A stretch of DNA of 45,629 bases from a virus. The first letter of the stretch is position 1. Each line of letters begins with the position of its first letter. The notes below the pieces were generated by a model. It worked only from the letters and a program-made list of their open reading frames with translations, did not search any database and was not told where the DNA came from. A program made the translations under genes and the position numbers. Location: the IMG/VR virus record IMGVR_UViG_3300031977_003418, positions 1 to 45,629 of that record, one strand, 5' to 3'. This document shows positions 1 to 45,629 of the stretch, piece after piece.

Positions 1-126
1 CCGGCGCCGGCGACGGCTCCGGCTACGGCGACGGCTCCGGCTACGGCTACGGCGCCGGCGACGGCTCCGGCTACGGCGACGGCGACGGCTCCGGCTACGG
101 CGACGGCGACGGCTCCGGCTGATCCC
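1..126. repeat. Terminal overlap, left copy (circular contig junction)
   Basis: This stretch matches the last 126 bases (45504-45629) at 124 of 126 positions. Both differences, at 7 and 55, are C here against A there (GCC for GAC). Both copies are built of GGC-GAC, GGC-TAC and GGC-TCC codon pairs and end at the same TGA. The simplest reading is that the sequence is circular with a unique length of about 45,503 bp. A tandem-repeat collapse or expansion during assembly could explain the two mismatches. A short physical terminal repeat is possible but less likely for a phage with a lambda-type terminase. Confidence 0.9.
3..122 (+). CDS. Gly/Asp/Ser/Tyr repeat protein, 3' part (second copy of 45404-45625)
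   Basis: The open frame reads Gly alternating with Asp, Ser, Tyr or Ala and stops at TGA 120-122. It is the C-terminal part of the protein starting at 45404, seen again because the contig is circular. It has two Ala codons where the right-hand copy has Asp. It should not be counted as a separate gene. Confidence 0.75.
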   Translation, partial: GAGDGSGYGDGSGYGYGAGDGSGYGDGDGSGYGDGDGSG

Positions 127-127
127 T

Positions 128-187
128 GGTGTCGCCCGGCGGGCTCGCAGCCTTCGGGCCTCGCATCCGCCGGGCGACACCCCTTTT
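128..187 (+). terminator. Rho-independent terminator after repeat-protein gene
   Basis: A perfect 15-bp inverted repeat (128-142 with 167-181) is followed by CCTTTT. It lies between the repeat-protein stop and the ASCH gene start at 208, inside a train of same-strand genes. It probably acts as a partial terminator or attenuator that lowers expression of the 0.2-4.3 kb genes relative to the early genes upstream. Confidence 0.8.
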
Positions 188-207
188 CCCTTCAACAGAG
201 CTGGACA

Positions 208-702
208 ATGAACGACCTCTTCGACGGAACACCGATCAAGGCCCTGACACTCTGGCAGCCGTGGGCCAGCCTGATGGCGGCCGGGCTCAAGATCCATGAG
301 ACCCGACACTGGGCGACGTCCTACCGGGGCCTGATCGGCATTCACGCCGGGCTGACGGTCGATGTCGCGGGCGCACCTTACGACCTGACCCGCGCCGCCT
401 TCGGCCACCTGTGGCACGAACAGTTGCCGCGCGGGGCCATGCTGGCGATCGGGCGGCTCACGGCCTGCGTCCAGGCCGAAACCCTCGCGCCTTCACTCAC
501 CCGCGCCGACCGGGCGGCGGGCAACTATGCCATCGGCCGCTTCGCCTGGCGCATCGACAACATCCAGCCCCTGATCGAGCCTCTGCCCATGGCCGGGCGG
601 CAGGGTCTCTACAGCTGGACCCCGCCCGAGGGGCTGGCCGCCAACCTTGGCCCCGTCGTGGATCATCAGGCCACATGCCAGCGTCTGGGGTGGCTTGCAT
701 GA
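208..702 (+). CDS. ASCH-domain protein
   Basis: This 164-residue protein begins with a short leader and then KALTLWQPWASLM and KIHETRHW, the start of a PUA-like ASCH domain as found in many phage early regions. ASCH proteins are thought to bind RNA or modified nucleotides; the role here is unknown. The weak ribosome site (GAGCTGGACA before ATG) follows the hairpin terminator at 128-187. Its stop overlaps the next start as ATGA, so it heads a coupled series with the methyltransferase and a second ASCH-like protein. The family is well supported, the function is not. Confidence 0.8.
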   Translation: MNDLFDGTPIKALTLWQPWASLMAAGLKIHETRHWATSYRGLIGIHAGLTVDVAGAPYDLTRAAFGHLWHEQLPRGAMLAIGRLTACVQAETLAPSLTRADRAAGNYAIGRFAWRIDNIQPLIEPLPMAGRQGLYSWTPPEGLAANLGPVVDHQATCQRLGWLA

Positions 703-1439
703 CCACCCCGCGCGCCATCGGCGGCCATCACTCTGCCCGGGCGGGCACCACGACCTGGCTGACCCCGCCGCACATCATCCCGGCGCTGGGCGGGGCCCTG
801 TCGTTCGATCTGGACCCGTGCGCGGCGCCCGCACCGCGTCCGTGGGCCACCGCGCGCAGCATGAACGCCGAGGCAGACGGCGACGGCCTGGCGATGCAAT
901 GGGATGGCCGGGTCTGGCTGAACCCGCCCTATTCCAGCAGCGAGATTGCCGCTTGGCTGGGGCGGCTGGCAGACCACGGCACCGGCACCGCCCTGATCTT
1001 CGCGCGGACCGAGACCGAGGCTTTCCAGCGCCATGTCTGGGACCGGGCCTCGGGCCTGCTGTTCCTCGCCGGGCGCCTCTACTTCCACCACCCCGACGGC
1101 ACGCGCGGACGGGCCAATGCGGGTGCTCCCTCGGTCCTGTGCGCCTATGGGCCGGGCGATCTGGACCGGCTGGCCTGCGCGGAACTCCCCGGCGCGCTGG
1201 TGCCGCTGCGCTTTGCCCGCTTCGCCCTGGTCACGGGGCTGGACCTCAGCTGGTCTCAGGTGATGCGGGAATGGATCGCCTGCCAGCCCGGCCCTGTCAG
1301 CGTGTCCGACGCCTATCGCTTCTTCGCCCGCCACCCCAAGGCTCGCAGCAACCCCAACTGGCGCGCCAAGGTCCGCCAGAAGCTGGCCCATGTCGCCGAG
1401 CGGATCGACCGCAACACCTATGTCCCGAGGATCGCATGA
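699..1439 (+). CDS. Phage N6-adenine DNA methyltransferase (Dam-like)
   Basis: The 246-residue protein contains TTWLTPPHIIPALG, SFDLDPCAAP and VWLNPPYSS, the pattern of the phage N-6-adenine methyltransferase family (PF05869). The catalytic motif is NPPY, near residue 70, and DPC contributes to the cofactor pocket. It should methylate adenine in phage DNA, perhaps against host restriction or to imitate host marks. The ATG at 699 overlaps the upstream stop, and its own stop overlaps the next start (ATGA), so the longer open frame upstream is not used. A second, different methyltransferase lies at 34374-35102. Confidence 0.88.
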   Translation: MTTPRAIGGHHSARAGTTTWLTPPHIIPALGGALSFDLDPCAAPAPRPWATARSMNAEADGDGLAMQWDGRVWLNPPYSSSEIAAWLGRLADHGTGTALIFARTETEAFQRHVWDRASGLLFLAGRLYFHHPDGTRGRANAGAPSVLCAYGPGDLDRLACAELPGALVPLRFARFALVTGLDLSWSQVMREWIACQPGPVSVSDAYRFFARHPKARSNPNWRAKVRQKLAHVAERIDRNTYVPRIA

Positions 1440-2128
1440 CCGAACGCCCCATCCTGTTCAGCGGCCCAATGGTCCGCGCCCTGCTGGACGGCAGGAAGAC
1501 CCAGACGCGGCGCGTAGTGAAGCCGCAGCCGTTCAAGATCGACGGCGAGTGGTGGATCGACGCCCGCAAGAATGAGGCCTGCCGACTGGACGACTATGTC
1601 GCCCACCGCATCGGCTGCCCGCCCTATCATGTCGGCGATCGGCTGTGGGTGAAGGAGACGTGGGCCGACGTAAACCTCGAGGGCGGCCCGGGCATCGCCT
1701 ATCGGGCAAACGGGGCAGTTCGCGATCTGATGGAGGATGAGACCTTCCTCGATGAGCGGGGGGCATTCGACTATGACGACCGGCGCCTGCGCTTTGGCCA
1801 GAACGGTCTCCGCTTCTGCGTCTGGTCGTCCGACCTCGTGTCGGGGGTCGAAGGCTCTTGGCGATCATCCATCCACATGCCCCGCTGGGCCGCCCGCCTG
1901 ACGCTGGCCATCACCGACGTCCGCGTCGAGCGCCTGCAGGACATCAGCGAGGCCGACGCCAAGGCCGAGGGCGTAGAGCAAGAGCGGATCGGCACAGCCA
2001 GAAACCCCAGCTGGCTGACCTTCAAATCGTCCTTTGCCCAGCTCTGGGACCACATCAACGGCAACGGCACTTGGGGCGAGAACCCGTGGGTGTGGGCCGT
2101 CACTTTCGAGGTGGAGCGGGCGTCATGA
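1436..2128 (+). CDS. ASCH/PUA-like phage protein
   Basis: The 230-residue protein begins ILFSGPMVRALLDGRKTQTRRV and later has GDRLWVKETWAD and MPRWAARLTLAITDVRVERLQDISEADAKAEG. This is the standard layout of a widespread phage family with a PUA/ASCH-like fold. The KTQTRR basic patch and WVKE/RW motifs suggest nucleic-acid binding. It is linked by ATGA overlaps on both sides. Its link to the Dam-like methyltransferase suggests a shared DNA-modification or RNA-handling role, which is inference. Confidence 0.8.
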   Translation: MTERPILFSGPMVRALLDGRKTQTRRVVKPQPFKIDGEWWIDARKNEACRLDDYVAHRIGCPPYHVGDRLWVKETWADVNLEGGPGIAYRANGAVRDLMEDETFLDERGAFDYDDRRLRFGQNGLRFCVWSSDLVSGVEGSWRSSIHMPRWAARLTLAITDVRVERLQDISEADAKAEGVEQERIGTARNPSWLTFKSSFAQLWDHINGNGTWGENPWVWAVTFEVERAS

Positions 2129-2925
2129 TCATCGTCACCGTTCACCTCGCCAGCGCGATCGATGGCCGGACGCAACAGCTGGCCCGCATGCACATTTGCA
2201 ATGATGGCGAGGCCACCCTGCAGAACCCCCGCCTCGGCGACTACGTCGGCGAAACCTTCGTCGGCCGTGACGCGGCGACTCTGGCGCAGGGCCGGGTGTC
2301 GAAGCGGGGCGCGGTGCGCGGCTGGCGGCGCCATGACTATCACGTCTGGAACCTGGTACGCCGGATGCTCGAGGCTATGGGCTATGACAAGGGCGCTTCC
2401 CCGGCCGGGGCAGCGCGGACGGCGTTCGCGGATCTCCCGCTGATCGACGACGGATCCGACACCCTGCGCATGGCCGAGGCGATCAGCCTGCTGGAACGCG
2501 CCATCCGCGAGCCCGTCCCCGACGCGGTGATCTCTGCATCCCGCACGACGCCGACGCGATACCGAAAGGCCGTGGACGACACGCGGGGCTGGGTGAGCGC
2601 TGCGAAGGCCTTTGTCGATCGACACCGGTTTGCAGGGGCGGATGACGGCGACGCCGGCACCGCAGTCGACCTGTGCGAACGGGTGGACACCCGGGTCCGA
2701 GCGGTCATGTCCGATGAGATTCAACAAGCCATGGCCCAGGGCCTCGACATCGACCAAGCCTTCCAGGGCGTCAGTGGCGGGGTGCTGGGCGCCCTGCTGG
2801 GGGCGGCCTGGATTAACCGCGCGCCCGGATCGACACCCGATCAGGTGGCCGATCATCTGCACGCGGGGATCCGTGGCGTGCTGGCCCAGATCGAACGCGA
2901 AGACGCAGCCCGGGACGGCGCCTGA
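2125..2925 (+). CDS. Two-part phage protein of unknown function
   Basis: Residues 1-92 (from IIVTVHLASAIDG to WNLVRRMLEAMG) look like a small stand-alone phage protein common in alphaproteobacterial phages. After a linker, residues 105-266 form an unrelated alpha-helical region with a glycine-rich patch (GVSGGVLGALLGAAW). The linker (GAARTAFAD) is encoded by a degenerate copy of the 15-bp palindrome (2415-2429). That hints that two genes were joined at that repeat. The start overlaps the upstream stop (ATGA). No function is assigned. Confidence 0.7.
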   Translation: MIIVTVHLASAIDGRTQQLARMHICNDGEATLQNPRLGDYVGETFVGRDAATLAQGRVSKRGAVRGWRRHDYHVWNLVRRMLEAMGYDKGASPAGAARTAFADLPLIDDGSDTLRMAEAISLLERAIREPVPDAVISASRTTPTRYRKAVDDTRGWVSAAKAFVDRHRFAGADDGDAGTAVDLCERVDTRVRAVMSDEIQQAMAQGLDIDQAFQGVSGGVLGALLGAAWINRAPGSTPDQVADHLHAGIRGVLAQIEREDAARDGA

Positions 2926-2927
2926 CC

Positions 2928-3284
2928 ATGTCTGCCGTCGACCGCATTCCCACGATCGGCCCGATCACCGAGGCCCGGATCCAGGCGGCCTTCGCCGAGG
3001 CGTGCGTGATCACGGCCGACGCCGCCTGCGGCCTGATCGGGTGCGATCCCCGGACCCTGCGCGAGATGACCGACGCCGGCATCATCCGGGCCGTGCGCAA
3101 GGGGGCCGGAAAGACGCGCGGCTACACCGAAGGTGACATCCGCGCATATCTGACAGAGAGTGCCGCGCCATGTCCGTCTACAAGCCCGCCAAAAGCCCGT
3201 ATTTCCAGTACGACTTCCAGATCAAGGGTCGTCGATTTCACGGCTCGACGGGCGTCGAAACGCGCCGCGCAGCTGAAGAAGTAG
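2928..3284 (+). CDS. Excisionase-like helix-turn-helix protein
   Basis: This 118-residue protein has ITADAACGLIGCDPRTLREMTDAGIIRAVRKGAGKTRGYTEGDIRAYL at residues 27-76, the pattern of a MerR/excisionase-type winged helix (HTH_17). It lies directly upstream of the integrase and overlaps it by 115 nt. Its last ~40 residues are an out-of-frame reading of the integrase start and look low-complexity. The likely role is directing excision or controlling integrase. A plain DNA-binding repressor of int is the alternative. Confidence 0.7.
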   Translation: MSAVDRIPTIGPITEARIQAAFAEACVITADAACGLIGCDPRTLREMTDAGIIRAVRKGAGKTRGYTEGDIRAYLTESAAPCPSTSPPKARISSTTSRSRVVDFTARRASKRAAQLKK

Positions 3285-4339
3285 AGCGCCGGATCCGCCG
3301 CGCCGCCTCGCTGGGCGAGCTGGACGACGCCAGCCTCATGACCCTCGATCAGGCCGCCGGCCGCTGGTGGGATGAGCATGGCTGCACCCTGAAGGGCGGC
3401 GACCGCCTCGAGGCGCGGATCGAGCGCGTCGTCACACTGATTGGGCCGTCGACACCCCTGCGCGACATCACCACCAAGGTCATCGCCCGGGCGATCGAGC
3501 GGCGCCGGGGCCAGGCACGGATCCATTCCTCGGCCGAGGGGGCGCGCCAGTACCTGCCCAGCGATTCCACCGTCAACCGGGACATGATCGACAGCCTGCG
3601 GCCTATCCTGAACCGCGCCCGCCGCACTTGGGAGGCCAAGCTGCCCGAGATCGACTGGGCCGCCCTGCGCAGGGCCGAGCCCAAACCTCGGCCGACCGAG
3701 TTCGCCGGCGATGAGTTTGAGCGGATGCTGGCAGAGGTGCGGCCCCACTGGCACCCCATGATCGACTTCGCCCGCAAGTACGGCGTGCGCCTGGGCGAGC
3801 TGTTCTTCAGCCTCGACGATCTGGACGTCTCCAACCCCGACGACGCGCGCGTCAAGCTGCGCGAGCGCAAGGGCGGCGATGAACACGTCATCCCGCTTCT
3901 GGCCGAGGACGCCGCCATGATGGCCGCGCGCCTCGGCCGGGCAAGCGCGGCGGGGCTCGACACGATATGGTTTCGGGAGAAACGCCTGTCAGGCCCAGGC
4001 GGCAAGCTGATCCTCAAGCCCCTCACCTATGGCGGGCTCGAGATCGCGGTCCGGCGCGCCATGACCCGGTCGGGCCTGCGCGCCTCAAAGGGCATGCGCG
4101 GGATCCACGCCACACGCCACCACGCCGCTATGCAGACCCTTCGCAAAACGAAGAACCTACGGGTCGCCCAGCTGCTGCTGGGCCATGCCGACATCAAGTC
4201 GACGATGGTCTACGCCCACGCGATCGAGGACGACGTCCGGAACGCGCTGGCAGAGGTTCACCGCGAAAATTTGCTGGATGAAGCATCGACGGCCAGCCCG
4301 AGTCCACGATCGGGAACGGCGTCGGCAACAGCTGAGTGA
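3170..4339 (+). CDS. int: Tyrosine recombinase (phage integrase)
   Basis: The 389-residue protein has an N-terminal AT-hook/arm-type start, a SAM-like core-binding segment (about 55-155) and a catalytic domain with R207 (KYGVRLGEL), K234 (RERKGG), H313-x-x-R316 (HATRHH), H339 (LLGHADI) and Y348 (MVYAH). All catalytic residues are present. It should recombine the attP at 5545-5589 with a host tRNA gene. It lies about 1.2 kb from attP with the Fic module between. It is the last gene of the rightward operon, so lytic transcription reaches xis and int last. Confidence 0.95.
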   Translation: MSVYKPAKSPYFQYDFQIKGRRFHGSTGVETRRAAEEVERRIRRAASLGELDDASLMTLDQAAGRWWDEHGCTLKGGDRLEARIERVVTLIGPSTPLRDITTKVIARAIERRRGQARIHSSAEGARQYLPSDSTVNRDMIDSLRPILNRARRTWEAKLPEIDWAALRRAEPKPRPTEFAGDEFERMLAEVRPHWHPMIDFARKYGVRLGELFFSLDDLDVSNPDDARVKLRERKGGDEHVIPLLAEDAAMMAARLGRASAAGLDTIWFREKRLSGPGGKLILKPLTYGGLEIAVRRAMTRSGLRASKGMRGIHATRHHAAMQTLRKTKNLRVAQLLLGHADIKSTMVYAHAIEDDVRNALAEVHRENLLDEASTASPSPRSGTASATAE

Positions 4340-4343
4340 CGGC

Positions 4344-4997
4344 CTACCCTTGACCAGCCGGGATGGATTCCAGCTGGGCCCGTAGCAACCGCTCGACGAA
4401 GGCATGCATGGGGTCCAAATCAGCGACCCCTGCGGCGGCAATAGCTTGGTCCGCATGCGCCAAAGCCGCTTCGTATTCATCTCGGTTGCTGGTGATCAGA
4501 TCGATCAATGTGACTGAGCCGGGCAGCATGAACCCATATTTCAGATTGACGCAGGCATAGGCGAAGGCCCTGGCCGTTCGGCCATTGCCATTCTTGAACG
4601 GATGCACCCAGTTGATGCGCCAAAGGGCGTAGGCAGCCACCTGGACGGCCGACGCATTGGGCCACATGGCGGCCATCTCGGCTTCGAAAGCTTCCATGAG
4701 GCCGGGGACCGCGGCGAACGCCGGAGGGTGGTATTCGCCTCCGTCGCGACGTCGCACCAACACGTCACAAGTTCGATACCGACCCGGCTGCCGAAGCAAG
4801 AGCAACGTTCCAGTTCGGTGAAGCTCAAGCAATATTTCTTGCCCAGGCGGTATTGCGCACTCGGCTCCAGGAGTCTGGTCGTGATGGGTCAGGAATCTGA
4901 CCAGAGCTTCAATTACGTTCGCTTGGTTTGCCTGATTGAGGACCTCGATCTCATGGGCATCGGCGCCGTTGATCAACTCCCAGTTTGCATCAAACAT
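4344..4997 (-). CDS. Fic-domain protein (AMP-transferase-like)
   Basis: The 217-residue protein has the Fic signature HPFKNGNGRTAR at residues 132-143, with the catalytic histidine at H132 and a helical bundle round it. Fic enzymes usually move AMP from ATP to target proteins. The position normally acidic (Asp/Glu, metal binding) is Asn136, a variant seen in part of the family, so activity cannot be assumed. A small gene upstream (5067-5255) may be its antitoxin. A strong terminator stands between them, just before the Fic start. It converges with int and is likely a prophage-expressed toxin or defence gene. Confidence 0.88.
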   Translation of the reverse strand: MFDANWELINGADAHEIEVLNQANQANVIEALVRFLTHHDQTPGAECAIPPGQEILLELHRTGTLLLLRQPGRYRTCDVLVRRRDGGEYHPPAFAAVPGLMEAFEAEMAAMWPNASAVQVAAYALWRINWVHPFKNGNGRTARAFAYACVNLKYGFMLPGSVTLIDLITSNRDEYEAALAHADQAIAAAGVADLDPMHAFVERLLRAQLESIPAGQG

Positions 4998-5005
4998 CGG
5001 TCACC

Positions 5006-5039
5006 AAAAAAGGCCGCCCGAGGAATCGGACGGCCTTTT
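5006..5039 (-). terminator. Terminator between putative antitoxin and fic
   Basis: The stem pairs 5008-5016 with 5031-5039, with further CCGA/TCGG pairing inside. On the minus strand it is followed by six T. It is nearly symmetric, so it can also stop rightward transcription. It lies after the small partner gene and only a few bases before the fic ribosome site and ATG (4997). Most transcripts should therefore carry the partner but not fic. Confidence 0.85.
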
Positions 5040-5066
5040 ATACAACTGCTCAGCTAAAACAGAAAC

Positions 5067-5255
5067 TTAAGGGTGAGCGGCCTCGCGGCCTTCGACTTCA
5101 TCCAAAACTTCCTCAACCTTTTCAACCGTGAGCGTGGAGCTACGCCCCCGAAGACCCATGATCATGCTCACGCGCTGAGCACGGCGTTCAGTCGGGGTCA
5201 TTTTGTGATTGCGGGCCCGGTCAACGAGCTGATCCAACGTGAGTGAGTGAGCCAT
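5067..5255 (-). CDS. Small putative Fic partner/antitoxin
   Basis: This 62-residue protein (MAHSLTLDQLVDRARNHK, then TPTERRAQRVSMIMGLRG and STLTVEKVEEVLDEVEG) is basic and helical, of the size of small proteins found before fic genes. I chose ATG 5255 because AGAGGGA lies 7 nt upstream; the frame continues to 5288. The canonical inhibitory motif (S/T)xxxE(G/N) is not clearly present, although RVSMIMGL could occupy that place. The antitoxin role rests on gene order and is uncertain. Confidence 0.55.
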   Translation of the reverse strand: MAHSLTLDQLVDRARNHKMTPTERRAQRVSMIMGLRGRSSTLTVEKVEEVLDEVEGREAAHP

Positions 5256-5335
5256 AACATGTCCCTCTGTGCACCCGTCCATTCTCATGATGAACTAAGA
5301 GCGGTTCGCAGGTCGCAGGGTTCCACTGCAACCTT

Positions 5336-5364
5336 TCGATACCGTTATCAGAGAGTGAGTCCAA
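5336..5364 (-). promoter_or_regulatory. Candidate promoter of the fic module
   Basis: On the minus strand TTGGAC (5364-5359) is followed after 17 bases by TATCGA (5341-5336), a fair match to -35 and -10 boxes. It lies about 80 bases upstream of the small partner gene start. It was found by eye only, and no start site is known. Confidence 0.35.
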
Positions 5365-5462
5365 CGTGAATAGGCCCGCACTCGATTGCGTATCAGCAGT
5401 GTCCATTTCGACGCTGCCGCCCATTTGAATGCCTATCCAGGAAGCAGGGCTCTGGACCAAGC

Positions 5463-5477
5463 CCCGGAATAGTCCCG
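5463..5477 (+). repeat. Putative integrase arm-type site, left copy
   Basis: The 15-mer CCCGGAATAGTCCCG occurs here and again at 5693-5707, on either side of the attP core (about 70 and 105 bases away). Tyrosine integrases bind paired arm sites of this kind. The assignment is inferred from position and identity. Confidence 0.5.
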
Positions 5478-5544
5478 GACGGACCGAAACGTCACTCTGA
5501 ATGGCCTCATAAGATCAGTCTGTTGGCGGCTCGGGATCAGGCCG

Positions 5545-5589
5545 TTCATAACCCACAGGTCGGCGGTTCAAGTCCGCCTCCAGCCACCA
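5545..5589 (+). other. attP: attP core: 3' half of a tRNA-Met(CAU) gene
   Basis: From the anticodon loop (TTCATAA) onward the sequence is a normal tRNA 3' half: stem CCCAC, variable loop AGGTC, T arm GGCGG-TTCAAGT-CCGCC, acceptor TCCAGCC and ACCA. Upstream the sequence does not form the matching 5' half (GGCCG cannot pair with CCCAC), so this is not a tRNA gene. Phages that integrate into tRNA genes carry such a 3' part so that the host tRNA is rebuilt. The expected host target starts with an acceptor strand GGCTGGA and has an anticodon stem GTGGG. Confidence 0.85.
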
Positions 5590-5961
5590 TCTTTCCCCGA
5601 ACTATCAAGGGGATAGACGACGAAGGCCACGGCGTCCTCCTCCGAAAAGCGGGACAAAAAGGGACCGGATGTCCCGGTTCGGGAGGAAAAGTCCCGGAAT
5701 AGTCCCGAACCGGGTTCACGCCACGTTCCCGCGCCACCGTGTCATACCAACCGCGCCTGCCCCGCTGCCGGCGTCAGATCCACACCCCTACCGATCAGCA
5801 GCTCGGGGGGCGACTGGGCCTTGTCGACGTCCACCATGAAAACAGGATGTGGAAGAAGCCCTCCAACGGCTGGACCATCGCGCTCGGGCACGTCTAGGGT
5901 CCGCACCGAGCCCGCGCGGCGACATGCACCGGGCACACCATCGGATCAGGACGAGGGCGCC
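5590..5961. other. Non-coding right arm of attP region
   Basis: No convincing gene was found. The first 130 bases are rich in GTCCCGG/CCGGGAC words, including the second arm repeat at 5693-5707. A 64-residue minus-strand frame (5742-5936) has no ribosome site and no recognised features. The next gene starts at 5962. Confidence 0.5.
5693..5707 (+). repeat. Putative integrase arm-type site, right copy
   Basis: This is the second exact copy of the 15-mer found at 5463-5477. It lies in a dense cluster of related GTCCCGG words (5669-5710) and may be an integrase or excisionase binding site. Confidence 0.5.
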
Positions 5962-6366
5962 ATGGGTTTCATCTATACCAATGAGGGGAATTACATCCCG
6001 CTTTCCGACGTCCAGTCCGCGCGCCCCACTCCCGATGACACCGTTCGCCTTGAACTGCGGGGCGGCGACCGCGCCACGGTTTCCGGTCGCTTCTGGAACG
6101 AGGCGCTGCAGCTGCACGGCGGGTCATCATTCCCCGCGGGGCCAGGATACTTCCGCCTTGAGTCCACAACAGATGAAGATGATCAGCGCGTGATCAACCA
6201 GGAACCGGTCATTGGCTGGGTCGTCAGCACCATGGGGAGCGCGATCCCGGTGACCGCTCAGGGCATCGATCTGAACCTTCGCTCGGTCTTGGTGCCCGAC
6301 GGCCGGGTAATTGCTGGCGACGGCTGGCATGACAACCTTGAGGCCTGGAAGGCCCAGTGGGCATAG
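5962..6366 (+). CDS. Accessory protein of unknown function
   Basis: The 134-residue protein begins MGFIYTNEGNYIPLSDVQSA and has a pattern of short strands (TVRLELRGGDRATVSGRFW) suggesting a small beta-rich fold. ATG 5962 is preferred because GGACGAGG lies just upstream; the frame runs open to 5821 but that part is arginine/proline-rich shadow. It is followed after 3 nt by a zinc-finger-like gene. The pair lies beside attP and ends before three terminators, a usual place for lysogenic-conversion genes. I do not recognise the family. Confidence 0.65.
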   Translation: MGFIYTNEGNYIPLSDVQSARPTPDDTVRLELRGGDRATVSGRFWNEALQLHGGSSFPAGPGYFRLESTTDEDDQRVINQEPVIGWVVSTMGSAIPVTAQGIDLNLRSVLVPDGRVIAGDGWHDNLEAWKAQWA

Positions 6367-6369
6367 CCC

Positions 6370-6690
6370 GTGCAGGTCTCTGACCTGCAGAAAAGCGGCC
6401 ATCCGGTGATCTGGGACTGCGAGGTCTGCCGGCGCACCGGCCCGGTCGACCTGGCGGCAATAGCCGAGGCCAAGGGCCCGCTCTACTCCCTGGCCAACCG
6501 CCGACCCCGATGCCGACAGGCCGGATGCGCGGGCCGAGTCCGCTTTCGCATCCGCCGTGGGCTGTGGCACAGCGACCTCGACACCATACCGCCCGCCAGT
6601 GACGCCTGGTGGAGCTATCAGGAAACCGAACGCGACCGCCTCAAAGCGGCAGGCTATCGCCTGGTCGACGGACATTGGCTTCCATCCTGA
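6370..6690 (+). CDS. Small zinc-binding-like protein
   Basis: This 106-residue protein starts at GTG 6370, three bases after the previous stop. It has WDCEVCRRTG (17-26) and PRCRQAGCAG (46-55), a CxxC plus CxxxxC arrangement typical of a zinc ribbon. An aromatic, charged C-terminal helix follows. Similar cysteine-pair proteins are common and unnamed in alphaproteobacteria and their phages. It probably shares a transcript with 5962-6366. Confidence 0.65.
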   Translation: MQVSDLQKSGHPVIWDCEVCRRTGPVDLAAIAEAKGPLYSLANRRPRCRQAGCAGRVRFRIRRGLWHSDLDTIPPASDAWWSYQETERDRLKAAGYRLVDGHWLPS

Positions 6691-6905
6691 CCGCCAGGCG
6701 CATCACGTTCAGGGTTGATTCGGATGGCGTCTGAGCGCCGAAGGGGCCGACCAGTCAGCGCCGCACACAAATCCTGTTGATCGCGCGGGTCAGAACTATC
6801 TGATTTCCAAGCGGGTCTGGGAATGCAACCCCTTGTGATCTGTGGATAGAGCGAAAACGGCGCTCGATCGGCGTGCGACTCGCGCATGATGTTCTGGTCA
6901 ACGGC

Positions 6906-6938
6906 AAAGGCCCGCCGGGGGTCGATCCCGACGGGCCT
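6906..6938 (-). terminator. Leftward terminator
   Basis: GGCCCG (6909-6914) pairs with CGGGCC (6932-6937), with further GC pairing inside. On the minus strand the stem is followed by TTT. It would stop late transcription that passes the spanin genes. Confidence 0.65.
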
Positions 6939-6967
6939 GTTCCCGCCGCGGACTGGCAGGAGTGGGA

Positions 6968-7001
6968 CCCGGCTGGCGATTACGATCGTCAGCCGGGTTT
7001 T
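6968..7001 (+). terminator. Rightward terminator
   Basis: CCCGGCTG (6968-6975) pairs with CAGCCGGG (6990-6997) and is followed by TTTT. It is well placed to end the rightward accessory transcript. Confidence 0.8.
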
Positions 7002-7038
7002 CTGAGGGTGCCCCTGCACTCGATGACTGGCAACAAGA

Positions 7039-7070
7039 AAAGGCCCCTCCCCGCGAAGGGAGGGGCCTTT
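7039..7070. terminator. Bidirectional terminator after the spanin genes
   Basis: A 13-bp perfect stem (AAAGGCCCCTCCC with GGGAGGGGCCTTT) surrounds a six-base CGCGAA loop. It lies 52 bases beyond the stop of the Rz1-like gene. The A/T runs on both sides let it work in both directions. Confidence 0.9.
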
Positions 7071-7121
7071 GCCGGGGATATCCCTAATCTCTGACAACCT
7101 CTCCTGCCACCCGTAACCGCC

Positions 7122-7436
7122 CTACCTCTTGACCTTCGCCACCTCCGCCGCCCAGCGCGCATTCTGAAGCTGCTGCTCGATCACCGTGTTGACGGCCAGC
7201 TGACGGCGACTGTCGCACTCGGCGATTTGCAGGCCTCGGATGTTAAAGCCCGCCTCGAGGTCCGCCATCGTCGGATTGGCGGGCAGGCGGTACACCGGGC
7301 ACCGCTGGGTCGCCGCCTGGGGCAGATCCACCTTCGGCGCGGTCGGGGGCGCAGGCGGGCGCATAAAGGTGGCACAGCCGCTCGCCAGCGATGCGCAGGC
7401 GCTCAGCACGGTCAGGGTCAACAGGCGTTTCCGCAT
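7122..7436 (-). CDS. Rz1-like outer-membrane spanin lipoprotein
   Basis: The 104-residue product begins MRKRLLTLTVLSACASLASGC, a signal peptide with lipobox LASG-C21. A proline-rich segment (PPAPPTAPKVDLPQA) follows, as in Rz1 proteins. It overlaps the Rz-like gene in another frame, the classic embedded-spanin arrangement, though it extends past the Rz stop. ATG 7436 is chosen because GGAGAG lies six bases upstream. It should join Rz to bridge the envelope in the last step of lysis. Confidence 0.85.
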   Translation of the reverse strand: MRKRLLTLTVLSACASLASGCATFMRPPAPPTAPKVDLPQAATQRCPVYRLPANPTMADLEAGFNIRGLQIAECDSRRQLAVNTVIEQQLQNARWAAEVAKVKR

Positions 7437-7761
7437 CAGAGGCTCTCCGGGCTTCATCGACCGCAGTGGCGGCCGTCTCGCGCAGGGTGATGACCTCGCG
7501 CGTATGGGTTTCGATCCGCTCGACCTGTCGGATGGCGGCCTCGGCCGTCAGCTGGTCGGCGATGGCGCTCATCTCGGCGTCGATCCGGTCCGCTTCCGAT
7601 CGCTCCAGCTTGCTTTCGTCCGACCACGGCCACCACGCCGTCAGCTGGTCCAGCCGGTCGACGGCCAGCCACGCGAAGATGGCCAGGGCCACGGCCGGGA
7701 CCACCACCTTGGCCCAGCCGGGGATCCATGCCCGGCCGGGGAAGATCTGCAGGCCGCTCAC
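7243..7761 (-). CDS. Rz-like inner-membrane spanin
   Basis: The 172-residue protein has one N-terminal membrane helix (WAKVVVPAVALAIFAWLAV, about 17-35) and a long periplasmic helical part rich in Glu, Arg and Ala (IRQVERIETHTREVITLRE). That is the standard i-spanin design. It starts at GTG 7761, whose GTGA overlaps the endolysin stop. The Rz1-like lipoprotein begins inside it. The C-terminal tail is proline/glycine-rich and out-of-register with the overlapping Rz1, typical of overlapping spanins. Confidence 0.85.
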   Translation of the reverse strand: MSGLQIFPGRAWIPGWAKVVVPAVALAIFAWLAVDRLDQLTAWWPWSDESKLERSEADRIDAEMSAIADQLTAEAAIRQVERIETHTREVITLRETAATAVDEARRASDAETPVDPDRAERLRIAGERLCHLYAPACAPDRAEGGSAPGGDPAVPGVPPARQSDDGGPRGGL

Positions 7762-8210
7762 CCCGCAATCCCCGCCGTGTATCGCGTCCGGCCGGCCACA
7801 CGGCGCGCGGTCAAGGCCTGCCGGCGATCGCCGGGACCAAAGCCGATATGCACCCACTCCCCGAACTCCTCGATTACCTGGTCATAGGCGGTCAGATGCT
7901 TGGCCAGATGCGCGGCCACCTTGGTTGAGGGCCCGAACCCGGGGCAGATGAAGTCGACGGCATGGCCGGTCATATGGGCCGAGGTGCGCGACCCCCGGAC
8001 CGCCTTGTTCACCTCGGGGCTGCGATAGCCCGACAGCACGATGATCGGCTTGTTGCCCAGCAGGGCCCGGACCGTCTCCATCCGCGCGGCCGTGGCGGTC
8101 AGCACAGCCAGGGCGGCCCCCTTGGGCACGTTCGACAGGCCCAGCCGCGCGCCCGTGGCGCTGACGGTCAGTTCTTCCAGGGTGAAGTGCGGCGACAGCG
8201 TGGTCGTCAT
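7758..8210 (-). CDS. Endolysin, M15 family peptidase
   Basis: The 150-residue protein is a compact Peptidase_M15_3 type: FTLEELTVSATG near the start, SGYRSPEVNKAVRG, then SAHMTGHAVDF and EWVHIGF. The zinc ligands are most likely H79, D86 and H121. Such enzymes cut peptide bonds in peptidoglycan. No signal peptide is seen, so it depends on the holin. A clear ribosome site (AAGGAG) lies before ATG 8210. A perfect 17-bp palindrome (8240-8256) lies 30 bases upstream. The stop overlaps the Rz start. Confidence 0.9.
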   Translation of the reverse strand: MTTTLSPHFTLEELTVSATGARLGLSNVPKGAALAVLTATAARMETVRALLGNKPIIVLSGYRSPEVNKAVRGSRTSAHMTGHAVDFICPGFGPSTKVAAHLAKHLTAYDQVIEEFGEWVHIGFGPGDRRQALTARRVAGRTRYTAGIAG

Positions 8211-8239
8211 CGGGATCTCCTTCGGTTTTCAGGAATGGC

Positions 8240-8256
8240 GACGAACGGCGTTCGTC
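8240..8256. repeat. Family A palindrome, perfect 17-bp copy, intergenic
   Basis: GACGAACGGCGTTCGTC is a perfect odd palindrome. The 15-bp core ACGAACG-N-CGTTCGT recurs through the genome. This copy lies in the leader of the endolysin gene. Confidence 0.85.
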
Positions 8257-8270
8257 AGTAACCTCGGCCC

Positions 8271-8471
8271 ATGTTCGGCCTCTCCCCCCAGACGATCGGC
8301 TTCCTCGAGGTCATGGCCGGCGGCCTCGGCCTCTACTTCGCCCTGGGCGGGTTCGGCCGGGCGCGCGGCCACGGCTGGCGATCGCGCGGCGACCGCATCA
8401 ACGCCTGGGGCCTGCTGATCTTCAGCGGCCTGTTGGTGCTTAATGGCCTTGTTTTCTGGCTCGGGCTTTAG
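8271..8471 (+). CDS. Small two-helix membrane protein, opposite strand
   Basis: The 66-residue protein has two membrane helices (VMAGGLGLYFAL and LLIFSGLLVLNGLVFWLGL) joined by a short arginine-rich loop (GRARGHGWRSRGDR). It occupies the only gap in the leftward lysis operon and points the other way, overlapping the next gene by 32 nt tail to tail. No strong ribosome site is visible. It could be an antiholin or an independent moron. It could also be chance, although the hydrophobic pattern argues for a real protein. Confidence 0.5.
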   Translation: MFGLSPQTIGFLEVMAGGLGLYFALGGFGRARGHGWRSRGDRINAWGLLIFSGLLVLNGLVFWLGL

Positions 8472-8772
8472 CCTCGGCCATCGGGATCACTACGGGCCCC
8501 AGCTGCCCGTCCAGCCGGTCAATGGCCCGCAACAGAGACGCCCCGTGCGTGGCCCACAGATTGATCAGGATCCCGGCCAGGAACATCAGATCCGCCAGCC
8601 CCGGCTCATGGCCCAGAAACCGCATCGGGCCACTCCACGCCAGCCCTGCGGCCATGGCACACAGGCCGACCCGCTGGCCCAGTGTCAGGCGGGTGCCCCA
8701 GCCGAACATCAGCAGCACCACCCCCATGACGATCAGGCCCCCGATCAGGGCCGCGACGATCGACGTCATCAT
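8440..8772 (-). CDS. Membrane protein of the lysis cassette
   Basis: The 110-residue protein has several hydrophobic segments (IVAALIGGLIVMGVVLLMFGW, VGLCAMAAGLAWSG, LADLMFLAGILINLWA) and a basic tail. It is of holin size and lies between a better holin candidate and the endolysin. The ATG overlaps the previous stop (ATGA), so the two are made together. It may be a second holin or an antiholin. Confidence 0.7.
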   Translation of the reverse strand: MMTSIVAALIGGLIVMGVVLLMFGWGTRLTLGQRVGLCAMAAGLAWSGPMRFLGHEPGLADLMFLAGILINLWATHGASLLRAIDRLDGQLGPVVIPMAEAKARARKQGH

Positions 8773-9167
8773 TTGCCTTCTCCTTCGGGGCCTGCACCGC
8801 CCGTGATGATCACACCCCCCACCTGCACGCGCACCAGCTTCAGCGGGTCGGCGCTGTACTTCTTTGCCGCCTGGGCCAGACCCGACAGCACGATCATGCC
8901 AAAGGCCCCGCAGGCGAATCCGATGACCGCCACGACCGACCGGGGCAGCTCATCCCCCGGCCAGAACAGGGCCGCGAGGTCGCAAAGCGCCGGCGCAATC
9001 CACAGCGCGGCCGCCAGCCCGGCCCCGGCCGAGACCAGCTTGCCCCGGATCGTCAGCCGCTCGCCAAAGGCCATCGACAGCACCGCCCCGCCAAAGACCG
9101 GCGCATAGGGCGCAAAATGTCGAACCGCCTCGGCGATCGGCCCGCCGGGCGTGGGTGTCTCGGCCAT
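8769..9167 (-). CDS. Putative holin
   Basis: The 132-residue protein has three predicted membrane helices (VFGGAVLSMAFG, LVSAGAGLAAALWIAPALCDLAALFW, SVVAVIGFACGAFGMIVLSGLA) and a short charged tail. It resembles the three-helix holins of phages and gene transfer agents. It is the first gene of the lysis set and is coupled to 8440-8772. It should form the membrane lesion that releases the signal-less endolysin. Confidence 0.65.
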   Translation of the reverse strand: MAETPTPGGPIAEAVRHFAPYAPVFGGAVLSMAFGERLTIRGKLVSAGAGLAAALWIAPALCDLAALFWPGDELPRSVVAVIGFACGAFGMIVLSGLAQAAKKYSADPLKLVRVQVGGVIITGGAGPEGEGK

Positions 9168-9327
9168 CGGGCCCTCCGCTTGTCAGTCAGTGTGAAAACG
9201 CCGCTCTGCGGCTTGATCGGCGAGCAAGCGCCACCATTTCGACAGGCATCCGCAATCCCACACGCCTGCCGATGGCCATCGACCTGCCGATCTGCGACGC
9301 TCAGGGCCGCAGAGGGAGATCACGGCC

Positions 9328-10149
9328 ATGGCATCCAGCGAGCTGAAGACAAGCGAAGAGTTTGTCCGGCGAAAGCGCACGACGCTCCTGTTCGCATCGG
9401 CGCTGATCGTTCTGGCTTTCATCACGACCGGCGAAGCGGGATCGCCCGCACAGGTGCCCTTGCCACTCCTCGGGGCGGTCAGCATGGAGCGAACGGTCGC
9501 CGTCTGGATGCTCTGGGTGGGATTGCTCTACTACCTCGCGGGCTTCGTCCTGGAAGCACGGGTGATCGCGAGGGACAGCAGCGCGGCGATGAATGCGACG
9601 ACGGTCAAAGAGATCGACGGCGTCGCAGAAGATATGAAACGGGTGCTGGCCCAGACTGAGGTGGACCTCGCGACCCTCGGTGAACATCTGCGCGACACCT
9701 GGCCGCCTCCCCTCAAAAAACTTCAGGCCATTGTCGAGGCGCCCTGCCAGCCGGACGAGGAAGGCATGCTGGAGCGCATCCTTGACTACTTGCGGGGAAT
9801 GCACACGGCCGCGCCATCCAGGACGGACGTTCAGTCGGCAATCCAGGACGCCATGCGGTTCTGGCACCCAAAACACGACACCCTGCGCGAGGCCGCATCA
9901 GGATCGCATCAGACGCTGACGCGCCTTGTCGATCTCGTCGGGCATGTCGAGGCGACAACAGCCAGAATCCAGAAAGAGGTGGCCGCCGCCCAGCTCAGCT
10001 ATCGCCGACTTCGAAAGGACCTGGCGTTCGAGCGTCGGTTTGGATTCTGGGCCTGGCAGGTTGGAGGCGTGACCGCGACCTGCCTGGTCGCGACGGCCCT
10101 GGGCCCCGGCGCGCTGATCGTTTCCACGTTCTTTCGCGCGCCGGGATGA
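9328..10149 (+). CDS. Membrane-anchored coiled-coil moron
   Basis: The 273-residue protein has two N-terminal membrane helices (LLFASALIVLAFITT and VAVWMLWVGLLYYLAGFVL), a long helical middle (about 80-225) and a C-terminal helix (VGGVTATCLVATALGPGALIV). It has a good ribosome site (AGAGGGAGATC) and points against the late operon that surrounds it. That suggests its own promoter and expression in the lysogen. Superinfection exclusion or envelope alteration is a natural guess. No family is recognised. Confidence 0.75.
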   Translation: MASSELKTSEEFVRRKRTTLLFASALIVLAFITTGEAGSPAQVPLPLLGAVSMERTVAVWMLWVGLLYYLAGFVLEARVIARDSSAAMNATTVKEIDGVAEDMKRVLAQTEVDLATLGEHLRDTWPPPLKKLQAIVEAPCQPDEEGMLERILDYLRGMHTAAPSRTDVQSAIQDAMRFWHPKHDTLREAASGSHQTLTRLVDLVGHVEATTARIQKEVAAAQLSYRRLRKDLAFERRFGFWAWQVGGVTATCLVATALGPGALIVSTFFRAPG

Positions 10150-10171
10150 CCGCCGACCTTCGGGCAAGGAC

Positions 10172-10495
10172 CTACTTGGCGTCGTCGGCGGTTGCGCTAT
10201 TCAGATAGGTGCAGATCTCCCCGGTCACCCAGGGCTGCCCGAGAAGCGGCAGAGCGCCCTCGATCAGCTTGACCTCACCCGCATCCAGTTCCAGCTCGGC
10301 CGCGCCTTTCAGCCGCTTTGCCAGCTCGTATCGCTCCATGCTCTCAGTAAGGGACAACACCTGGTGGGGCGGGTTCAGCAGCACGGCTTGACTGATGATC
10401 TCGGCGGCCGTCATCGGCACGGCGCCGCCAGGGGTCGGCTTCATCACATAGCCACCGTCGACGGTCTGAACATGGCGGGACAGGTTGTATTTCAT
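10172..10495 (-). CDS. Small phage protein downstream of the tail fibre
   Basis: The 107-residue protein (from MKYNLSRHVQTVDGG) is polar and mostly helical, with VMKPTPGGAVPMTAAEIISQAVLLNPPHQ near the middle. ATG 10495 has GGAGAT upstream; the frame runs open further but is shadow of the fibre gene. It follows the fibre gene by about 40 bases. It may be a fibre-assembly or late regulatory protein; nothing specific is recognised. Confidence 0.7.
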   Translation of the reverse strand: MKYNLSRHVQTVDGGYVMKPTPGGAVPMTAAEIISQAVLLNPPHQVLSLTESMERYELAKRLKGAAELELDAGEVKLIEGALPLLGQPWVTGEICTYLNSATADDAK

Positions 10496-10536
10496 GGAAT
10501 ATCTCCATTGGTCTGAGGGTTGGTTGAAGGGATGGA

Positions 10537-12291
10537 TCAGGCGGCCCGCTGGCGCAGGAAGCCGTTGACGTCGCGCCAGGCCTGGCCGGCGACGACGCCG
10601 GCCGCCGCGGCCGCCGCGTCGTCTGCAAAGCCGGACGTGGCGCCGGGGATGTCGATGTGTTTCAGGACGTCGGAGCGAAGGTTCAGCGACTTGGTGGTGA
10701 AGCTGCCCCACATCAGATGCGCCGTCAGCGCATCGGAGTTGCCCAGGTAGAATTCGCCGCTTTGCACTCTGCCGTAGCCTGCGAGCTTGCCGAGACACAC
10801 AGCGCCGACGACTGTGACGGGGCTGGCTTCCCCTGTGTCGTTACGCGCGCCGGCGCGCCAGCCCATGAACAGGCAGTCCGTACCGCGCACATTATAGCCG
10901 TGCTGGAAACCGTTGCCCGTGTTTCGCAGGCTGATATGGCTGTCTTCGAGCAGCAGGAAGAATCCGTCGACGCCATGGCTCTCCGTCTGCAGGGCTTGCT
11001 TGGCGCCATAATGGTTGCGATCGCCCGACAGGCCGGATTCGCTGACGATGCGGAAGTCGCCACCGCCCAGCACGCTGGTGCTGGCCATGATCAGATCGCC
11101 GCTGACATTGGCCTTGAACGCCTTGGCGGTGCGCAGCGACTCATTGCCCCAGACGATCGCCCGCCCGGTGCCGTCTTCCGGACTGTCGGACATGGTGAAC
11201 CGTCCGCCGCCGATCAGATAGGTGACGTTGCCCAGTTTGCGGAACGCCTGCTCCGCCATAACGAAGACGCCGGTAAACTCCGCGTCCTTGACGGTTTTGG
11301 CATTGAGGACATGGCGGCCCAGGATCACCGCGCCGTTGATCTCTATGCCCGAGAAGGCGGCATCCACGCCGGCAACAACGAAGCCCGCGCCGCGCTCTAC
11401 ATTGTGGGCGGCCTGATAGCAGAACGCGGCCCCGCTGTGCGCATCATTGGGTCCTGACGCGTCCTTGCCGAACTTGTAGAGCGCCCCATAGCCAAAGGCG
11501 TCGGAGGCATAGATGTGCTCGGCAAAGACGAAGATGTTCTGGCCGAAACCGGTGGACGTATCTCCGTTCTTGGAGCCCGCCGCCGAGTTGAGCATCAGCG
11601 GAGCCAGCGACCCATAGAGGGTGGTCCCTGACACCGAATTGAACACACCAGGACCGCCGATCTGCACCTTGTATTGCAGCACGCCAGACGCTTTCAGGTA
11701 CAGGGTGCGGGCAAAGCCCTTGGTCTCATCCGCCAGGACCATGATCAGGTCGCCATTCGCGGTCACGCCGGCGTTGGCGAGAGCCTTGGTATCGAAGGTC
11801 TTGACGACGCCCGCCAGAGCAAGCGCCGCCTGCGACGCCTCCAGCGCCGCCGCCGCGCTGTTCGCATGGCCCGCCGCAGCGGACTGCGCGGCCTGCGCCA
11901 GCACGACCGCTGCATCGACATTCTCCGCAGCCGTAAGGACCGCGGCCAGGTCCGCCGCAAAGCTCGACGGCAAGGCCAGGCCGGTGATCGACCACGAACC
12001 GGCCCCGGACGCGCCGACCTTCACATAGATCCCATTATAGGCCGCCGTCGCGTCATTATAGACGACCGCCAGCACGTCGGCGGCATGCGCCAGGTCGGCA
12101 TACAGTAGCGACCGGGTCGCCTTTTTTACCGTGATGGCGCCGTTCACACCCAAGGACGCCAGAGCGGCGTCAATAACAGCGAACACCGCGCGAATGTCAG
12201 TTTTCAGCGGCTCGTGATCCCCCGACGAGGGGACGCCGGCGACGGCGAAATCTCGCACGGCACTATTGGCCGCGTCCGTGATGGCGGTCAT
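10537..12291 (-). CDS. Tail fibre / receptor-binding protein
   Basis: This 584-residue protein has an alanine-rich helical N-terminal shaft (about 100-165) and a long beta-repeat body with phrases such as GFVVAGVDAAFSGIEINGAVI and GGGRFTMSDSPEDGTG. It ends with GFADDAAAAAAGVVAGQAWRDVNGFLRQ, a tail motif seen in many phage fibre proteins. The start is ATG 12291, after the tail hub gene. It should bind the host surface, so it is probably the most variable late gene. Confidence 0.82.
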   Translation of the reverse strand: MTAITDAANSAVRDFAVAGVPSSGDHEPLKTDIRAVFAVIDAALASLGVNGAITVKKATRSLLYADLAHAADVLAVVYNDATAAYNGIYVKVGASGAGSWSITGLALPSSFAADLAAVLTAAENVDAAVVLAQAAQSAAAGHANSAAAALEASQAALALAGVVKTFDTKALANAGVTANGDLIMVLADETKGFARTLYLKASGVLQYKVQIGGPGVFNSVSGTTLYGSLAPLMLNSAAGSKNGDTSTGFGQNIFVFAEHIYASDAFGYGALYKFGKDASGPNDAHSGAAFCYQAAHNVERGAGFVVAGVDAAFSGIEINGAVILGRHVLNAKTVKDAEFTGVFVMAEQAFRKLGNVTYLIGGGRFTMSDSPEDGTGRAIVWGNESLRTAKAFKANVSGDLIMASTSVLGGGDFRIVSESGLSGDRNHYGAKQALQTESHGVDGFFLLLEDSHISLRNTGNGFQHGYNVRGTDCLFMGWRAGARNDTGEASPVTVVGAVCLGKLAGYGRVQSGEFYLGNSDALTAHLMWGSFTTKSLNLRSDVLKHIDIPGATSGFADDAAAAAAGVVAGQAWRDVNGFLRQRAA

Positions 12292-12344
12292 GAGATGGCT
12301 CCATATTGTCAGAAGATGCAGACGGGCCGGCCGGCGGGCCGCCG

Positions 12345-14447
12345 TCAGGAAACGGTGATCTCGACCGGACCGGCCGGGTCGGACGGCACATCGTCGATGT
12401 TCTCGGCCGCGGCCCAATAGCGATAGGTGGCCGCCGTCGGCGCGAGATCGTCGAACTGGATCAGCACCCCGGGGGGCGCCGTCAGCTCACCCGACACATC
12501 GACGGCGTCTTCAAAGTCTTCCGTCGACAGGGCCCGCAGCACCCGGCCGTGGTGCGCGGTGATCGAGAAGCTGACCCGCACATCCGAGCCGACCATGCCG
12601 ATGACCAGACCGCTCGGCACAGGCACGACGGCAGGCGGCGGCGCGACGGACGTGTCAGCCGTCACGGTCGCCGACCACAGGGTCGATCCGGCGCCGGTCT
12701 GAAAGCCTATGGCCACATCCAGGGATGCTACCGCCGCGACAAACCCGGAACTGCCGATGAACGGCGACCCCGCCGCCTCATCGGCGACCTCGCCCACGCT
12801 CCAGCTGTCCTCGCCCGTCTCGCGCCAGCGCACGAACCAGGTCAGGTCATCCCGATCGGGACCGCTGCCCTCGATCGCCAGCCGAACACCATCCACAGAT
12901 CCCAGGCTGGCGGCGAACGGCGTCACCGTATCGATCTCGGGCGGATCCAGCGCTACGATCGGCGGGCGCGGCGTCAGGTCAACCGACTGTTCCTCGGTCG
13001 CCGCATTCCAGTCATAGGCCTGCGGGTCGCCCAGCACGAAACTGAAGTCCACGGCGCCGCGTGAAAACGAAATCCGACCGCCGGTCTCGACCTCCAGCAC
13101 CGCCCCGTCCAGGCCGAGGTCGGGCAGATCGACCGCGATCCAGCGATGGCCCAATGCCTCGACGGCCGACAGTCGCGCCTGCAGCGTCCCGCGCAGGGGC
13201 GCCTGCTGACGACGCAGCACCGCCTTGCCGACGCGCCGGGCCAGGGGGCCGCTATGGGCACACTCCAGCGGCAGATCCATCGACAGTTCCTTGCCGCGAC
13301 GCGCGATGTCCGCCTCATCGCGCCAGGCCGTGGTGTCGACCAGGGTCCAGTTCTCGGCCTCGCTGACGAAACGGGGCACGATCTCGTTGCAGGCGTCGAA
13401 CGCCGCAGGATCCCCCGCGATGTCATAGTCGACGATGTCGGCGTCCGTCAGGGTCACGGTCGGGGCGCGGTACTTGCCGACCCACAGGCGCACCACCCCG
13501 TGCTGATCCTTCAGCAGCTTGCCGTCACAGGCCGCCAGCAGCTTGTCCAGCGCCTCCTGCGGGTCCGCCGGAATGGCACAATAGTATGAGCCCCAGTACC
13601 GCTTTTCCGTGCCACCGGCGGCCAGCGGAATATCCTCATCACAGATGTCGGCCTCGCCCATCCAGTGAGCGATGGCCGGGGCAATCTCGGTCTCCCAGTC
13701 CATCGCCATGCCCGTCGCGTGCAGACAGTGGTCCAGGATCAGCAGGGCCAGGTTCGACTTGGTTCCGCCCCATGTCGATGGATCCTCGCGGTCAGCTCCC
13801 TCGTCGCGCGGATCCCAGACCGGATTCATCAGCACGGTAACCGACCAGTCCGGATCCCCATTCGGGAAGTCGGACAGCAGATTCTCTTTCTTGGCGTGCT
13901 TGTAATCCGCGCCCAGGCTCACCACACCGTCGCCGCGACAGGTCGACGGCCAGACGTCCGGCAGGGCCGAGGTGATCGCCGAATAGGCCGTCTCGGTCGA
14001 GGCCCCCAGTCGCCAGTCCACATGGATCAGGTCGCCTGAGCCGCCACCATATTCCGGGGACCCGACGACGTTCTGCGAGCCGTCCAGCGTCAGCACCTTG
14101 TCGTGCGACCAGACCTGCTGCACCGCCTCGATCGGGCCTTCCATCACATACAGGACGTCGAACGCCTGATTGTCCTTGGCCTCCCACAGCACGTACCAGC
14201 CGCCCATCTTGCGGCGGCCAGCGCCCCGGATGCGCGGTGGGACGGGCTGTTTCTTGCTGCCCTGCACCGCATCGCTGTCGGGCGTGCCCTGCAGCGACGA
14301 CGCCAGGGCCGACAGGCCGACAGTGATCGCCAGCTGCGTCCCGTAATAGGCGACTGCATAGACGGTCTGCGCGGCGGCCAGGCTGGTGGTGGCCCCGGCA
14401 ACCACGGCCGTGGCCTTGGCGGCCACCCAGGCGGCGACTTGCGGCAT
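12345..14447 (-). CDS. Tail tip hub protein (gpJ-like)
   Basis: At 700 residues and last of the tail-tip cluster before the fibre, this matches a central hub. It has a hydrophobic alanine-rich N-terminus (1-60), a middle domain with WVGKYRAPTVTLTDADIVDYDIAGDP, and C-terminal fibronectin-like modules (LTWFVRWRETGEDSW, PSGLVIGMVGSDVRVSFSI, YRYWAAAENIDDVPS). Order after tape measure, two small tail proteins and a cysteine-containing protein parallels gene transfer agent and lambda tail tips. Its ATG overlaps the upstream stop by one base. Confidence 0.85.
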   Translation of the reverse strand: MPQVAAWVAAKATAVVAGATTSLAAAQTVYAVAYYGTQLAITVGLSALASSLQGTPDSDAVQGSKKQPVPPRIRGAGRRKMGGWYVLWEAKDNQAFDVLYVMEGPIEAVQQVWSHDKVLTLDGSQNVVGSPEYGGGSGDLIHVDWRLGASTETAYSAITSALPDVWPSTCRGDGVVSLGADYKHAKKENLLSDFPNGDPDWSVTVLMNPVWDPRDEGADREDPSTWGGTKSNLALLILDHCLHATGMAMDWETEIAPAIAHWMGEADICDEDIPLAAGGTEKRYWGSYYCAIPADPQEALDKLLAACDGKLLKDQHGVVRLWVGKYRAPTVTLTDADIVDYDIAGDPAAFDACNEIVPRFVSEAENWTLVDTTAWRDEADIARRGKELSMDLPLECAHSGPLARRVGKAVLRRQQAPLRGTLQARLSAVEALGHRWIAVDLPDLGLDGAVLEVETGGRISFSRGAVDFSFVLGDPQAYDWNAATEEQSVDLTPRPPIVALDPPEIDTVTPFAASLGSVDGVRLAIEGSGPDRDDLTWFVRWRETGEDSWSVGEVADEAAGSPFIGSSGFVAAVASLDVAIGFQTGAGSTLWSATVTADTSVAPPPAVVPVPSGLVIGMVGSDVRVSFSITAHHGRVLRALSTEDFEDAVDVSGELTAPPGVLIQFDDLAPTAATYRYWAAAENIDDVPSDPAGPVEITVS

Positions 14448-14989
14448 CAGATCACCTCACGGACACCAGGCACGGACGGCCGCCAGACCGCCAGCGCCTC
14501 GGCTGGGCCGAACGACAGGCCGCGCAGGCCCCGGGCCGCCCAGCGCTGCCCCGTACAGATTGCCCCGACCTCGGCCGGACCATCGGGGCCCACCACGGCC
14601 ACCACACCCACATCCCCGCGACGAACGCCGTTCGTGACATCGACGCGCGGATGACCGGCCATGGCCACGGCCGCCAGATCCACAGGGCCGCCATACTGCT
14701 CGACCAGACACAGCGCCTCGGCCTCACCCGACAGGCCACGCCACTCGCCCGCCGGATCCGGCAGGCCCAGCCGCACCATCCAGTCCGCCGGCAGCAACAG
14801 ACAATGGGCCGAGGCCCAGTCGAACGGCAACGCCGCCTGCTCCCGCAGGAAGGTAGCCAGAAGGTCCGGACCCGCCGCGCCAGCGCTCAAGCAGCGAGCC
14901 CTCGCAGGGCGAGCGGTAGCGCCAGGGTCTTCACTCAAGCAGCGAGCCTCCGCGAGGCGAGCGTTAGCGCCTCTCACTAGTTCGGCCAT
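14447..14989 (-). CDS. Tail assembly protein with NlpC/P60-like or DUF6950-like core
   Basis: The core begins about residue 43 (LLATFLREQAALPFDWASAHCLLLPADWMVRLGLPDP), with a Cys in the place of an NlpC/P60 nucleophile, and continues with GAICTGQRWAARGLRGL. This suits a DUF6950 or gp14-like tail peptidase. The first ~42 residues (RLAEARCLSE, RARCLSA) are encoded by two copies of the family B hairpin element. Inside, TNGVRR is encoded by a perfect family A palindrome (14621-14635). The start overlaps the upstream stop by 13 bases; a downstream start without the repeats is possible. Confidence 0.75.
   Translation of the reverse strand: MAELVRGANARLAEARCLSEDPGATARPARARCLSAGAAGPDLLATFLREQAALPFDWASAHCLLLPADWMVRLGLPDPAGEWRGLSGEAEALCLVEQYGGPVDLAAVAMAGHPRVDVTNGVRRGDVGVVAVVGPDGPAEVGAICTGQRWAARGLRGLSFGPAEALAVWRPSVPGVREVI
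14621..14635. repeat. Family A palindrome, perfect copy inside a tail gene
   Basis: ACGAACGCCGTTCGT is a perfect odd palindrome within the 14447-14989 gene, where it encodes TNGVRR on the minus strand. Confidence 0.85.
14885..14923. repeat. Family B 39-bp hairpin element, copy B1
   Basis: It starts GCTCAAGCAGCGA, has stem GCCCT / AGGGC round loop CGC, and ends GAGCGGTAGCGCC. It encodes part of the N-terminus of the tail protein on the minus strand. Confidence 0.85.
14933..14971. repeat. Family B 39-bp hairpin element, copy B2
   Basis: Same outer sequence as B1 with stem GCCTC / GAGGC round CGC, and GTTAGCG instead of GATAGCG. It lies within the first codons of the 14447-14989 gene, nine bases from B1. 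Confidence 0.85.
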
Positions 14990-15570
14990 TTTCGCGTGGC
15001 GCCACGGCTCAGCGACGCGACCAGGTCAAAGAATCCGTCCGTGGGGTGCACCCGCCGCTGATCCGCCGCCGTGGCATAGGCCTTGATCCCCCGGCGGCGG
15101 GCATAGGACCCCGCGACCAGGGTGACCGATATCGTCCGGCTCCAGCGACCGTCCGCCTCTCGCTGGCGACGCACCCGAGGCTGGAACAGCTGCCCCCTCA
15201 GGGGCCAACGCACCCCGCCGACCGGGCGATACCGCGAATCCAGAACACCCCAACCCAGGGCGGCCGGGGCACCGATCACCGCGTCCCGGTCCAGAAGATA
15301 TTGCTGGATCACCTCCGGATCGACGCCTGACAGCTGCAGCGTCAGCCCCTGGGCCTGGCCGTTCATCGCCAGATCAATGTCGGGCAGGCCTGCCGAAAAT
15401 GCCCCGCAGCCCTGATAGACCCCACCGGACGCCTCGACCCCATCCGCCGGCAGGGCGCGCGAGTTGGCCGTCGCCGCCAGGCGCAGCACATCGCCGTCGA
15501 TCTCGGCCCGCAGGAAGAAGGCCAGATTGATCCGCTCTGACCTCAGGATGTCGCGCTCTTCGTCTGTCAT
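14977..15570 (-). CDS. Tail tip protein (gp13/DUF2163-like position)
   Basis: The 197-residue protein (MTDEERDILRSERINLAFFLRAEIDGDVLRLAATANSR...) ends with SYARRRGIKAYATAADQRRVHPTDGFFDLVASLSRG, a pattern seen in tail proteins between the distal tail protein and the peptidase. ATG 15570 overlaps the preceding stop (ATGA). By order it corresponds to the gene transfer agent hub N-terminal protein; the family name is tentative. Confidence 0.75.
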   Translation of the reverse strand: MTDEERDILRSERINLAFFLRAEIDGDVLRLAATANSRALPADGVEASGGVYQGCGAFSAGLPDIDLAMNGQAQGLTLQLSGVDPEVIQQYLLDRDAVIGAPAALGWGVLDSRYRPVGGVRWPLRGQLFQPRVRRQREADGRWSRTISVTLVAGSYARRRGIKAYATAADQRRVHPTDGFFDLVASLSRGATRKWPN

Positions 15571-16253
15571 GTCAGGGCCTCGACAAACCGGGCCGTGGCC
15601 ATGCCGTGCCAGCCGCGCGTGACCCTGGGCCACATCCCACCTTCCGGATCCTCCAGCCGCATGGCGCAGTGCGGATCGTTGAAGTTCAGCACCGTCCCGG
15701 CGGCATAGGCCCGGCGGAACTGGGGGCCGATCTCGACCGACCACAGCCCGGCGCTGACCTCTTCGACCCGGCTGGTGGCGAACATCGACGACCCCAGCAG
15801 GCCGCCGTTGTCGATCGAGAACACATCCCCGCCCTGCAGCGCCTGCCCCGTGACGATGCGGATCAGGGCCGTGTCGTCGTTCAGCGCGACCGCCTCTTCC
15901 AGCTCGGCCTCCATCGCGCCGGATCCGAACTCGGACCCGTCGCCAAACGTCGACCCGTCCGAGAACGGCACGGACGACACGCCTCCCGTCGGCGATTGCT
16001 CGACAAAGGGCACGTCCAGCCGGGCACCGCCCCGCATCCGCAGGGTCATGGCGCGCAATGCCCGATGATGCGCAGGCGTCGAGGCCTTCATCTCGTCGAA
16101 CTCGGCCACCCACCAGCCGCCGCCGTCGGTCGAAATGCGCGCCGCCGGCAGGCCGAGGCTTGAGGGGCCTTCGATCACCGAGTCCACCAGCCGCCAGCGC
16201 AGGCCGACCGGGGTGAAGGGGCGCTGGAACGGCAGCCGATCGATCACCGTCAC
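15567..16253 (-). CDS. Distal tail-type protein
   Basis: The 228-residue protein is beta-rich and directly follows the tape measure gene (start overlaps its stop as ATGA). It has WRLVDSVIEGPSSLG, GGWWVAEFDEMKAS and an acidic low-complexity patch (SDGSTFGDGSEFGSG). Size and place fit the protein joining tail tube to hub (gpM or gp12-like). Function is inferred from synteny. Confidence 0.72.
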   Translation of the reverse strand: MTVIDRLPFQRPFTPVGLRWRLVDSVIEGPSSLGLPAARISTDGGGWWVAEFDEMKASTPAHHRALRAMTLRMRGGARLDVPFVEQSPTGGVSSVPFSDGSTFGDGSEFGSGAMEAELEEAVALNDDTALIRIVTGQALQGGDVFSIDNGGLLGSSMFATSRVEEVSAGLWSVEIGPQFRRAYAAGTVLNFNDPHCAMRLEDPEGGMWPRVTRGWHGMATARFVEALT

Positions 16254-19021
16254 CCCCTCATCATCCGGTCGCCGCGTTGCTTCTCGGCGGCCGTCGCATC
16301 CACAATCGACACGGCGGCCGAGGCCCCGCGCGTGGCCCCGACCTGCGAGGCCATCCGGTCGCGGCGGTCGATCTCGGCATAGAACTCGGGCGTCATCAGA
16401 TTGCCCGTGAAGTTATACGTTCGGGCGTCGACGATCCGGGCCGGGCCGGCACCCGCCGCCTGGGCCATCATGGCCATCGAACGCGGATGGCTGGCGACCT
16501 TCGATCCCGTGGGCAGCCAGGCCAGTTCCGGGCCTTCCTCGCCCACCCAGGTCAGACCGCCGCGCCAGTGGTCGGTGCCCGCCGCATTGCGGCCGATCCC
16601 GCCGGTGAAGAAGGCGCCGACGGCGCTCAGCACACCACTGATGCCGCCGGACTGGGCGCCCTGCCCCTGAAAGATCGCGGACCAGTCCATGTCGAACAGG
16701 CTGTCGATCAGCCGGTCGACCATGCGGTCGGCCGCGGACTCCAGCTGCTCGGCGACCGCGTCACCGATGTCACCGCGCCGGATGTCGTCGACGAAGCCCT
16801 TGACCCAGTCGCGACCGGCGCCCACGGCCTCGGCCGCGATTTCTTCCTCGATCTCGGACCGGGCGCGCGCCTCGCCGTCGCCATAGTTCAGGACCTCGCG
16901 ACGCTCGATCTCCCGCGCGCGCTGCTGGATCCGCTCTTGGGTCTCCAGCTGCCGCGTACGCCGTTCGTCACCCGACAGCCGCGCCAGCGTCAGGGCATGC
17001 GCTTCGGCGGCCAGAGCCACTTCCCGGCCCATCACAATGACCCGGGCCTCTTCCAGCTCAAGCAGGTCCCGCTGCGCCAGCGCGCGCGCGACCGCCGTCT
17101 TCACCCCCGCCTTTTCATAGGTCTGGATCCGGGCGGTTAGCTCTTCCTGACGCTCCAGCCCTCTGGCAAAGGCTTCATTCCCCAGCAGCCGCTCATACTC
17201 GATGCCCTGGGTGCGCAGCAGCACATCCAGCTGGCGCTCCGTCGACACCTCTCGGGCCGCCACCAGACGCGCCTGTTCGGCCTCCGCTTGGGCACGGGCC
17301 TCGGCCGCCGGAACTTCGGCGTCCTCCAGCTCACGGATCCGGCGGGTGACCGCCTCCTGGTCCTCCAGCGCCCGGATGCGGTCAGCATCTTCATAGGCGC
17401 GGGCCTCGGCTATCTGCAATTCCAGCTGCCGGTCTTCCTCGCGTCGGCGGCGCTGTTCCGCCTCGCGGGCCTCACGCTCGGCCGCACGGGCGCCCGACCG
17501 GTCCGGCCGGTTGCGGGCCTCGCGATCCTTCTCCAGCTGGGCGGCCTGGTTGGCGGCAGCCTGGGCCACCTCGTCAGGCGAGCGTTGCCGCCCCCCGATC
17601 TCGGCAGCCAGGGCATCGCGTTCGGCCCGCATCCGGGCCAGACCGCCGTCGCCCTCCAGCGTCCGATCAAGGTTGCGATCAAAAGCGCCGGATCGGGCGC
17701 CGCCCCGCTCCACGCGGGCGATGTCCCGGTCCAGCTGCGCCAGACGTTCCGCATCGGTGACGTACAGCCACTCGCCGAACTTCGTCGTCGTGTCGCTGAT
17801 CCAGCGGCCCAGGGCCTGCCAGGCGTCCGTCATGCCGTCGACATTGTCGGCGTGATCCTTGAGCGCGCCTTCCATCCCTTCCAGCAGGATCTTCTGCGCG
17901 GCCAGCTGGTCGCCCTGCTTCATCAGGCTGTCGATATTGTCCAGCGTCGCCTGATCGAAGATGCCCATGGTCCGCGTCAGTTCGCGGGCGGCCTTGTCCG
18001 GCTCGACCATGGCCTTGGCCAGATTCTGGGTGGCCTGTTCGGCATCGATGCCGAACACCGAGGCATAATCCTTGCCCAGGGCGATCAGGCCCGGAATGAT
18101 CTCGCCCGCGATCCGGCCGGTCGCCAGATAGGCCGCGCCCTGTTCCCGGGCCGACTTGATCGACACCTCGCCCTGGGCCGCGCCGGCCCGCGCCAGTTCG
18201 TCCAGCTGTTCGGCCGTCAGGCCCGAGGCCCGACCTAGTCCGGTCACCGCGCGTTCCAGCGCCAGATTCTGCTGTCCGGCATCCCAGACGGCATAGCCGG
18301 CCACCGCCACGCCCGCCGCCACCGCCGTCACGGCACCGCCCAGCAGCAGCATCGAGGCCCGCGCCTTGATGCCCGAGGTCGCCAGGGCATCCATGATCTG
18401 CGGACCCTGCTGGATCGCGATCATGGCCGGGTTCATGCCCATGGCCGCCGTGACCAGCACGTCGGCGCCCTGTCGGCTCAGGTTCAGCCGGCTGGCCATC
18501 TGGTTGCGGGTCAGGCCGCCGGTGTTGCGTGCCAGCGCCGCTGTCGTGGCATCCAGCCGCCCCTTGGCCAGTTCCTGGCCCCGGGCAAACTCCATCGCCG
18601 TCAGATGCCCGCGCGCCTGCAGGGCATTCATCTCGGCCAGCTCGCGATTATAGCGGTCGGTCGCCGCCCACAGTGGATCGATCTCGGCGCGGATGGCGGC
18701 GGCGGTGCGGGCCGCCCGCTCATCGGCCGCATACAGCGTCCGTGCCGCGACATCCGCGCGGGCATTGCCGCCGGTCGAGACGCCGGTGATGCGGTCGATA
18801 TTGGCCTGCACCGGGCTGCGCGGCGCCTTCGACGCCTCGGCCGCGACCTCGCGCAGCTTCTGAACCTGCCGATCGGCAGCGGTCACCGCCGCCTCGGTCG
18901 CCGTCTTTGTCCGGGTCGCGCCGCCGACCAGGGCGTCCTCGACCCGCTTGGCCTCGGCGACGACCTCGGCACCGCCCTCGGGCTTCAGCCGGATCGCGAC
19001 CTGTTTCACCGATCCGACCAT
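16250..19021 (-). CDS. Tail length tape-measure protein
   Basis: At 923 residues this is the longest gene. It has a helical N-terminus, a hydrophobic middle (MLLLGGAVTAVAAGVAVAGYAVW, about 210-235) and very long Arg/Glu-rich coiled coil (about 440-720), as in lambda gpH-type proteins. The C-terminus (GRNAAGTDHWRGGLTWVGEEGPELAWLPTGSKVASH) carries a motif common to tape measures. At about 1.5 angstrom per residue a tail near 140 nm would be expected. A degenerate family A site (16954-16968) encodes GDERR in the coiled coil. Confidence 0.93.
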   Translation of the reverse strand: MVGSVKQVAIRLKPEGGAEVVAEAKRVEDALVGGATRTKTATEAAVTAADRQVQKLREVAAEASKAPRSPVQANIDRITGVSTGGNARADVAARTLYAADERAARTAAAIRAEIDPLWAATDRYNRELAEMNALQARGHLTAMEFARGQELAKGRLDATTAALARNTGGLTRNQMASRLNLSRQGADVLVTAAMGMNPAMIAIQQGPQIMDALATSGIKARASMLLLGGAVTAVAAGVAVAGYAVWDAGQQNLALERAVTGLGRASGLTAEQLDELARAGAAQGEVSIKSAREQGAAYLATGRIAGEIIPGLIALGKDYASVFGIDAEQATQNLAKAMVEPDKAARELTRTMGIFDQATLDNIDSLMKQGDQLAAQKILLEGMEGALKDHADNVDGMTDAWQALGRWISDTTTKFGEWLYVTDAERLAQLDRDIARVERGGARSGAFDRNLDRTLEGDGGLARMRAERDALAAEIGGRQRSPDEVAQAAANQAAQLEKDREARNRPDRSGARAAEREAREAEQRRRREEDRQLELQIAEARAYEDADRIRALEDQEAVTRRIRELEDAEVPAAEARAQAEAEQARLVAAREVSTERQLDVLLRTQGIEYERLLGNEAFARGLERQEELTARIQTYEKAGVKTAVARALAQRDLLELEEARVIVMGREVALAAEAHALTLARLSGDERRTRQLETQERIQQRAREIERREVLNYGDGEARARSEIEEEIAAEAVGAGRDWVKGFVDDIRRGDIGDAVAEQLESAADRMVDRLIDSLFDMDWSAIFQGQGAQSGGISGVLSAVGAFFTGGIGRNAAGTDHWRGGLTWVGEEGPELAWLPTGSKVASHPRSMAMMAQAAGAGPARIVDARTYNFTGNLMTPEFYAEIDRRDRMASQVGATRGASAAVSIVDATAAEKQRGDRMMRG

Positions 19022-19024
19022 CGC

Positions 19025-19711
19025 CTAGCTCCAATTCCTGATTATGGCCGCCGTCGCCCGGTCGCCGCCGCGTCGGGCGACCGCGTCCAGATCCAGCCGC
19101 TTCTTCATCCGCACCTGCGGCACCAGGATGAACACCACGATGGTCCGACCCGCCGGGCCGTACAGGCGCGAGCCCCGGCCCCGTCCGCGATAGGGGGTGG
19201 CCGTCCCGCGCGTCAGCTGGGCCTGATCGACCACCAGCATGGCCCGCCGGCCGCCCAGATAGACGAACCTCAGCTTCATCCCCGTGCGGCGCTCAAAGCC
19301 CCCCGGGGTGATCCGCTCCTTGGCGCCGCGTCGGTTGATCGACTGACCGGCCGCCAGATTGGCGTCTCGCCTCAGGCCGAACCGTCCCGCCTCCGCTGTC
19401 GGGACCGCCATCCACAGGCCGTTGCGAGCCTTGATGGTCGCCCCGGTCGCGGCCGGGCCGATGATCTTCGGCGAGCGCGTCTCAATCCAGCCGGCGGCGT
19501 CCAGACTGTCGGTCCGCTCAGGAAACACCCGGGCCCGCCAGGTCTTCGGCAGGCGATTGCCGGCAAAGGCGCCCTGCGTCTCTCGGCGCACATCCTCCAG
19601 CGTTTCGGCCGTCGCCTGGACGATCCCCTTTCGCACCGCCGAGGCGCCGTCCGCCTCCATCATCTTCGCCAGGTCGGTCGCCCCCAGCCATTCGGACTTG
19701 AAGCCGGGCAT
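19025..19711 (-). CDS. Tail protein of the DUF6441 type
   Basis: The 228-residue protein lies between the tail chaperone and tape measure. It is rich in basic residues in its C-terminal half (GRGRGSRLYGPAGRTIVVFILVPQVRMKKRLDLDAVARRG), in agreement with DUF6441 phage proteins. The ATG shares its A with the preceding TGA, so it is coupled to translation of the frameshifted chaperone tail. It may be a tail completion or chaperone-associated protein. Confidence 0.7.
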   Translation of the reverse strand: MPGFKSEWLGATDLAKMMEADGASAVRKGIVQATAETLEDVRRETQGAFAGNRLPKTWRARVFPERTDSLDAAGWIETRSPKIIGPAATGATIKARNGLWMAVPTAEAGRFGLRRDANLAAGQSINRRGAKERITPGGFERRTGMKLRFVYLGGRRAMLVVDQAQLTRGTATPYRGRGRGSRLYGPAGRTIVVFILVPQVRMKKRLDLDAVARRGGDRATAAIIRNWS

Positions 19712-20486
19712 CAGCGGGGATCCTCGGTCTCGCCGCCCTCATCGGCGGCCGATTTCAGGGCCGTGACCAGGACCGCCTCGATCTCCGGAAGGATCTCGGC
19801 CAGCAGCGGCGTCTGGATCTGCAGATGATCGGCCATCGACAGGACCGCCCCCATGTCCAGGGCGAAGGCCCCGGCCATCCCGACCCGCAGTTGGAACCGG
19901 CAGCTCTCAATCACGGTCCAGGCCAGCATCCCGTCATCGGTACGGGGCTGGTTGATCTCTAGCGGGCAGCCTTCGCAGGTTTCGCCGTTGATCTCCCGGC
20001 AGAACCGGCAGTTTTCTTCGCCCCCGCGCGCGACGAAGGCCGCGAGGGCGATGAGCCTTTTTTTTCCGCTTCGGCCGCCTGCTCCGCGATCAGCAGCGGC
20101 GTCACATACTGCCGCTCGAATGCCTCAAAGGCGGCGTCCACGCCGTTCATCAGATTGCTGATCGTGCCGGGGATGACGTCTTCCAGCTCGCCCGTCTCTT
20201 CGTCGGTGATCACCTGGTCCCGGGAAGGCTCGACAGGCTGGCCGTCCGAATCCCCGACACCCTCCCAGGCCTGGATCACGCGCTGGGCCAGAGTCAGGAC
20301 ATAGGTCACATGACCCTCGAAACCGTCACCGCCCAGGCGCACCGTCGCCCGGGCTGCCGCGCGGGCGGCCATGCGATCGGCCCGGGTGGCGGCGCGAACC
20401 TGCACCCGCACCGGCGGGTCCAGATCGGGCATCAGCGTCAGCCATTCGGGGGCCGCCTTGGCTGGGGCCTGGGTCACGTCAAGCAT
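19711..20486 (-). CDS. Tail assembly chaperone, -1 frameshift product (G-T type)
   Basis: Reading from ATG 20486 and slipping back one base on eight A (20065-20058, GAA AAA AAA GG) joins the first frame to a second that stops at 19711. The fusion is about 258 residues. The new part starts RLIALAAFVARGGEENCRFCRE and has four Cys (CxxC and CxxxxC spacing) before the MLAWTVIES region. The second frame has no good start of its own. Position between tail tube and tape measure is exactly that of lambda G/GT. The product should bind the tape measure and guide tube assembly. Confidence 0.85.
19959..20486 (-). CDS. Tail assembly chaperone, unshifted product (G type)
   Basis: The 175-residue protein has an Arg/Ala-rich N-terminal half (VQVRAATRADRMAARAAARATVRLGG) and an acidic middle, and ends in a low-complexity tail (SSPSRPSSRAGAKKTAGSAG) read after the slippery site. 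That change in composition marks the point where the -1 frame takes over. It should be the more abundant of the two chaperones. A perfect family A palindrome (20519-20533) lies 33 bases before the start. Confidence 0.85.
   Translation of the reverse strand: MLDVTQAPAKAAPEWLTLMPDLDPPVRVQVRAATRADRMAARAAARATVRLGGDGFEGHVTYVLTLAQRVIQAWEGVGDSDGQPVEPSRDQVITDEETGELEDVIPGTISNLMNGVDAAFEAFERQYVTPLLIAEQAAEAEKKGSSPSRPSSRAGAKKTAGSAGRSTAKPAKAAR
20058..20066 (-). promoter_or_regulatory. Slippery site for programmed -1 frameshifting
   Basis: On the minus strand the codons are GAA AAA AAA GGC. The run A-AAA-AAA permits both tRNAs to re-pair one base back. Reading then continues as AGG CTC ATC into the long second frame that ends at 19711. 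Confidence 0.85.
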
Positions 20487-20518
20487 GGATGGTCTCGATC
20501 TCGGCTTTGGCCCGGGCC

Positions 20519-20533
20519 ACGAACGCCGTTCGT
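20519..20533. repeat. Family A palindrome, perfect copy, intergenic
   Basis: ACGAACGCCGTTCGT lies in the 141-bp gap between tail tube and chaperone genes, 33 bases upstream of the chaperone ATG. This mirrors the placement before the endolysin gene. Confidence 0.85.
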
Positions 20534-20570
20534 CGCGGGGGCCGGACAGGGAGGGACGGTTGGAGTCGGT

Positions 20571-20597
20571 AAAGCCCCGCCGGCGAACCGGCGGGGC
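20571..20597 (-). terminator. Terminator after the tail tube gene
   Basis: A 10-bp perfect stem (20574-20583 with 20588-20597) closes a four-base loop and on the minus strand is followed by TTT. It lies 31 bases past the tail tube stop. Only part of the transcription should pass, so tail tube message would exceed that of the chaperone and later genes. Confidence 0.75.
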
Positions 20598-20627
20598 CTG
20601 CAGGGGCGCGCATCAGGCGCCCCGGCT

Positions 20628-21929
20628 TCAGTATTCGGCGACGTCGTTGACCAGCGTCACCACCAGCGACCGCTGGGTCGTCTGGTTCTCGAAGGCCATG
20701 GCCGGATAGTTGACGGTGATACCGCCCGGGCTGGTCAGGGACGCCGGGCGGCGGGGCAGGCGCACATTCTCCATCACATAGGTCAGGGAGTGGGCACCGC
20801 GCGTCCAGCCACCCCGCAGCGTCAGGGACTCGCGGGCATTGGCCTTGTCGCGCATGCGGGTGTCGGCAAACCGGACCGTCAGGTCCAGACCGGCCGAAAA
20901 GGCCGCCGGATCCGCGCCGCCGATGCGCCCGTCAGAGCGGATCGATTCATCGCGCTCAAGATTGTTGTTCGCGCTCAGGGTCGCGCTCTGCACATAGGCC
21001 AGAGGCACGCCTGCGTCCTCGACATAGCCGGAAAACTGCGAGAACCGCTCCCAGGCCCATTCGGCCGACAGGGTTCCGGACTGGCGCGAGGCGGCCTCGG
21101 TCTCGCCCTGGGCCACCAGATTGAAGCTGGCGTTCAGCAGACCCCCGCGCTGCTTCTGGATCGACATACTGTCGTACATCACACCAAAGTTCAGCCGCGA
21201 CGACGGCACCTCGGGGTTCCACAGTTCGACCGCCGCATCCGGCAGGTCCTGGGCGCCGGCGGTAAAGACGTGGTTGTACGGCCCCGAGGCCGAGCCGCCC
21301 GCCAGCGTCGCCGCCGACCGGGTCGCATTGGACGCAGGAACCGTCGAGGCCACCAGGGTGACCGAGTTGCCGGCGGTGCCGATCGTGTCGTGGATGATCA
21401 GAAGGGTGTCGCCCTTCAGATTCACCCGATAGCTCATGGCCGCGATGTCGGCGTCGTTGGAGGCGTTCAGCACCCGGCACAGATTGGCCAGGGTGTCGGC
21501 CAGGGTCGCACCGATATCGACCTCGAGGTTGGCGGCCACACCGCCCGAGGCGACGAAGGTCACATCCTCGCCCGCAATGGTCAGGGTCGCGTCCTCTTCC
21601 GGCTGGGCCGAGAAGACATAGCTACCGGTCGCGGCCACGCCCTGGGTCGTCACCGGAGCCCCGAACATGCCCTTCAGGTGCAGGCCGATGTAGCGCACAT
21701 CGACCCCGGCCGTCACCGAGCCGCCGTCGTTGATCGCCCCGTCGCCGCCGTCCTGGGCATTGCGCCCCCGGCCCAGCGTCGGATCATCCAGAATGTCCTG
21801 GCTTTCGCCCAGGTCGATGCTGACGACCGGCATCCCCCGAAAACCGGTGGCGGGCACGGTCCCGTACCCCGCCGTCGACCACGCCATTGCCACACCGGCG
21901 TTGGCGCCACGCGCGCGCTTGCCTGCCAT
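20628..21929 (-). CDS. Major tail tube protein
   Basis: The 433-residue protein is beta-rich with repeated strand patterns (SYVFSAQPEEDATLTIAGEDVTFVA, LRGGWTRGAHSLTYVMENVRLP) and ends VTVNYPAMAFENQTTQRSLVVTLVNDVAEY-like, as in the phage tail tube families. It lies between the tail terminator and tail chaperone genes. An insertion of about 120 residues in the middle may be a surface Ig-like domain. A terminator follows directly, which fits a highly expressed structural gene. Confidence 0.85.
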   Translation of the reverse strand: MAGKRARGANAGVAMAWSTAGYGTVPATGFRGMPVVSIDLGESQDILDDPTLGRGRNAQDGGDGAINDGGSVTAGVDVRYIGLHLKGMFGAPVTTQGVAATGSYVFSAQPEEDATLTIAGEDVTFVASGGVAANLEVDIGATLADTLANLCRVLNASNDADIAAMSYRVNLKGDTLLIIHDTIGTAGNSVTLVASTVPASNATRSAATLAGGSASGPYNHVFTAGAQDLPDAAVELWNPEVPSSRLNFGVMYDSMSIQKQRGGLLNASFNLVAQGETEAASRQSGTLSAEWAWERFSQFSGYVEDAGVPLAYVQSATLSANNNLERDESIRSDGRIGGADPAAFSAGLDLTVRFADTRMRDKANARESLTLRGGWTRGAHSLTYVMENVRLPRRPASLTSPGGITVNYPAMAFENQTTQRSLVVTLVNDVAEY

Positions 21930-21954
21930 ATCGATCTCCTGTCAGATTCTGCCG

Positions 21955-22368
21955 CTACAGCGGCGAGGGGGTGGAATATTCAGCGACGACAGCGGCGCTG
22001 GCCTCGGCCTGGGCTTCCACGCCAGAGCCGTCCAGGCTGTCGGTCTGGGGGGCCTCCGTCTCCAGCCAGCCGCACAGACCGCCCAGAAAGCGATCGGCTT
22101 CGACCGCCGTGCGGAGGGACGCGAACAGGGCTTCCAGCGTCGACCGATCGGGGGCGGCGAACATCAGCGGAATCCGGTGCTGATAGGTGTAATTGATCGG
22201 CGACAGATCGACCTCGGGCTCGCCGGGATCACCATCTGTCATGATCACAGCGCCGCCCACGCCGATGCGGGTCGAAAAACTTCGGTTTCGGCCGACGTCG
22301 GCGCCGGGCAGGGTCGCGACCAGCAGGGCCTCGACCGCCGCCAGAACGGTCTCTCTCTGGCTACTCAT
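21955..22368 (-). CDS. Tail terminator-like protein
   Basis: The 137-residue protein lies between the head-tail joiner and the tail tube and has SQRETVLAAVEALLVATLPGADV and INYTYQHRIPLMFAA. This is the size and fold pattern of the minor tail U or tail terminator family that caps the tail tube. It overlaps the upstream gene by 8 bases. The assignment rests mainly on order. Confidence 0.7.
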   Translation of the reverse strand: MSSQRETVLAAVEALLVATLPGADVGRNRSFSTRIGVGGAVIMTDGDPGEPEVDLSPINYTYQHRIPLMFAAPDRSTLEALFASLRTAVEADRFLGGLCGWLETEAPQTDSLDGSGVEAQAEASAAVVAEYSTPSPL

Positions 22369-22672
22369 GGGGCGCCACCTTGCACAGCCAGACGCCCTTG
22401 CGGTCCAGCGTCGGGGTCTCGATCACGCGCAGCGATTCTTCGGTCGTTGCACGGACCAGAACCTGACCCGCCACCGGTGCCGACACTTCGGACTGGCGGA
22501 CTCTCACATAGCGAACGCGGACGACGGCCTGGCTTTCGCGCCAGCTCGCTTCCTCGTCCTTTTCGGCGACGCGGATCCGGACGGGGTCCGTGATCCCCGC
22601 CCAGGTCGCGTCTTCGCCGAGGCGGCGGAAAACGGCATCTTGTTGCCGCGCCACGGCCTCGGCGAAGCTCAT
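22361..22672 (-). CDS. Head-tail joining protein (gpFII-like)
   Basis: The 103-residue protein (MSFAEAVARQQDAVFRRLGEDATW...) has the small beta-barrel pattern of lambda gpFII-type joiners: RIRVAEKDEEASWRESQAVVRVRYVRVRQSEV and a final GVWLCKVAP. It lies directly after the decoration protein and before the tail terminator, as expected for a neck protein that links the gpW ring to the tail. Confidence 0.75.
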   Translation of the reverse strand: MSFAEAVARQQDAVFRRLGEDATWAGITDPVRIRVAEKDEEASWRESQAVVRVRYVRVRQSEVSAPVAGQVLVRATTEESLRVIETPTLDRKGVWLCKVAPHE

Positions 22673-22682
22673 GACAGCGGCC

Positions 22683-23015
22683 CTAGATGACCGAGATCAG
22701 CTTGACCTTGCCGACGGCGGCGGCCGACAGCTTGGCCTCGATCGCCACACCGGCCTTGGTGTTACTGGTCGAGGTCGTGGTGAAGACCTTGGCGGTGTCG
22801 TCCCAGTAGACCAGGGCGCCCTGGGTCCAGGCCTGGCTGGTCGCGGCGGCGTGCTCGAAGCAGCCCTCGGTGTCGCCGTTAAACGTCTCGCCCTGGGCCG
22901 CATCGGTCGAGGGGATGGCGATGATGGAGCCGATCTTGACGCCGGTGCCTGCGGTCACGCCGCCAGAGGGGGCGACCAGGTCGAGGCCAATGCCCCGCTT
23001 GATATAAGTACGCAT
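22683..23015 (-). CDS. Capsid decoration-like protein, DUF2190
   Basis: The 110-residue protein (MRTYIKRGIGLDLVAPSGGVTAGTGV..., then GALVYWDDTAKVFTTTSTSNTKAGVAIEA) matches the DUF2190 family found next to capsid genes. DUF2190 proteins probably trimerise on the capsid surface. It follows the major capsid gene after a 171-base spacer with a strong hairpin, perhaps giving it separate expression or message stability. Confidence 0.85.
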   Translation of the reverse strand: MRTYIKRGIGLDLVAPSGGVTAGTGVKIGSIIAIPSTDAAQGETFNGDTEGCFEHAAATSQAWTQGALVYWDDTAKVFTTTSTSNTKAGVAIEAKLSAAAVGKVKLISVI

Positions 23016-23068
23016 CGTTCGCTTTCCTTGCGCTGGGTGGGGCCGGAGGGTCTGCCGCCGGTGAAGAC

Positions 23069-23104
23069 AGGCGACCCGGCGCGCGCGGGCACGTCGGGTC
23101 GCCT
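23069..23104 (-). other. Hairpin in the decoration/capsid spacer
   Basis: The 10-bp stem (23069-23078 with 23095-23104) is GC-rich. No clear T run follows on the minus strand, so it may be a weak terminator, a processing site or an mRNA stabiliser. The whole 23016-23186 spacer has no convincing gene. Confidence 0.5.
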
Positions 23105-23186
23105 GGGGTCATCGGGAGCGGAAAAGGGTGCCGGGGGCGCGTGCGCGGCCCCGGCCCAGGCGACGGGGTCAGCCGGCAGGCGGAGA

Positions 23187-24674
23187 TCAGGCGCCGGCGT
23201 TGCGATAGGCGCCGCGGTAGTCGACACCGCCGAAGTAGAAGTCCAGCGTCACGCGCCAGGCCATCCCGTCGACGTTGAACGGCTCTTCAGAGATCACGCG
23301 CGGGCCGGGCGAGTCCGACAGATAGCCGTAGGACCAGACCGGGGCCTCGGCCGGATCGGCGTACAGCTCCCAGCCATTGCCGGCCACGGCGCCCTCGGCC
23401 ACCACCTGCAGCTGGCCCGCAAACGGGTTCACCTCGCCCAGCACGACCGGCTGGATCGAGGCCGTCACCTGCTGGGCCGTGGTCAGCTGGTCGGCGCCGA
23501 CCAGCAGCACCTTGGGCATCAGGTTCAGGACATTTCCGTCCAGATCCGTCTGCTTCATCATGGCCGCGCGGGCCGTGCCCAGGGTGGCGACGCTGATGGC
23601 ACCGCCCGAACCGGCCAGGTTGCCGTGTGCCGAGTTGAACAGATTGACGTTGTCCGACAGCTTGGGACCATTGCCGCTGTTCAGCGCCTTGACCGCATAG
23701 GCCGTGGCGTTCTCGAAGCGACGGATCATGCCGCCGATCGAGCCGAACACATCGTCGAACGCGCCCAGATCATCATTGACGATCGCCTGTCGCGACAGGC
23801 GCAGGATGCGACCGAACGACCCGAGGGTGACCGACTCGCGGCCCTCATTGATCGTTCCGTTCTGGATCTCGCCATCCTCGGCATAGGCCTTGAGCGTCGG
23901 GAAGTCCCCGATGCGCAGCAGCTTTGTGGCCTTGAAGTCGGTCAGGTCGCGCCGACGGGCAATGGCCTGATAGGTCGGCTGGGCCGCGTTGTAGCGGGCC
24001 AGCAGGATCTTGTTACCGGCCGCCTCGAGGATCAGCGGGAAGTCCGACGTGGTGTGGGCGGCGCGCAGAATGGTCAGCGGGTCACGCTCGCGCGGGTTCA
24101 GACCGGCGGTGCGGGCGACAGCCAGTTCCAGCAGACGCATACCCATGAACTGGCGGGCCTGTTCGGTCGGTTCCGACCGCAGGGTGCGGGCGACCAGGGC
24201 ATCCACCACGGCCGAACGGGTGGCCTCGGGGGAGTCTGCCGGAACACCGGCGCGACCGGCGCCACCGGCTGCCGGGGACTGCGGCGCGCCGCCCGTGGCC
24301 GCACGCTGCAGTTCGCCGGCTTCGCGCAGCAGGGTCGCGCGGGCGGTCTCGACGCTGATCTCCCCGCGCTCATTCTGGGCCACCAGCTCAGACGCGCGGG
24401 TGCCGAGACCAAAGGCCGTCGCATCGGCCGAGAACGACAGCGCATCGACCGCACTGAAGCGGGTCACGCCACCGGCGGGCGACGGGGCCGAAGCCGGGGC
24501 CGCACGAACGGCGTTCGTGGCCTCGGGGGCGGGTTGTTGCGCGGGCGCGGGATCTGCCGCGCGCTCGGCCGGCGGAGTGGCCGGGGCAGCACCGCCAGCA
24601 CCATCGTCGGGGGCATAGGCGGGCGAGGCGAGCGCGGCGGCGGCCACGCCGCCCATCATACGGGAACGGATCAT
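23187..24674 (-). CDS. Internal-start capsid product (protease-free, proposed)
   Basis: Within the fusion, codon 223 is an ATG preceded by AGGAGA with eight bases between, a stronger ribosome site than that of the full gene. It would give a 495-residue product beginning MIRSRMMGG, with the scaffold-like linker and complete capsid domain but no protease. Phages need hundreds of capsid subunits but few proteases, so such a nested product makes sense (compare lambda C/Nu3). This start is inferred from sequence. Confidence 0.6.
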   Translation of the reverse strand: MIRSRMMGGVAAAALASPAYAPDDGAGGAAPATPPAERAADPAPAQQPAPEATNAVRAAPASAPSPAGGVTRFSAVDALSFSADATAFGLGTRASELVAQNERGEISVETARATLLREAGELQRAATGGAPQSPAAGGAGRAGVPADSPEATRSAVVDALVARTLRSEPTEQARQFMGMRLLELAVARTAGLNPRERDPLTILRAAHTTSDFPLILEAAGNKILLARYNAAQPTYQAIARRRDLTDFKATKLLRIGDFPTLKAYAEDGEIQNGTINEGRESVTLGSFGRILRLSRQAIVNDDLGAFDDVFGSIGGMIRRFENATAYAVKALNSGNGPKLSDNVNLFNSAHGNLAGSGGAISVATLGTARAAMMKQTDLDGNVLNLMPKVLLVGADQLTTAQQVTASIQPVVLGEVNPFAGQLQVVAEGAVAGNGWELYADPAEAPVWSYGYLSDSPGPRVISEEPFNVDGMAWRVTLDFYFGGVDYRGAYRNAGA

Positions 24675-25340
24675 GTCTTCAGTCTCCTGGGTGGCGTGAG
24701 TGCCGGGGGTTTTGGAAAGGCCGGGGGAAGGGGCCGCCGAGCGCACCCCGGCGGCGGGGTCGGCGGGAACGGGGACCAGGCTGGCCTCGAGGAGTTCCCA
24801 CGAGGTGGCGCGCCAGGTCCGGACTTCGGTGTCGGGGTCGATCGAGACCAGTTCCCACTTCTTGGGGTCGTAGCCGATCGACACGCCGCGCAGCTCGCCG
24901 CGCGAGACCATGCCTTCAGCCTCTCGACCGGCCGTCGTGTCGGCAAAGGTGGCCGTGGCCACCAAAGCGGCAACACCGCCGTCGGTCTCGAAGCGGGCGT
25001 TTGAGATGGTACCGAGGACGGCATTGACCTCCCACTTGTTGTGGGCGTTTAGCAGGGGCACCAGACCGCGCGTGACGCGGGCCAGGTCGATGGCCGAGGC
25101 CGAAATCTCCAGCTCCTCGACGAAGCCATAGCGGGTGACCGGCGCGCCGATCGACAGGACCAGATCGACCGAGCGGGTCTCGGCGGCATAGCTGCTGGGC
25201 TGAAAGGCCGCGAACCGCGCCTGCGGGCCTTGCGGCGGGTGGGCGCGGCGATCCTCGGTCGTGCCAGGCGGGTCGCGCGTCAGGCCAGAGGAAATGAGGG
25301 CGGCAGCCGAGGCCGCCGCCAGAATGGCGGTTTTCGTCAT
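23187..25340 (-). CDS. Prohead protease fused to major capsid protein
   Basis: This 717-residue protein joins two functions. Residues 55-200 form an HK97-type prohead protease with H100 (LLNAHNK) and S154 (RGVSIGY). Residues 223-390 are an Ala/Pro-rich, scaffold-like linker. Residues 420-717 are a Mu gpT-like major capsid domain (NAAQPTYQAIARRRDLTDFK, KVLLVGADQLTTAQQV, AWRVTLDFYFGGVDYRGAYRNAG). ATG 25340 follows the portal stop and has GGGGGA upstream. A good internal start at 24674 may make a protease-free capsid form. The linker TNAVR comes from a perfect family A palindrome. Confidence 0.88.
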   Translation of the reverse strand: MTKTAILAAASAAALISSGLTRDPPGTTEDRRAHPPQGPQARFAAFQPSSYAAETRSVDLVLSIGAPVTRYGFVEELEISASAIDLARVTRGLVPLLNAHNKWEVNAVLGTISNARFETDGGVAALVATATFADTTAGREAEGMVSRGELRGVSIGYDPKKWELVSIDPDTEVRTWRATSWELLEASLVPVPADPAAGVRSAAPSPGLSKTPGTHATQETEDMIRSRMMGGVAAAALASPAYAPDDGAGGAAPATPPAERAADPAPAQQPAPEATNAVRAAPASAPSPAGGVTRFSAVDALSFSADATAFGLGTRASELVAQNERGEISVETARATLLREAGELQRAATGGAPQSPAAGGAGRAGVPADSPEATRSAVVDALVARTLRSEPTEQARQFMGMRLLELAVARTAGLNPRERDPLTILRAAHTTSDFPLILEAAGNKILLARYNAAQPTYQAIARRRDLTDFKATKLLRIGDFPTLKAYAEDGEIQNGTINEGRESVTLGSFGRILRLSRQAIVNDDLGAFDDVFGSIGGMIRRFENATAYAVKALNSGNGPKLSDNVNLFNSAHGNLAGSGGAISVATLGTARAAMMKQTDLDGNVLNLMPKVLLVGADQLTTAQQVTASIQPVVLGEVNPFAGQLQVVAEGAVAGNGWELYADPAEAPVWSYGYLSDSPGPRVISEEPFNVDGMAWRVTLDFYFGGVDYRGAYRNAGA
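24504..24518. repeat. Family A palindrome, perfect copy in capsid linker
   Basis: ACGAACGGCGTTCGT, perfect with one further flanking pair (17 bp), lies in the variable linker between the protease and capsid domains. Confidence 0.85.
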
Positions 25341-25354
25341 GGGGTCCCCCGGGG

Positions 25355-26860
25355 TCAGTCGGCCGAGGCCGAGTCCGTCATGCCGTCCTTCGGCATCAGA
25401 TATCCGGCGGCCGCCTGCAGCACGCCGCTCTTCGTCACGCGGCGCGGGTCGGATTCCAGCGCCAGGCCAAGGCCGTCGATCAGGTCGTTCATGCGCTTGA
25501 TCTCGCGCATATGTTCCTCGGCATTGATGCCGCGCTCGGCCAGCGAGCGGGCCACCAGCTTCAGACCGCTTCGGATCTCGATCAGCTCCGCCATCAGATC
25601 CTTGACCGGGTCGGCGTGGCGCCTGACCGGCAGCGCCCAGGTCGCCTTGACCTCGAGGAAGCGGCGATCGCCCGTCCGGGCCGCGAGGACCCGCATCCGG
25701 CGTTCCAGTGCCGGCTTGCACACCAGCGGAATAATCAGGTTCTGCTGGTCATCGTCTAGCAGGGTCCAAAGGCTCAGCAGGGCGGCGCGCAGACCCGAAT
25801 AGTTGGCCTGTGACACATCCCCGGTCAGCACATGATAGGGCACCAGGCTGGCCGACACGGCGGCCAGCTGCTGGCGGATGAAATTCGTCCCGTCGGCCGA
25901 GGGGGCCGGGGTAAAGCTGTGGGCCGTGACCCCGGGCGGCGGCCGCAGGATCATGCCCGGCGTCACCGTCTCGATGTCCGGACGATTGTCGGACTGGGCC
26001 TCTGGATTGTTGACCAGGGGCGAGGACTCGCCCCCCGGCTGGGACTGCAGAACCATCCCGACACAGGCCGCGACCTTCTCCTGCAGGCGCCGCGAATCTT
26101 CGATGTCGGCCACGTCGCGCAGCGTCATCATCAGCGGCGCGAACCGCGAAATGCCCCGGGCCTGGGTGTGGCTCAGCTTCTCGAAACAGTGGTCGATGTA
26201 GCGCGCCTCGGTCCGGCGTGACGCCATCGACCGCGAAAAGATCACATCGCCCGGGTGCTCGTCGAACAGCCAGTAGGCCGCGCGGCGACGGTCGCGGAAT
26301 TCGACACCCTGGACGATGCGGCCGCCGTCCCTTTGCTCGGTGCGGGTTTCGTCCAGATACTCCCCTTCCAGCCCGACGACCGAGCCGTCCGGCAGGCCAT
26401 CCTCGCCGGGCTGCCACAGCGTCAGGCTCTCGCCCGGGCCGACAGCGCCGCGCACGATCAGCTTGCCGTGACCGTACCAGTCGACCTGGTCGCCGATCAT
26501 GCTCTCGGCCCAGCGATCCCACTCATCCTGCGCCAGCTGCTGCACGACGGGATCCGCGTGCGAGATCATCGGCGCGATACCGTCACCCCAGACGGCGCCG
26601 ACATAGTGGCGCAGGCCGCCAGCGGCGTATTTGTTGTTCCGGAACAGATCGGCCGCGCTGGCCGACAGGATCCGGAGGGCGCGGGCATTCTCCGCATTCT
26701 GGCTGGTCGAGGGCCGGCGCCAGCCCTTGGTCTTGCGGTTGCGGGCGGCCGCGTCATAGCCCCGGATCTGGCCGAACGCCATGCGCGCGGCTTCCCGGCG
26801 CACCGCCCAGCCGGGCGCGAAGGGCGCAATGGCCCCGTTCAGCATCCGCCCGAAATCCAT
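25355..26860 (-). CDS. Portal protein (lambda gpB family)
   Basis: The 501-residue protein has the lambda-type portal features: RGYDAAARNRKTKGWRRPSTSQNAENA near the start, LRILSASAADLFRNNKYAAGGLRHYVGAVWGDGI, GDVIFSRSMASRRTEARYIDHCFEK and ANYSGLRAALLSLWTLLDDDQQNLI. Twelve copies should form the DNA entry ring. It lies after gpW and before the protease-capsid fusion, the usual lambda order. Confidence 0.93.
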   Translation of the reverse strand: MDFGRMLNGAIAPFAPGWAVRREAARMAFGQIRGYDAAARNRKTKGWRRPSTSQNAENARALRILSASAADLFRNNKYAAGGLRHYVGAVWGDGIAPMISHADPVVQQLAQDEWDRWAESMIGDQVDWYGHGKLIVRGAVGPGESLTLWQPGEDGLPDGSVVGLEGEYLDETRTEQRDGGRIVQGVEFRDRRRAAYWLFDEHPGDVIFSRSMASRRTEARYIDHCFEKLSHTQARGISRFAPLMMTLRDVADIEDSRRLQEKVAACVGMVLQSQPGGESSPLVNNPEAQSDNRPDIETVTPGMILRPPPGVTAHSFTPAPSADGTNFIRQQLAAVSASLVPYHVLTGDVSQANYSGLRAALLSLWTLLDDDQQNLIIPLVCKPALERRMRVLAARTGDRRFLEVKATWALPVRRHADPVKDLMAELIEIRSGLKLVARSLAERGINAEEHMREIKRMNDLIDGLGLALESDPRRVTKSGVLQAAAGYLMPKDGMTDSASAD

Positions 26861-26864
26861 GGAT

Positions 26865-27077
26865 CTACTCCGGGCTAAAGCCGACGACGGTCGTACCGGT
26901 CCGGCGCGAGGGGTTGGCGGCCAGAGCCTTGCGGCGCTCGACCAGATTCAGGGCGCGCTCGATATCGCCGACGCTGCGCTGCGTGACGCGATCGCCGTCG
27001 CTTTCGACTGTCAGCTCGGCCGTCAGGCCCTGCTCGAGCGCAGCGGCAAGGGCATCGTGATCGACGGGCTCAGTCAA
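26865..27077 (-). CDS. gpW-like head-tail joining protein
   Basis: Between terminase and portal, as in lambda, a small helical protein reads DHDALAAALEQGLTAELTVESDGDRVTQRSVGDIERALNLVERRKALAA. I favour TTG 27077 because AGGAGG lies eight bases upstream and the 70-residue product matches lambda gpW (68). An ATG at 27095 has no ribosome site. The start overlaps the terminase stop (27070), so the two are probably coupled. Confidence 0.8.
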   Translation of the reverse strand: MTEPVDHDALAAALEQGLTAELTVESDGDRVTQRSVGDIERALNLVERRKALAANPSRRTGTTVVGFSPE

Positions 27078-29214
27078 AGGTAAATCCTCCTGCATCGACA
27101 AAGCCGCCCGGCGCTGCGGGCGCGGGTGACTCAGGCTTCGGCGACACGGGCGACGACGGCGCCACTGCCGTCATGCCGGCCAGCAGATCACCCTGGTTCG
27201 GATCCTGCGGCGCATAGCGCTCGGCCCGCAGCCGCGCCCAGTCCGCATCCGACAGGGTGTCCAGCATCAGCTTTTCGGCCGCCGCATAGCCATAGGCGCG
27301 GCAGTCCAGGTAGTGGTTCTGGCGGCCCGGCAGGGGCTGCCACTTCTTCTTCGGATAGCCGTGCTGCACCACGGTGACGACGGTCTCGGCCGTCACCATC
27401 TCGAACCACTCATCCGGCGTGTCGCGGCTAAAGTGGCACAGGCCGCGCGGCCGGTGTTCGGCGACGACGCCCGTCTTTTCCTCTTCAGCGGCCAGCCTCA
27501 GGGTCGACCGCAGGAAGCCGTAGAACATCGACTTCACGCCATCGACGCCAACCAGATAGGCCTTGTCCTCGGCCTTCTTCGAGGCGAACCCCGTTCGACT
27601 GCCCTGACGCTCATACTTCAGGTTTTCACCCCGGCCGAGGATCGGACGGGTCCAGCCGGACCGGCCGAACACGACCAGCCGGTTCGGGCGGCGGCGGGCG
27701 TATTCCTCCGCCGCCTTGGTCTGATAGCCGCCGTCGACCACCTCCTGATCGACCGGATAGGCCCGGCCACCCGGAAAGATGATCGGCTGTCGCGACAGCG
27801 CATCCAGATCGGCCCAGGCGCCCTCCATCGGGACATCGGTCGCGCCCGGGATGAAACGCTGGTCCAGTGACCAGGTCTCGGCGTTGGGGCCATGACCCAG
27901 CAGCTCGGTATAGAGGCCATCGCCCTGGACGTCCGTCGCACGGGTCGTGACGATCACGCCCGCCGGCAGCTGGCCGCGCCCCCAGTCCTGAGACCGCAGC
28001 TTCTTCAGCCTCTCATAGTCGGGCGTCCCGCCGCGCAGCTCGAAGGCCGCTCCGCGCGTCAGCATGGTCCAGCCCATCAGCTTGAACTGGTCCCCGCGAC
28101 AGCCGACGAACTCGACCGCCATGTCGCCCCAGGTCTGGAAGCTGGTCAGCATGCCGTCGATGTCAAAGCCGCGCTTCAGGCTCGATGGCATGCGGGCCCG
28201 CAGGCCCTGATAGTCCTCCTCGCTCAGCACCAGCGGCACCGGGTCGCCGTCGATCTCTTCCGACAGCCAGCAGTCCGACCGGATCATCGACAGCTTCTGC
28301 CAGTGCTCGATCTCGGCCCCGCAGCAACGCGGGATCAGGGTCGCATCCTCGGGCCGACCGTCCGGCCACTGGATGTCGCGCTCCCCGTCCGGCTGGGGAT
28401 CCCAGACGACGACAAATCGCGAGGCACAGTGCGGACAAACATAGTAGGGGCGGCGGCGATCGACCCCTTCGGCCGTGAAGGCCGCATCGATCTTGCTGGC
28501 CCCCTTGATCGTCGGCGTCGAGATCTTCGCCCGCTTCGACAGCCCGCGTCGGCGGTAAACCTTCAGTCGCTGGTCGACCATGCTCTCGGGCGAGCCCTGG
28601 CCGTCCAGATTGTCCGGAAATTGGTCGAGGTCGTCCTCGACCGCATAACGCATGGTGCGGGACCGCAGGCCCGCCGCCGAGTTGCCGCCGGCCAGCGCCA
28701 CATAGGACGATGACGTCTTGAACCTCAGCTTGTTCTTCGTCGATCCGTCCCCGGTCGCCTCTCCCAGCGGCCGGATCGTGCCGCCCTTGGCCGGGTCCAG
28801 TCGGGGCGTCGCCTCGATCATCGGCCACAGCTTTTCCGCCGACCATTCCAGCGCCGCCTTCAGCGTGGACTGCACGAACAGCATCGGGCCCGGGGCCAGG
28901 TCCGAAATATAGCCGATCCAGTTTTCGACCGCCGCCGTGCCGCCCGACTGGGCGCACTTGCGGATGATCACCTCTTCGCAGGGATCATGGGGCGAAAGCG
29001 CATCCATGATCTCGACCAGATAGGGCGCCGTCTCATGCCGCCAGCGCCCCGGGATCGGGGCATCATCGCTGAACCGCCGATAACGGGCCGCCCACTCCGA
29101 AACCGACATCCGCTCGGCCGGGCGAAACCCGGCCGCAAAGGCCTTGTCCAGCTTGCGAGCATTCTCCGCCAGGATCTGGCCGGTGACGCCGAAGGCATCG
29201 AGATCGAACGCCAT
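27070..29214 (-). CDS. Terminase large subunit (GpA family)
   Basis: The 714-residue protein is a lambda gpA-type packaging motor: WAARYRRFSDDAPIPGRWRHETAPYL, an ATPase loop variant KCAQSGGT (86-93), a Walker B-like VEDDLDQFP, a zinc-like pair CPHC...CC, and a nuclease region TRATDVQGDGLYTELLG. Membership in the GpA family predicts cos packaging. It overlaps the small subunit by one base and the gpW start by several. The C-terminal 40 residues are proline-rich. Confidence 0.95.
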   Translation of the reverse strand: MAFDLDAFGVTGQILAENARKLDKAFAAGFRPAERMSVSEWAARYRRFSDDAPIPGRWRHETAPYLVEIMDALSPHDPCEEVIIRKCAQSGGTAAVENWIGYISDLAPGPMLFVQSTLKAALEWSAEKLWPMIEATPRLDPAKGGTIRPLGEATGDGSTKNKLRFKTSSSYVALAGGNSAAGLRSRTMRYAVEDDLDQFPDNLDGQGSPESMVDQRLKVYRRRGLSKRAKISTPTIKGASKIDAAFTAEGVDRRRPYYVCPHCASRFVVVWDPQPDGERDIQWPDGRPEDATLIPRCCGAEIEHWQKLSMIRSDCWLSEEIDGDPVPLVLSEEDYQGLRARMPSSLKRGFDIDGMLTSFQTWGDMAVEFVGCRGDQFKLMGWTMLTRGAAFELRGGTPDYERLKKLRSQDWGRGQLPAGVIVTTRATDVQGDGLYTELLGHGPNAETWSLDQRFIPGATDVPMEGAWADLDALSRQPIIFPGGRAYPVDQEVVDGGYQTKAAEEYARRRPNRLVVFGRSGWTRPILGRGENLKYERQGSRTGFASKKAEDKAYLVGVDGVKSMFYGFLRSTLRLAAEEEKTGVVAEHRPRGLCHFSRDTPDEWFEMVTAETVVTVVQHGYPKKKWQPLPGRQNHYLDCRAYGYAAAEKLMLDTLSDADWARLRAERYAPQDPNQGDLLAGMTAVAPSSPVSPKPESPAPAAPGGFVDAGGFTFD

Positions 29215-29933
29215 CAGCCGACCTCCCGTTCGTCAACCTCCTCATCGACCAGGGCCGCGTCGACCTCGGCCTGGACGGCCGCGTCGTCCGCGTCGGCGTC
29301 CTCTTCCGGTTCCTCGGCGATCTCCCCCGCCGTGATCTGGGCCGCCAGATCGGCGAAGGCCCGTTCGACCTCATCCTGCATCTTCGCCACGATCGCGCGC
29401 GGATCCTTGGCCGAGGCCAGCCATTCGGACTGCGTCCGGATGATCGACAACACCCGCTCCCGCGACACTCGCGCATATTCCGACGCACGCCGTGCGTATT
29501 CCTCGATCGGGACCAGGTCGCCGGCCCGCCGGGCATTTTCCAGCAGCAGCTTTTCGGTCTGCTGCCGGATCAGATCCGTCCGCACATCCGCCAGGCTTCC
29601 GCCCGCCGGCTCCGCCTTGCCCGGCGCCGCCATCGGCAGCTCACCTTGCGGCTGGCTGTCCGCCGCCTTCGGCCGTCCCCGGGCCGGGTCCAGATAGGCG
29701 TTCAGCTTGGCCTCGGTCCTCGGCACGTCGACCTTGATGACGCCGTCCGCCGGATCCTCGGCCTCGACCACCCAGCCCTTCTTCACCCAGTTCGAGACAG
29801 CCGACTTCCCGACGCCCCTGCGGGCCGCGAAGTCCTTTTTGCTCAGGAAGCGCGGCGGGTTCACAGGGTTCAAAATCCGATTCACGGCCCAAGCGCTGCG
29901 AAATCGCGCTCTGCCCCACCGTATAGGGGGCAC
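29214..29933 (-). CDS. Terminase small subunit (Nu1-like)
   Basis: The 239-residue protein has an N-terminal winged helix (FLSKKDFAARRGVGKSAVSNWVKKGWV, about 29-55) as in lambda Nu1, then helices and a very acidic C-terminus (EEPEEDADADD). It should bind the cos region and recruit the large subunit. The start shown is GTG 29933, inside a G/C run with a weak GGGGG site. A start nearer residue 17 is possible, particularly if cos lies at 29921-29950. Confidence 0.8.
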   Translation of the reverse strand: MPPIRWGRARFRSAWAVNRILNPVNPPRFLSKKDFAARRGVGKSAVSNWVKKGWVVEAEDPADGVIKVDVPRTEAKLNAYLDPARGRPKAADSQPQGELPMAAPGKAEPAGGSLADVRTDLIRQQTEKLLLENARRAGDLVPIEEYARRASEYARVSRERVLSIIRTQSEWLASAKDPRAIVAKMQDEVERAFADLAAQITAGEIAEEPEEDADADDAAVQAEVDAALVDEEVDEREVG

Positions 29934-30050
29934 CCCCCGGGGAAGGACCCGCGATTGAGGGCAAGGCGTTGATTGATCATGAAAAAACCCGCCGGGCCGG
30001 GGTGGCTGGCGGGTTCTAGGCGCAAGTTCAAGCGCAGCGTTGTTGTGAAC
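29934..30050. other. Candidate cos region
   Basis: These 117 bases between the DUF6456-like gene and terminase small subunit hold no gene. GGGGGCACCCCCCGGGG at 29926-29942 is a symmetric GC-rich run of the sort used for cohesive ends, and cos lies just upstream of Nu1 in lambda. A leftward terminator (29982-30015) occupies the other half. The cos assignment is a guess by position. Confidence 0.35.
29982..30015 (-). terminator. Terminator before the terminase genes
   Basis: AACCCGCC (29986-29993) pairs with GGCGGGTT (30008-30015); on the minus strand six T follow. It lies 36 bases past the stop of the DUF6456-like gene and would isolate early from late transcription, making an antiterminator or late promoter necessary for structural genes. 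Confidence 0.8.
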
Positions 30051-30749
30051 CTAACTGCCTGTGATTCGCAAGCCCCCCACGATCGACAGCACGGCGGCCA
30101 CCGTGCCGAGGTCCTGACCCAGGCGCTCAGTCATGACCTGACGCCGGTGGCCGCTGCGCGACAGCGAGCCGATGGTGCGCCCCTCCCCGGCCACGGCGCG
30201 CAGCACGGCGACACGGTCGGGGCAGCCGACCCGGGCCTCGACAGCCGTAACCTGAACCCCGGCATAGGCGCGGTGCAGGCCATGGCGAACGATGCCGTCC
30301 GTGCTTGACCGAGGGGCCGAGCCCTCACCGATGCCGCCCAGCTGCGATCCGATGGCGGCAGGCCCCGCTTCCTCATACAGCGCCCGATAGGCCAGCCCCG
30401 TCGCACCTTGGCCGGGCGTCAGCGTGCCCACCTTGACCAGCGACAGCAGGCCATCGCGGCTCTTGATGCGCACCGCCCCGGCATCGTTGAACGCTTCGAC
30501 CCGCTCCCCCCTCGCCTGGGCCTCATGGATGACGGCGGCCAGGCTGGTCTTCAGCTCATTGCGGATCATCTCGGCCATGCGCCCCGCTTCAGCGCGGTCC
30601 TCGGCCGAGCGCTGAGGATAGGACATCGCCGCCGCCCGGCGCAGGATGGCGTACTGCCGGGCGTCGGCGCCGATCAGATCGGCCATGGCATACAGGTGCT
30701 GGGCCAAGGGCTCCCCCGCTTCACGATCTCGATAGGTGCTGGCAGTCAT
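30051..30749 (-). CDS. DUF6456-like protein, possible late regulator
   Basis: The 232-residue protein has a helical N-terminus, a middle GTLTPGQGATGLAYRALYEEAGPAAIGSQLGG, and a C-terminal VEARVGCPDRVAVLRAVAGEGRTIGSLSRSGHRRQVMTERLGQDLGTVAAVL. This last part resembles the helix-turn-helix-like ending of DUF6456 proteins. It is the last gene before the terminator and terminase, a usual place for a late-gene activator. Both family and role are tentative. Confidence 0.6.
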   Translation of the reverse strand: MTASTYRDREAGEPLAQHLYAMADLIGADARQYAILRRAAAMSYPQRSAEDRAEAGRMAEMIRNELKTSLAAVIHEAQARGERVEAFNDAGAVRIKSRDGLLSLVKVGTLTPGQGATGLAYRALYEEAGPAAIGSQLGGIGEGSAPRSSTDGIVRHGLHRAYAGVQVTAVEARVGCPDRVAVLRAVAGEGRTIGSLSRSGHRRQVMTERLGQDLGTVAAVLSIVGGLRITGS

Positions 30750-30835
30750 CGAACGGCCCCGACATCGACCGTTCCCACGCCGTTCCCGGCTGTGTTCCAG
30801 TCTAATCTATTGAAAGAGTTGCAATAAAAGAGAGA

Positions 30836-30938
30836 GGGAACGCGCGGAACGCAGGGAACGCACCTGTGGCGTCGTGCGCGCCCGCCCATGCGCCTGCACC
30901 TGTGAGGCGGGGGCGTTCCCCGCGTTCCCTGCGTTCCC
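30836..30938. repeat. Inverted iteron-like array, possible replication origin
   Basis: Three GGGAACGC-type units at 9-bp spacing (30836, 30845, 30854) face three inverted units at the same spacing (30913, 30922, 30931). The arms match at 25 of 28 positions. CACCTGTG occurs just inside each arm. An A/T-rich stretch (about 30801-30834) lies on the left. Three further units at 12-bp spacing (30975, 30987, 30999) lie inside the ATPase gene end. Iterons plus an unwinding region beside replication genes suggest an origin; an operator array is the alternative. Confidence 0.6.
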
Positions 30939-30953
30939 TCGGCCCTTTTCGCG

Positions 30954-32792
30954 TTAAAATTCATGGCCATCACTGGGAACGCCATTGGGAACGGACGAGG
31001 GAACGCGGCGGGATGGCTTCTCCAATCGGGGGGCCAGGGGGACGGCCAGCCCGCGATGCTTCTCACCCGGGCCATAGTGCAGCGGCTTGACCGGCCAGGT
31101 CCTGTCGTCTGGCCCCAGCTGGTCCAGATATTCCAGCGTCGACCTGTGGTCCTTCCACTGGGTGCGGGCCGTGATCCGGGTCAGCCCCGGGTGCTTGTTT
31201 GCCACCAGCAGCCACGGCCCCGGCCGCCCGTCCGGCCCTGGCCCTTCATAGAGCCGCAGGCCGTGGTTCTTAAGCACCGACAGGTTGACCTCTTCATTGT
31301 CCGCCCACTTGGCGATCATGTCCCCGATCGTCAGCTTGCGGTCGTTCGAGTGCTGATCCGTTGGCCAGGTCAGGATATGCGCCAGCAGATCCGCGCCCGG
31401 GTTCGACGCGCCCTGTGTCTGGTCCCGCCGTTCCAGCAATGGCCGCCAGAACCAGACGTCGGATGCGGCCTCCTCGGGGGTCAGGGGGGCGTCGGTCATC
31501 AGCAACCGCCTCCCCGCCGCCAGGGCCGCGATCAAGTCCGCTGTCCGGGGCGACTCCTTCGCCTCGATCAGCGCCGCCTTCATCGTCGAGACGTCGGCAT
31601 GATAGCGCCGCGCCCCCAGCAGCGCCCGGGCCAGCAGGCGGGGCGCCAGATCTCGCGCCCGCGCCGTGGCCGCCAGGATCGTCTCATCGGTCGCCATGGT
31701 CCGGGTGCGGTCCTCGGGCGGCAGGTCCGACTCATTCAGCGCCAGCAGCTTGATCTCCGCCACCCGGGTGGCCAGCGCATTGTCCAGCGGCGGCGGCAGG
31801 ATCGCCGCAAGGATCGCCGAGCCCACGGCGGTTTGACTCGTCACCCCGCCGCCGACATCGCCCATCTTGCGGTTCTGACCCGCCCCCGTGGCCATCAGGC
31901 GCAGATAGTTCAGCACCTGTTCCACAGCGCCCGGCGCACCGTCACCCTTGTCGGCCTCGGCCTCATCGACCACCAGCGGCCGGGCCATGCCCGCGATATC
32001 CGCCCGCCAACCCGCATCGGAAAAGCTGTTGATCAGATCGCCCGACAGCGACGACAGCAGCGCATGCACCAGCGTCATCAACGTCGTCTTGCCCGACCCC
32101 TGCAGCGCCCGGATCAACAGGTGCGGCCTGAAGTGCGGAACCGCCCCCAGCAGCGCCCCGATCAGCCACCCGGCCAGCACATCGGCGCCGCTCAGGCCTT
32201 CGTCACCCAGGGCCTCGAAACGCCACATATCGAACTGGTCGCGGACCCACTGGCCATCGGCGGCCGTTGCGGGTTCGCCGGGCCGGGGGGCGGGGGGGAA
32301 CAGCCGGTATAGCGGGCCCGAGGTCGCCCTCAGACTGTCCAGGATCGACACCGCCGTCATCGACCCGTCGGGCTGATAGCGCAGCGTCTCATCACCCTTG
32401 TGCAGCACCACCTCGCCCGGCTCGCCCGGCCAGACGCCCAGCGAGCGCATCACCCGGCGGGTGTCCCACTTGCCCGCATCCCGGCACTGACGATTGAACC
32501 AGACGGCGCACAGCTGGGCGGCAAACTTGTCGTCATCCGACGACCGCCAATAGGTCAGGAACGCCTGCCCCGCCTCACAGCAGAAAATGTCCGTCTTCAG
32601 CATGCCGGCGATCTGCCGGGCCTGTTCGCACCGGATCTCGCCCTGCGGCATGGCAAAGAACACCTTGCCGCCGTCATAGCCCAGGAACACGACCGGGCAC
32701 TCGGCCAGCGGCGGCTTGGGAAACACCCCCAGCTTCCGCTCGGTCTCGGTCTCATCACCGGCCAGCGTATCGATTGGATCGTCCATACTCAC
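30954..32792 (-). CDS. P-loop replication ATPase/helicase-like protein
   Basis: The 612-residue protein has Walker A QGSGKTT (231-237) and Walker B VVDEAE (274-279). The surrounding ATPase resembles those of phage and plasmid D5/DUF927-like replication proteins. The last ~20 residues (RRVPSSVPNGVPSDG) are encoded by three of the GGGAACG units. GTG 32792 overlaps the upstream stop (GTGA); ATG 32786 is an alternative. Together with the zinc-finger primase two genes upstream it probably opens the origin. Confidence 0.78.
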   Translation of the reverse strand: MSMDDPIDTLAGDETETERKLGVFPKPPLAECPVVFLGYDGGKVFFAMPQGEIRCEQARQIAGMLKTDIFCCEAGQAFLTYWRSSDDDKFAAQLCAVWFNRQCRDAGKWDTRRVMRSLGVWPGEPGEVVLHKGDETLRYQPDGSMTAVSILDSLRATSGPLYRLFPPAPRPGEPATAADGQWVRDQFDMWRFEALGDEGLSGADVLAGWLIGALLGAVPHFRPHLLIRALQGSGKTTLMTLVHALLSSLSGDLINSFSDAGWRADIAGMARPLVVDEAEADKGDGAPGAVEQVLNYLRLMATGAGQNRKMGDVGGGVTSQTAVGSAILAAILPPPLDNALATRVAEIKLLALNESDLPPEDRTRTMATDETILAATARARDLAPRLLARALLGARRYHADVSTMKAALIEAKESPRTADLIAALAAGRRLLMTDAPLTPEEAASDVWFWRPLLERRDQTQGASNPGADLLAHILTWPTDQHSNDRKLTIGDMIAKWADNEEVNLSVLKNHGLRLYEGPGPDGRPGPWLLVANKHPGLTRITARTQWKDHRSTLEYLDQLGPDDRTWPVKPLHYGPGEKHRGLAVPLAPRLEKPSRRVPSSVPNGVPSDGHEF

Positions 32793-33124
32793 GCGGTCTG
32801 ACCCCAGTGCTGAACTTTCAGTCCGTCAAAGGCTTGCGAAATCCACGCCTCCAGCTTCGGCCCGGCTGCGGCGCGACGGTGACCGTCCTCCGTCACCGGC
32901 AGTTCGACGGCCAGACCGTCGGCGATCCAGACCTTCATCTCGGCAGGGCTCAGAGCATGGCCGCAGCAAGCCGCCCGACGCGGGCGCGATCGCGAGCCGT
33001 CGCTCCATCGACTGCCAGAGTAGAAATACAGCCCGGCACCGCCCAGATCGCGGCCCCACGGCGCCACCCCGGTCATCAGGATCATCGCGATTGCATAGGT
33101 TCGTTTGGTCGTTTTGACGGTCAT
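32789..33124 (-). CDS. Small protein between primase and helicase
   Basis: The 111-residue protein has a hydrophobic start (YAIAMILMTGVAPWG), a Arg/Ser-rich middle (SDGSRSRPRRAACCGHALSPAEMKVWIADGLAVELP) and no known motif. It is coupled to both neighbours by ATGA/GTGA overlaps, so it is expressed with the replication proteins. It may be an accessory replication factor. Confidence 0.65.
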   Translation of the reverse strand: MTVKTTKRTYAIAMILMTGVAPWGRDLGGAGLYFYSGSRWSDGSRSRPRRAACCGHALSPAEMKVWIADGLAVELPVTEDGHRRAAAGPKLEAWISQAFDGLKVQHWGQTA

Positions 33125-34377
33125 GCCGACGCCTCCGCTCGCGCCTGATGGCGGCGCAGGTAATCGTTGAAATCCATGCCCGGCGGCGGGGCGATCGCGG
33201 TCGCCCGCGCATCACCGGCCGTGCGCCAGGCCGCGACCGACATCCGCGCACAGATCCGCGCCCGGGTTTCGCCATCCAGCTGCACCTCACACGGCCGGGC
33301 CAGACCGGATCGGCCCCGGGGGCGACCGACGCGCGTCCGCACACCCCTCAACAGGGCCATGTCCCGATCAATGCCGATCTCGTTTCCGACGATGCCGGGC
33401 CAGACAAAGGCGCTGCCCGGCCGCGCCGTCAGCGTCTTCAGGTCGACACACCCGTCGTCATCCGTCGCCAGCCGCCCCTGCAGACGATCCAGCGACAGCG
33501 CCGCCCACGCCCGGGGCACCACCCCGTGCCGCAACAGCGACAGACTGGCCATCGAGGCCGAGGTCTCAATCCCCTCCGCCCCGACCGCACCGGGGCCGCC
33601 CTGCGACCCCAGCCCTTCCAGCCAGGGCGCATCCGGACCGATCAACCACGTCCCGCCGGCCTGGCCATCCAGACCCTGCGGCCCCCACATCACCTTGGCA
33701 TTGGCCCGGTCCTCGGGCGGGATCGGCCGGGTATCGACCGCCTTGCCCGACCCGTCCGGCAACAGATAGGTCCCATGCACCCCGCCGGTGGCGACCGGCC
33801 GGCCATCCGGCCCCGCCACCACCACCAGCGCCACCATGGCCGGCGCCGTCTCCCAGCCCTTGGCCGCAGGGTCCCAGAACCAGCGCGCCCGGGGATTGAA
33901 CCTCAGGTTCGGCCCGATCGCTGCCAGAACCGCGGCCTCAATCCCCCGCCCGGCCAGATACGCTTCGGCCGGGCTGCCGGCGAACGCCACACCCCCGCGC
34001 CAGATCTCGGCCGCATAACGGGCCTTGCGCGCGGCGGCCTCGGCCGCACTGTCCGACTGGCGCCGGGGCGTCGCATCCAGGGCGGGCGCATCCAGCCGCT
34101 CCTGCCACAGGCCACCCAGCAACCGCTTGGCCGCCTCGACCTGGCCGACGCCCGCCAGCTCGGCTTCCAGCGCCACCACGTCCCCGCCCTTGTCGCATCG
34201 ATGGCAATGCCAACGCACCCCGTCGCGGATCTTGAAACAGCTGCCCTTCTTCGCGCCCTTCATGCACAGCGGGCATGGCCCGACCCGCACGGCGCTTCCG
34301 CTGAACCGGCCCCCGGCCACGGCCTCGATCGAGATCCGCTTGACCGCCTCGATGATGATCTCGGGCGTCGCCTTCAT
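33121..34377 (-). CDS. Primase with CHC2-type zinc finger and Toprim-like domain
   Basis: The 418-residue protein starts with a zinc finger (CPLC at 35-38 and HCHRC at 57-61), followed by a helical linker and a Toprim-type region (ALVVVAGPDGRPVATGGVHGTYL, then AEGIETSASM as the metal-binding glutamate motif), ending in PPPGMDFNDYLRRHQA. This is the layout of the DUF7146/Toprim primases of alphaproteobacterial phages. It should make primers for phage replication and partners with the P-loop ATPase. Confidence 0.85.
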   Translation of the reverse strand: MKATPEIIIEAVKRISIEAVAGGRFSGSAVRVGPCPLCMKGAKKGSCFKIRDGVRWHCHRCDKGGDVVALEAELAGVGQVEAAKRLLGGLWQERLDAPALDATPRRQSDSAAEAAARKARYAAEIWRGGVAFAGSPAEAYLAGRGIEAAVLAAIGPNLRFNPRARWFWDPAAKGWETAPAMVALVVVAGPDGRPVATGGVHGTYLLPDGSGKAVDTRPIPPEDRANAKVMWGPQGLDGQAGGTWLIGPDAPWLEGLGSQGGPGAVGAEGIETSASMASLSLLRHGVVPRAWAALSLDRLQGRLATDDDGCVDLKTLTARPGSAFVWPGIVGNEIGIDRDMALLRGVRTRVGRPRGRSGLARPCEVQLDGETRARICARMSVAAWRTAGDARATAIAPPPGMDFNDYLRRHQARAEASA

Positions 34378-35102
34378 CGCGCGGCCTCACGAACGGCGTT
34401 CGCGGGCTCACCCACGGCAAAGGCCAGATCCGACGGCCGGAACAGCCGCGCCTTGGTCCCCGGCGGAATATCGACGACGGCGGGGCGCAGCATCACGCCC
34501 CCGCTCGCGTCCGGCACCCGGGCCATGAACCGCCGGGGCCTCAGCACCGGCTTCATCCACAGGAACCAGGCATAGTTCGCGGCCGTCCCCCGGCGGGGGT
34601 CATACACGGCCCGGTGCATCGGCATCCGCTCGCTGAAGGGCGCAAACACCGTCAGCCGAGGCCCCGCCCCATCGGCGCCGCCATACATCAGCCCGTGGCG
34701 CGCAATGCCTTCCAGCGTCCGCGCCGGGGCCAGCATCGCCACCCCCCGCCGGGCCAGCGCCCAGGCCCGGGCGATGAACCGGTCGATGTCGGAAAACGGC
34801 GGATTGGTCGCGATCCAGTCGGCCTGGAACGGCGCCGCCGCATCCCCCGTGAAATCGTGGACGACATTGCCGTCGTACAGGCACGCATCGCTGGCATGCA
34901 CCACGTCGAAATAGTCGCGCAGCCCATGCACCATATGCCCGGCCCCGCACGCGCATTCCCACGCCGACCGCGCCAGCGGATCGAACCGCCGGATCAGCTC
35001 ACCCCCCGCCCGCGCGCCCCACGGCTGCGTCGGATAGAAGTCGATGTCGTCCCCCTCGGCCGAGGCCCGGTGCGCACCGCTGAACATGGACGGGGCGGTC
35101 AT
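34374..35102 (-). CDS. N6-adenine DNA methyltransferase
   Basis: The 242-residue protein has a cofactor motif (WECACGAGHM, about 47-56) and catalytic TNPPF (near 99-103). It belongs to the phage gamma-type adenine methyltransferases and is distinct from the Dam-like enzyme at 699-1439. The stop overlaps the primase start. Its C-terminus (GEPANAVREAAR) includes a near-perfect family A palindrome (34389-34403), apparently added to the end of the gene. Confidence 0.85.
   Translation of the reverse strand: MTAPSMFSGAHRASAEGDDIDFYPTQPWGARAGGELIRRFDPLARSAWECACGAGHMVHGLRDYFDVVHASDACLYDGNVVHDFTGDAAAPFQADWIATNPPFSDIDRFIARAWALARRGVAMLAPARTLEGIARHGLMYGGADGAGPRLTVFAPFSERMPMHRAVYDPRRGTAANYAWFLWMKPVLRPRRFMARVPDASGGVMLRPAVVDIPPGTKARLFRPSDLAFAVGEPANAVREAAR
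34389..34403. repeat. Family A palindrome, one mismatch
   Basis: ACGAACGGCGTTCGC differs from the palindrome only in its last base. It encodes the last residues of the methyltransferase. Confidence 0.7.
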
Positions 35103-35320
35103 TTGCCACCCCCATATTTCCGCTTCAGATCCGCGACCGTCCTGCCGGTCATGACGGCCAGGTTGAACCAGCTGACACCGGCGGCGCGCTTCGCCTCGAC
35201 GAACGCACGCTCGGCCCGCTCACCCGCCACCGTCGCCGGATCGTCCGGCATCACGGCGGGGCGTTCATAGACGTCGCTGCTGCGTTCGCCGTGCCGGGCC
35301 TGTCCCTTTCCACCCCTCAC
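35099..35320 (-). CDS. Small helix-turn-helix-like protein
   Basis: The 73-residue product starts at GTG 35320, whose GTGA overlaps the previous stop, and its own stop overlaps the methyltransferase start. The C-terminal half (VSWFNLAVMTGRTVADLKRKYG) reads like a helix-turn-helix. A DNA-binding role in early regulation is likely but unproved. Confidence 0.65.
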   Translation of the reverse strand: MRGGKGQARHGERSSDVYERPAVMPDDPATVAGERAERAFVEAKRAAGVSWFNLAVMTGRTVADLKRKYGGGK

Positions 35321-35487
35321 GCGCGCACCTCGGCCGACGGCGGATCCAGCGCATCGATCAGCTGGGCCGGGTCCAGATCGAACAGGGTCGCCACCGACTT
35401 CAGCGGCCACCGCGCATCCAGAAACCACGCCGCATAGCGGACTGCCTGCGGCCGTTCCGTCAGAAGGGGATTGACCGACGGCGTCAC
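35317..35487 (-). CDS. Small helix-turn-helix-like protein, paralogue of 44911-45057
   Basis: The 56-residue product starts at GTG 35487, overlapping the upstream stop (GTGA). Its core (AVRYAAWFLDARWPLKSVATLFDLDPAQLIDAL) closely follows the protein at 44911-45057 (LVAWAAAFRRAGYSLARVAQLFNIDVAELRDA). The two lie in opposite early operons. They may bind related sites. A 7-bp repeat upstream could alter how ribosomes reach this start. Confidence 0.68.
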   Translation of the reverse strand: MTPSVNPLLTERPQAVRYAAWFLDARWPLKSVATLFDLDPAQLIDALDPPSAEVRA

Positions 35488-35906
35488 AGCCAGAACCCCC
35501 CGCTTCGGGCTTCGGGCTTCGGGCTTCGGGCTTCGGGCTTCGGGCAAGACCGCGTCGGCACCCCGCTCAGCGGCTCCATGAACCGGCTGCGCGCACCCAC
35601 GGCATCGACCGGCCCGATGGCCTCGCTGATGGCCAGCAGCTGATCCGTCGTGAAGCCCGCCTTGCGGCCCTGGCTGGGGGCGACCTCGGGACCATGCAAG
35701 GCGAAGATCCGGGCCAGGACCTGAGGCGCAATGCCCATCCGTGCGCGAACCCCATGCGCGGCCAGCATCCGGGCCTTTCGCCCGGCCGGCGCGTTCCCCC
35801 GGCTGGGCTCAAACGCTTTCGCCGGATCGACCCCCAGCAGCATGCACGCCGCCACAATGGCCCGCGCGGCCTGCTCGGCCGAGATGGTCCGCACCGATCC
35901 CGTCAT
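35484..35906 (-). CDS. Early protein with repeat-encoded C-terminus
   Basis: The 140-residue protein has a helical body (AARAIVAACMLLGVDPAKAF, RKARMLAAHGVRARMGIAPQVLARIF) that could bind DNA, reminiscent of GcrA-like helices without clear homology. Its last 25 residues (PKPEARSPKPEARS) come from six copies of a 7-bp repeat (35502-35543). As 7 is not a multiple of three, a change in copy number would shift the reading frame and the coupled downstream start. Confidence 0.65.
   Translation of the reverse strand: MTGSVRTISAEQAARAIVAACMLLGVDPAKAFEPSRGNAPAGRKARMLAAHGVRARMGIAPQVLARIFALHGPEVAPSQGRKAGFTTDQLLAISEAIGPVDAVGARSRFMEPLSGVPTRSCPKPEARSPKPEARSGGFWL
35502..35543. repeat. 7-bp tandem repeat, six copies, within a gene
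   Basis: Six exact GCTTCGG units. Slippage by one unit would shift the frame of the 35484-35906 gene near its end. Confidence 0.9.
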
Positions 35907-36265
35907 CCGTCGATATCCTTCCGAAACGGCAGGCCCGGCTGCGGCTCACCGGCCGCCAGAACCACCCGGCACGCGCCGACCAGACGCCCGATCTCGGCCT
36001 CAAGACCGACCCGCTCCTCGCCCGACATCCCGCCAAAGTCCTTGCCGAGCCGGATCAGCCGCACGAACACACTGTCCGCCCCGGTGTAGCCCACGGGCAG
36101 AACGGCCTTGCCGGCCTTCTCGGCCGCCACCACGAACGGCAGCGCGCCCACCCCGTCCGGGCGGCACGCCTTCTCCGCCCGCTTCAGCAACCGGCCCAAC
36201 AGCCGCAGATCCTTGTCCGAAGGCCGGGGCGCGACACCCCGGCGGAACCGGTGGCGATGCGTCAT
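35903..36265 (-). CDS. Early protein of unknown function
   Basis: The 120-residue protein (MTHRHRFRRGVAPRPSDKDLRLLGRLLKRAEKACRP...) is basic at the N-terminus and helical. ATG 36265 has GGGAGG upstream. It starts only 15 bases from the family C element C1, which lies between it and the opposite-strand gene 36370-36675. Its stop overlaps the next start. Confidence 0.7.
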   Translation of the reverse strand: MTHRHRFRRGVAPRPSDKDLRLLGRLLKRAEKACRPDGVGALPFVVAAEKAGKAVLPVGYTGADSVFVRLIRLGKDFGGMSGEERVGLEAEIGRLVGACRVVLAAGEPQPGLPFRKDIDG

Positions 36266-36280
36266 GACGCGCCTCCCGCT

Positions 36281-36367
36281 TCCGGCCCATGCTCCGCCGC
36301 CGAAGGGGCGCATGACCCCTCCGGCGACTCGGCATCTACTCCCGGTTCCGACACACAGGAGAGATCA
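36281..36367 (+). repeat. Family C 87-bp module, copy C1
   Basis: It holds a hairpin (36298-36308 with 36316-36326, one A-C mismatch), then ACTCGGCATCTACTCCCGG and ACACAGGAGAGATCA, which provides the ribosome site for 36370. It matches C2 at 82 of 87 positions. On the other side lies the start of the leftward gene 35903-36265. Confidence 0.85.
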
Positions 36368-36369
36368 CC

Positions 36370-36675
36370 TTGGATCCCAACGACCCGACCATCCCGCCAG
36401 ACATGCACGATCTGGCCCGGATTTATGCACTCGAGCACATGGTATCGACGCTGTACCTGCTGCTCTCCATCCAGATCGCGGAGACCAAGGGCATGGGCTT
36501 TGCCCAGGTGGCGACCGAGCTTCGAGAGAACGTCAAGGGATCGATGACGGAGGGCGACTTGCCCCCCGCTTTCCTCGCCCTCATGCGGCATCATGCGGGC
36601 AAGGTGCTCGATCATGCCGTCGATTCCGCGCGGACGGCCGACGAACTGAGCGGCGCAGGAAACATCGCTGGCTGA
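36370..36675 (+). CDS. Small helical protein in an opposite-strand cassette (a)
   Basis: The 101-residue protein starts at TTG 36370 behind AGGAGAG from the C1 module. It is helical (MHDLARIYALEHMVSTLYLLLSIQIAETKGMGFAQVATELRENV) with no known family. It points rightward inside the leftward early operon. It looks like a moron with its own control module; it may be expressed when the early operon is repressed. Confidence 0.65.
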   Translation: MDPNDPTIPPDMHDLARIYALEHMVSTLYLLLSIQIAETKGMGFAQVATELRENVKGSMTEGDLPPAFLALMRHHAGKVLDHAVDSARTADELSGAGNIAG

Positions 36676-36738
36676 CGCGGGGCGCGGCTGGGCCAGCGAA
36701 CGGGCAAGTATGGTAAGAACCCGGGTCATCGGCTCGCC

Positions 36739-36825
36739 TCCGGCCCTTGCTCCGCCGCCGAAGGGGCGCATGCCCCCTCCGGCGACTCGGCATCTACTCC
36801 CGGCTGCGAAACACAGGAGAGATCA
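36739..36825 (+). repeat. Family C 87-bp module, copy C2
   Basis: Same length and plan as C1. It ends GAGAGATCA, then GG and the ATG of the zinc-ribbon gene. The opposite side abuts another ATGAC start (36729, minus strand) whose frame runs into cassette (a). Confidence 0.85.
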
Positions 36826-36827
36826 GG

Positions 36828-37040
36828 ATGACCAAGGGCCTTCTCGACGACCAGAAGATCGACTTTCCCTGCCCCGAGTGCAGCCGCAAGGTCGCGGCCC
36901 GCGTCGGTCAGCTCAAGCGAAGCCCGACACTGCGGTGTCCGGCCGGGCACAGTTTCGACGTCGACGCGAAACAGCTTGCCCGGGACCTGAAGAAGATCGA
37001 CCAGGCGATTGCGAACTTCCCCAAGACCCTCAAGTTCTAG
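36828..37040 (+). CDS. Small zinc-ribbon protein in an opposite-strand cassette (b)
   Basis: The 70-residue protein (MTKGLLDDQKIDFPCPECSRKVAARVGQLKRSPTLRCPAGHSFDVDAKQL) has CxxC and a later Cys/His pair, a small zinc ribbon, then a helical tail. ATG 36828 follows the C2 module ribosome site. It points against the early operon. A role binding nucleic acid is possible. Confidence 0.72.
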   Translation: MTKGLLDDQKIDFPCPECSRKVAARVGQLKRSPTLRCPAGHSFDVDAKQLARDLKKIDQAIANFPKTLKF

Positions 37041-37118
37041 GGCCTCGGCCATCAGCGCGACCAGCCGGTGCGGGGGAATGCGCGGCACCGCGCCCTCGGC
37101 ATGAAGGAACGGGGTCAT
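37041..37118 (-). pseudogene. 5' remnant of a leftward early gene cut by cassette (b)
   Basis: ATG 37118 overlaps the stop of the Cro-like gene (ATGA), which is how real genes in this operon start. It reads MTPFLHAEGAVPRIPPHRL and VALMAEA. It then runs into the antisense strand of the zinc-ribbon gene. The frame stays open to 36726, so a hybrid product is possible, but the natural gene appears to have been interrupted here. Confidence 0.4.
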
Positions 37119-37405
37119 TGGCCCGTCTCCGGCAGGGCGCCGATTGAGGCGGGCATGGGGTTGCGGGTCAGTGCAGCCGGGTACCAGTCAGCAGCCCCGA
37201 CCTCCCCGTCGGTGAAATCAAGCACGTCGCCCATCTGCACTTCGCTGGGGATAACCCGGCGGTCATGGGCGAACGGCAACAGATAGCGGCTCGCGGCCTG
37301 CGGGCTGATCTTCCACCGCTCCGCCAACCACGTCGGCCCGAGGCCGCGCGCGTGCAGCCACGAATGCAGCTTGGGGCGGGGTTTCAGCGGGGGAATGTCG
37401 GACAT
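37115..37405 (-). CDS. Cro-like regulator
   Basis: The 96-residue protein starts at ATG 37405, divergent from the repressor. It has LHARGLGPTWLAERWKISPQAASRYLLPFAHDRRVIP, a helix-turn-helix with the operator-binding helix near SPQAASRY. As first gene of the leftward early operon and facing the CI-like gene, it is the likely lytic regulator. The C-terminus has an acidic patch and YPAALTRNP. Confidence 0.78.
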   Translation of the reverse strand: MSDIPPLKPRPKLHSWLHARGLGPTWLAERWKISPQAASRYLLPFAHDRRVIPSEVQMGDVLDFTDGEVGAADWYPAALTRNPMPASIGALPETGQ

Positions 37406-37436
37406 GGGGCGGTCACCTGATTCGCGGTGACCACGA

Positions 37437-37486
37437 TAAACAAACTTATTCGGTGGATTTTGCAACTGTTTGGTTTAGAGAAAACC
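37437..37486. promoter_or_regulatory. Left operator/promoter between Cro-like and repressor genes
   Basis: AACTGTTTGGTTTA (37464-37477) and the inverted repeat GGTTT-N5-AAACC (37472-37486) lie in this gap; related words recur at 38805-38873. On the minus strand TTGCAA (37465-37460) and TGTTTA (37442-37437) are spaced 17 bases, a likely leftward promoter about 30 bases before the Cro-like ATG. The repressor start lies on the other side. Confidence 0.55.
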
Positions 37487-37538
37487 AATCATGCTGTCGC
37501 TCGCCACACGATCGGGGCCTGTTCAGGATGGTCGGGTC

Positions 37539-38291
37539 ATGTCCCGTCCGGTTGAATCACTCCTGTCCGACGACACCGCCACCCTGCTGGGCCGGGCGCT
37601 GTCCGTCCTACGCCAACGTGCGGGCCTGACCCAGGACGAAGCGGGCGAGCGCGCCGGCATCAGCGCGCAAGGCTGGGCCAAGTACGAAAAGGGCAAGGCC
37701 CCCTCGATCCACTATCCCAACCGCCAGAATGAGCTGACCGCCGCCCTCGGCATGACGGTCGCAGATCTCGAGCGTGAGAAACAGATCCTCAGCGGGCGCG
37801 GCGGCGGCACCGTCACCGACATCCGTCGCTTCATCGAGCCGCGCGAGGCCGAGCTGACCATCCGCGACCGTGTTCAGGCCGGGGCATGGCTCGCGGCTGA
37901 TGACTCTGACCAGTCCGAACCCCGTCGCTGGCCCTTTGCCCGCGACCCGCGCTTTCCGCATGCCGAACAATGGCTGTCAGAGGTCGTGGGCGACAGCGTC
38001 GATCGCCTCGGTATCTTCAACGGCGACCTGGTCCACTGCATTGATGTCGAGGGTTCGGGCTGGGCGCTGCAGAGCGGTGCCATCGTAGAGATCGAGCGCC
38101 TGCGGTTCGGCGGCTCAGAGCGCGAACTCAGCATCAAACAGGTCGAGATCACGCCCCAAGGCATCCTGTTCTGGCCCCGATCCAGCAATCCCCGCTGGAC
38201 CGAACCCCTGTCCCTCACCGATGGCGCGGGCGACGATGAGTTCGAGGTCCGCGTTCGGGGCTTCGTCGTCCAGTCGATCCGCCGGTTCTAG
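37539..38291 (+). CDS. CI/LexA-type repressor with S24 peptidase domain
   Basis: From ATG 37539 (AGGATGG upstream) the 250-residue protein has a helix-turn-helix (LSVLRQRAGLTQDEAGERAGISAQGWAKYEKG, 21-52) and a self-cleaving C-terminal domain: probable cleavage at A114-G115 (RVQAGAW), catalytic S153 (VVGDSV) and K200 (LSIKQVEI). This makes it an SOS-inducible prophage repressor. ATG 37491 would add 16 residues but has a poor ribosome site. It faces the Cro-like gene. Confidence 0.88.
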   Translation: MSRPVESLLSDDTATLLGRALSVLRQRAGLTQDEAGERAGISAQGWAKYEKGKAPSIHYPNRQNELTAALGMTVADLEREKQILSGRGGGTVTDIRRFIEPREAELTIRDRVQAGAWLAADDSDQSEPRRWPFARDPRFPHAEQWLSEVVGDSVDRLGIFNGDLVHCIDVEGSGWALQSGAIVEIERLRFGGSERELSIKQVEITPQGILFWPRSSNPRWTEPLSLTDGAGDDEFEVRVRGFVVQSIRRF

Positions 38292-38750
38292 CTACAGGCC
38301 CGCATTCCCCGCGTGCTCGATTGCGCCGTAGATGACGACGCAGTCGAGCGGATCTCTACTCCCGGCGCCATACTGAACCCACGTATTGTCAGCTGGTATG
38401 CGCCACAGCCACGCGCCGCGCGCCGGGCTGTAGGCTTCGTCCTCTCCATACTTCTGCTGCAGGAAGCGTTCGATATCAGGGCACCGCCCCTCCTGCGGAC
38501 GAAGGTCGACGCGGCTCAATCGGCCATCATGGAAGCGAAACTCCACCGCAAATCGAAATTGACCGAAGGCGTAGCTTCCCGTCGCCAGCAGTTCGCCGGT
38601 TGGCCTCAACCCATCGCCGTCACCGGGCACGAGCTGAGCCGACCCGCCCGATGCCGCCACGACCTCATCGGGCGTCATTCCCCAGTCGGTGAACTGCCAG
38701 CCCGGCTCTTGTGCCAGCAGGGCCAGACCCAGCACCAAGTGCATAAACAT
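38292..38750 (-). CDS. Secreted protein, probable lysogenic-conversion gene
   Basis: The 152-residue protein begins with a signal peptide (MFMHLVLGLALLAQ) and continues GWQFTDWGMTPDEVVAASGGSAQLVPGDG, with FRFHDGRLSRVDLRPQEG and a paired Cys late in the chain. ATG 38750 has GGAGG upstream. It lies back to back with the repressor and points against the rightward operon, so it may be expressed in the lysogen. The family is that of small periplasmic host-like proteins. Confidence 0.75.
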   Translation of the reverse strand: MFMHLVLGLALLAQEPGWQFTDWGMTPDEVVAASGGSAQLVPGDGDGLRPTGELLATGSYAFGQFRFAVEFRFHDGRLSRVDLRPQEGRCPDIERFLQQKYGEDEAYSPARGAWLWRIPADNTWVQYGAGSRDPLDCVVIYGAIEHAGNAGL

Positions 38751-38804
38751 CGCGGTCCCTCCAATCGGGACCACCTTAAGCGCGTCAGCGGCGCGTCCTA
38801 TAGG

Positions 38805-38877
38805 CAGTTTGGTTTAGCCCTACCTGTACGATCCAGTTTAAACCGCTTGGTTGACGACCCAACTGTTTAGTTACATT
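38805..38877 (+). promoter_or_regulatory. Right operator/promoter region
   Basis: Three words related to the left operator occur: CAGTTTGGTTTA (38805-38816), CAGTTTAAACC (38834-38844) and AACTGTTTAGTTA (38861-38873). TTGACG at 38851-38856 is a typical alphaproteobacterial -35 box, directly beside the last word; TAGTTA or TACATT may be the -10. This should be the main rightward early promoter, controlled by the repressor. Confidence 0.6.
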
Positions 38878-38905
38878 GTGCGCTCGAATCACGGAGCGCT
38901 TCGCC

Positions 38906-39682
38906 ATGCTGTCCAGTTCGGTCTCGAACCCTTCCTCCCCCGCCGCCACGTCAAACCCGGTCGCCCCCGACGAACGCCGTCCGTCGCCGGTCGACGCGGT
39001 CCTCGACTATCTGTCCGGCGATCCCGCCCGGTTCGCCCCCCGGCCGATCCAGCCGCAGGACCTGGGCCGCGCCGCCGTCGTCTTCGACATCGGCACCGCA
39101 CCGCCGACCCCGACGCTGGATCGATGGCGGGCGTATCGTCAGGCGACGAACCGCAAGATGGGCGACGACACTTGGGCCGGGCCGCGTCGGCCGCGATGGC
39201 CCGTCAAACTGGCCCGCGCGCTTCAGGCACGCCGCCGGGCGACCGGTCGGATGCTGACCGAGGCCCAGATTTACAAGGTCATGCGCCTGCAGCGCGTCAT
39301 CCGGCGGCCCCATCGCCCCCGAACTCTGACCTTCATCGAAATGGCGTGGCTGGCCGAGCTAGACGCCACCCCGCATCTGCCGAACGATCGCATCTATCTG
39401 GAGTCCGATCGCTGGCTCGCGGGTTTCCCGGGCCGCGCGCTCGGCACCGTCAATCAGCACGTCGCGCGCCTCAGTCTCGCGCGCAGTCCAGACGATGACG
39501 CGCCACAGCGCCTCGGTCTCGGCGTCAAGCAGGTCTATCCGCTCGCTCAGCTGCTTGAGCGTTTCTCTGGCCATTCGAATCTCTCCTCTGTTTCGCAACG
39601 TGGAGAAGATGCCGAGTCGCCGAAGGGGTCACCCGCCCCTTCGGCGGCGAAGCGCCCTCAGGTCGAGGGGGTGGCCCAATGA
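38906..39682 (+). CDS. First gene of the rightward operon, unknown function
   Basis: The 258-residue frame starts at ATG 38906 (GGAG upstream). Residues 1-155 look natural: a Pro/Ser-rich start with a family A-encoded APDERRPSP, then TLDRWRAYRQATNRKMGDD and PVKLARALQARRRATGRMLTEAQIYKVMRLQRVIRRP. From about residue 150 it runs antisense to the small gene 39359-39574 and through the C3 module, ending EDAESPKGSPAPSAAKR. The original C-terminus was probably replaced by the cassette. Confidence 0.6.
   Translation: MLSSSVSNPSSPAATSNPVAPDERRPSPVDAVLDYLSGDPARFAPRPIQPQDLGRAAVVFDIGTAPPTPTLDRWRAYRQATNRKMGDDTWAGPRRPRWPVKLARALQARRRATGRMLTEAQIYKVMRLQRVIRRPHRPRTLTFIEMAWLAELDATPHLPNDRIYLESDRWLAGFPGRALGTVNQHVARLSLARSPDDDAPQRLGLGVKQVYPLAQLLERFSGHSNLSSVSQRGEDAESPKGSPAPSAAKRPQVEGVAQ
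38970..38984. repeat. Family A palindrome, one mismatch
   Basis: ACGAACGCCGTCCGT encodes DERRP in the N-terminal linker of the 38906 gene. Confidence 0.7.
39359..39574 (-). CDS. Small helical protein in an opposite-strand cassette (c)
   Basis: The 71-residue product (MARETLKQLSERIDLLDAETEALWRVIVWTARETEARDVLIDGAERAARETREP...) is a natural-looking helical protein, behind GGAGAG of the C3 module. It is antisense to the 3' half of the 38906-39682 frame. It is the third case of a small gene headed by family C and pointing against the operon around it. No family is recognised. Confidence 0.6.
   Translation of the reverse strand: MARETLKQLSERIDLLDAETEALWRVIVWTARETEARDVLIDGAERAARETREPAIGLQIDAIVRQMRGGV
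39577..39652 (-). repeat. Family C module, copy C3
   Basis: Inverted relative to C1 and C2. The hairpin arms CGCCGAAGGGG / CCCCTTCGGCG are fully paired, because T replaces the mismatched C of C1 and C2. The far side leads to ATGACC of the rightward gene at 39679. Confidence 0.8.
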
Positions 39683-39972
39683 CCGCCACCGTTCACCGCC
39701 TTGAACCGGCGCGGCGTGCCGCTGGCCTTCCGCCGGTCAAGGTTCGTGCCGAACTCACCGCCACCCCTGACGAACGCCGTCCGTGGACCTACCCCGACCC
39801 TTGGTCGGGCGTCGTGTGGATGCCCACTCCGCGACGCACACGCCCGGCCCTCAGCTGGTCCGTCGCAGACCTGGTCGGCGCCACCAGCCGCCTCTTGGCC
39901 TGCATGCTGATCGCCGCCAGCCTCTTCATGTCGGCGGTGACGATCGCGGCCGTCGCGGTCGGGGGCGCCTGA
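39679..39972 (+). CDS. Small single-helix membrane protein
   Basis: The 97-residue protein has an arginine-rich cytoplasmic part (with a family A-encoded TPDERRPWTYPD) and one membrane helix near its end (LLACMLIAASLFMSAVTIAAVAV). Its ATG overlaps the previous stop. It could act early on the host envelope or on replication at the membrane; nothing more can be said. Confidence 0.68.
   Translation: MTATVHRLEPARRAAGLPPVKVRAELTATPDERRPWTYPDPWSGVVWMPTPRRTRPALSWSVADLVGATSRLLACMLIAASLFMSAVTIAAVAVGGA
39770..39784. repeat. Family A palindrome, one mismatch
   Basis: ACGAACGCCGTCCGT, the same variant as at 38970 and 42823. It encodes DERRP. Confidence 0.7.
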
Positions 39973-39973
39973 C

Positions 39974-40261
39974 ATGGCCCGTCCTGACCTCCTGCCTGAC
40001 ATCCTTCCGGCCCTGTCCGCCGACACCGTCAGGGGCCTTGTGCGTGACCTCTCGGGGTCGCTGGCCGCGACCGACCGCCCGACCAGTGCCGCCGCCAAGG
40101 CCATGGGGCGGGCCCTCGCCGTCATCCGCGCCGAGGAGCACCGGCGTCTCCGCGCTCCAGCAGCGAGGGACCGCGTCCCGAGCGATAGCGCCAGCATCCG
40201 CGCTCAAGCAGCGAGCCTCCGCGAGGCGAGCGATAGCGCCAGCATGGCGTCGTCGTCATGA
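39974..40261 (+). CDS. Small protein with a hairpin-repeat C-terminus
   Basis: The 95-residue protein has a helical N-terminal part (DILPALSADTVRGLVRDLSGSLAATDR, then AAAKAMGRALAVIRAEEHRRL) and a C-terminus encoded by two adjacent family B elements (ARDRVPSDSAS and QAASLREASDSAS). Its stop overlaps the next start. The repeats have lengthened the protein by 26 or more residues without breaking the frame. Confidence 0.68.
   Translation: MARPDLLPDILPALSADTVRGLVRDLSGSLAATDRPTSAAAKAMGRALAVIRAEEHRRLRAPAARDRVPSDSASIRAQAASLREASDSASMASSS
40154..40192. repeat. Family B 39-bp hairpin element, copy B3
   Basis: Stem GGGAC / GTCCC round CGC; GCTCC replaces GCTCA near the start. Confidence 0.85.
40202..40240. 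repeat. Family B 39-bp hairpin element, copy B4
   Basis: Stem GCCTC / GAGGC round CGC. It is 9 bases from B3 and at the gene end. Confidence 0.85.
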
Positions 40262-40623
40262 CCGCTACCTTCATCACCCGGGGTCATGTCGCCCTGCCCT
40301 TCCCCTCGGCCCAGGCCTTGGCCGCATGGCTGGTCACGCGCGCGGCGGGGGCGCCGATCGAACTGCTGCCCCAGCGCATCGCCCACGCGGGAACCCCGGC
40401 CGACGCCCCCATTGACGCCCTGGCCGTCTTCACCCGTCGCCCCGTCACCAGCACAGACGCGCGCGGCCGCACCATCACCACCATGGCCGACGTCTGGCAC
40501 GGCTGGGCCACCGACGGCGCCGCCGACCCCGTCGCCCTGCAGGCTGCAATCGACGCCCTCACGACGCCGGCCTCGGCCGAGACCCCGGCGCTTGCGGCAC
40601 TGCCCCTCGCGGGGGCCGCATGA
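40258..40623 (+). CDS. Early protein, member of a small paralogous set
   Basis: The 121-residue protein has HVALPFPSAQALAAWLVTRAAGAPIELLPQRIAHAG and IDALAVFTRRPV. The pattern F-x-S-x-x-A-L-A-A-x-x followed by ExL is shared with 40620-40943 and 44058-44579. Three copies in one operon suggest duplication with divergence, often seen in phage counter-defence or takeover genes. The function is unknown. Confidence 0.68.
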   Translation: MTATFITRGHVALPFPSAQALAAWLVTRAAGAPIELLPQRIAHAGTPADAPIDALAVFTRRPVTSTDARGRTITTMADVWHGWATDGAADPVALQAAIDALTTPASAETPALAALPLAGAA

Positions 40624-40943
40624 CCGCCACCCTGCACCCGGCCCACGATCCCCGGTCCCCGGTCACCTTCCTCGCGCTCGACGCCCTGGCCGCCCACCTG
40701 ATCCGCCAGCGGCCGGGCCGCACTGTCGAACTGACGGGCACCCAGGTGTCGGACAGCGGCGGCGACCTGGTCCAGGCCCTCTCGGCCTATGCCATCCGCC
40801 CGCGCGATCGCACCGCCTTCCTCGACGATCCGGCGGCCTTCGATGCTGACTGGCTGGGCCTGATCTTCGCCGGGCCCCAGGCCTGGACCCAGCTGACCGC
40901 TGCCCTCACCCGCATCCGCACCGCCGGGGGGCTGGCGGCATGA
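40620..40943 (+). CDS. Early protein, paralogue of 40258-40623
   Basis: The 107-residue protein repeats the family pattern (VTFLALDALAAHLIRQRPGRTVELTGTQV, then LSAYAIRPRDRTAFLDDPAAFDADWLGLIFAG). ATG overlaps the upstream stop (ATGA) and its stop overlaps the next start. The order and spacing with its paralogue point to tandem duplication. Confidence 0.68.
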   Translation: MTATLHPAHDPRSPVTFLALDALAAHLIRQRPGRTVELTGTQVSDSGGDLVQALSAYAIRPRDRTAFLDDPAAFDADWLGLIFAGPQAWTQLTAALTRIRTAGGLAA

Positions 40944-41200
40944 CGGCCTTCGCTCTCGTCTTCGGCCCCATCTGCGTCTGGATCGCCTGCGGTCAGGCGC
41001 TCGACGCGGCACAGCGAAGTGCCTTTGCATGGGCCATGGCACGCGGGTTGATCGCGGCGCCGTTCCAGACAGACGTCGCGCCATTTCAGGCCGTCTGTCG
41101 TCGCAAGGCGGGCCGCTGCATGGTCGCGGGCTTCGCCTGGTCTCTCGGCGCTGCCCTGTCGGCCGCCGCCATCGGCTTCATCGCGGGGCGGGCCCTGTGA
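40940..41200 (+). CDS. Small membrane protein
   Basis: The 86-residue protein has a hydrophobic start (FALVFGPICVWIACGQAL) and end (VAGFAWSLGAALSAAAIGFIAGRAL) with a short loop containing CRRKAGRC. Two membrane helices are likely. It is coupled to both neighbours by overlaps. Confidence 0.68.
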   Translation: MTAFALVFGPICVWIACGQALDAAQRSAFAWAMARGLIAAPFQTDVAPFQAVCRRKAGRCMVAGFAWSLGAALSAAAIGFIAGRAL

Positions 41201-41421
41201 CGGACGCCCTCACCCCCTCGGCAACCGACCGGCGCATCACCGTCGCCGTCCAGATCGCCTGGGCCGAGGCCCAGGCCAGCCAGCATGCCCGCCTCGCGGC
41301 CCGCGCACAGGCCAGCAGCCCCGTCCGCACCAAGGCGCTCGAGCGCGAACGCATCGCCCGGGCCGCCGCCGAAAACCTCCGCCGCCTTTCCCGACCCCGC
41401 AAACCCCGGAACCCGTCATGA
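41197..41421 (+). CDS. Small basic helical protein
   Basis: The 74-residue product starts at GTG 41197 (GTGA overlap) and is a single basic helical stretch (VQIAWAEAQASQHARLAARAQAS, VRTKALERERIARAAAENLRRLSRP). It lies just before the ParB-like gene, overlapping its start. It may be a nucleic-acid binding or coiled-coil partner of it. Confidence 0.65.
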   Translation: MTDALTPSATDRRITVAVQIAWAEAQASQHARLAARAQASSPVRTKALERERIARAAAENLRRLSRPRKPRNPS

Positions 41422-43469
41422 CCGCAGCCGCCGCCCCCCAAGTCCTGGCCCGCGAAACCCGCAAGCCCGAGTTTCCCGCCACCGTCCACGCCTATACCGA
41501 CGCGCTGCAGCTGCTGCGCGACACGCCGGGCCTGACGGCAGATCAGATCTCCGATCAGACCGACCGCCTGAAATGGAACGTCAAACGCGACCTGCACAAA
41601 CTGGTCGACGCCGGGGTGATCGAGGGCAAGGGCGGCGACCACGGCGACAAGGCCTGGTCGCTGACGGCCAAGGGCACCCGCTGGGTCGAGGGCATCGACG
41701 TCGCCAGCGGCCGCGCGCAGGCCGGCGGCGAAATGACCGCCCTTCTGGTCCAGCTGATCCCCGACCCTGACCAGCCACGCAAGACGTTCGACGAGACCGA
41801 ACTGGGCGACCTGATCCACAGCATCCACACCAAGGGCTTGCTCCAACCCATTCTGGTCCGCCCGGCCGGGGCCAATCGCCTCCACATCATCATAGCCGGC
41901 GAGCGCCGCTATCGCGCGATCAAGGCGCTCGCCACCGATGGTCTTTGGGCCGCCGACAAGCCCGTCCCCATCCGCATCGCCTCGCCCGAGGATGAGGCCG
42001 AGGTCATGGAACTGGCCCTGGTCGAAAACACCCAGCGTACCGACCTGAACCACATGGAACTGGCGCTGGGCTATCAGCGCCTGGCCGACCTCGGCCGCTC
42101 GCCGAAACAGATCGCCGCCGTCGTCGGCCGCACGAATGACCACGTCACCCAGCACCTGCGCCTGACCCGCCTCGAGGCCGAGGACCAGGCCGCTGTCGCC
42201 GCCGGCACCCTGCCGCTGCATCAGGCGCTGGAGAAGCTGCGGGCGCCGAAGGGCGAGGCCGAGCCCGTAGCCGACACGCCGGCCGGACGGTCCGCTGAAT
42301 GGACGACGCACGACGTCCACAAAACGCCCTTCGGCGCGCGGGACGGGGACACCGAGCCCCTGATGACCATCCACATCCTGCACGACGGGGACGGTAGCTT
42401 CCGATCACTGTCCCGCCCAAGCCTGCCTCTTGGCGCGCCCGCGTTTGAGAGCCTCAGCTATCGCGCCGAAGGTGCGGCCCTCCATGCCGCGATCCATTAT
42501 CTTCGAGGAATCTGTGTCGCCGAAGACCCCCCCCGCCCCGCCATCGAATGGCTCGACAAGCTGCAGGGCCCGCACGTCGTCAACGGCGTCGATTGCTTCA
42601 ACGCCGCACGCGCCCAGGAGCGCCGCTTCGCCCTCGGCTGGGACGAACGCAAGGCCAACCACTCCGCTCAAGCAGCGAGCGACCGCGTCGCGAGCGATAG
42701 CGGCAGAGAAACTGACCCCGACGAACCGCCCCTGCCCTTCGACGCCGCCGAGCCGAAATCATACCCGGATCTGTCCCCACGCGCCCGCCTCGCCCTCATC
42801 GAGCTGGCACACAAGGTCGGCGACGAACGCCGTCCGTGGGGCGATGAGGAAGGCGGCCGCGTCGGCGCCAGCGTCGGCTCCTACTGGCTGGACACCGCCC
42901 ACAGCGAACTGACCGCCGCCGGCCTCGCCACCTTCGCCCAGGTGCGCGGCGGCCTGCCGCCCATCGCCGCCCTGACCCACAAGGGCAGCGCATGGCTGGA
43001 CAGTCAGGGCTTCGAACTGCCGGTCACCGAAGCGGCCAAGGAAAAGGCCCAGATCGCCTCGGGCCTCGAAATTCACGACTGGCCCTATGTCACCCCCTGG
43101 CTGGCCCAGGTCGCGCAACCGGCCGAGGCACCCATCGACAGCGCTCAAGCAGCGAGCGACCGCGTCGCAAGCGATAGCGCCCAAACCGACGAAGCCGACG
43201 CGACAGCGGCGGCCCTCGACGAGACCATCCTGGCCCTCGTCGCCGCCGACGCCGAGATCCTGACCGGCAATCCGGCCAAGGTCTTTTCAGATTTAGGGAT
43301 CAGCGACGTCCGGGCCAGCGCGAGCAATGCCGGTCTGATCATCTTTAGCGGCCCCGACAACCAGCCGGTGACCCACCTGACGGTCGATGTTGACGGCGAA
43401 CTCCCCGACAGTCGCGCCGAGGCCCTTGCCGGCCTGATCGCCCACCAGCTGCGCCAGGTGCTGGCATGA
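41418..43469 (+). CDS. ParB-like protein with winged helix N-terminus
   Basis: The 683-residue protein has a winged helix (about 25-92), a ParB/Srx-type domain (107-220) with GERRYRA (161-167) and ENTQRTDLNHMELA (203-216), and a helix-turn-helix (228-250). The large C-terminal half has further modules and three repeat-encoded linkers: family B near residues 417 and 576, and family A (GDERRPW) near 468. Full-length partition is unlikely without a ParA; phage ParB-like proteins often act as nucleases or regulators. It might bind the dispersed family A palindromes. Confidence 0.82.
   Translation: MTAAAAPQVLARETRKPEFPATVHAYTDALQLLRDTPGLTADQISDQTDRLKWNVKRDLHKLVDAGVIEGKGGDHGDKAWSLTAKGTRWVEGIDVASGRAQAGGEMTALLVQLIPDPDQPRKTFDETELGDLIHSIHTKGLLQPILVRPAGANRLHIIIAGERRYRAIKALATDGLWAADKPVPIRIASPEDEAEVMELALVENTQRTDLNHMELALGYQRLADLGRSPKQIAAVVGRTNDHVTQHLRLTRLEAEDQAAVAAGTLPLHQALEKLRAPKGEAEPVADTPAGRSAEWTTHDVHKTPFGARDGDTEPLMTIHILHDGDGSFRSLSRPSLPLGAPAFESLSYRAEGAALHAAIHYLRGICVAEDPPRPAIEWLDKLQGPHVVNGVDCFNAARAQERRFALGWDERKANHSAQAASDRVASDSGRETDPDEPPLPFDAAEPKSYPDLSPRARLALIELAHKVGDERRPWGDEEGGRVGASVGSYWLDTAHSELTAAGLATFAQVRGGLPPIAALTHKGSAWLDSQGFELPVTEAAKEKAQIASGLEIHDWPYVTPWLAQVAQPAEAPIDSAQAASDRVASDSAQTDEADATAAALDETILALVAADAEILTGNPAKVFSDLGISDVRASASNAGLIIFSGPDNQPVTHLTVDVDGELPDSRAEALAGLIAHQLRQVLA
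42666..42704. repeat. Family B 39-bp hairpin element, copy B5
   Basis: Stem GCGAC / GTCGC round CGC. It adds AQAASDRVASDSG to the ParB-like protein. Confidence 0.85.
42823..42837. repeat. Family A palindrome, one mismatch
   Basis: ACGAACGCCGTCCGT encodes DERRP within the ParB-like protein. Confidence 0.7.
43143..43181. repeat. Family B 39-bp hairpin element, copy B6
   Basis: Stem GCGAC / GTCGC round CGC, with one change outside the stem (AAGC for GAGC). It adds a second AQAASDRVASDSA to the ParB-like protein. Confidence 0.85.
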
Positions 43470-43651
43470 CCCGCCGCGACCCCCTGTGCTTCACCGCCCC
43501 CCACCCCGCCGCCTGCGACTGCCCGTCGTGCCAGCGCATCCGCGACGGCCTGCCGATCGACGCGCCCGCGCCGCGAACGCCCGAGAATAGCCAGCGGGTC
43601 CTGACGCCCGAGGATGGCAAGGGCGGCTTCACCCGGGGCCAGCGGTCATGA
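43466..43651 (+). CDS. Small cysteine-pair protein
   Basis: The 61-residue protein has CFTAPHPAACDCPSCQRIRDG, with close Cys and His residues able to bind a metal. The rest is proline-rich and unstructured. It is coupled at both ends (ATGA). Confidence 0.65.
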   Translation: MTRRDPLCFTAPHPAACDCPSCQRIRDGLPIDAPAPRTPENSQRVLTPEDGKGGFTRGQRS

Positions 43652-44058
43652 CCACCACCCCGCCGACCATCCTGTCCAGCGACCACACCCTGCAGCCCGG
43701 CGGGCGCTGGGAACGTGTGCTGACCGCTATCGCCCATCAGTCCCTGACCATCGGGGCCCTGCTGCGGGCGACCAACCCCGGCAAGCACCATCACCGGGCC
43801 GAGCGGCACCGCATCCTTCGAGCCCTGGTCATCATGTCCCATGTGGGGCTGGTCACCCGCGTCGAGGGCTGGGGCTGGACCGCCACGGCCGAAGGCCGCG
43901 ACGCCCTGACCGCCCTCGACCTCGCCCGCGCCCACGATCCCGCCGCGCGCGCTCAAGCAGCGAGCCTCCGCGAGGCGAGCGATAGCGCCAGCATCCGCGC
44001 TCAAGCAGCGAGGGACCGCGTCCCGAGCGATAGCGCCCAAACATGCGAGGCCGCCTGA
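43648..44058 (+). CDS. Winged-helix-like protein with hairpin-repeat tail
   Basis: The 136-residue protein has a winged-helix body (GGRWERVLTAIAHQSLTIGALLRATNPGKHHHRAERHRILRALVIMSHVGLVTRVEGWGWTATAEG). Residues from about 101 are encoded by two family B copies (QAASLREASDSAS, QAARDRVPSDSAQ). It may regulate early genes. The tail adds nothing recognisable and is likely flexible. Confidence 0.72.
   Translation: MTTTPPTILSSDHTLQPGGRWERVLTAIAHQSLTIGALLRATNPGKHHHRAERHRILRALVIMSHVGLVTRVEGWGWTATAEGRDALTALDLARAHDPAARAQAASLREASDSASIRAQAARDRVPSDSAQTCEAA
43951..43989. repeat. Family B 39-bp hairpin element, copy B7
   Basis: Stem GCCTC / GAGGC round CGC; identical to B4. Confidence 0.85.
43999..44037. 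repeat. Family B 39-bp hairpin element, copy B8
   Basis: Stem GGGAC / GTCCC round CGC. B7-B8 is the same pair of types as B4-B3 in reverse order and with the same 9-base gap. Confidence 0.85.
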
Positions 44059-44579
44059 TGCGCCCCCCGTACATCGAGGCCGCCGCCCTGCTGGCCGGCC
44101 ACGGACACCGCCTGCCCGACCCGACCATCCGTCAAACGATCTGGAGCCGACACGCCATGACGCCCGCCCCCTATGCCCTGCTGACCCGGTTGGACGAACG
44201 CACCCGCCCGACCGTCTTCCCCAGCCTCGCGGGGCTTGCCGCCCACATCGAGCGCCAGCGCCACGGCCAGGAACTGGAACTGGTCGAGGTCGAGGATCTG
44301 CACTTCCTCTGGCGCACCGCCGGCGGCGCCCAGGGCATCGACGCGCCCGAGCGCGACCTCGGCGTCCAGGTCTGGACCCGCCTGCTGGACGGCAGCCGCG
44401 ATCGCTGCCTCGGCTGGGCCTGGCTGAACGGCGGCGGCCTCGAGGTCCTGCGGCAGGCCCTCTACACCGCCGCACAACGCGCCGAACGCCCCGCACCCCA
44501 GAACCGCCCCAGCGACACCCTGCGCGCCCGCCTCGCCTACCGCGACCTGGTGGCCCAGCCCCGCCGGGGGGCCGCGTGA
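44058..44579 (+). CDS. Early protein, distant paralogue of 40258 and 40620
   Basis: The 173-residue protein has a short N-terminal part (MRPPYIEAAALLAGHGHRLPDPTIRQ) and a core beginning FPSLAGLAAHIERQRHGQELELVEVEDLHFLW, which recalls the two paralogues upstream. The tail has QVWTRLLDGSRDRCLGWAWLNGGGLEVLRQAL. The start shares a base with the previous stop (TGATG); an internal ATG at 44157 is possible. Confidence 0.68.
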   Translation: MRPPYIEAAALLAGHGHRLPDPTIRQTIWSRHAMTPAPYALLTRLDERTRPTVFPSLAGLAAHIERQRHGQELELVEVEDLHFLWRTAGGAQGIDAPERDLGVQVWTRLLDGSRDRCLGWAWLNGGGLEVLRQALYTAAQRAERPAPQNRPSDTLRARLAYRDLVAQPRRGAA

Positions 44580-44911
44580 TGGAACTGGACGCTGTTCACC
44601 GCCTCAACAACCAGGTCGATGCGGCCGCTGTTCGCCTCCACCGGCAGACCGGCCAGCCGGTCATCATCCTCGGCCTTGCCGAAACACCGACGGGCCAGAC
44701 GGGCGCGGTCTATGCCGCCCACGGCCCGACCCCCGGGCAACTCGAGTTCGCAATCCTGGCCCTGCTGATGAAGCTGGAAAGGGAAGTCGCATCAGGGGCC
44801 GCCGAAGGCTGCGACGACTGTCAGGCCCGCTATCTGCGCGTGTCATCGGCTGTCGCGGCGATCAAGGCCGGCTTCCCCACCGGAACGCTGCCGGCAGGAG
44901 GTACCTGCTGA
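44576..44911 (+). CDS. Early protein of unknown function
   Basis: The 111-residue protein (MELDAVHRLNNQVDAAAVRLHRQTGQPVIILGLAETPTG...) has a helix, a beta hairpin and a second long helix, with a Cys pair (CDDC). It starts at GTG 44576 or ATG 44579, overlapping the previous stop. I do not recognise a family. Confidence 0.68.
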   Translation: MMELDAVHRLNNQVDAAAVRLHRQTGQPVIILGLAETPTGQTGAVYAAHGPTPGQLEFAILALLMKLEREVASGAAEGCDDCQARYLRVSSAVAAIKAGFPTGTLPAGGTC

Positions 44912-45057
44912 TGCCGCCCCTCGACCCCATCCCCGGCCGCCACCCGCGACTCGTCGCCTGGGCCGCCGCCTTCCGCCGTGCCGGCTATTCCCTCGCCCGC
45001 GTGGCCCAGCTGTTCAACATCGATGTCGCCGAGCTGCGCGACGCGGGGGTGTCGTGA
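44911..45057 (+). CDS. Very small helix-turn-helix-like protein, paralogue of 35317-35487
   Basis: A 48-residue product begins MPPLDPIPGRHPRLVAWAAA and its ATG shares a base with the previous stop (TGATG). The core FRRAGYSLARVAQLFNIDVAELRDAG matches the pattern of 35317-35487. The same small module is therefore used in both early operons. Confidence 0.65.
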   Translation: MPPLDPIPGRHPRLVAWAAAFRRAGYSLARVAQLFNIDVAELRDAGVS

Positions 45058-45111
45058 TGCAGGGCACCCAGCAACCCCTTTCCCACCGCGCAACCACAAA
45101 GGAGAACGCGC

Positions 45112-45417
45112 ATGACTGAAGCTACCCTGAAATCCCCGCTGATCGGCCAGAAGGTGATCGTCCGGACCTATTCGGCCGGCGTCCACATCGGCGTGCTCGA
45201 GGACAAATCGGGCAAGGAGGTTCGCCTCTCGAACGCCCATCGCCTCTGGTACTGGAAGGGCGCCTTCACCCTCAACCAGGTCGCCGAAACCGGCATCAAG
45301 TCGGGCTCCCGCGTCGGGGCGCCCCTTCCCCAGCTGGAGCTGACCGAGGCGATCGAGGTCTTCCCGATCACCGACGCGGCCTTTGCCACGGTGGAGGCCC
45401 ACATTGACCGGCAATAA
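45112..45417 (+). CDS. DUF6948-type phage protein
   Basis: The 101-residue protein starts at ATG 45112 with AAAGGAG upstream. GQKVIVRTYSAGVHIGVLEDKSGKEVRLSNAHRLWYWKGAFTLNQVAETG is typical of DUF6948, a small beta-rich phage family of unknown function, often followed by a Gly-rich repeat protein as here. Confidence 0.78.
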   Translation: MTEATLKSPLIGQKVIVRTYSAGVHIGVLEDKSGKEVRLSNAHRLWYWKGAFTLNQVAETGIKSGSRVGAPLPQLELTEAIEVFPITDAAFATVEAHIDRQ

Positions 45418-45625
45418 CACCTCGGCCGTAGCCGGCTACGGCGACGGCGACGGCTCCGGCTACGGCGACGGCGACGGCTCCGGCTACGGCTACGGCGACG
45501 GCTCCGGCGACGGCGACGGCTCCGGCTACGGCGACGGCTCCGGCTACGGCTACGGCGACGGCGACGGCTCCGGCTACGGCGACGGCGACGGCTCCGGCTA
45601 CGGCGACGGCGACGGCTCCGGCTGA
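45404..45625 (+). CDS. Gly/Asp/Ser/Tyr tandem-repeat protein
   Basis: The 73-residue product begins at TTG 45404 (GGAGG six bases upstream) as MTGNNTSAVAG and is then all Gly alternating with Asp, Ser and Tyr. It overlaps the DUF6948 stop and ends at TGA 45623-45625. Repeats in 6-base codon pairs make it prone to length change. The same frame is seen at 3-122 because the contig is circular. Such proteins often follow DUF6948 genes; the role is unknown. Confidence 0.75.
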   Translation: MTGNNTSAVAGYGDGDGSGYGDGDGSGYGYGDGSGDGDGSGYGDGSGYGYGDGDGSGYGDGDGSGYGDGDGSG

Positions 45626-45629
45626 TCCC
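45504..45629. repeat. Terminal overlap, right copy (circular contig junction)
   Basis: This matches 1-126 with two differences, as described for the left copy. Confidence 0.9.

Follow-up and report, generated by a model that had tools for sequence, protein, structure and literature searches.

Noncontiguous operons, in which one gene has a separate control region and lies antisense to the rest of the operon, are known from the S. aureus men operon and from tha/ith of phage 80alpha (PMC7154746, PMC11087260). In 80alpha they switch between lysogeny and lysis (PMC11087260): the antisense gene is part of the cI operon region, and expression from the two strands differs between lysogeny and lytic growth. 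Prophage morons are small genes with their own control signals that differ at one site between related temperate phages. In Cluster K mycobacteriophages, the SAS/ESAS elements combine a repeated SD element with an upstream inverted repeat and precede unrelated small genes (PMC3203893), and in Caulobacterales there are promoters that depend on GcrA and on methylation by CcrM (PMC7987155, PMC3667746).

The locus described here shares features with each of these. The window, i.e. the whole 45,629-nt stretch of viral DNA that was analysed (IMG/VR record IMGVR_UViG_3300031977_003418), belongs to a temperate phage, as its integrase shows. It contains three copies of a non-coding module of ~90 nt, each 5' of an unrelated small gene that opposes its early operon (Table 1). 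As in the noncontiguous operons, genes preceded by a control region are antisense within an operon, but here one repeated leader is common to several small genes, and the frame on the operon strand, coupled by ATGA, is open across each antisense gene. Judged from these features, the layout would be a variation on noncontiguous operons in which the shared repeated leader and the open operon frame are new. The small genes also resemble morons, from which they differ in lying antisense inside early operons, in sharing a repeated leader and in having no visible terminator. We give a probability of about 0.5 to the reading that the early operons hold antisense slots for accessory genes while an open, ATGA-coupled frame persists on the operon strand; the locus would then best be described as a noncontiguous operon whose moron-like genes have been inserted in a way that leaves it translatable.

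Table 1. Coordinates of features around the immunity region of the window.
Feature	Position	Strand	Remarks
Operon frame antisense to small gene 1	36262-36729	-	ATGA overlap with gene 35903-36265
M1 module	36277-36369	+	From repeat comparison; stands before small gene 1; hairpin 36298-36326; CcrM/GcrA-type CGACTCG 36325-36331; SD GGAGAG 36358-36363; promoter-like pair ATGACC 36312-36317 / TCTACT 36335-36340
Small gene 1	36370-36675	+	101 aa, TTG start; opposes left early operon
Operon frame antisense to small gene 2	36726-37118	-	First 26 codons look coding
M2 module	36735-36827	+	Hairpin 36756-36784; motif 36783-36789; SD 36816-36821
Small gene 2	36828-37040	+	70 aa, zinc-ribbon-like, paired cysteines
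Cro-like gene	37115-37405	-	First of left early operon; leader with TGATTCG 37418-37424
Repressor	37539-38291	+	HTH_31/HTH_3; longer frame from 37491
TGATTCG	38885-38891	-	18 nt 5' of right operon gene 1
Right operon gene 1	38906-39682	+	Coding to ~39358, then open through small gene 3 and M3
Small gene 3	39359-39574	-	71 aa; opposes right early operon
M3 module (inverted)	39575-39667	-	Hairpin 39618-39646; motif 39613-39619; SD 39581-39586

BLAST of M1 against the window recovered M2 (E = 1e-35) and M3 (1e-21) and no fourth copy. As a preliminary description of the sequence had recorded, M1 and M2 are identical at 82 of 87 positions (36281-36367 and 36739-36825), M3 is inverted, and ATGAC starts lie beside the modules on the opposite strand. 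The complementarity of M3 to M2/M1 is 84-87%, and the ATGAC starts are at 36265, 36729 and 39679. The conserved segment that it had picked out, ACTCGGCATCT, is identical in all three copies. The hairpin it described does have 11-nt arms; they pair perfectly in M3, but on the small-gene strand M1 and M2 each have a single A.C mismatch, which on the operon strand reads as G.U. Among random 130-nt windows from these phages, ~2-3% contain arms of 11 nt or more that mismatch at no more than one position. Every copy also has the reported GGAGAG ribosome site, although it begins 12 nt 5' of the start codon rather than directly before the gene. The ends of the repeats match gene ends.

The three small proteins are unrelated, with no pairwise BLASTP match among them, and all three genes are oriented towards the repressor. 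The zinc-ribbon-like product of small gene 2, which has paired cysteines, matches phrog_4875 (E = 4e-5, residues 1-67); those of small genes 1 and 3 each have three predicted helices (AlphaFold pLDDT 72 and 82, respectively), the former with no database family. Searches by tblastn, Pfam, PADLOC and fold comparison found no other convincing homologue, and to propose an accessory or protective role for these proteins is a guess. Homology-trained codon models favour small genes 1, 2 and 3 over the operon frame by 27, 20 and 15 nats, and the small gene is preferred likewise in all nine cases from five phages (by 9-66 nats). It could be argued from the long operon frames and their clean ATGA ends that the small frames are artefacts opposite real operon genes and that the repeats are shared C-terminal domains, but the codon models, the PHROG match, the good SD sites and the non-coding statistics of the module are all contrary, and we regard this as highly improbable.

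Open frames run along the opposite strand. In the window and four relatives (G002, G012, G014 and G017), the gene maps place a reversed gene between genes of one operon with 4-nt overlaps, and the operon-strand frame is open across the reversed gene and its leader. Opposite small gene 2, this frame starts in a 4-nt overlap with the Cro stop (37115-37118) and stops in an overlap with the next start (ATGA, 36726-36729); the frame opposite small gene 3 ends at an ATGA overlap at 39679-39682. This chain of junctions is consistent with co-transcription of the operon across the reversed gene. The preliminary description had two of these frames (37041-37118 and 38906-39682) cut by a cassette, which is half right: codon usage is coding-like as far as the reversed gene and ceases to be so past that point, but the frame stays open and rejoins the next gene via ATGA.

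The operon register is open in all nine cases, seven of which end in ATGA, and the other two registers both hold stops. For the eight cases called by a gene finder, the chance of an open register is 3.7e-7 including the leaders, a value obtained with first versions of the G012 and G017 codon models that included some wrong-strand frames and were then redone on homology-defined genes; it is 1.4e-4 for the coding parts alone, and the five cases outside the window give a product of about 0.002. Such frames might be a by-product of high G+C and of ATGA-starting genes in what would be ordinary morons, and length-matched stretches of real genes in these genomes are indeed open in the codon-aligned antisense register in 52-86% of cases. 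However, two of the nine frames are open though not in that register; the register is set by the ATGA of the next gene, so codon alignment is itself a one-in-three event; and in G014 (60% G+C) both operon frames are open, where only about 6% would be expected with the leaders. We consider this explanation quite improbable.

Alternatively, both strands might code, as antisense overlapping gene pairs whose operon proteins share a module-encoded C-terminal tail. Most operon frames have a start codon and an SD-like sequence, with a short overlap at either end, their N-terminal parts are coding-like in the slots of small genes 2 and 3, G014b and G017, and the modules would yield a similar C-terminal peptide, LSxVSxxGxDAESPxGxxAPSAA. 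Within the slots, however, codon usage favours the small gene throughout, and in G002 and G012-1 the operon frame occupies the register in which it is least coding-like. The module differences in the operon frame mostly change amino acids (by inspection), and neither module strand looks coding by codon score, so that operon-strand coding by the module was rejected. Coding on both strands is unlikely.

An antisense gene after Cro is missing from two of seven related phages (G007 and G016) and from three more distant annotated phages; in G002 and G014, this Cro/early-operon site is occupied by other small genes. Because a shared module precedes unrelated genes and relatives hold different genes at one site, the small genes are exchangeable, in line with the proposal in the preliminary description of interchangeable genes under a common control element. 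In G014, a distant, 50%-terminase relative, the opposed small gene is preceded by a probable cousin of the module: the 13-nt arms of its hairpin form 12 pairs, GACTC lies at -43 and the SD is ACACAGGAGA; the first helix of its small protein is weakly similar. No phage was found that has the module without a following small gene. Outside this record the module was not detected, within the sensitivity of the searches, in collections of viruses, phages, plasmids and genomes: exact-pattern searches of IMG/VR gave chance matches inside unrelated sequence, those of GTDB genomes gave four Brevibacterium loci that we take as chance, and annotated phages and plasmids yielded no BLAST match. Rfam 15 covariance models had no match in 35500-40500 up to E = 1.

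The module probably combines a strong SD and a hairpin or operator with a sigma-70-type promoter in which a GANTC site of the CcrM/GcrA type is located. A consensus scan found no canonical sigma-70 promoter for the modules, and a -35/-10-like pair stands equally far from the small-gene start in M1-3 and in the G014 cousin. This pair, together with a GANTC placement that suits a promoter, argues against a module that would be simply a translation-start or regulatory repeat of the SAS/ESAS type, spread by recombination and lacking a promoter, with the small genes expressed early or by read-through. The pairing of an SD with an upstream inverted repeat, and repeat ends that coincide with gene ends, do recall the Cluster K elements (PMC3203893). 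Here, however, there are three copies only, all running against their operon so that no obvious upstream promoter exists on the small-gene strand, and the SAS/ESAS consensus GGGATAGGAGCCC just 5' of starts is not in the module, which has ACA[CG]AGGAGAGAT. We find this explanation unlikely.

Other roles for the module were considered. An intrinsic terminator is rejected, since the hairpin has no T-run on either strand; no intrinsic terminators were found beside the modules, and no terminator-like site could be assigned to the three small genes. An SD-sequestering hairpin (ATCT-N-CTCC with GGAGAGAT) can form in all copies, yet it does not surpass shuffled leaders in strength (fraction 0.08-0.16) and was therefore left out as evidence; sequestration in longer transcripts was likewise no better than in shuffled leaders. 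The AACTGTTTGGTTTA-type operator-like repeats that flank CI are absent from the modules by inspection, and CI control was rejected.

The CcrM/GcrA-type motif YGAKTCK is avoided in the window (13 sites observed vs 56 expected), and five of the 13 are at modules and early-operon leaders. Each of the three small genes has it at -42, and each of the two early operons has it in its leader, which in the case of Cro places it within a palindrome (GGTCACC-N8-GGTGACC, 37411-37432). This placement resembles that of GcrA/CcrM-dependent promoters and would be compatible with control by GcrA; two relatives encode GcrA-family proteins in their early operons. The motif is missing from some antisense-gene leaders of relatives, and a published survey reported GcrA sites in alphaproteobacterial phages without positional bias (PMC9437464). 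A wider reading would be that a group of temperate phages of alphaproteobacterial type accepts antisense genes in early operons only with the operon frame open to the next ATGA, so that early translation remains coupled, and that host GANTC methylation (CcrM/GcrA) sets the timing of both the slot genes and the early operons; we consider this rather unlikely.

Returning to antisense slots as the preferred reading, slots between translationally coupled early genes would hold small accessory genes, each driven by its own module. The operon-strand frame extends from the gene before the slot, crosses the antisense gene together with its module, and ends at the ATGA start of the gene that follows. 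Since this frame is open through the slot, ribosomes could follow early transcription across it. The module may act as a promoter, possibly under GcrA, and the small genes would most likely be made while the early operons are silent, in the lysogen. After induction, early transcription would oppose them, with possible mutual interference as in the noncontiguous operons of other phages; lysogenic expression and this opposition are suggested by the layout and by literature precedent. The arrangement suggests a rule by which phages could add genes without breaking an operon, provided that these are antisense and the operon frame remains readable. It may also point to a methylation-timed lysogeny switch and offer a route to unannotated accessory genes. 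We also note that long open antisense frames border the immunity region in these phages, which such a rule would account for.

By codon usage, all three small genes opposing the early operons are real: with codon models trained on the phage's own homology-supported genes, their 101-, 70- and 71-aa frames outscore the operon-strand frames that they overlap, by margins of 27, 20 and 15 log units. As had been claimed, the three proteins do not resemble one another; the 70-aa protein has a nearly full-length match to PHROG 4875 (E 4e-5), and the 101- and 71-aa proteins are orphans, each with three predicted helices. The module preceding each gene scores as non-coding on either strand, and the window holds no fourth copy. 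In agreement with the preliminary description, M1 and M2 are identical at 82/87 positions and every copy contains an inverted repeat with 11-nt arms followed by GACTCGGCATCT; among random 130-nt windows, 2-3% contain an inverted repeat of such length. The GGAGAG ribosome site is also present in every copy, although it begins 12 nt 5' of the start codon rather than directly before it, and anti-SD pairing was not significant on testing.

Features of the immunity region (window coordinates)
Feature	Position	Remarks
Module M1	36277-36369	~90 nt
Module M2	36735-36827	~90 nt
Module M3	39575-39667	~90 nt, inverted
Operon frame open across slot	37118-36726	
Operon frame open across slot	36729-36262	
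Operon frame open across slot	38906-39682	
Repressor	37539-38291	
Left early operon	start 37405	leftward; first gene Cro-like
Right operon	start 38906	rightward

Two of the operon frames had been described as cut. Codon usage confirms that their coding character is lost at the reversed gene, but the same frame remains open across the antisense gene and its module, and the other two registers hold stops in each of the three window slots (the stretches of operon holding a small gene in antisense). Each window operon frame terminates in an ATGA whose TGA is its stop and whose ATG starts the next operon gene. Across nine reversed genes in five phages, the operon frame is open in the used register only and usually ends at ATGA. 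Against the frequency of open antisense registers in the same genomes, the chance of the open registers is 3.7e-7 with leaders included, a figure for which two records contributed some unreliable control gene calls, and it is 1.4e-4 for the coding parts alone with homology-defined genes; the second G012 gene was excluded from these products because it was detected via its operon frame. The hypothesis was not prompted by the five cases lying outside the window; these give about 0.002 by the strict count (product of single values).

Relatives were found in IMG/VR by terminase, and the early regions of seven phages, the window included, were compared. Of the relatives that include an early region, G002 is the closest; it is syntenic with the window and lacks the module, and its reversed gene at the corresponding site, between Cro and the operon, is a different one (218 aa). 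Reversed genes after Cro are also found in G014, G012 and G017, and are absent from G007, G016 and three more distant annotated phages. Among the relatives, the best match of a three-copy profile (E 0.13 across all loci searched) lies in G014 (L076 12096-12050), immediately 5' of an 81-aa reversed gene adjoining the operon. This site has a hairpin with 13-nt arms (12 pairs), GACTC at -43, a TTGATT-18-TAGAGT pair at -34 and ACACAGGAGA before the ATG, and a short N-terminal stretch of the 81-aa protein is like that of the protein encoded behind M1 (10/20 identical, E 0.04). From these likenesses the G014 cassette is probably, not certainly, a relative of the M1 cassette.

The layout matches that of noncontiguous operons (reviewed in PMC7154746): a gene driven by a promoter of its own is embedded antisense in an operon, and the two transcripts are mutually exclusive. 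In S. aureus phage 80alpha, one such operon links the lysogenic or lytic state to a defence gene and the inhibitor lying antisense to it (PMC11087260). We infer a promoter before each small gene and interference between the strands, such that the small genes would be expressed under repression of the early operons and shut off once these fire; the proteins may have accessory or protective roles. Beyond known noncontiguous operons, the operon strand here stays translatable across the slot and is coupled to the next gene, which would keep early mRNA from going untranslated and prevent polarity; such coupling may be needed.

A strict scan found no sigma-70 promoter in the modules, and M1-M3 share a weak promoter-like pair at equal distance (ATGACC/ATGCCC/GTGACC, 17 nt, TCTACT/TCTTCT). 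GANTC occurs at about half its expected frequency, and YGAKTCK, the extended GcrA-activation motif (PMC7987155), has 13 sites versus 56 expected from shuffles. Five of the 13 are found here: one at position -42 of each small gene and one in each early-operon leader, that of Cro (37418) and that of the right operon (38885). By our estimate this placement is far beyond chance (about 1e-5, with M1-M3 counted as one and the low site density of the phage itself as the baseline), or about 0.002 with an undepleted expectation. The motif is enriched generally in the roughly 7% of the record that our gene calls leave non-coding; these calls list five sites as non-coding and put a sixth, in M3, under an operon frame. 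The motif also occurs in the leaders of the G002, second G012 and first G014 reversed genes, and is missing from those of the first G012, second G014 and G017 genes. GcrA-family proteins (PF07750, E about 1e-19) are encoded in the early operons of G014 (L076 14208-15191) and G016 (L078 12345-13154). Given the depletion, the placement and these proteins, methylation-linked control is a serious hypothesis, not a result. The Cro leader also contains a perfect palindrome (37411-37432, GGTCACC-N8-GGTGACC) with TGATTCG within its spacer.

The interval between the repressor and the right operon is a second variable accessory site: G002 (L066 12457-12759) and G007 (L072 8079-8363) carry a small membrane-anchored protein gene there and the window a signal-peptide-like protein gene (38292-38750), each of them convergent with the repressor gene. 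One early-operon gene ends in tandem 7-mer repeats both in the window (35502-35546, GCTTCGG) and in G002 (L066 14954-15007, GCCGGAC); the repeats are alike in period and place and differ in sequence. The record is that of a temperate phage, with an integrase at 3170-4339 and, directly 3' on the opposite strand, a Fic/DOC-family protein gene (4344-4997; PF02661, E 5e-14). Both ends of the record (1-174 and 45390-45629) bear Gly/Asp-rich repeats of 12/18 nt, up to 98% alike, which perhaps reflect a circular or end-repeated record broken within a repetitive gene. A ~40-nt palindromic repeat (CGCTCAAGCAGCGAG...GCGAGCGATAGCG), with no match to plasmids, has eight copies (14874, 14922, 40143, 40191, 42655, 43132, 43940 and 43988), several within genes; that in a ParB-like gene reads in frame as AQAASDRVASDSA.
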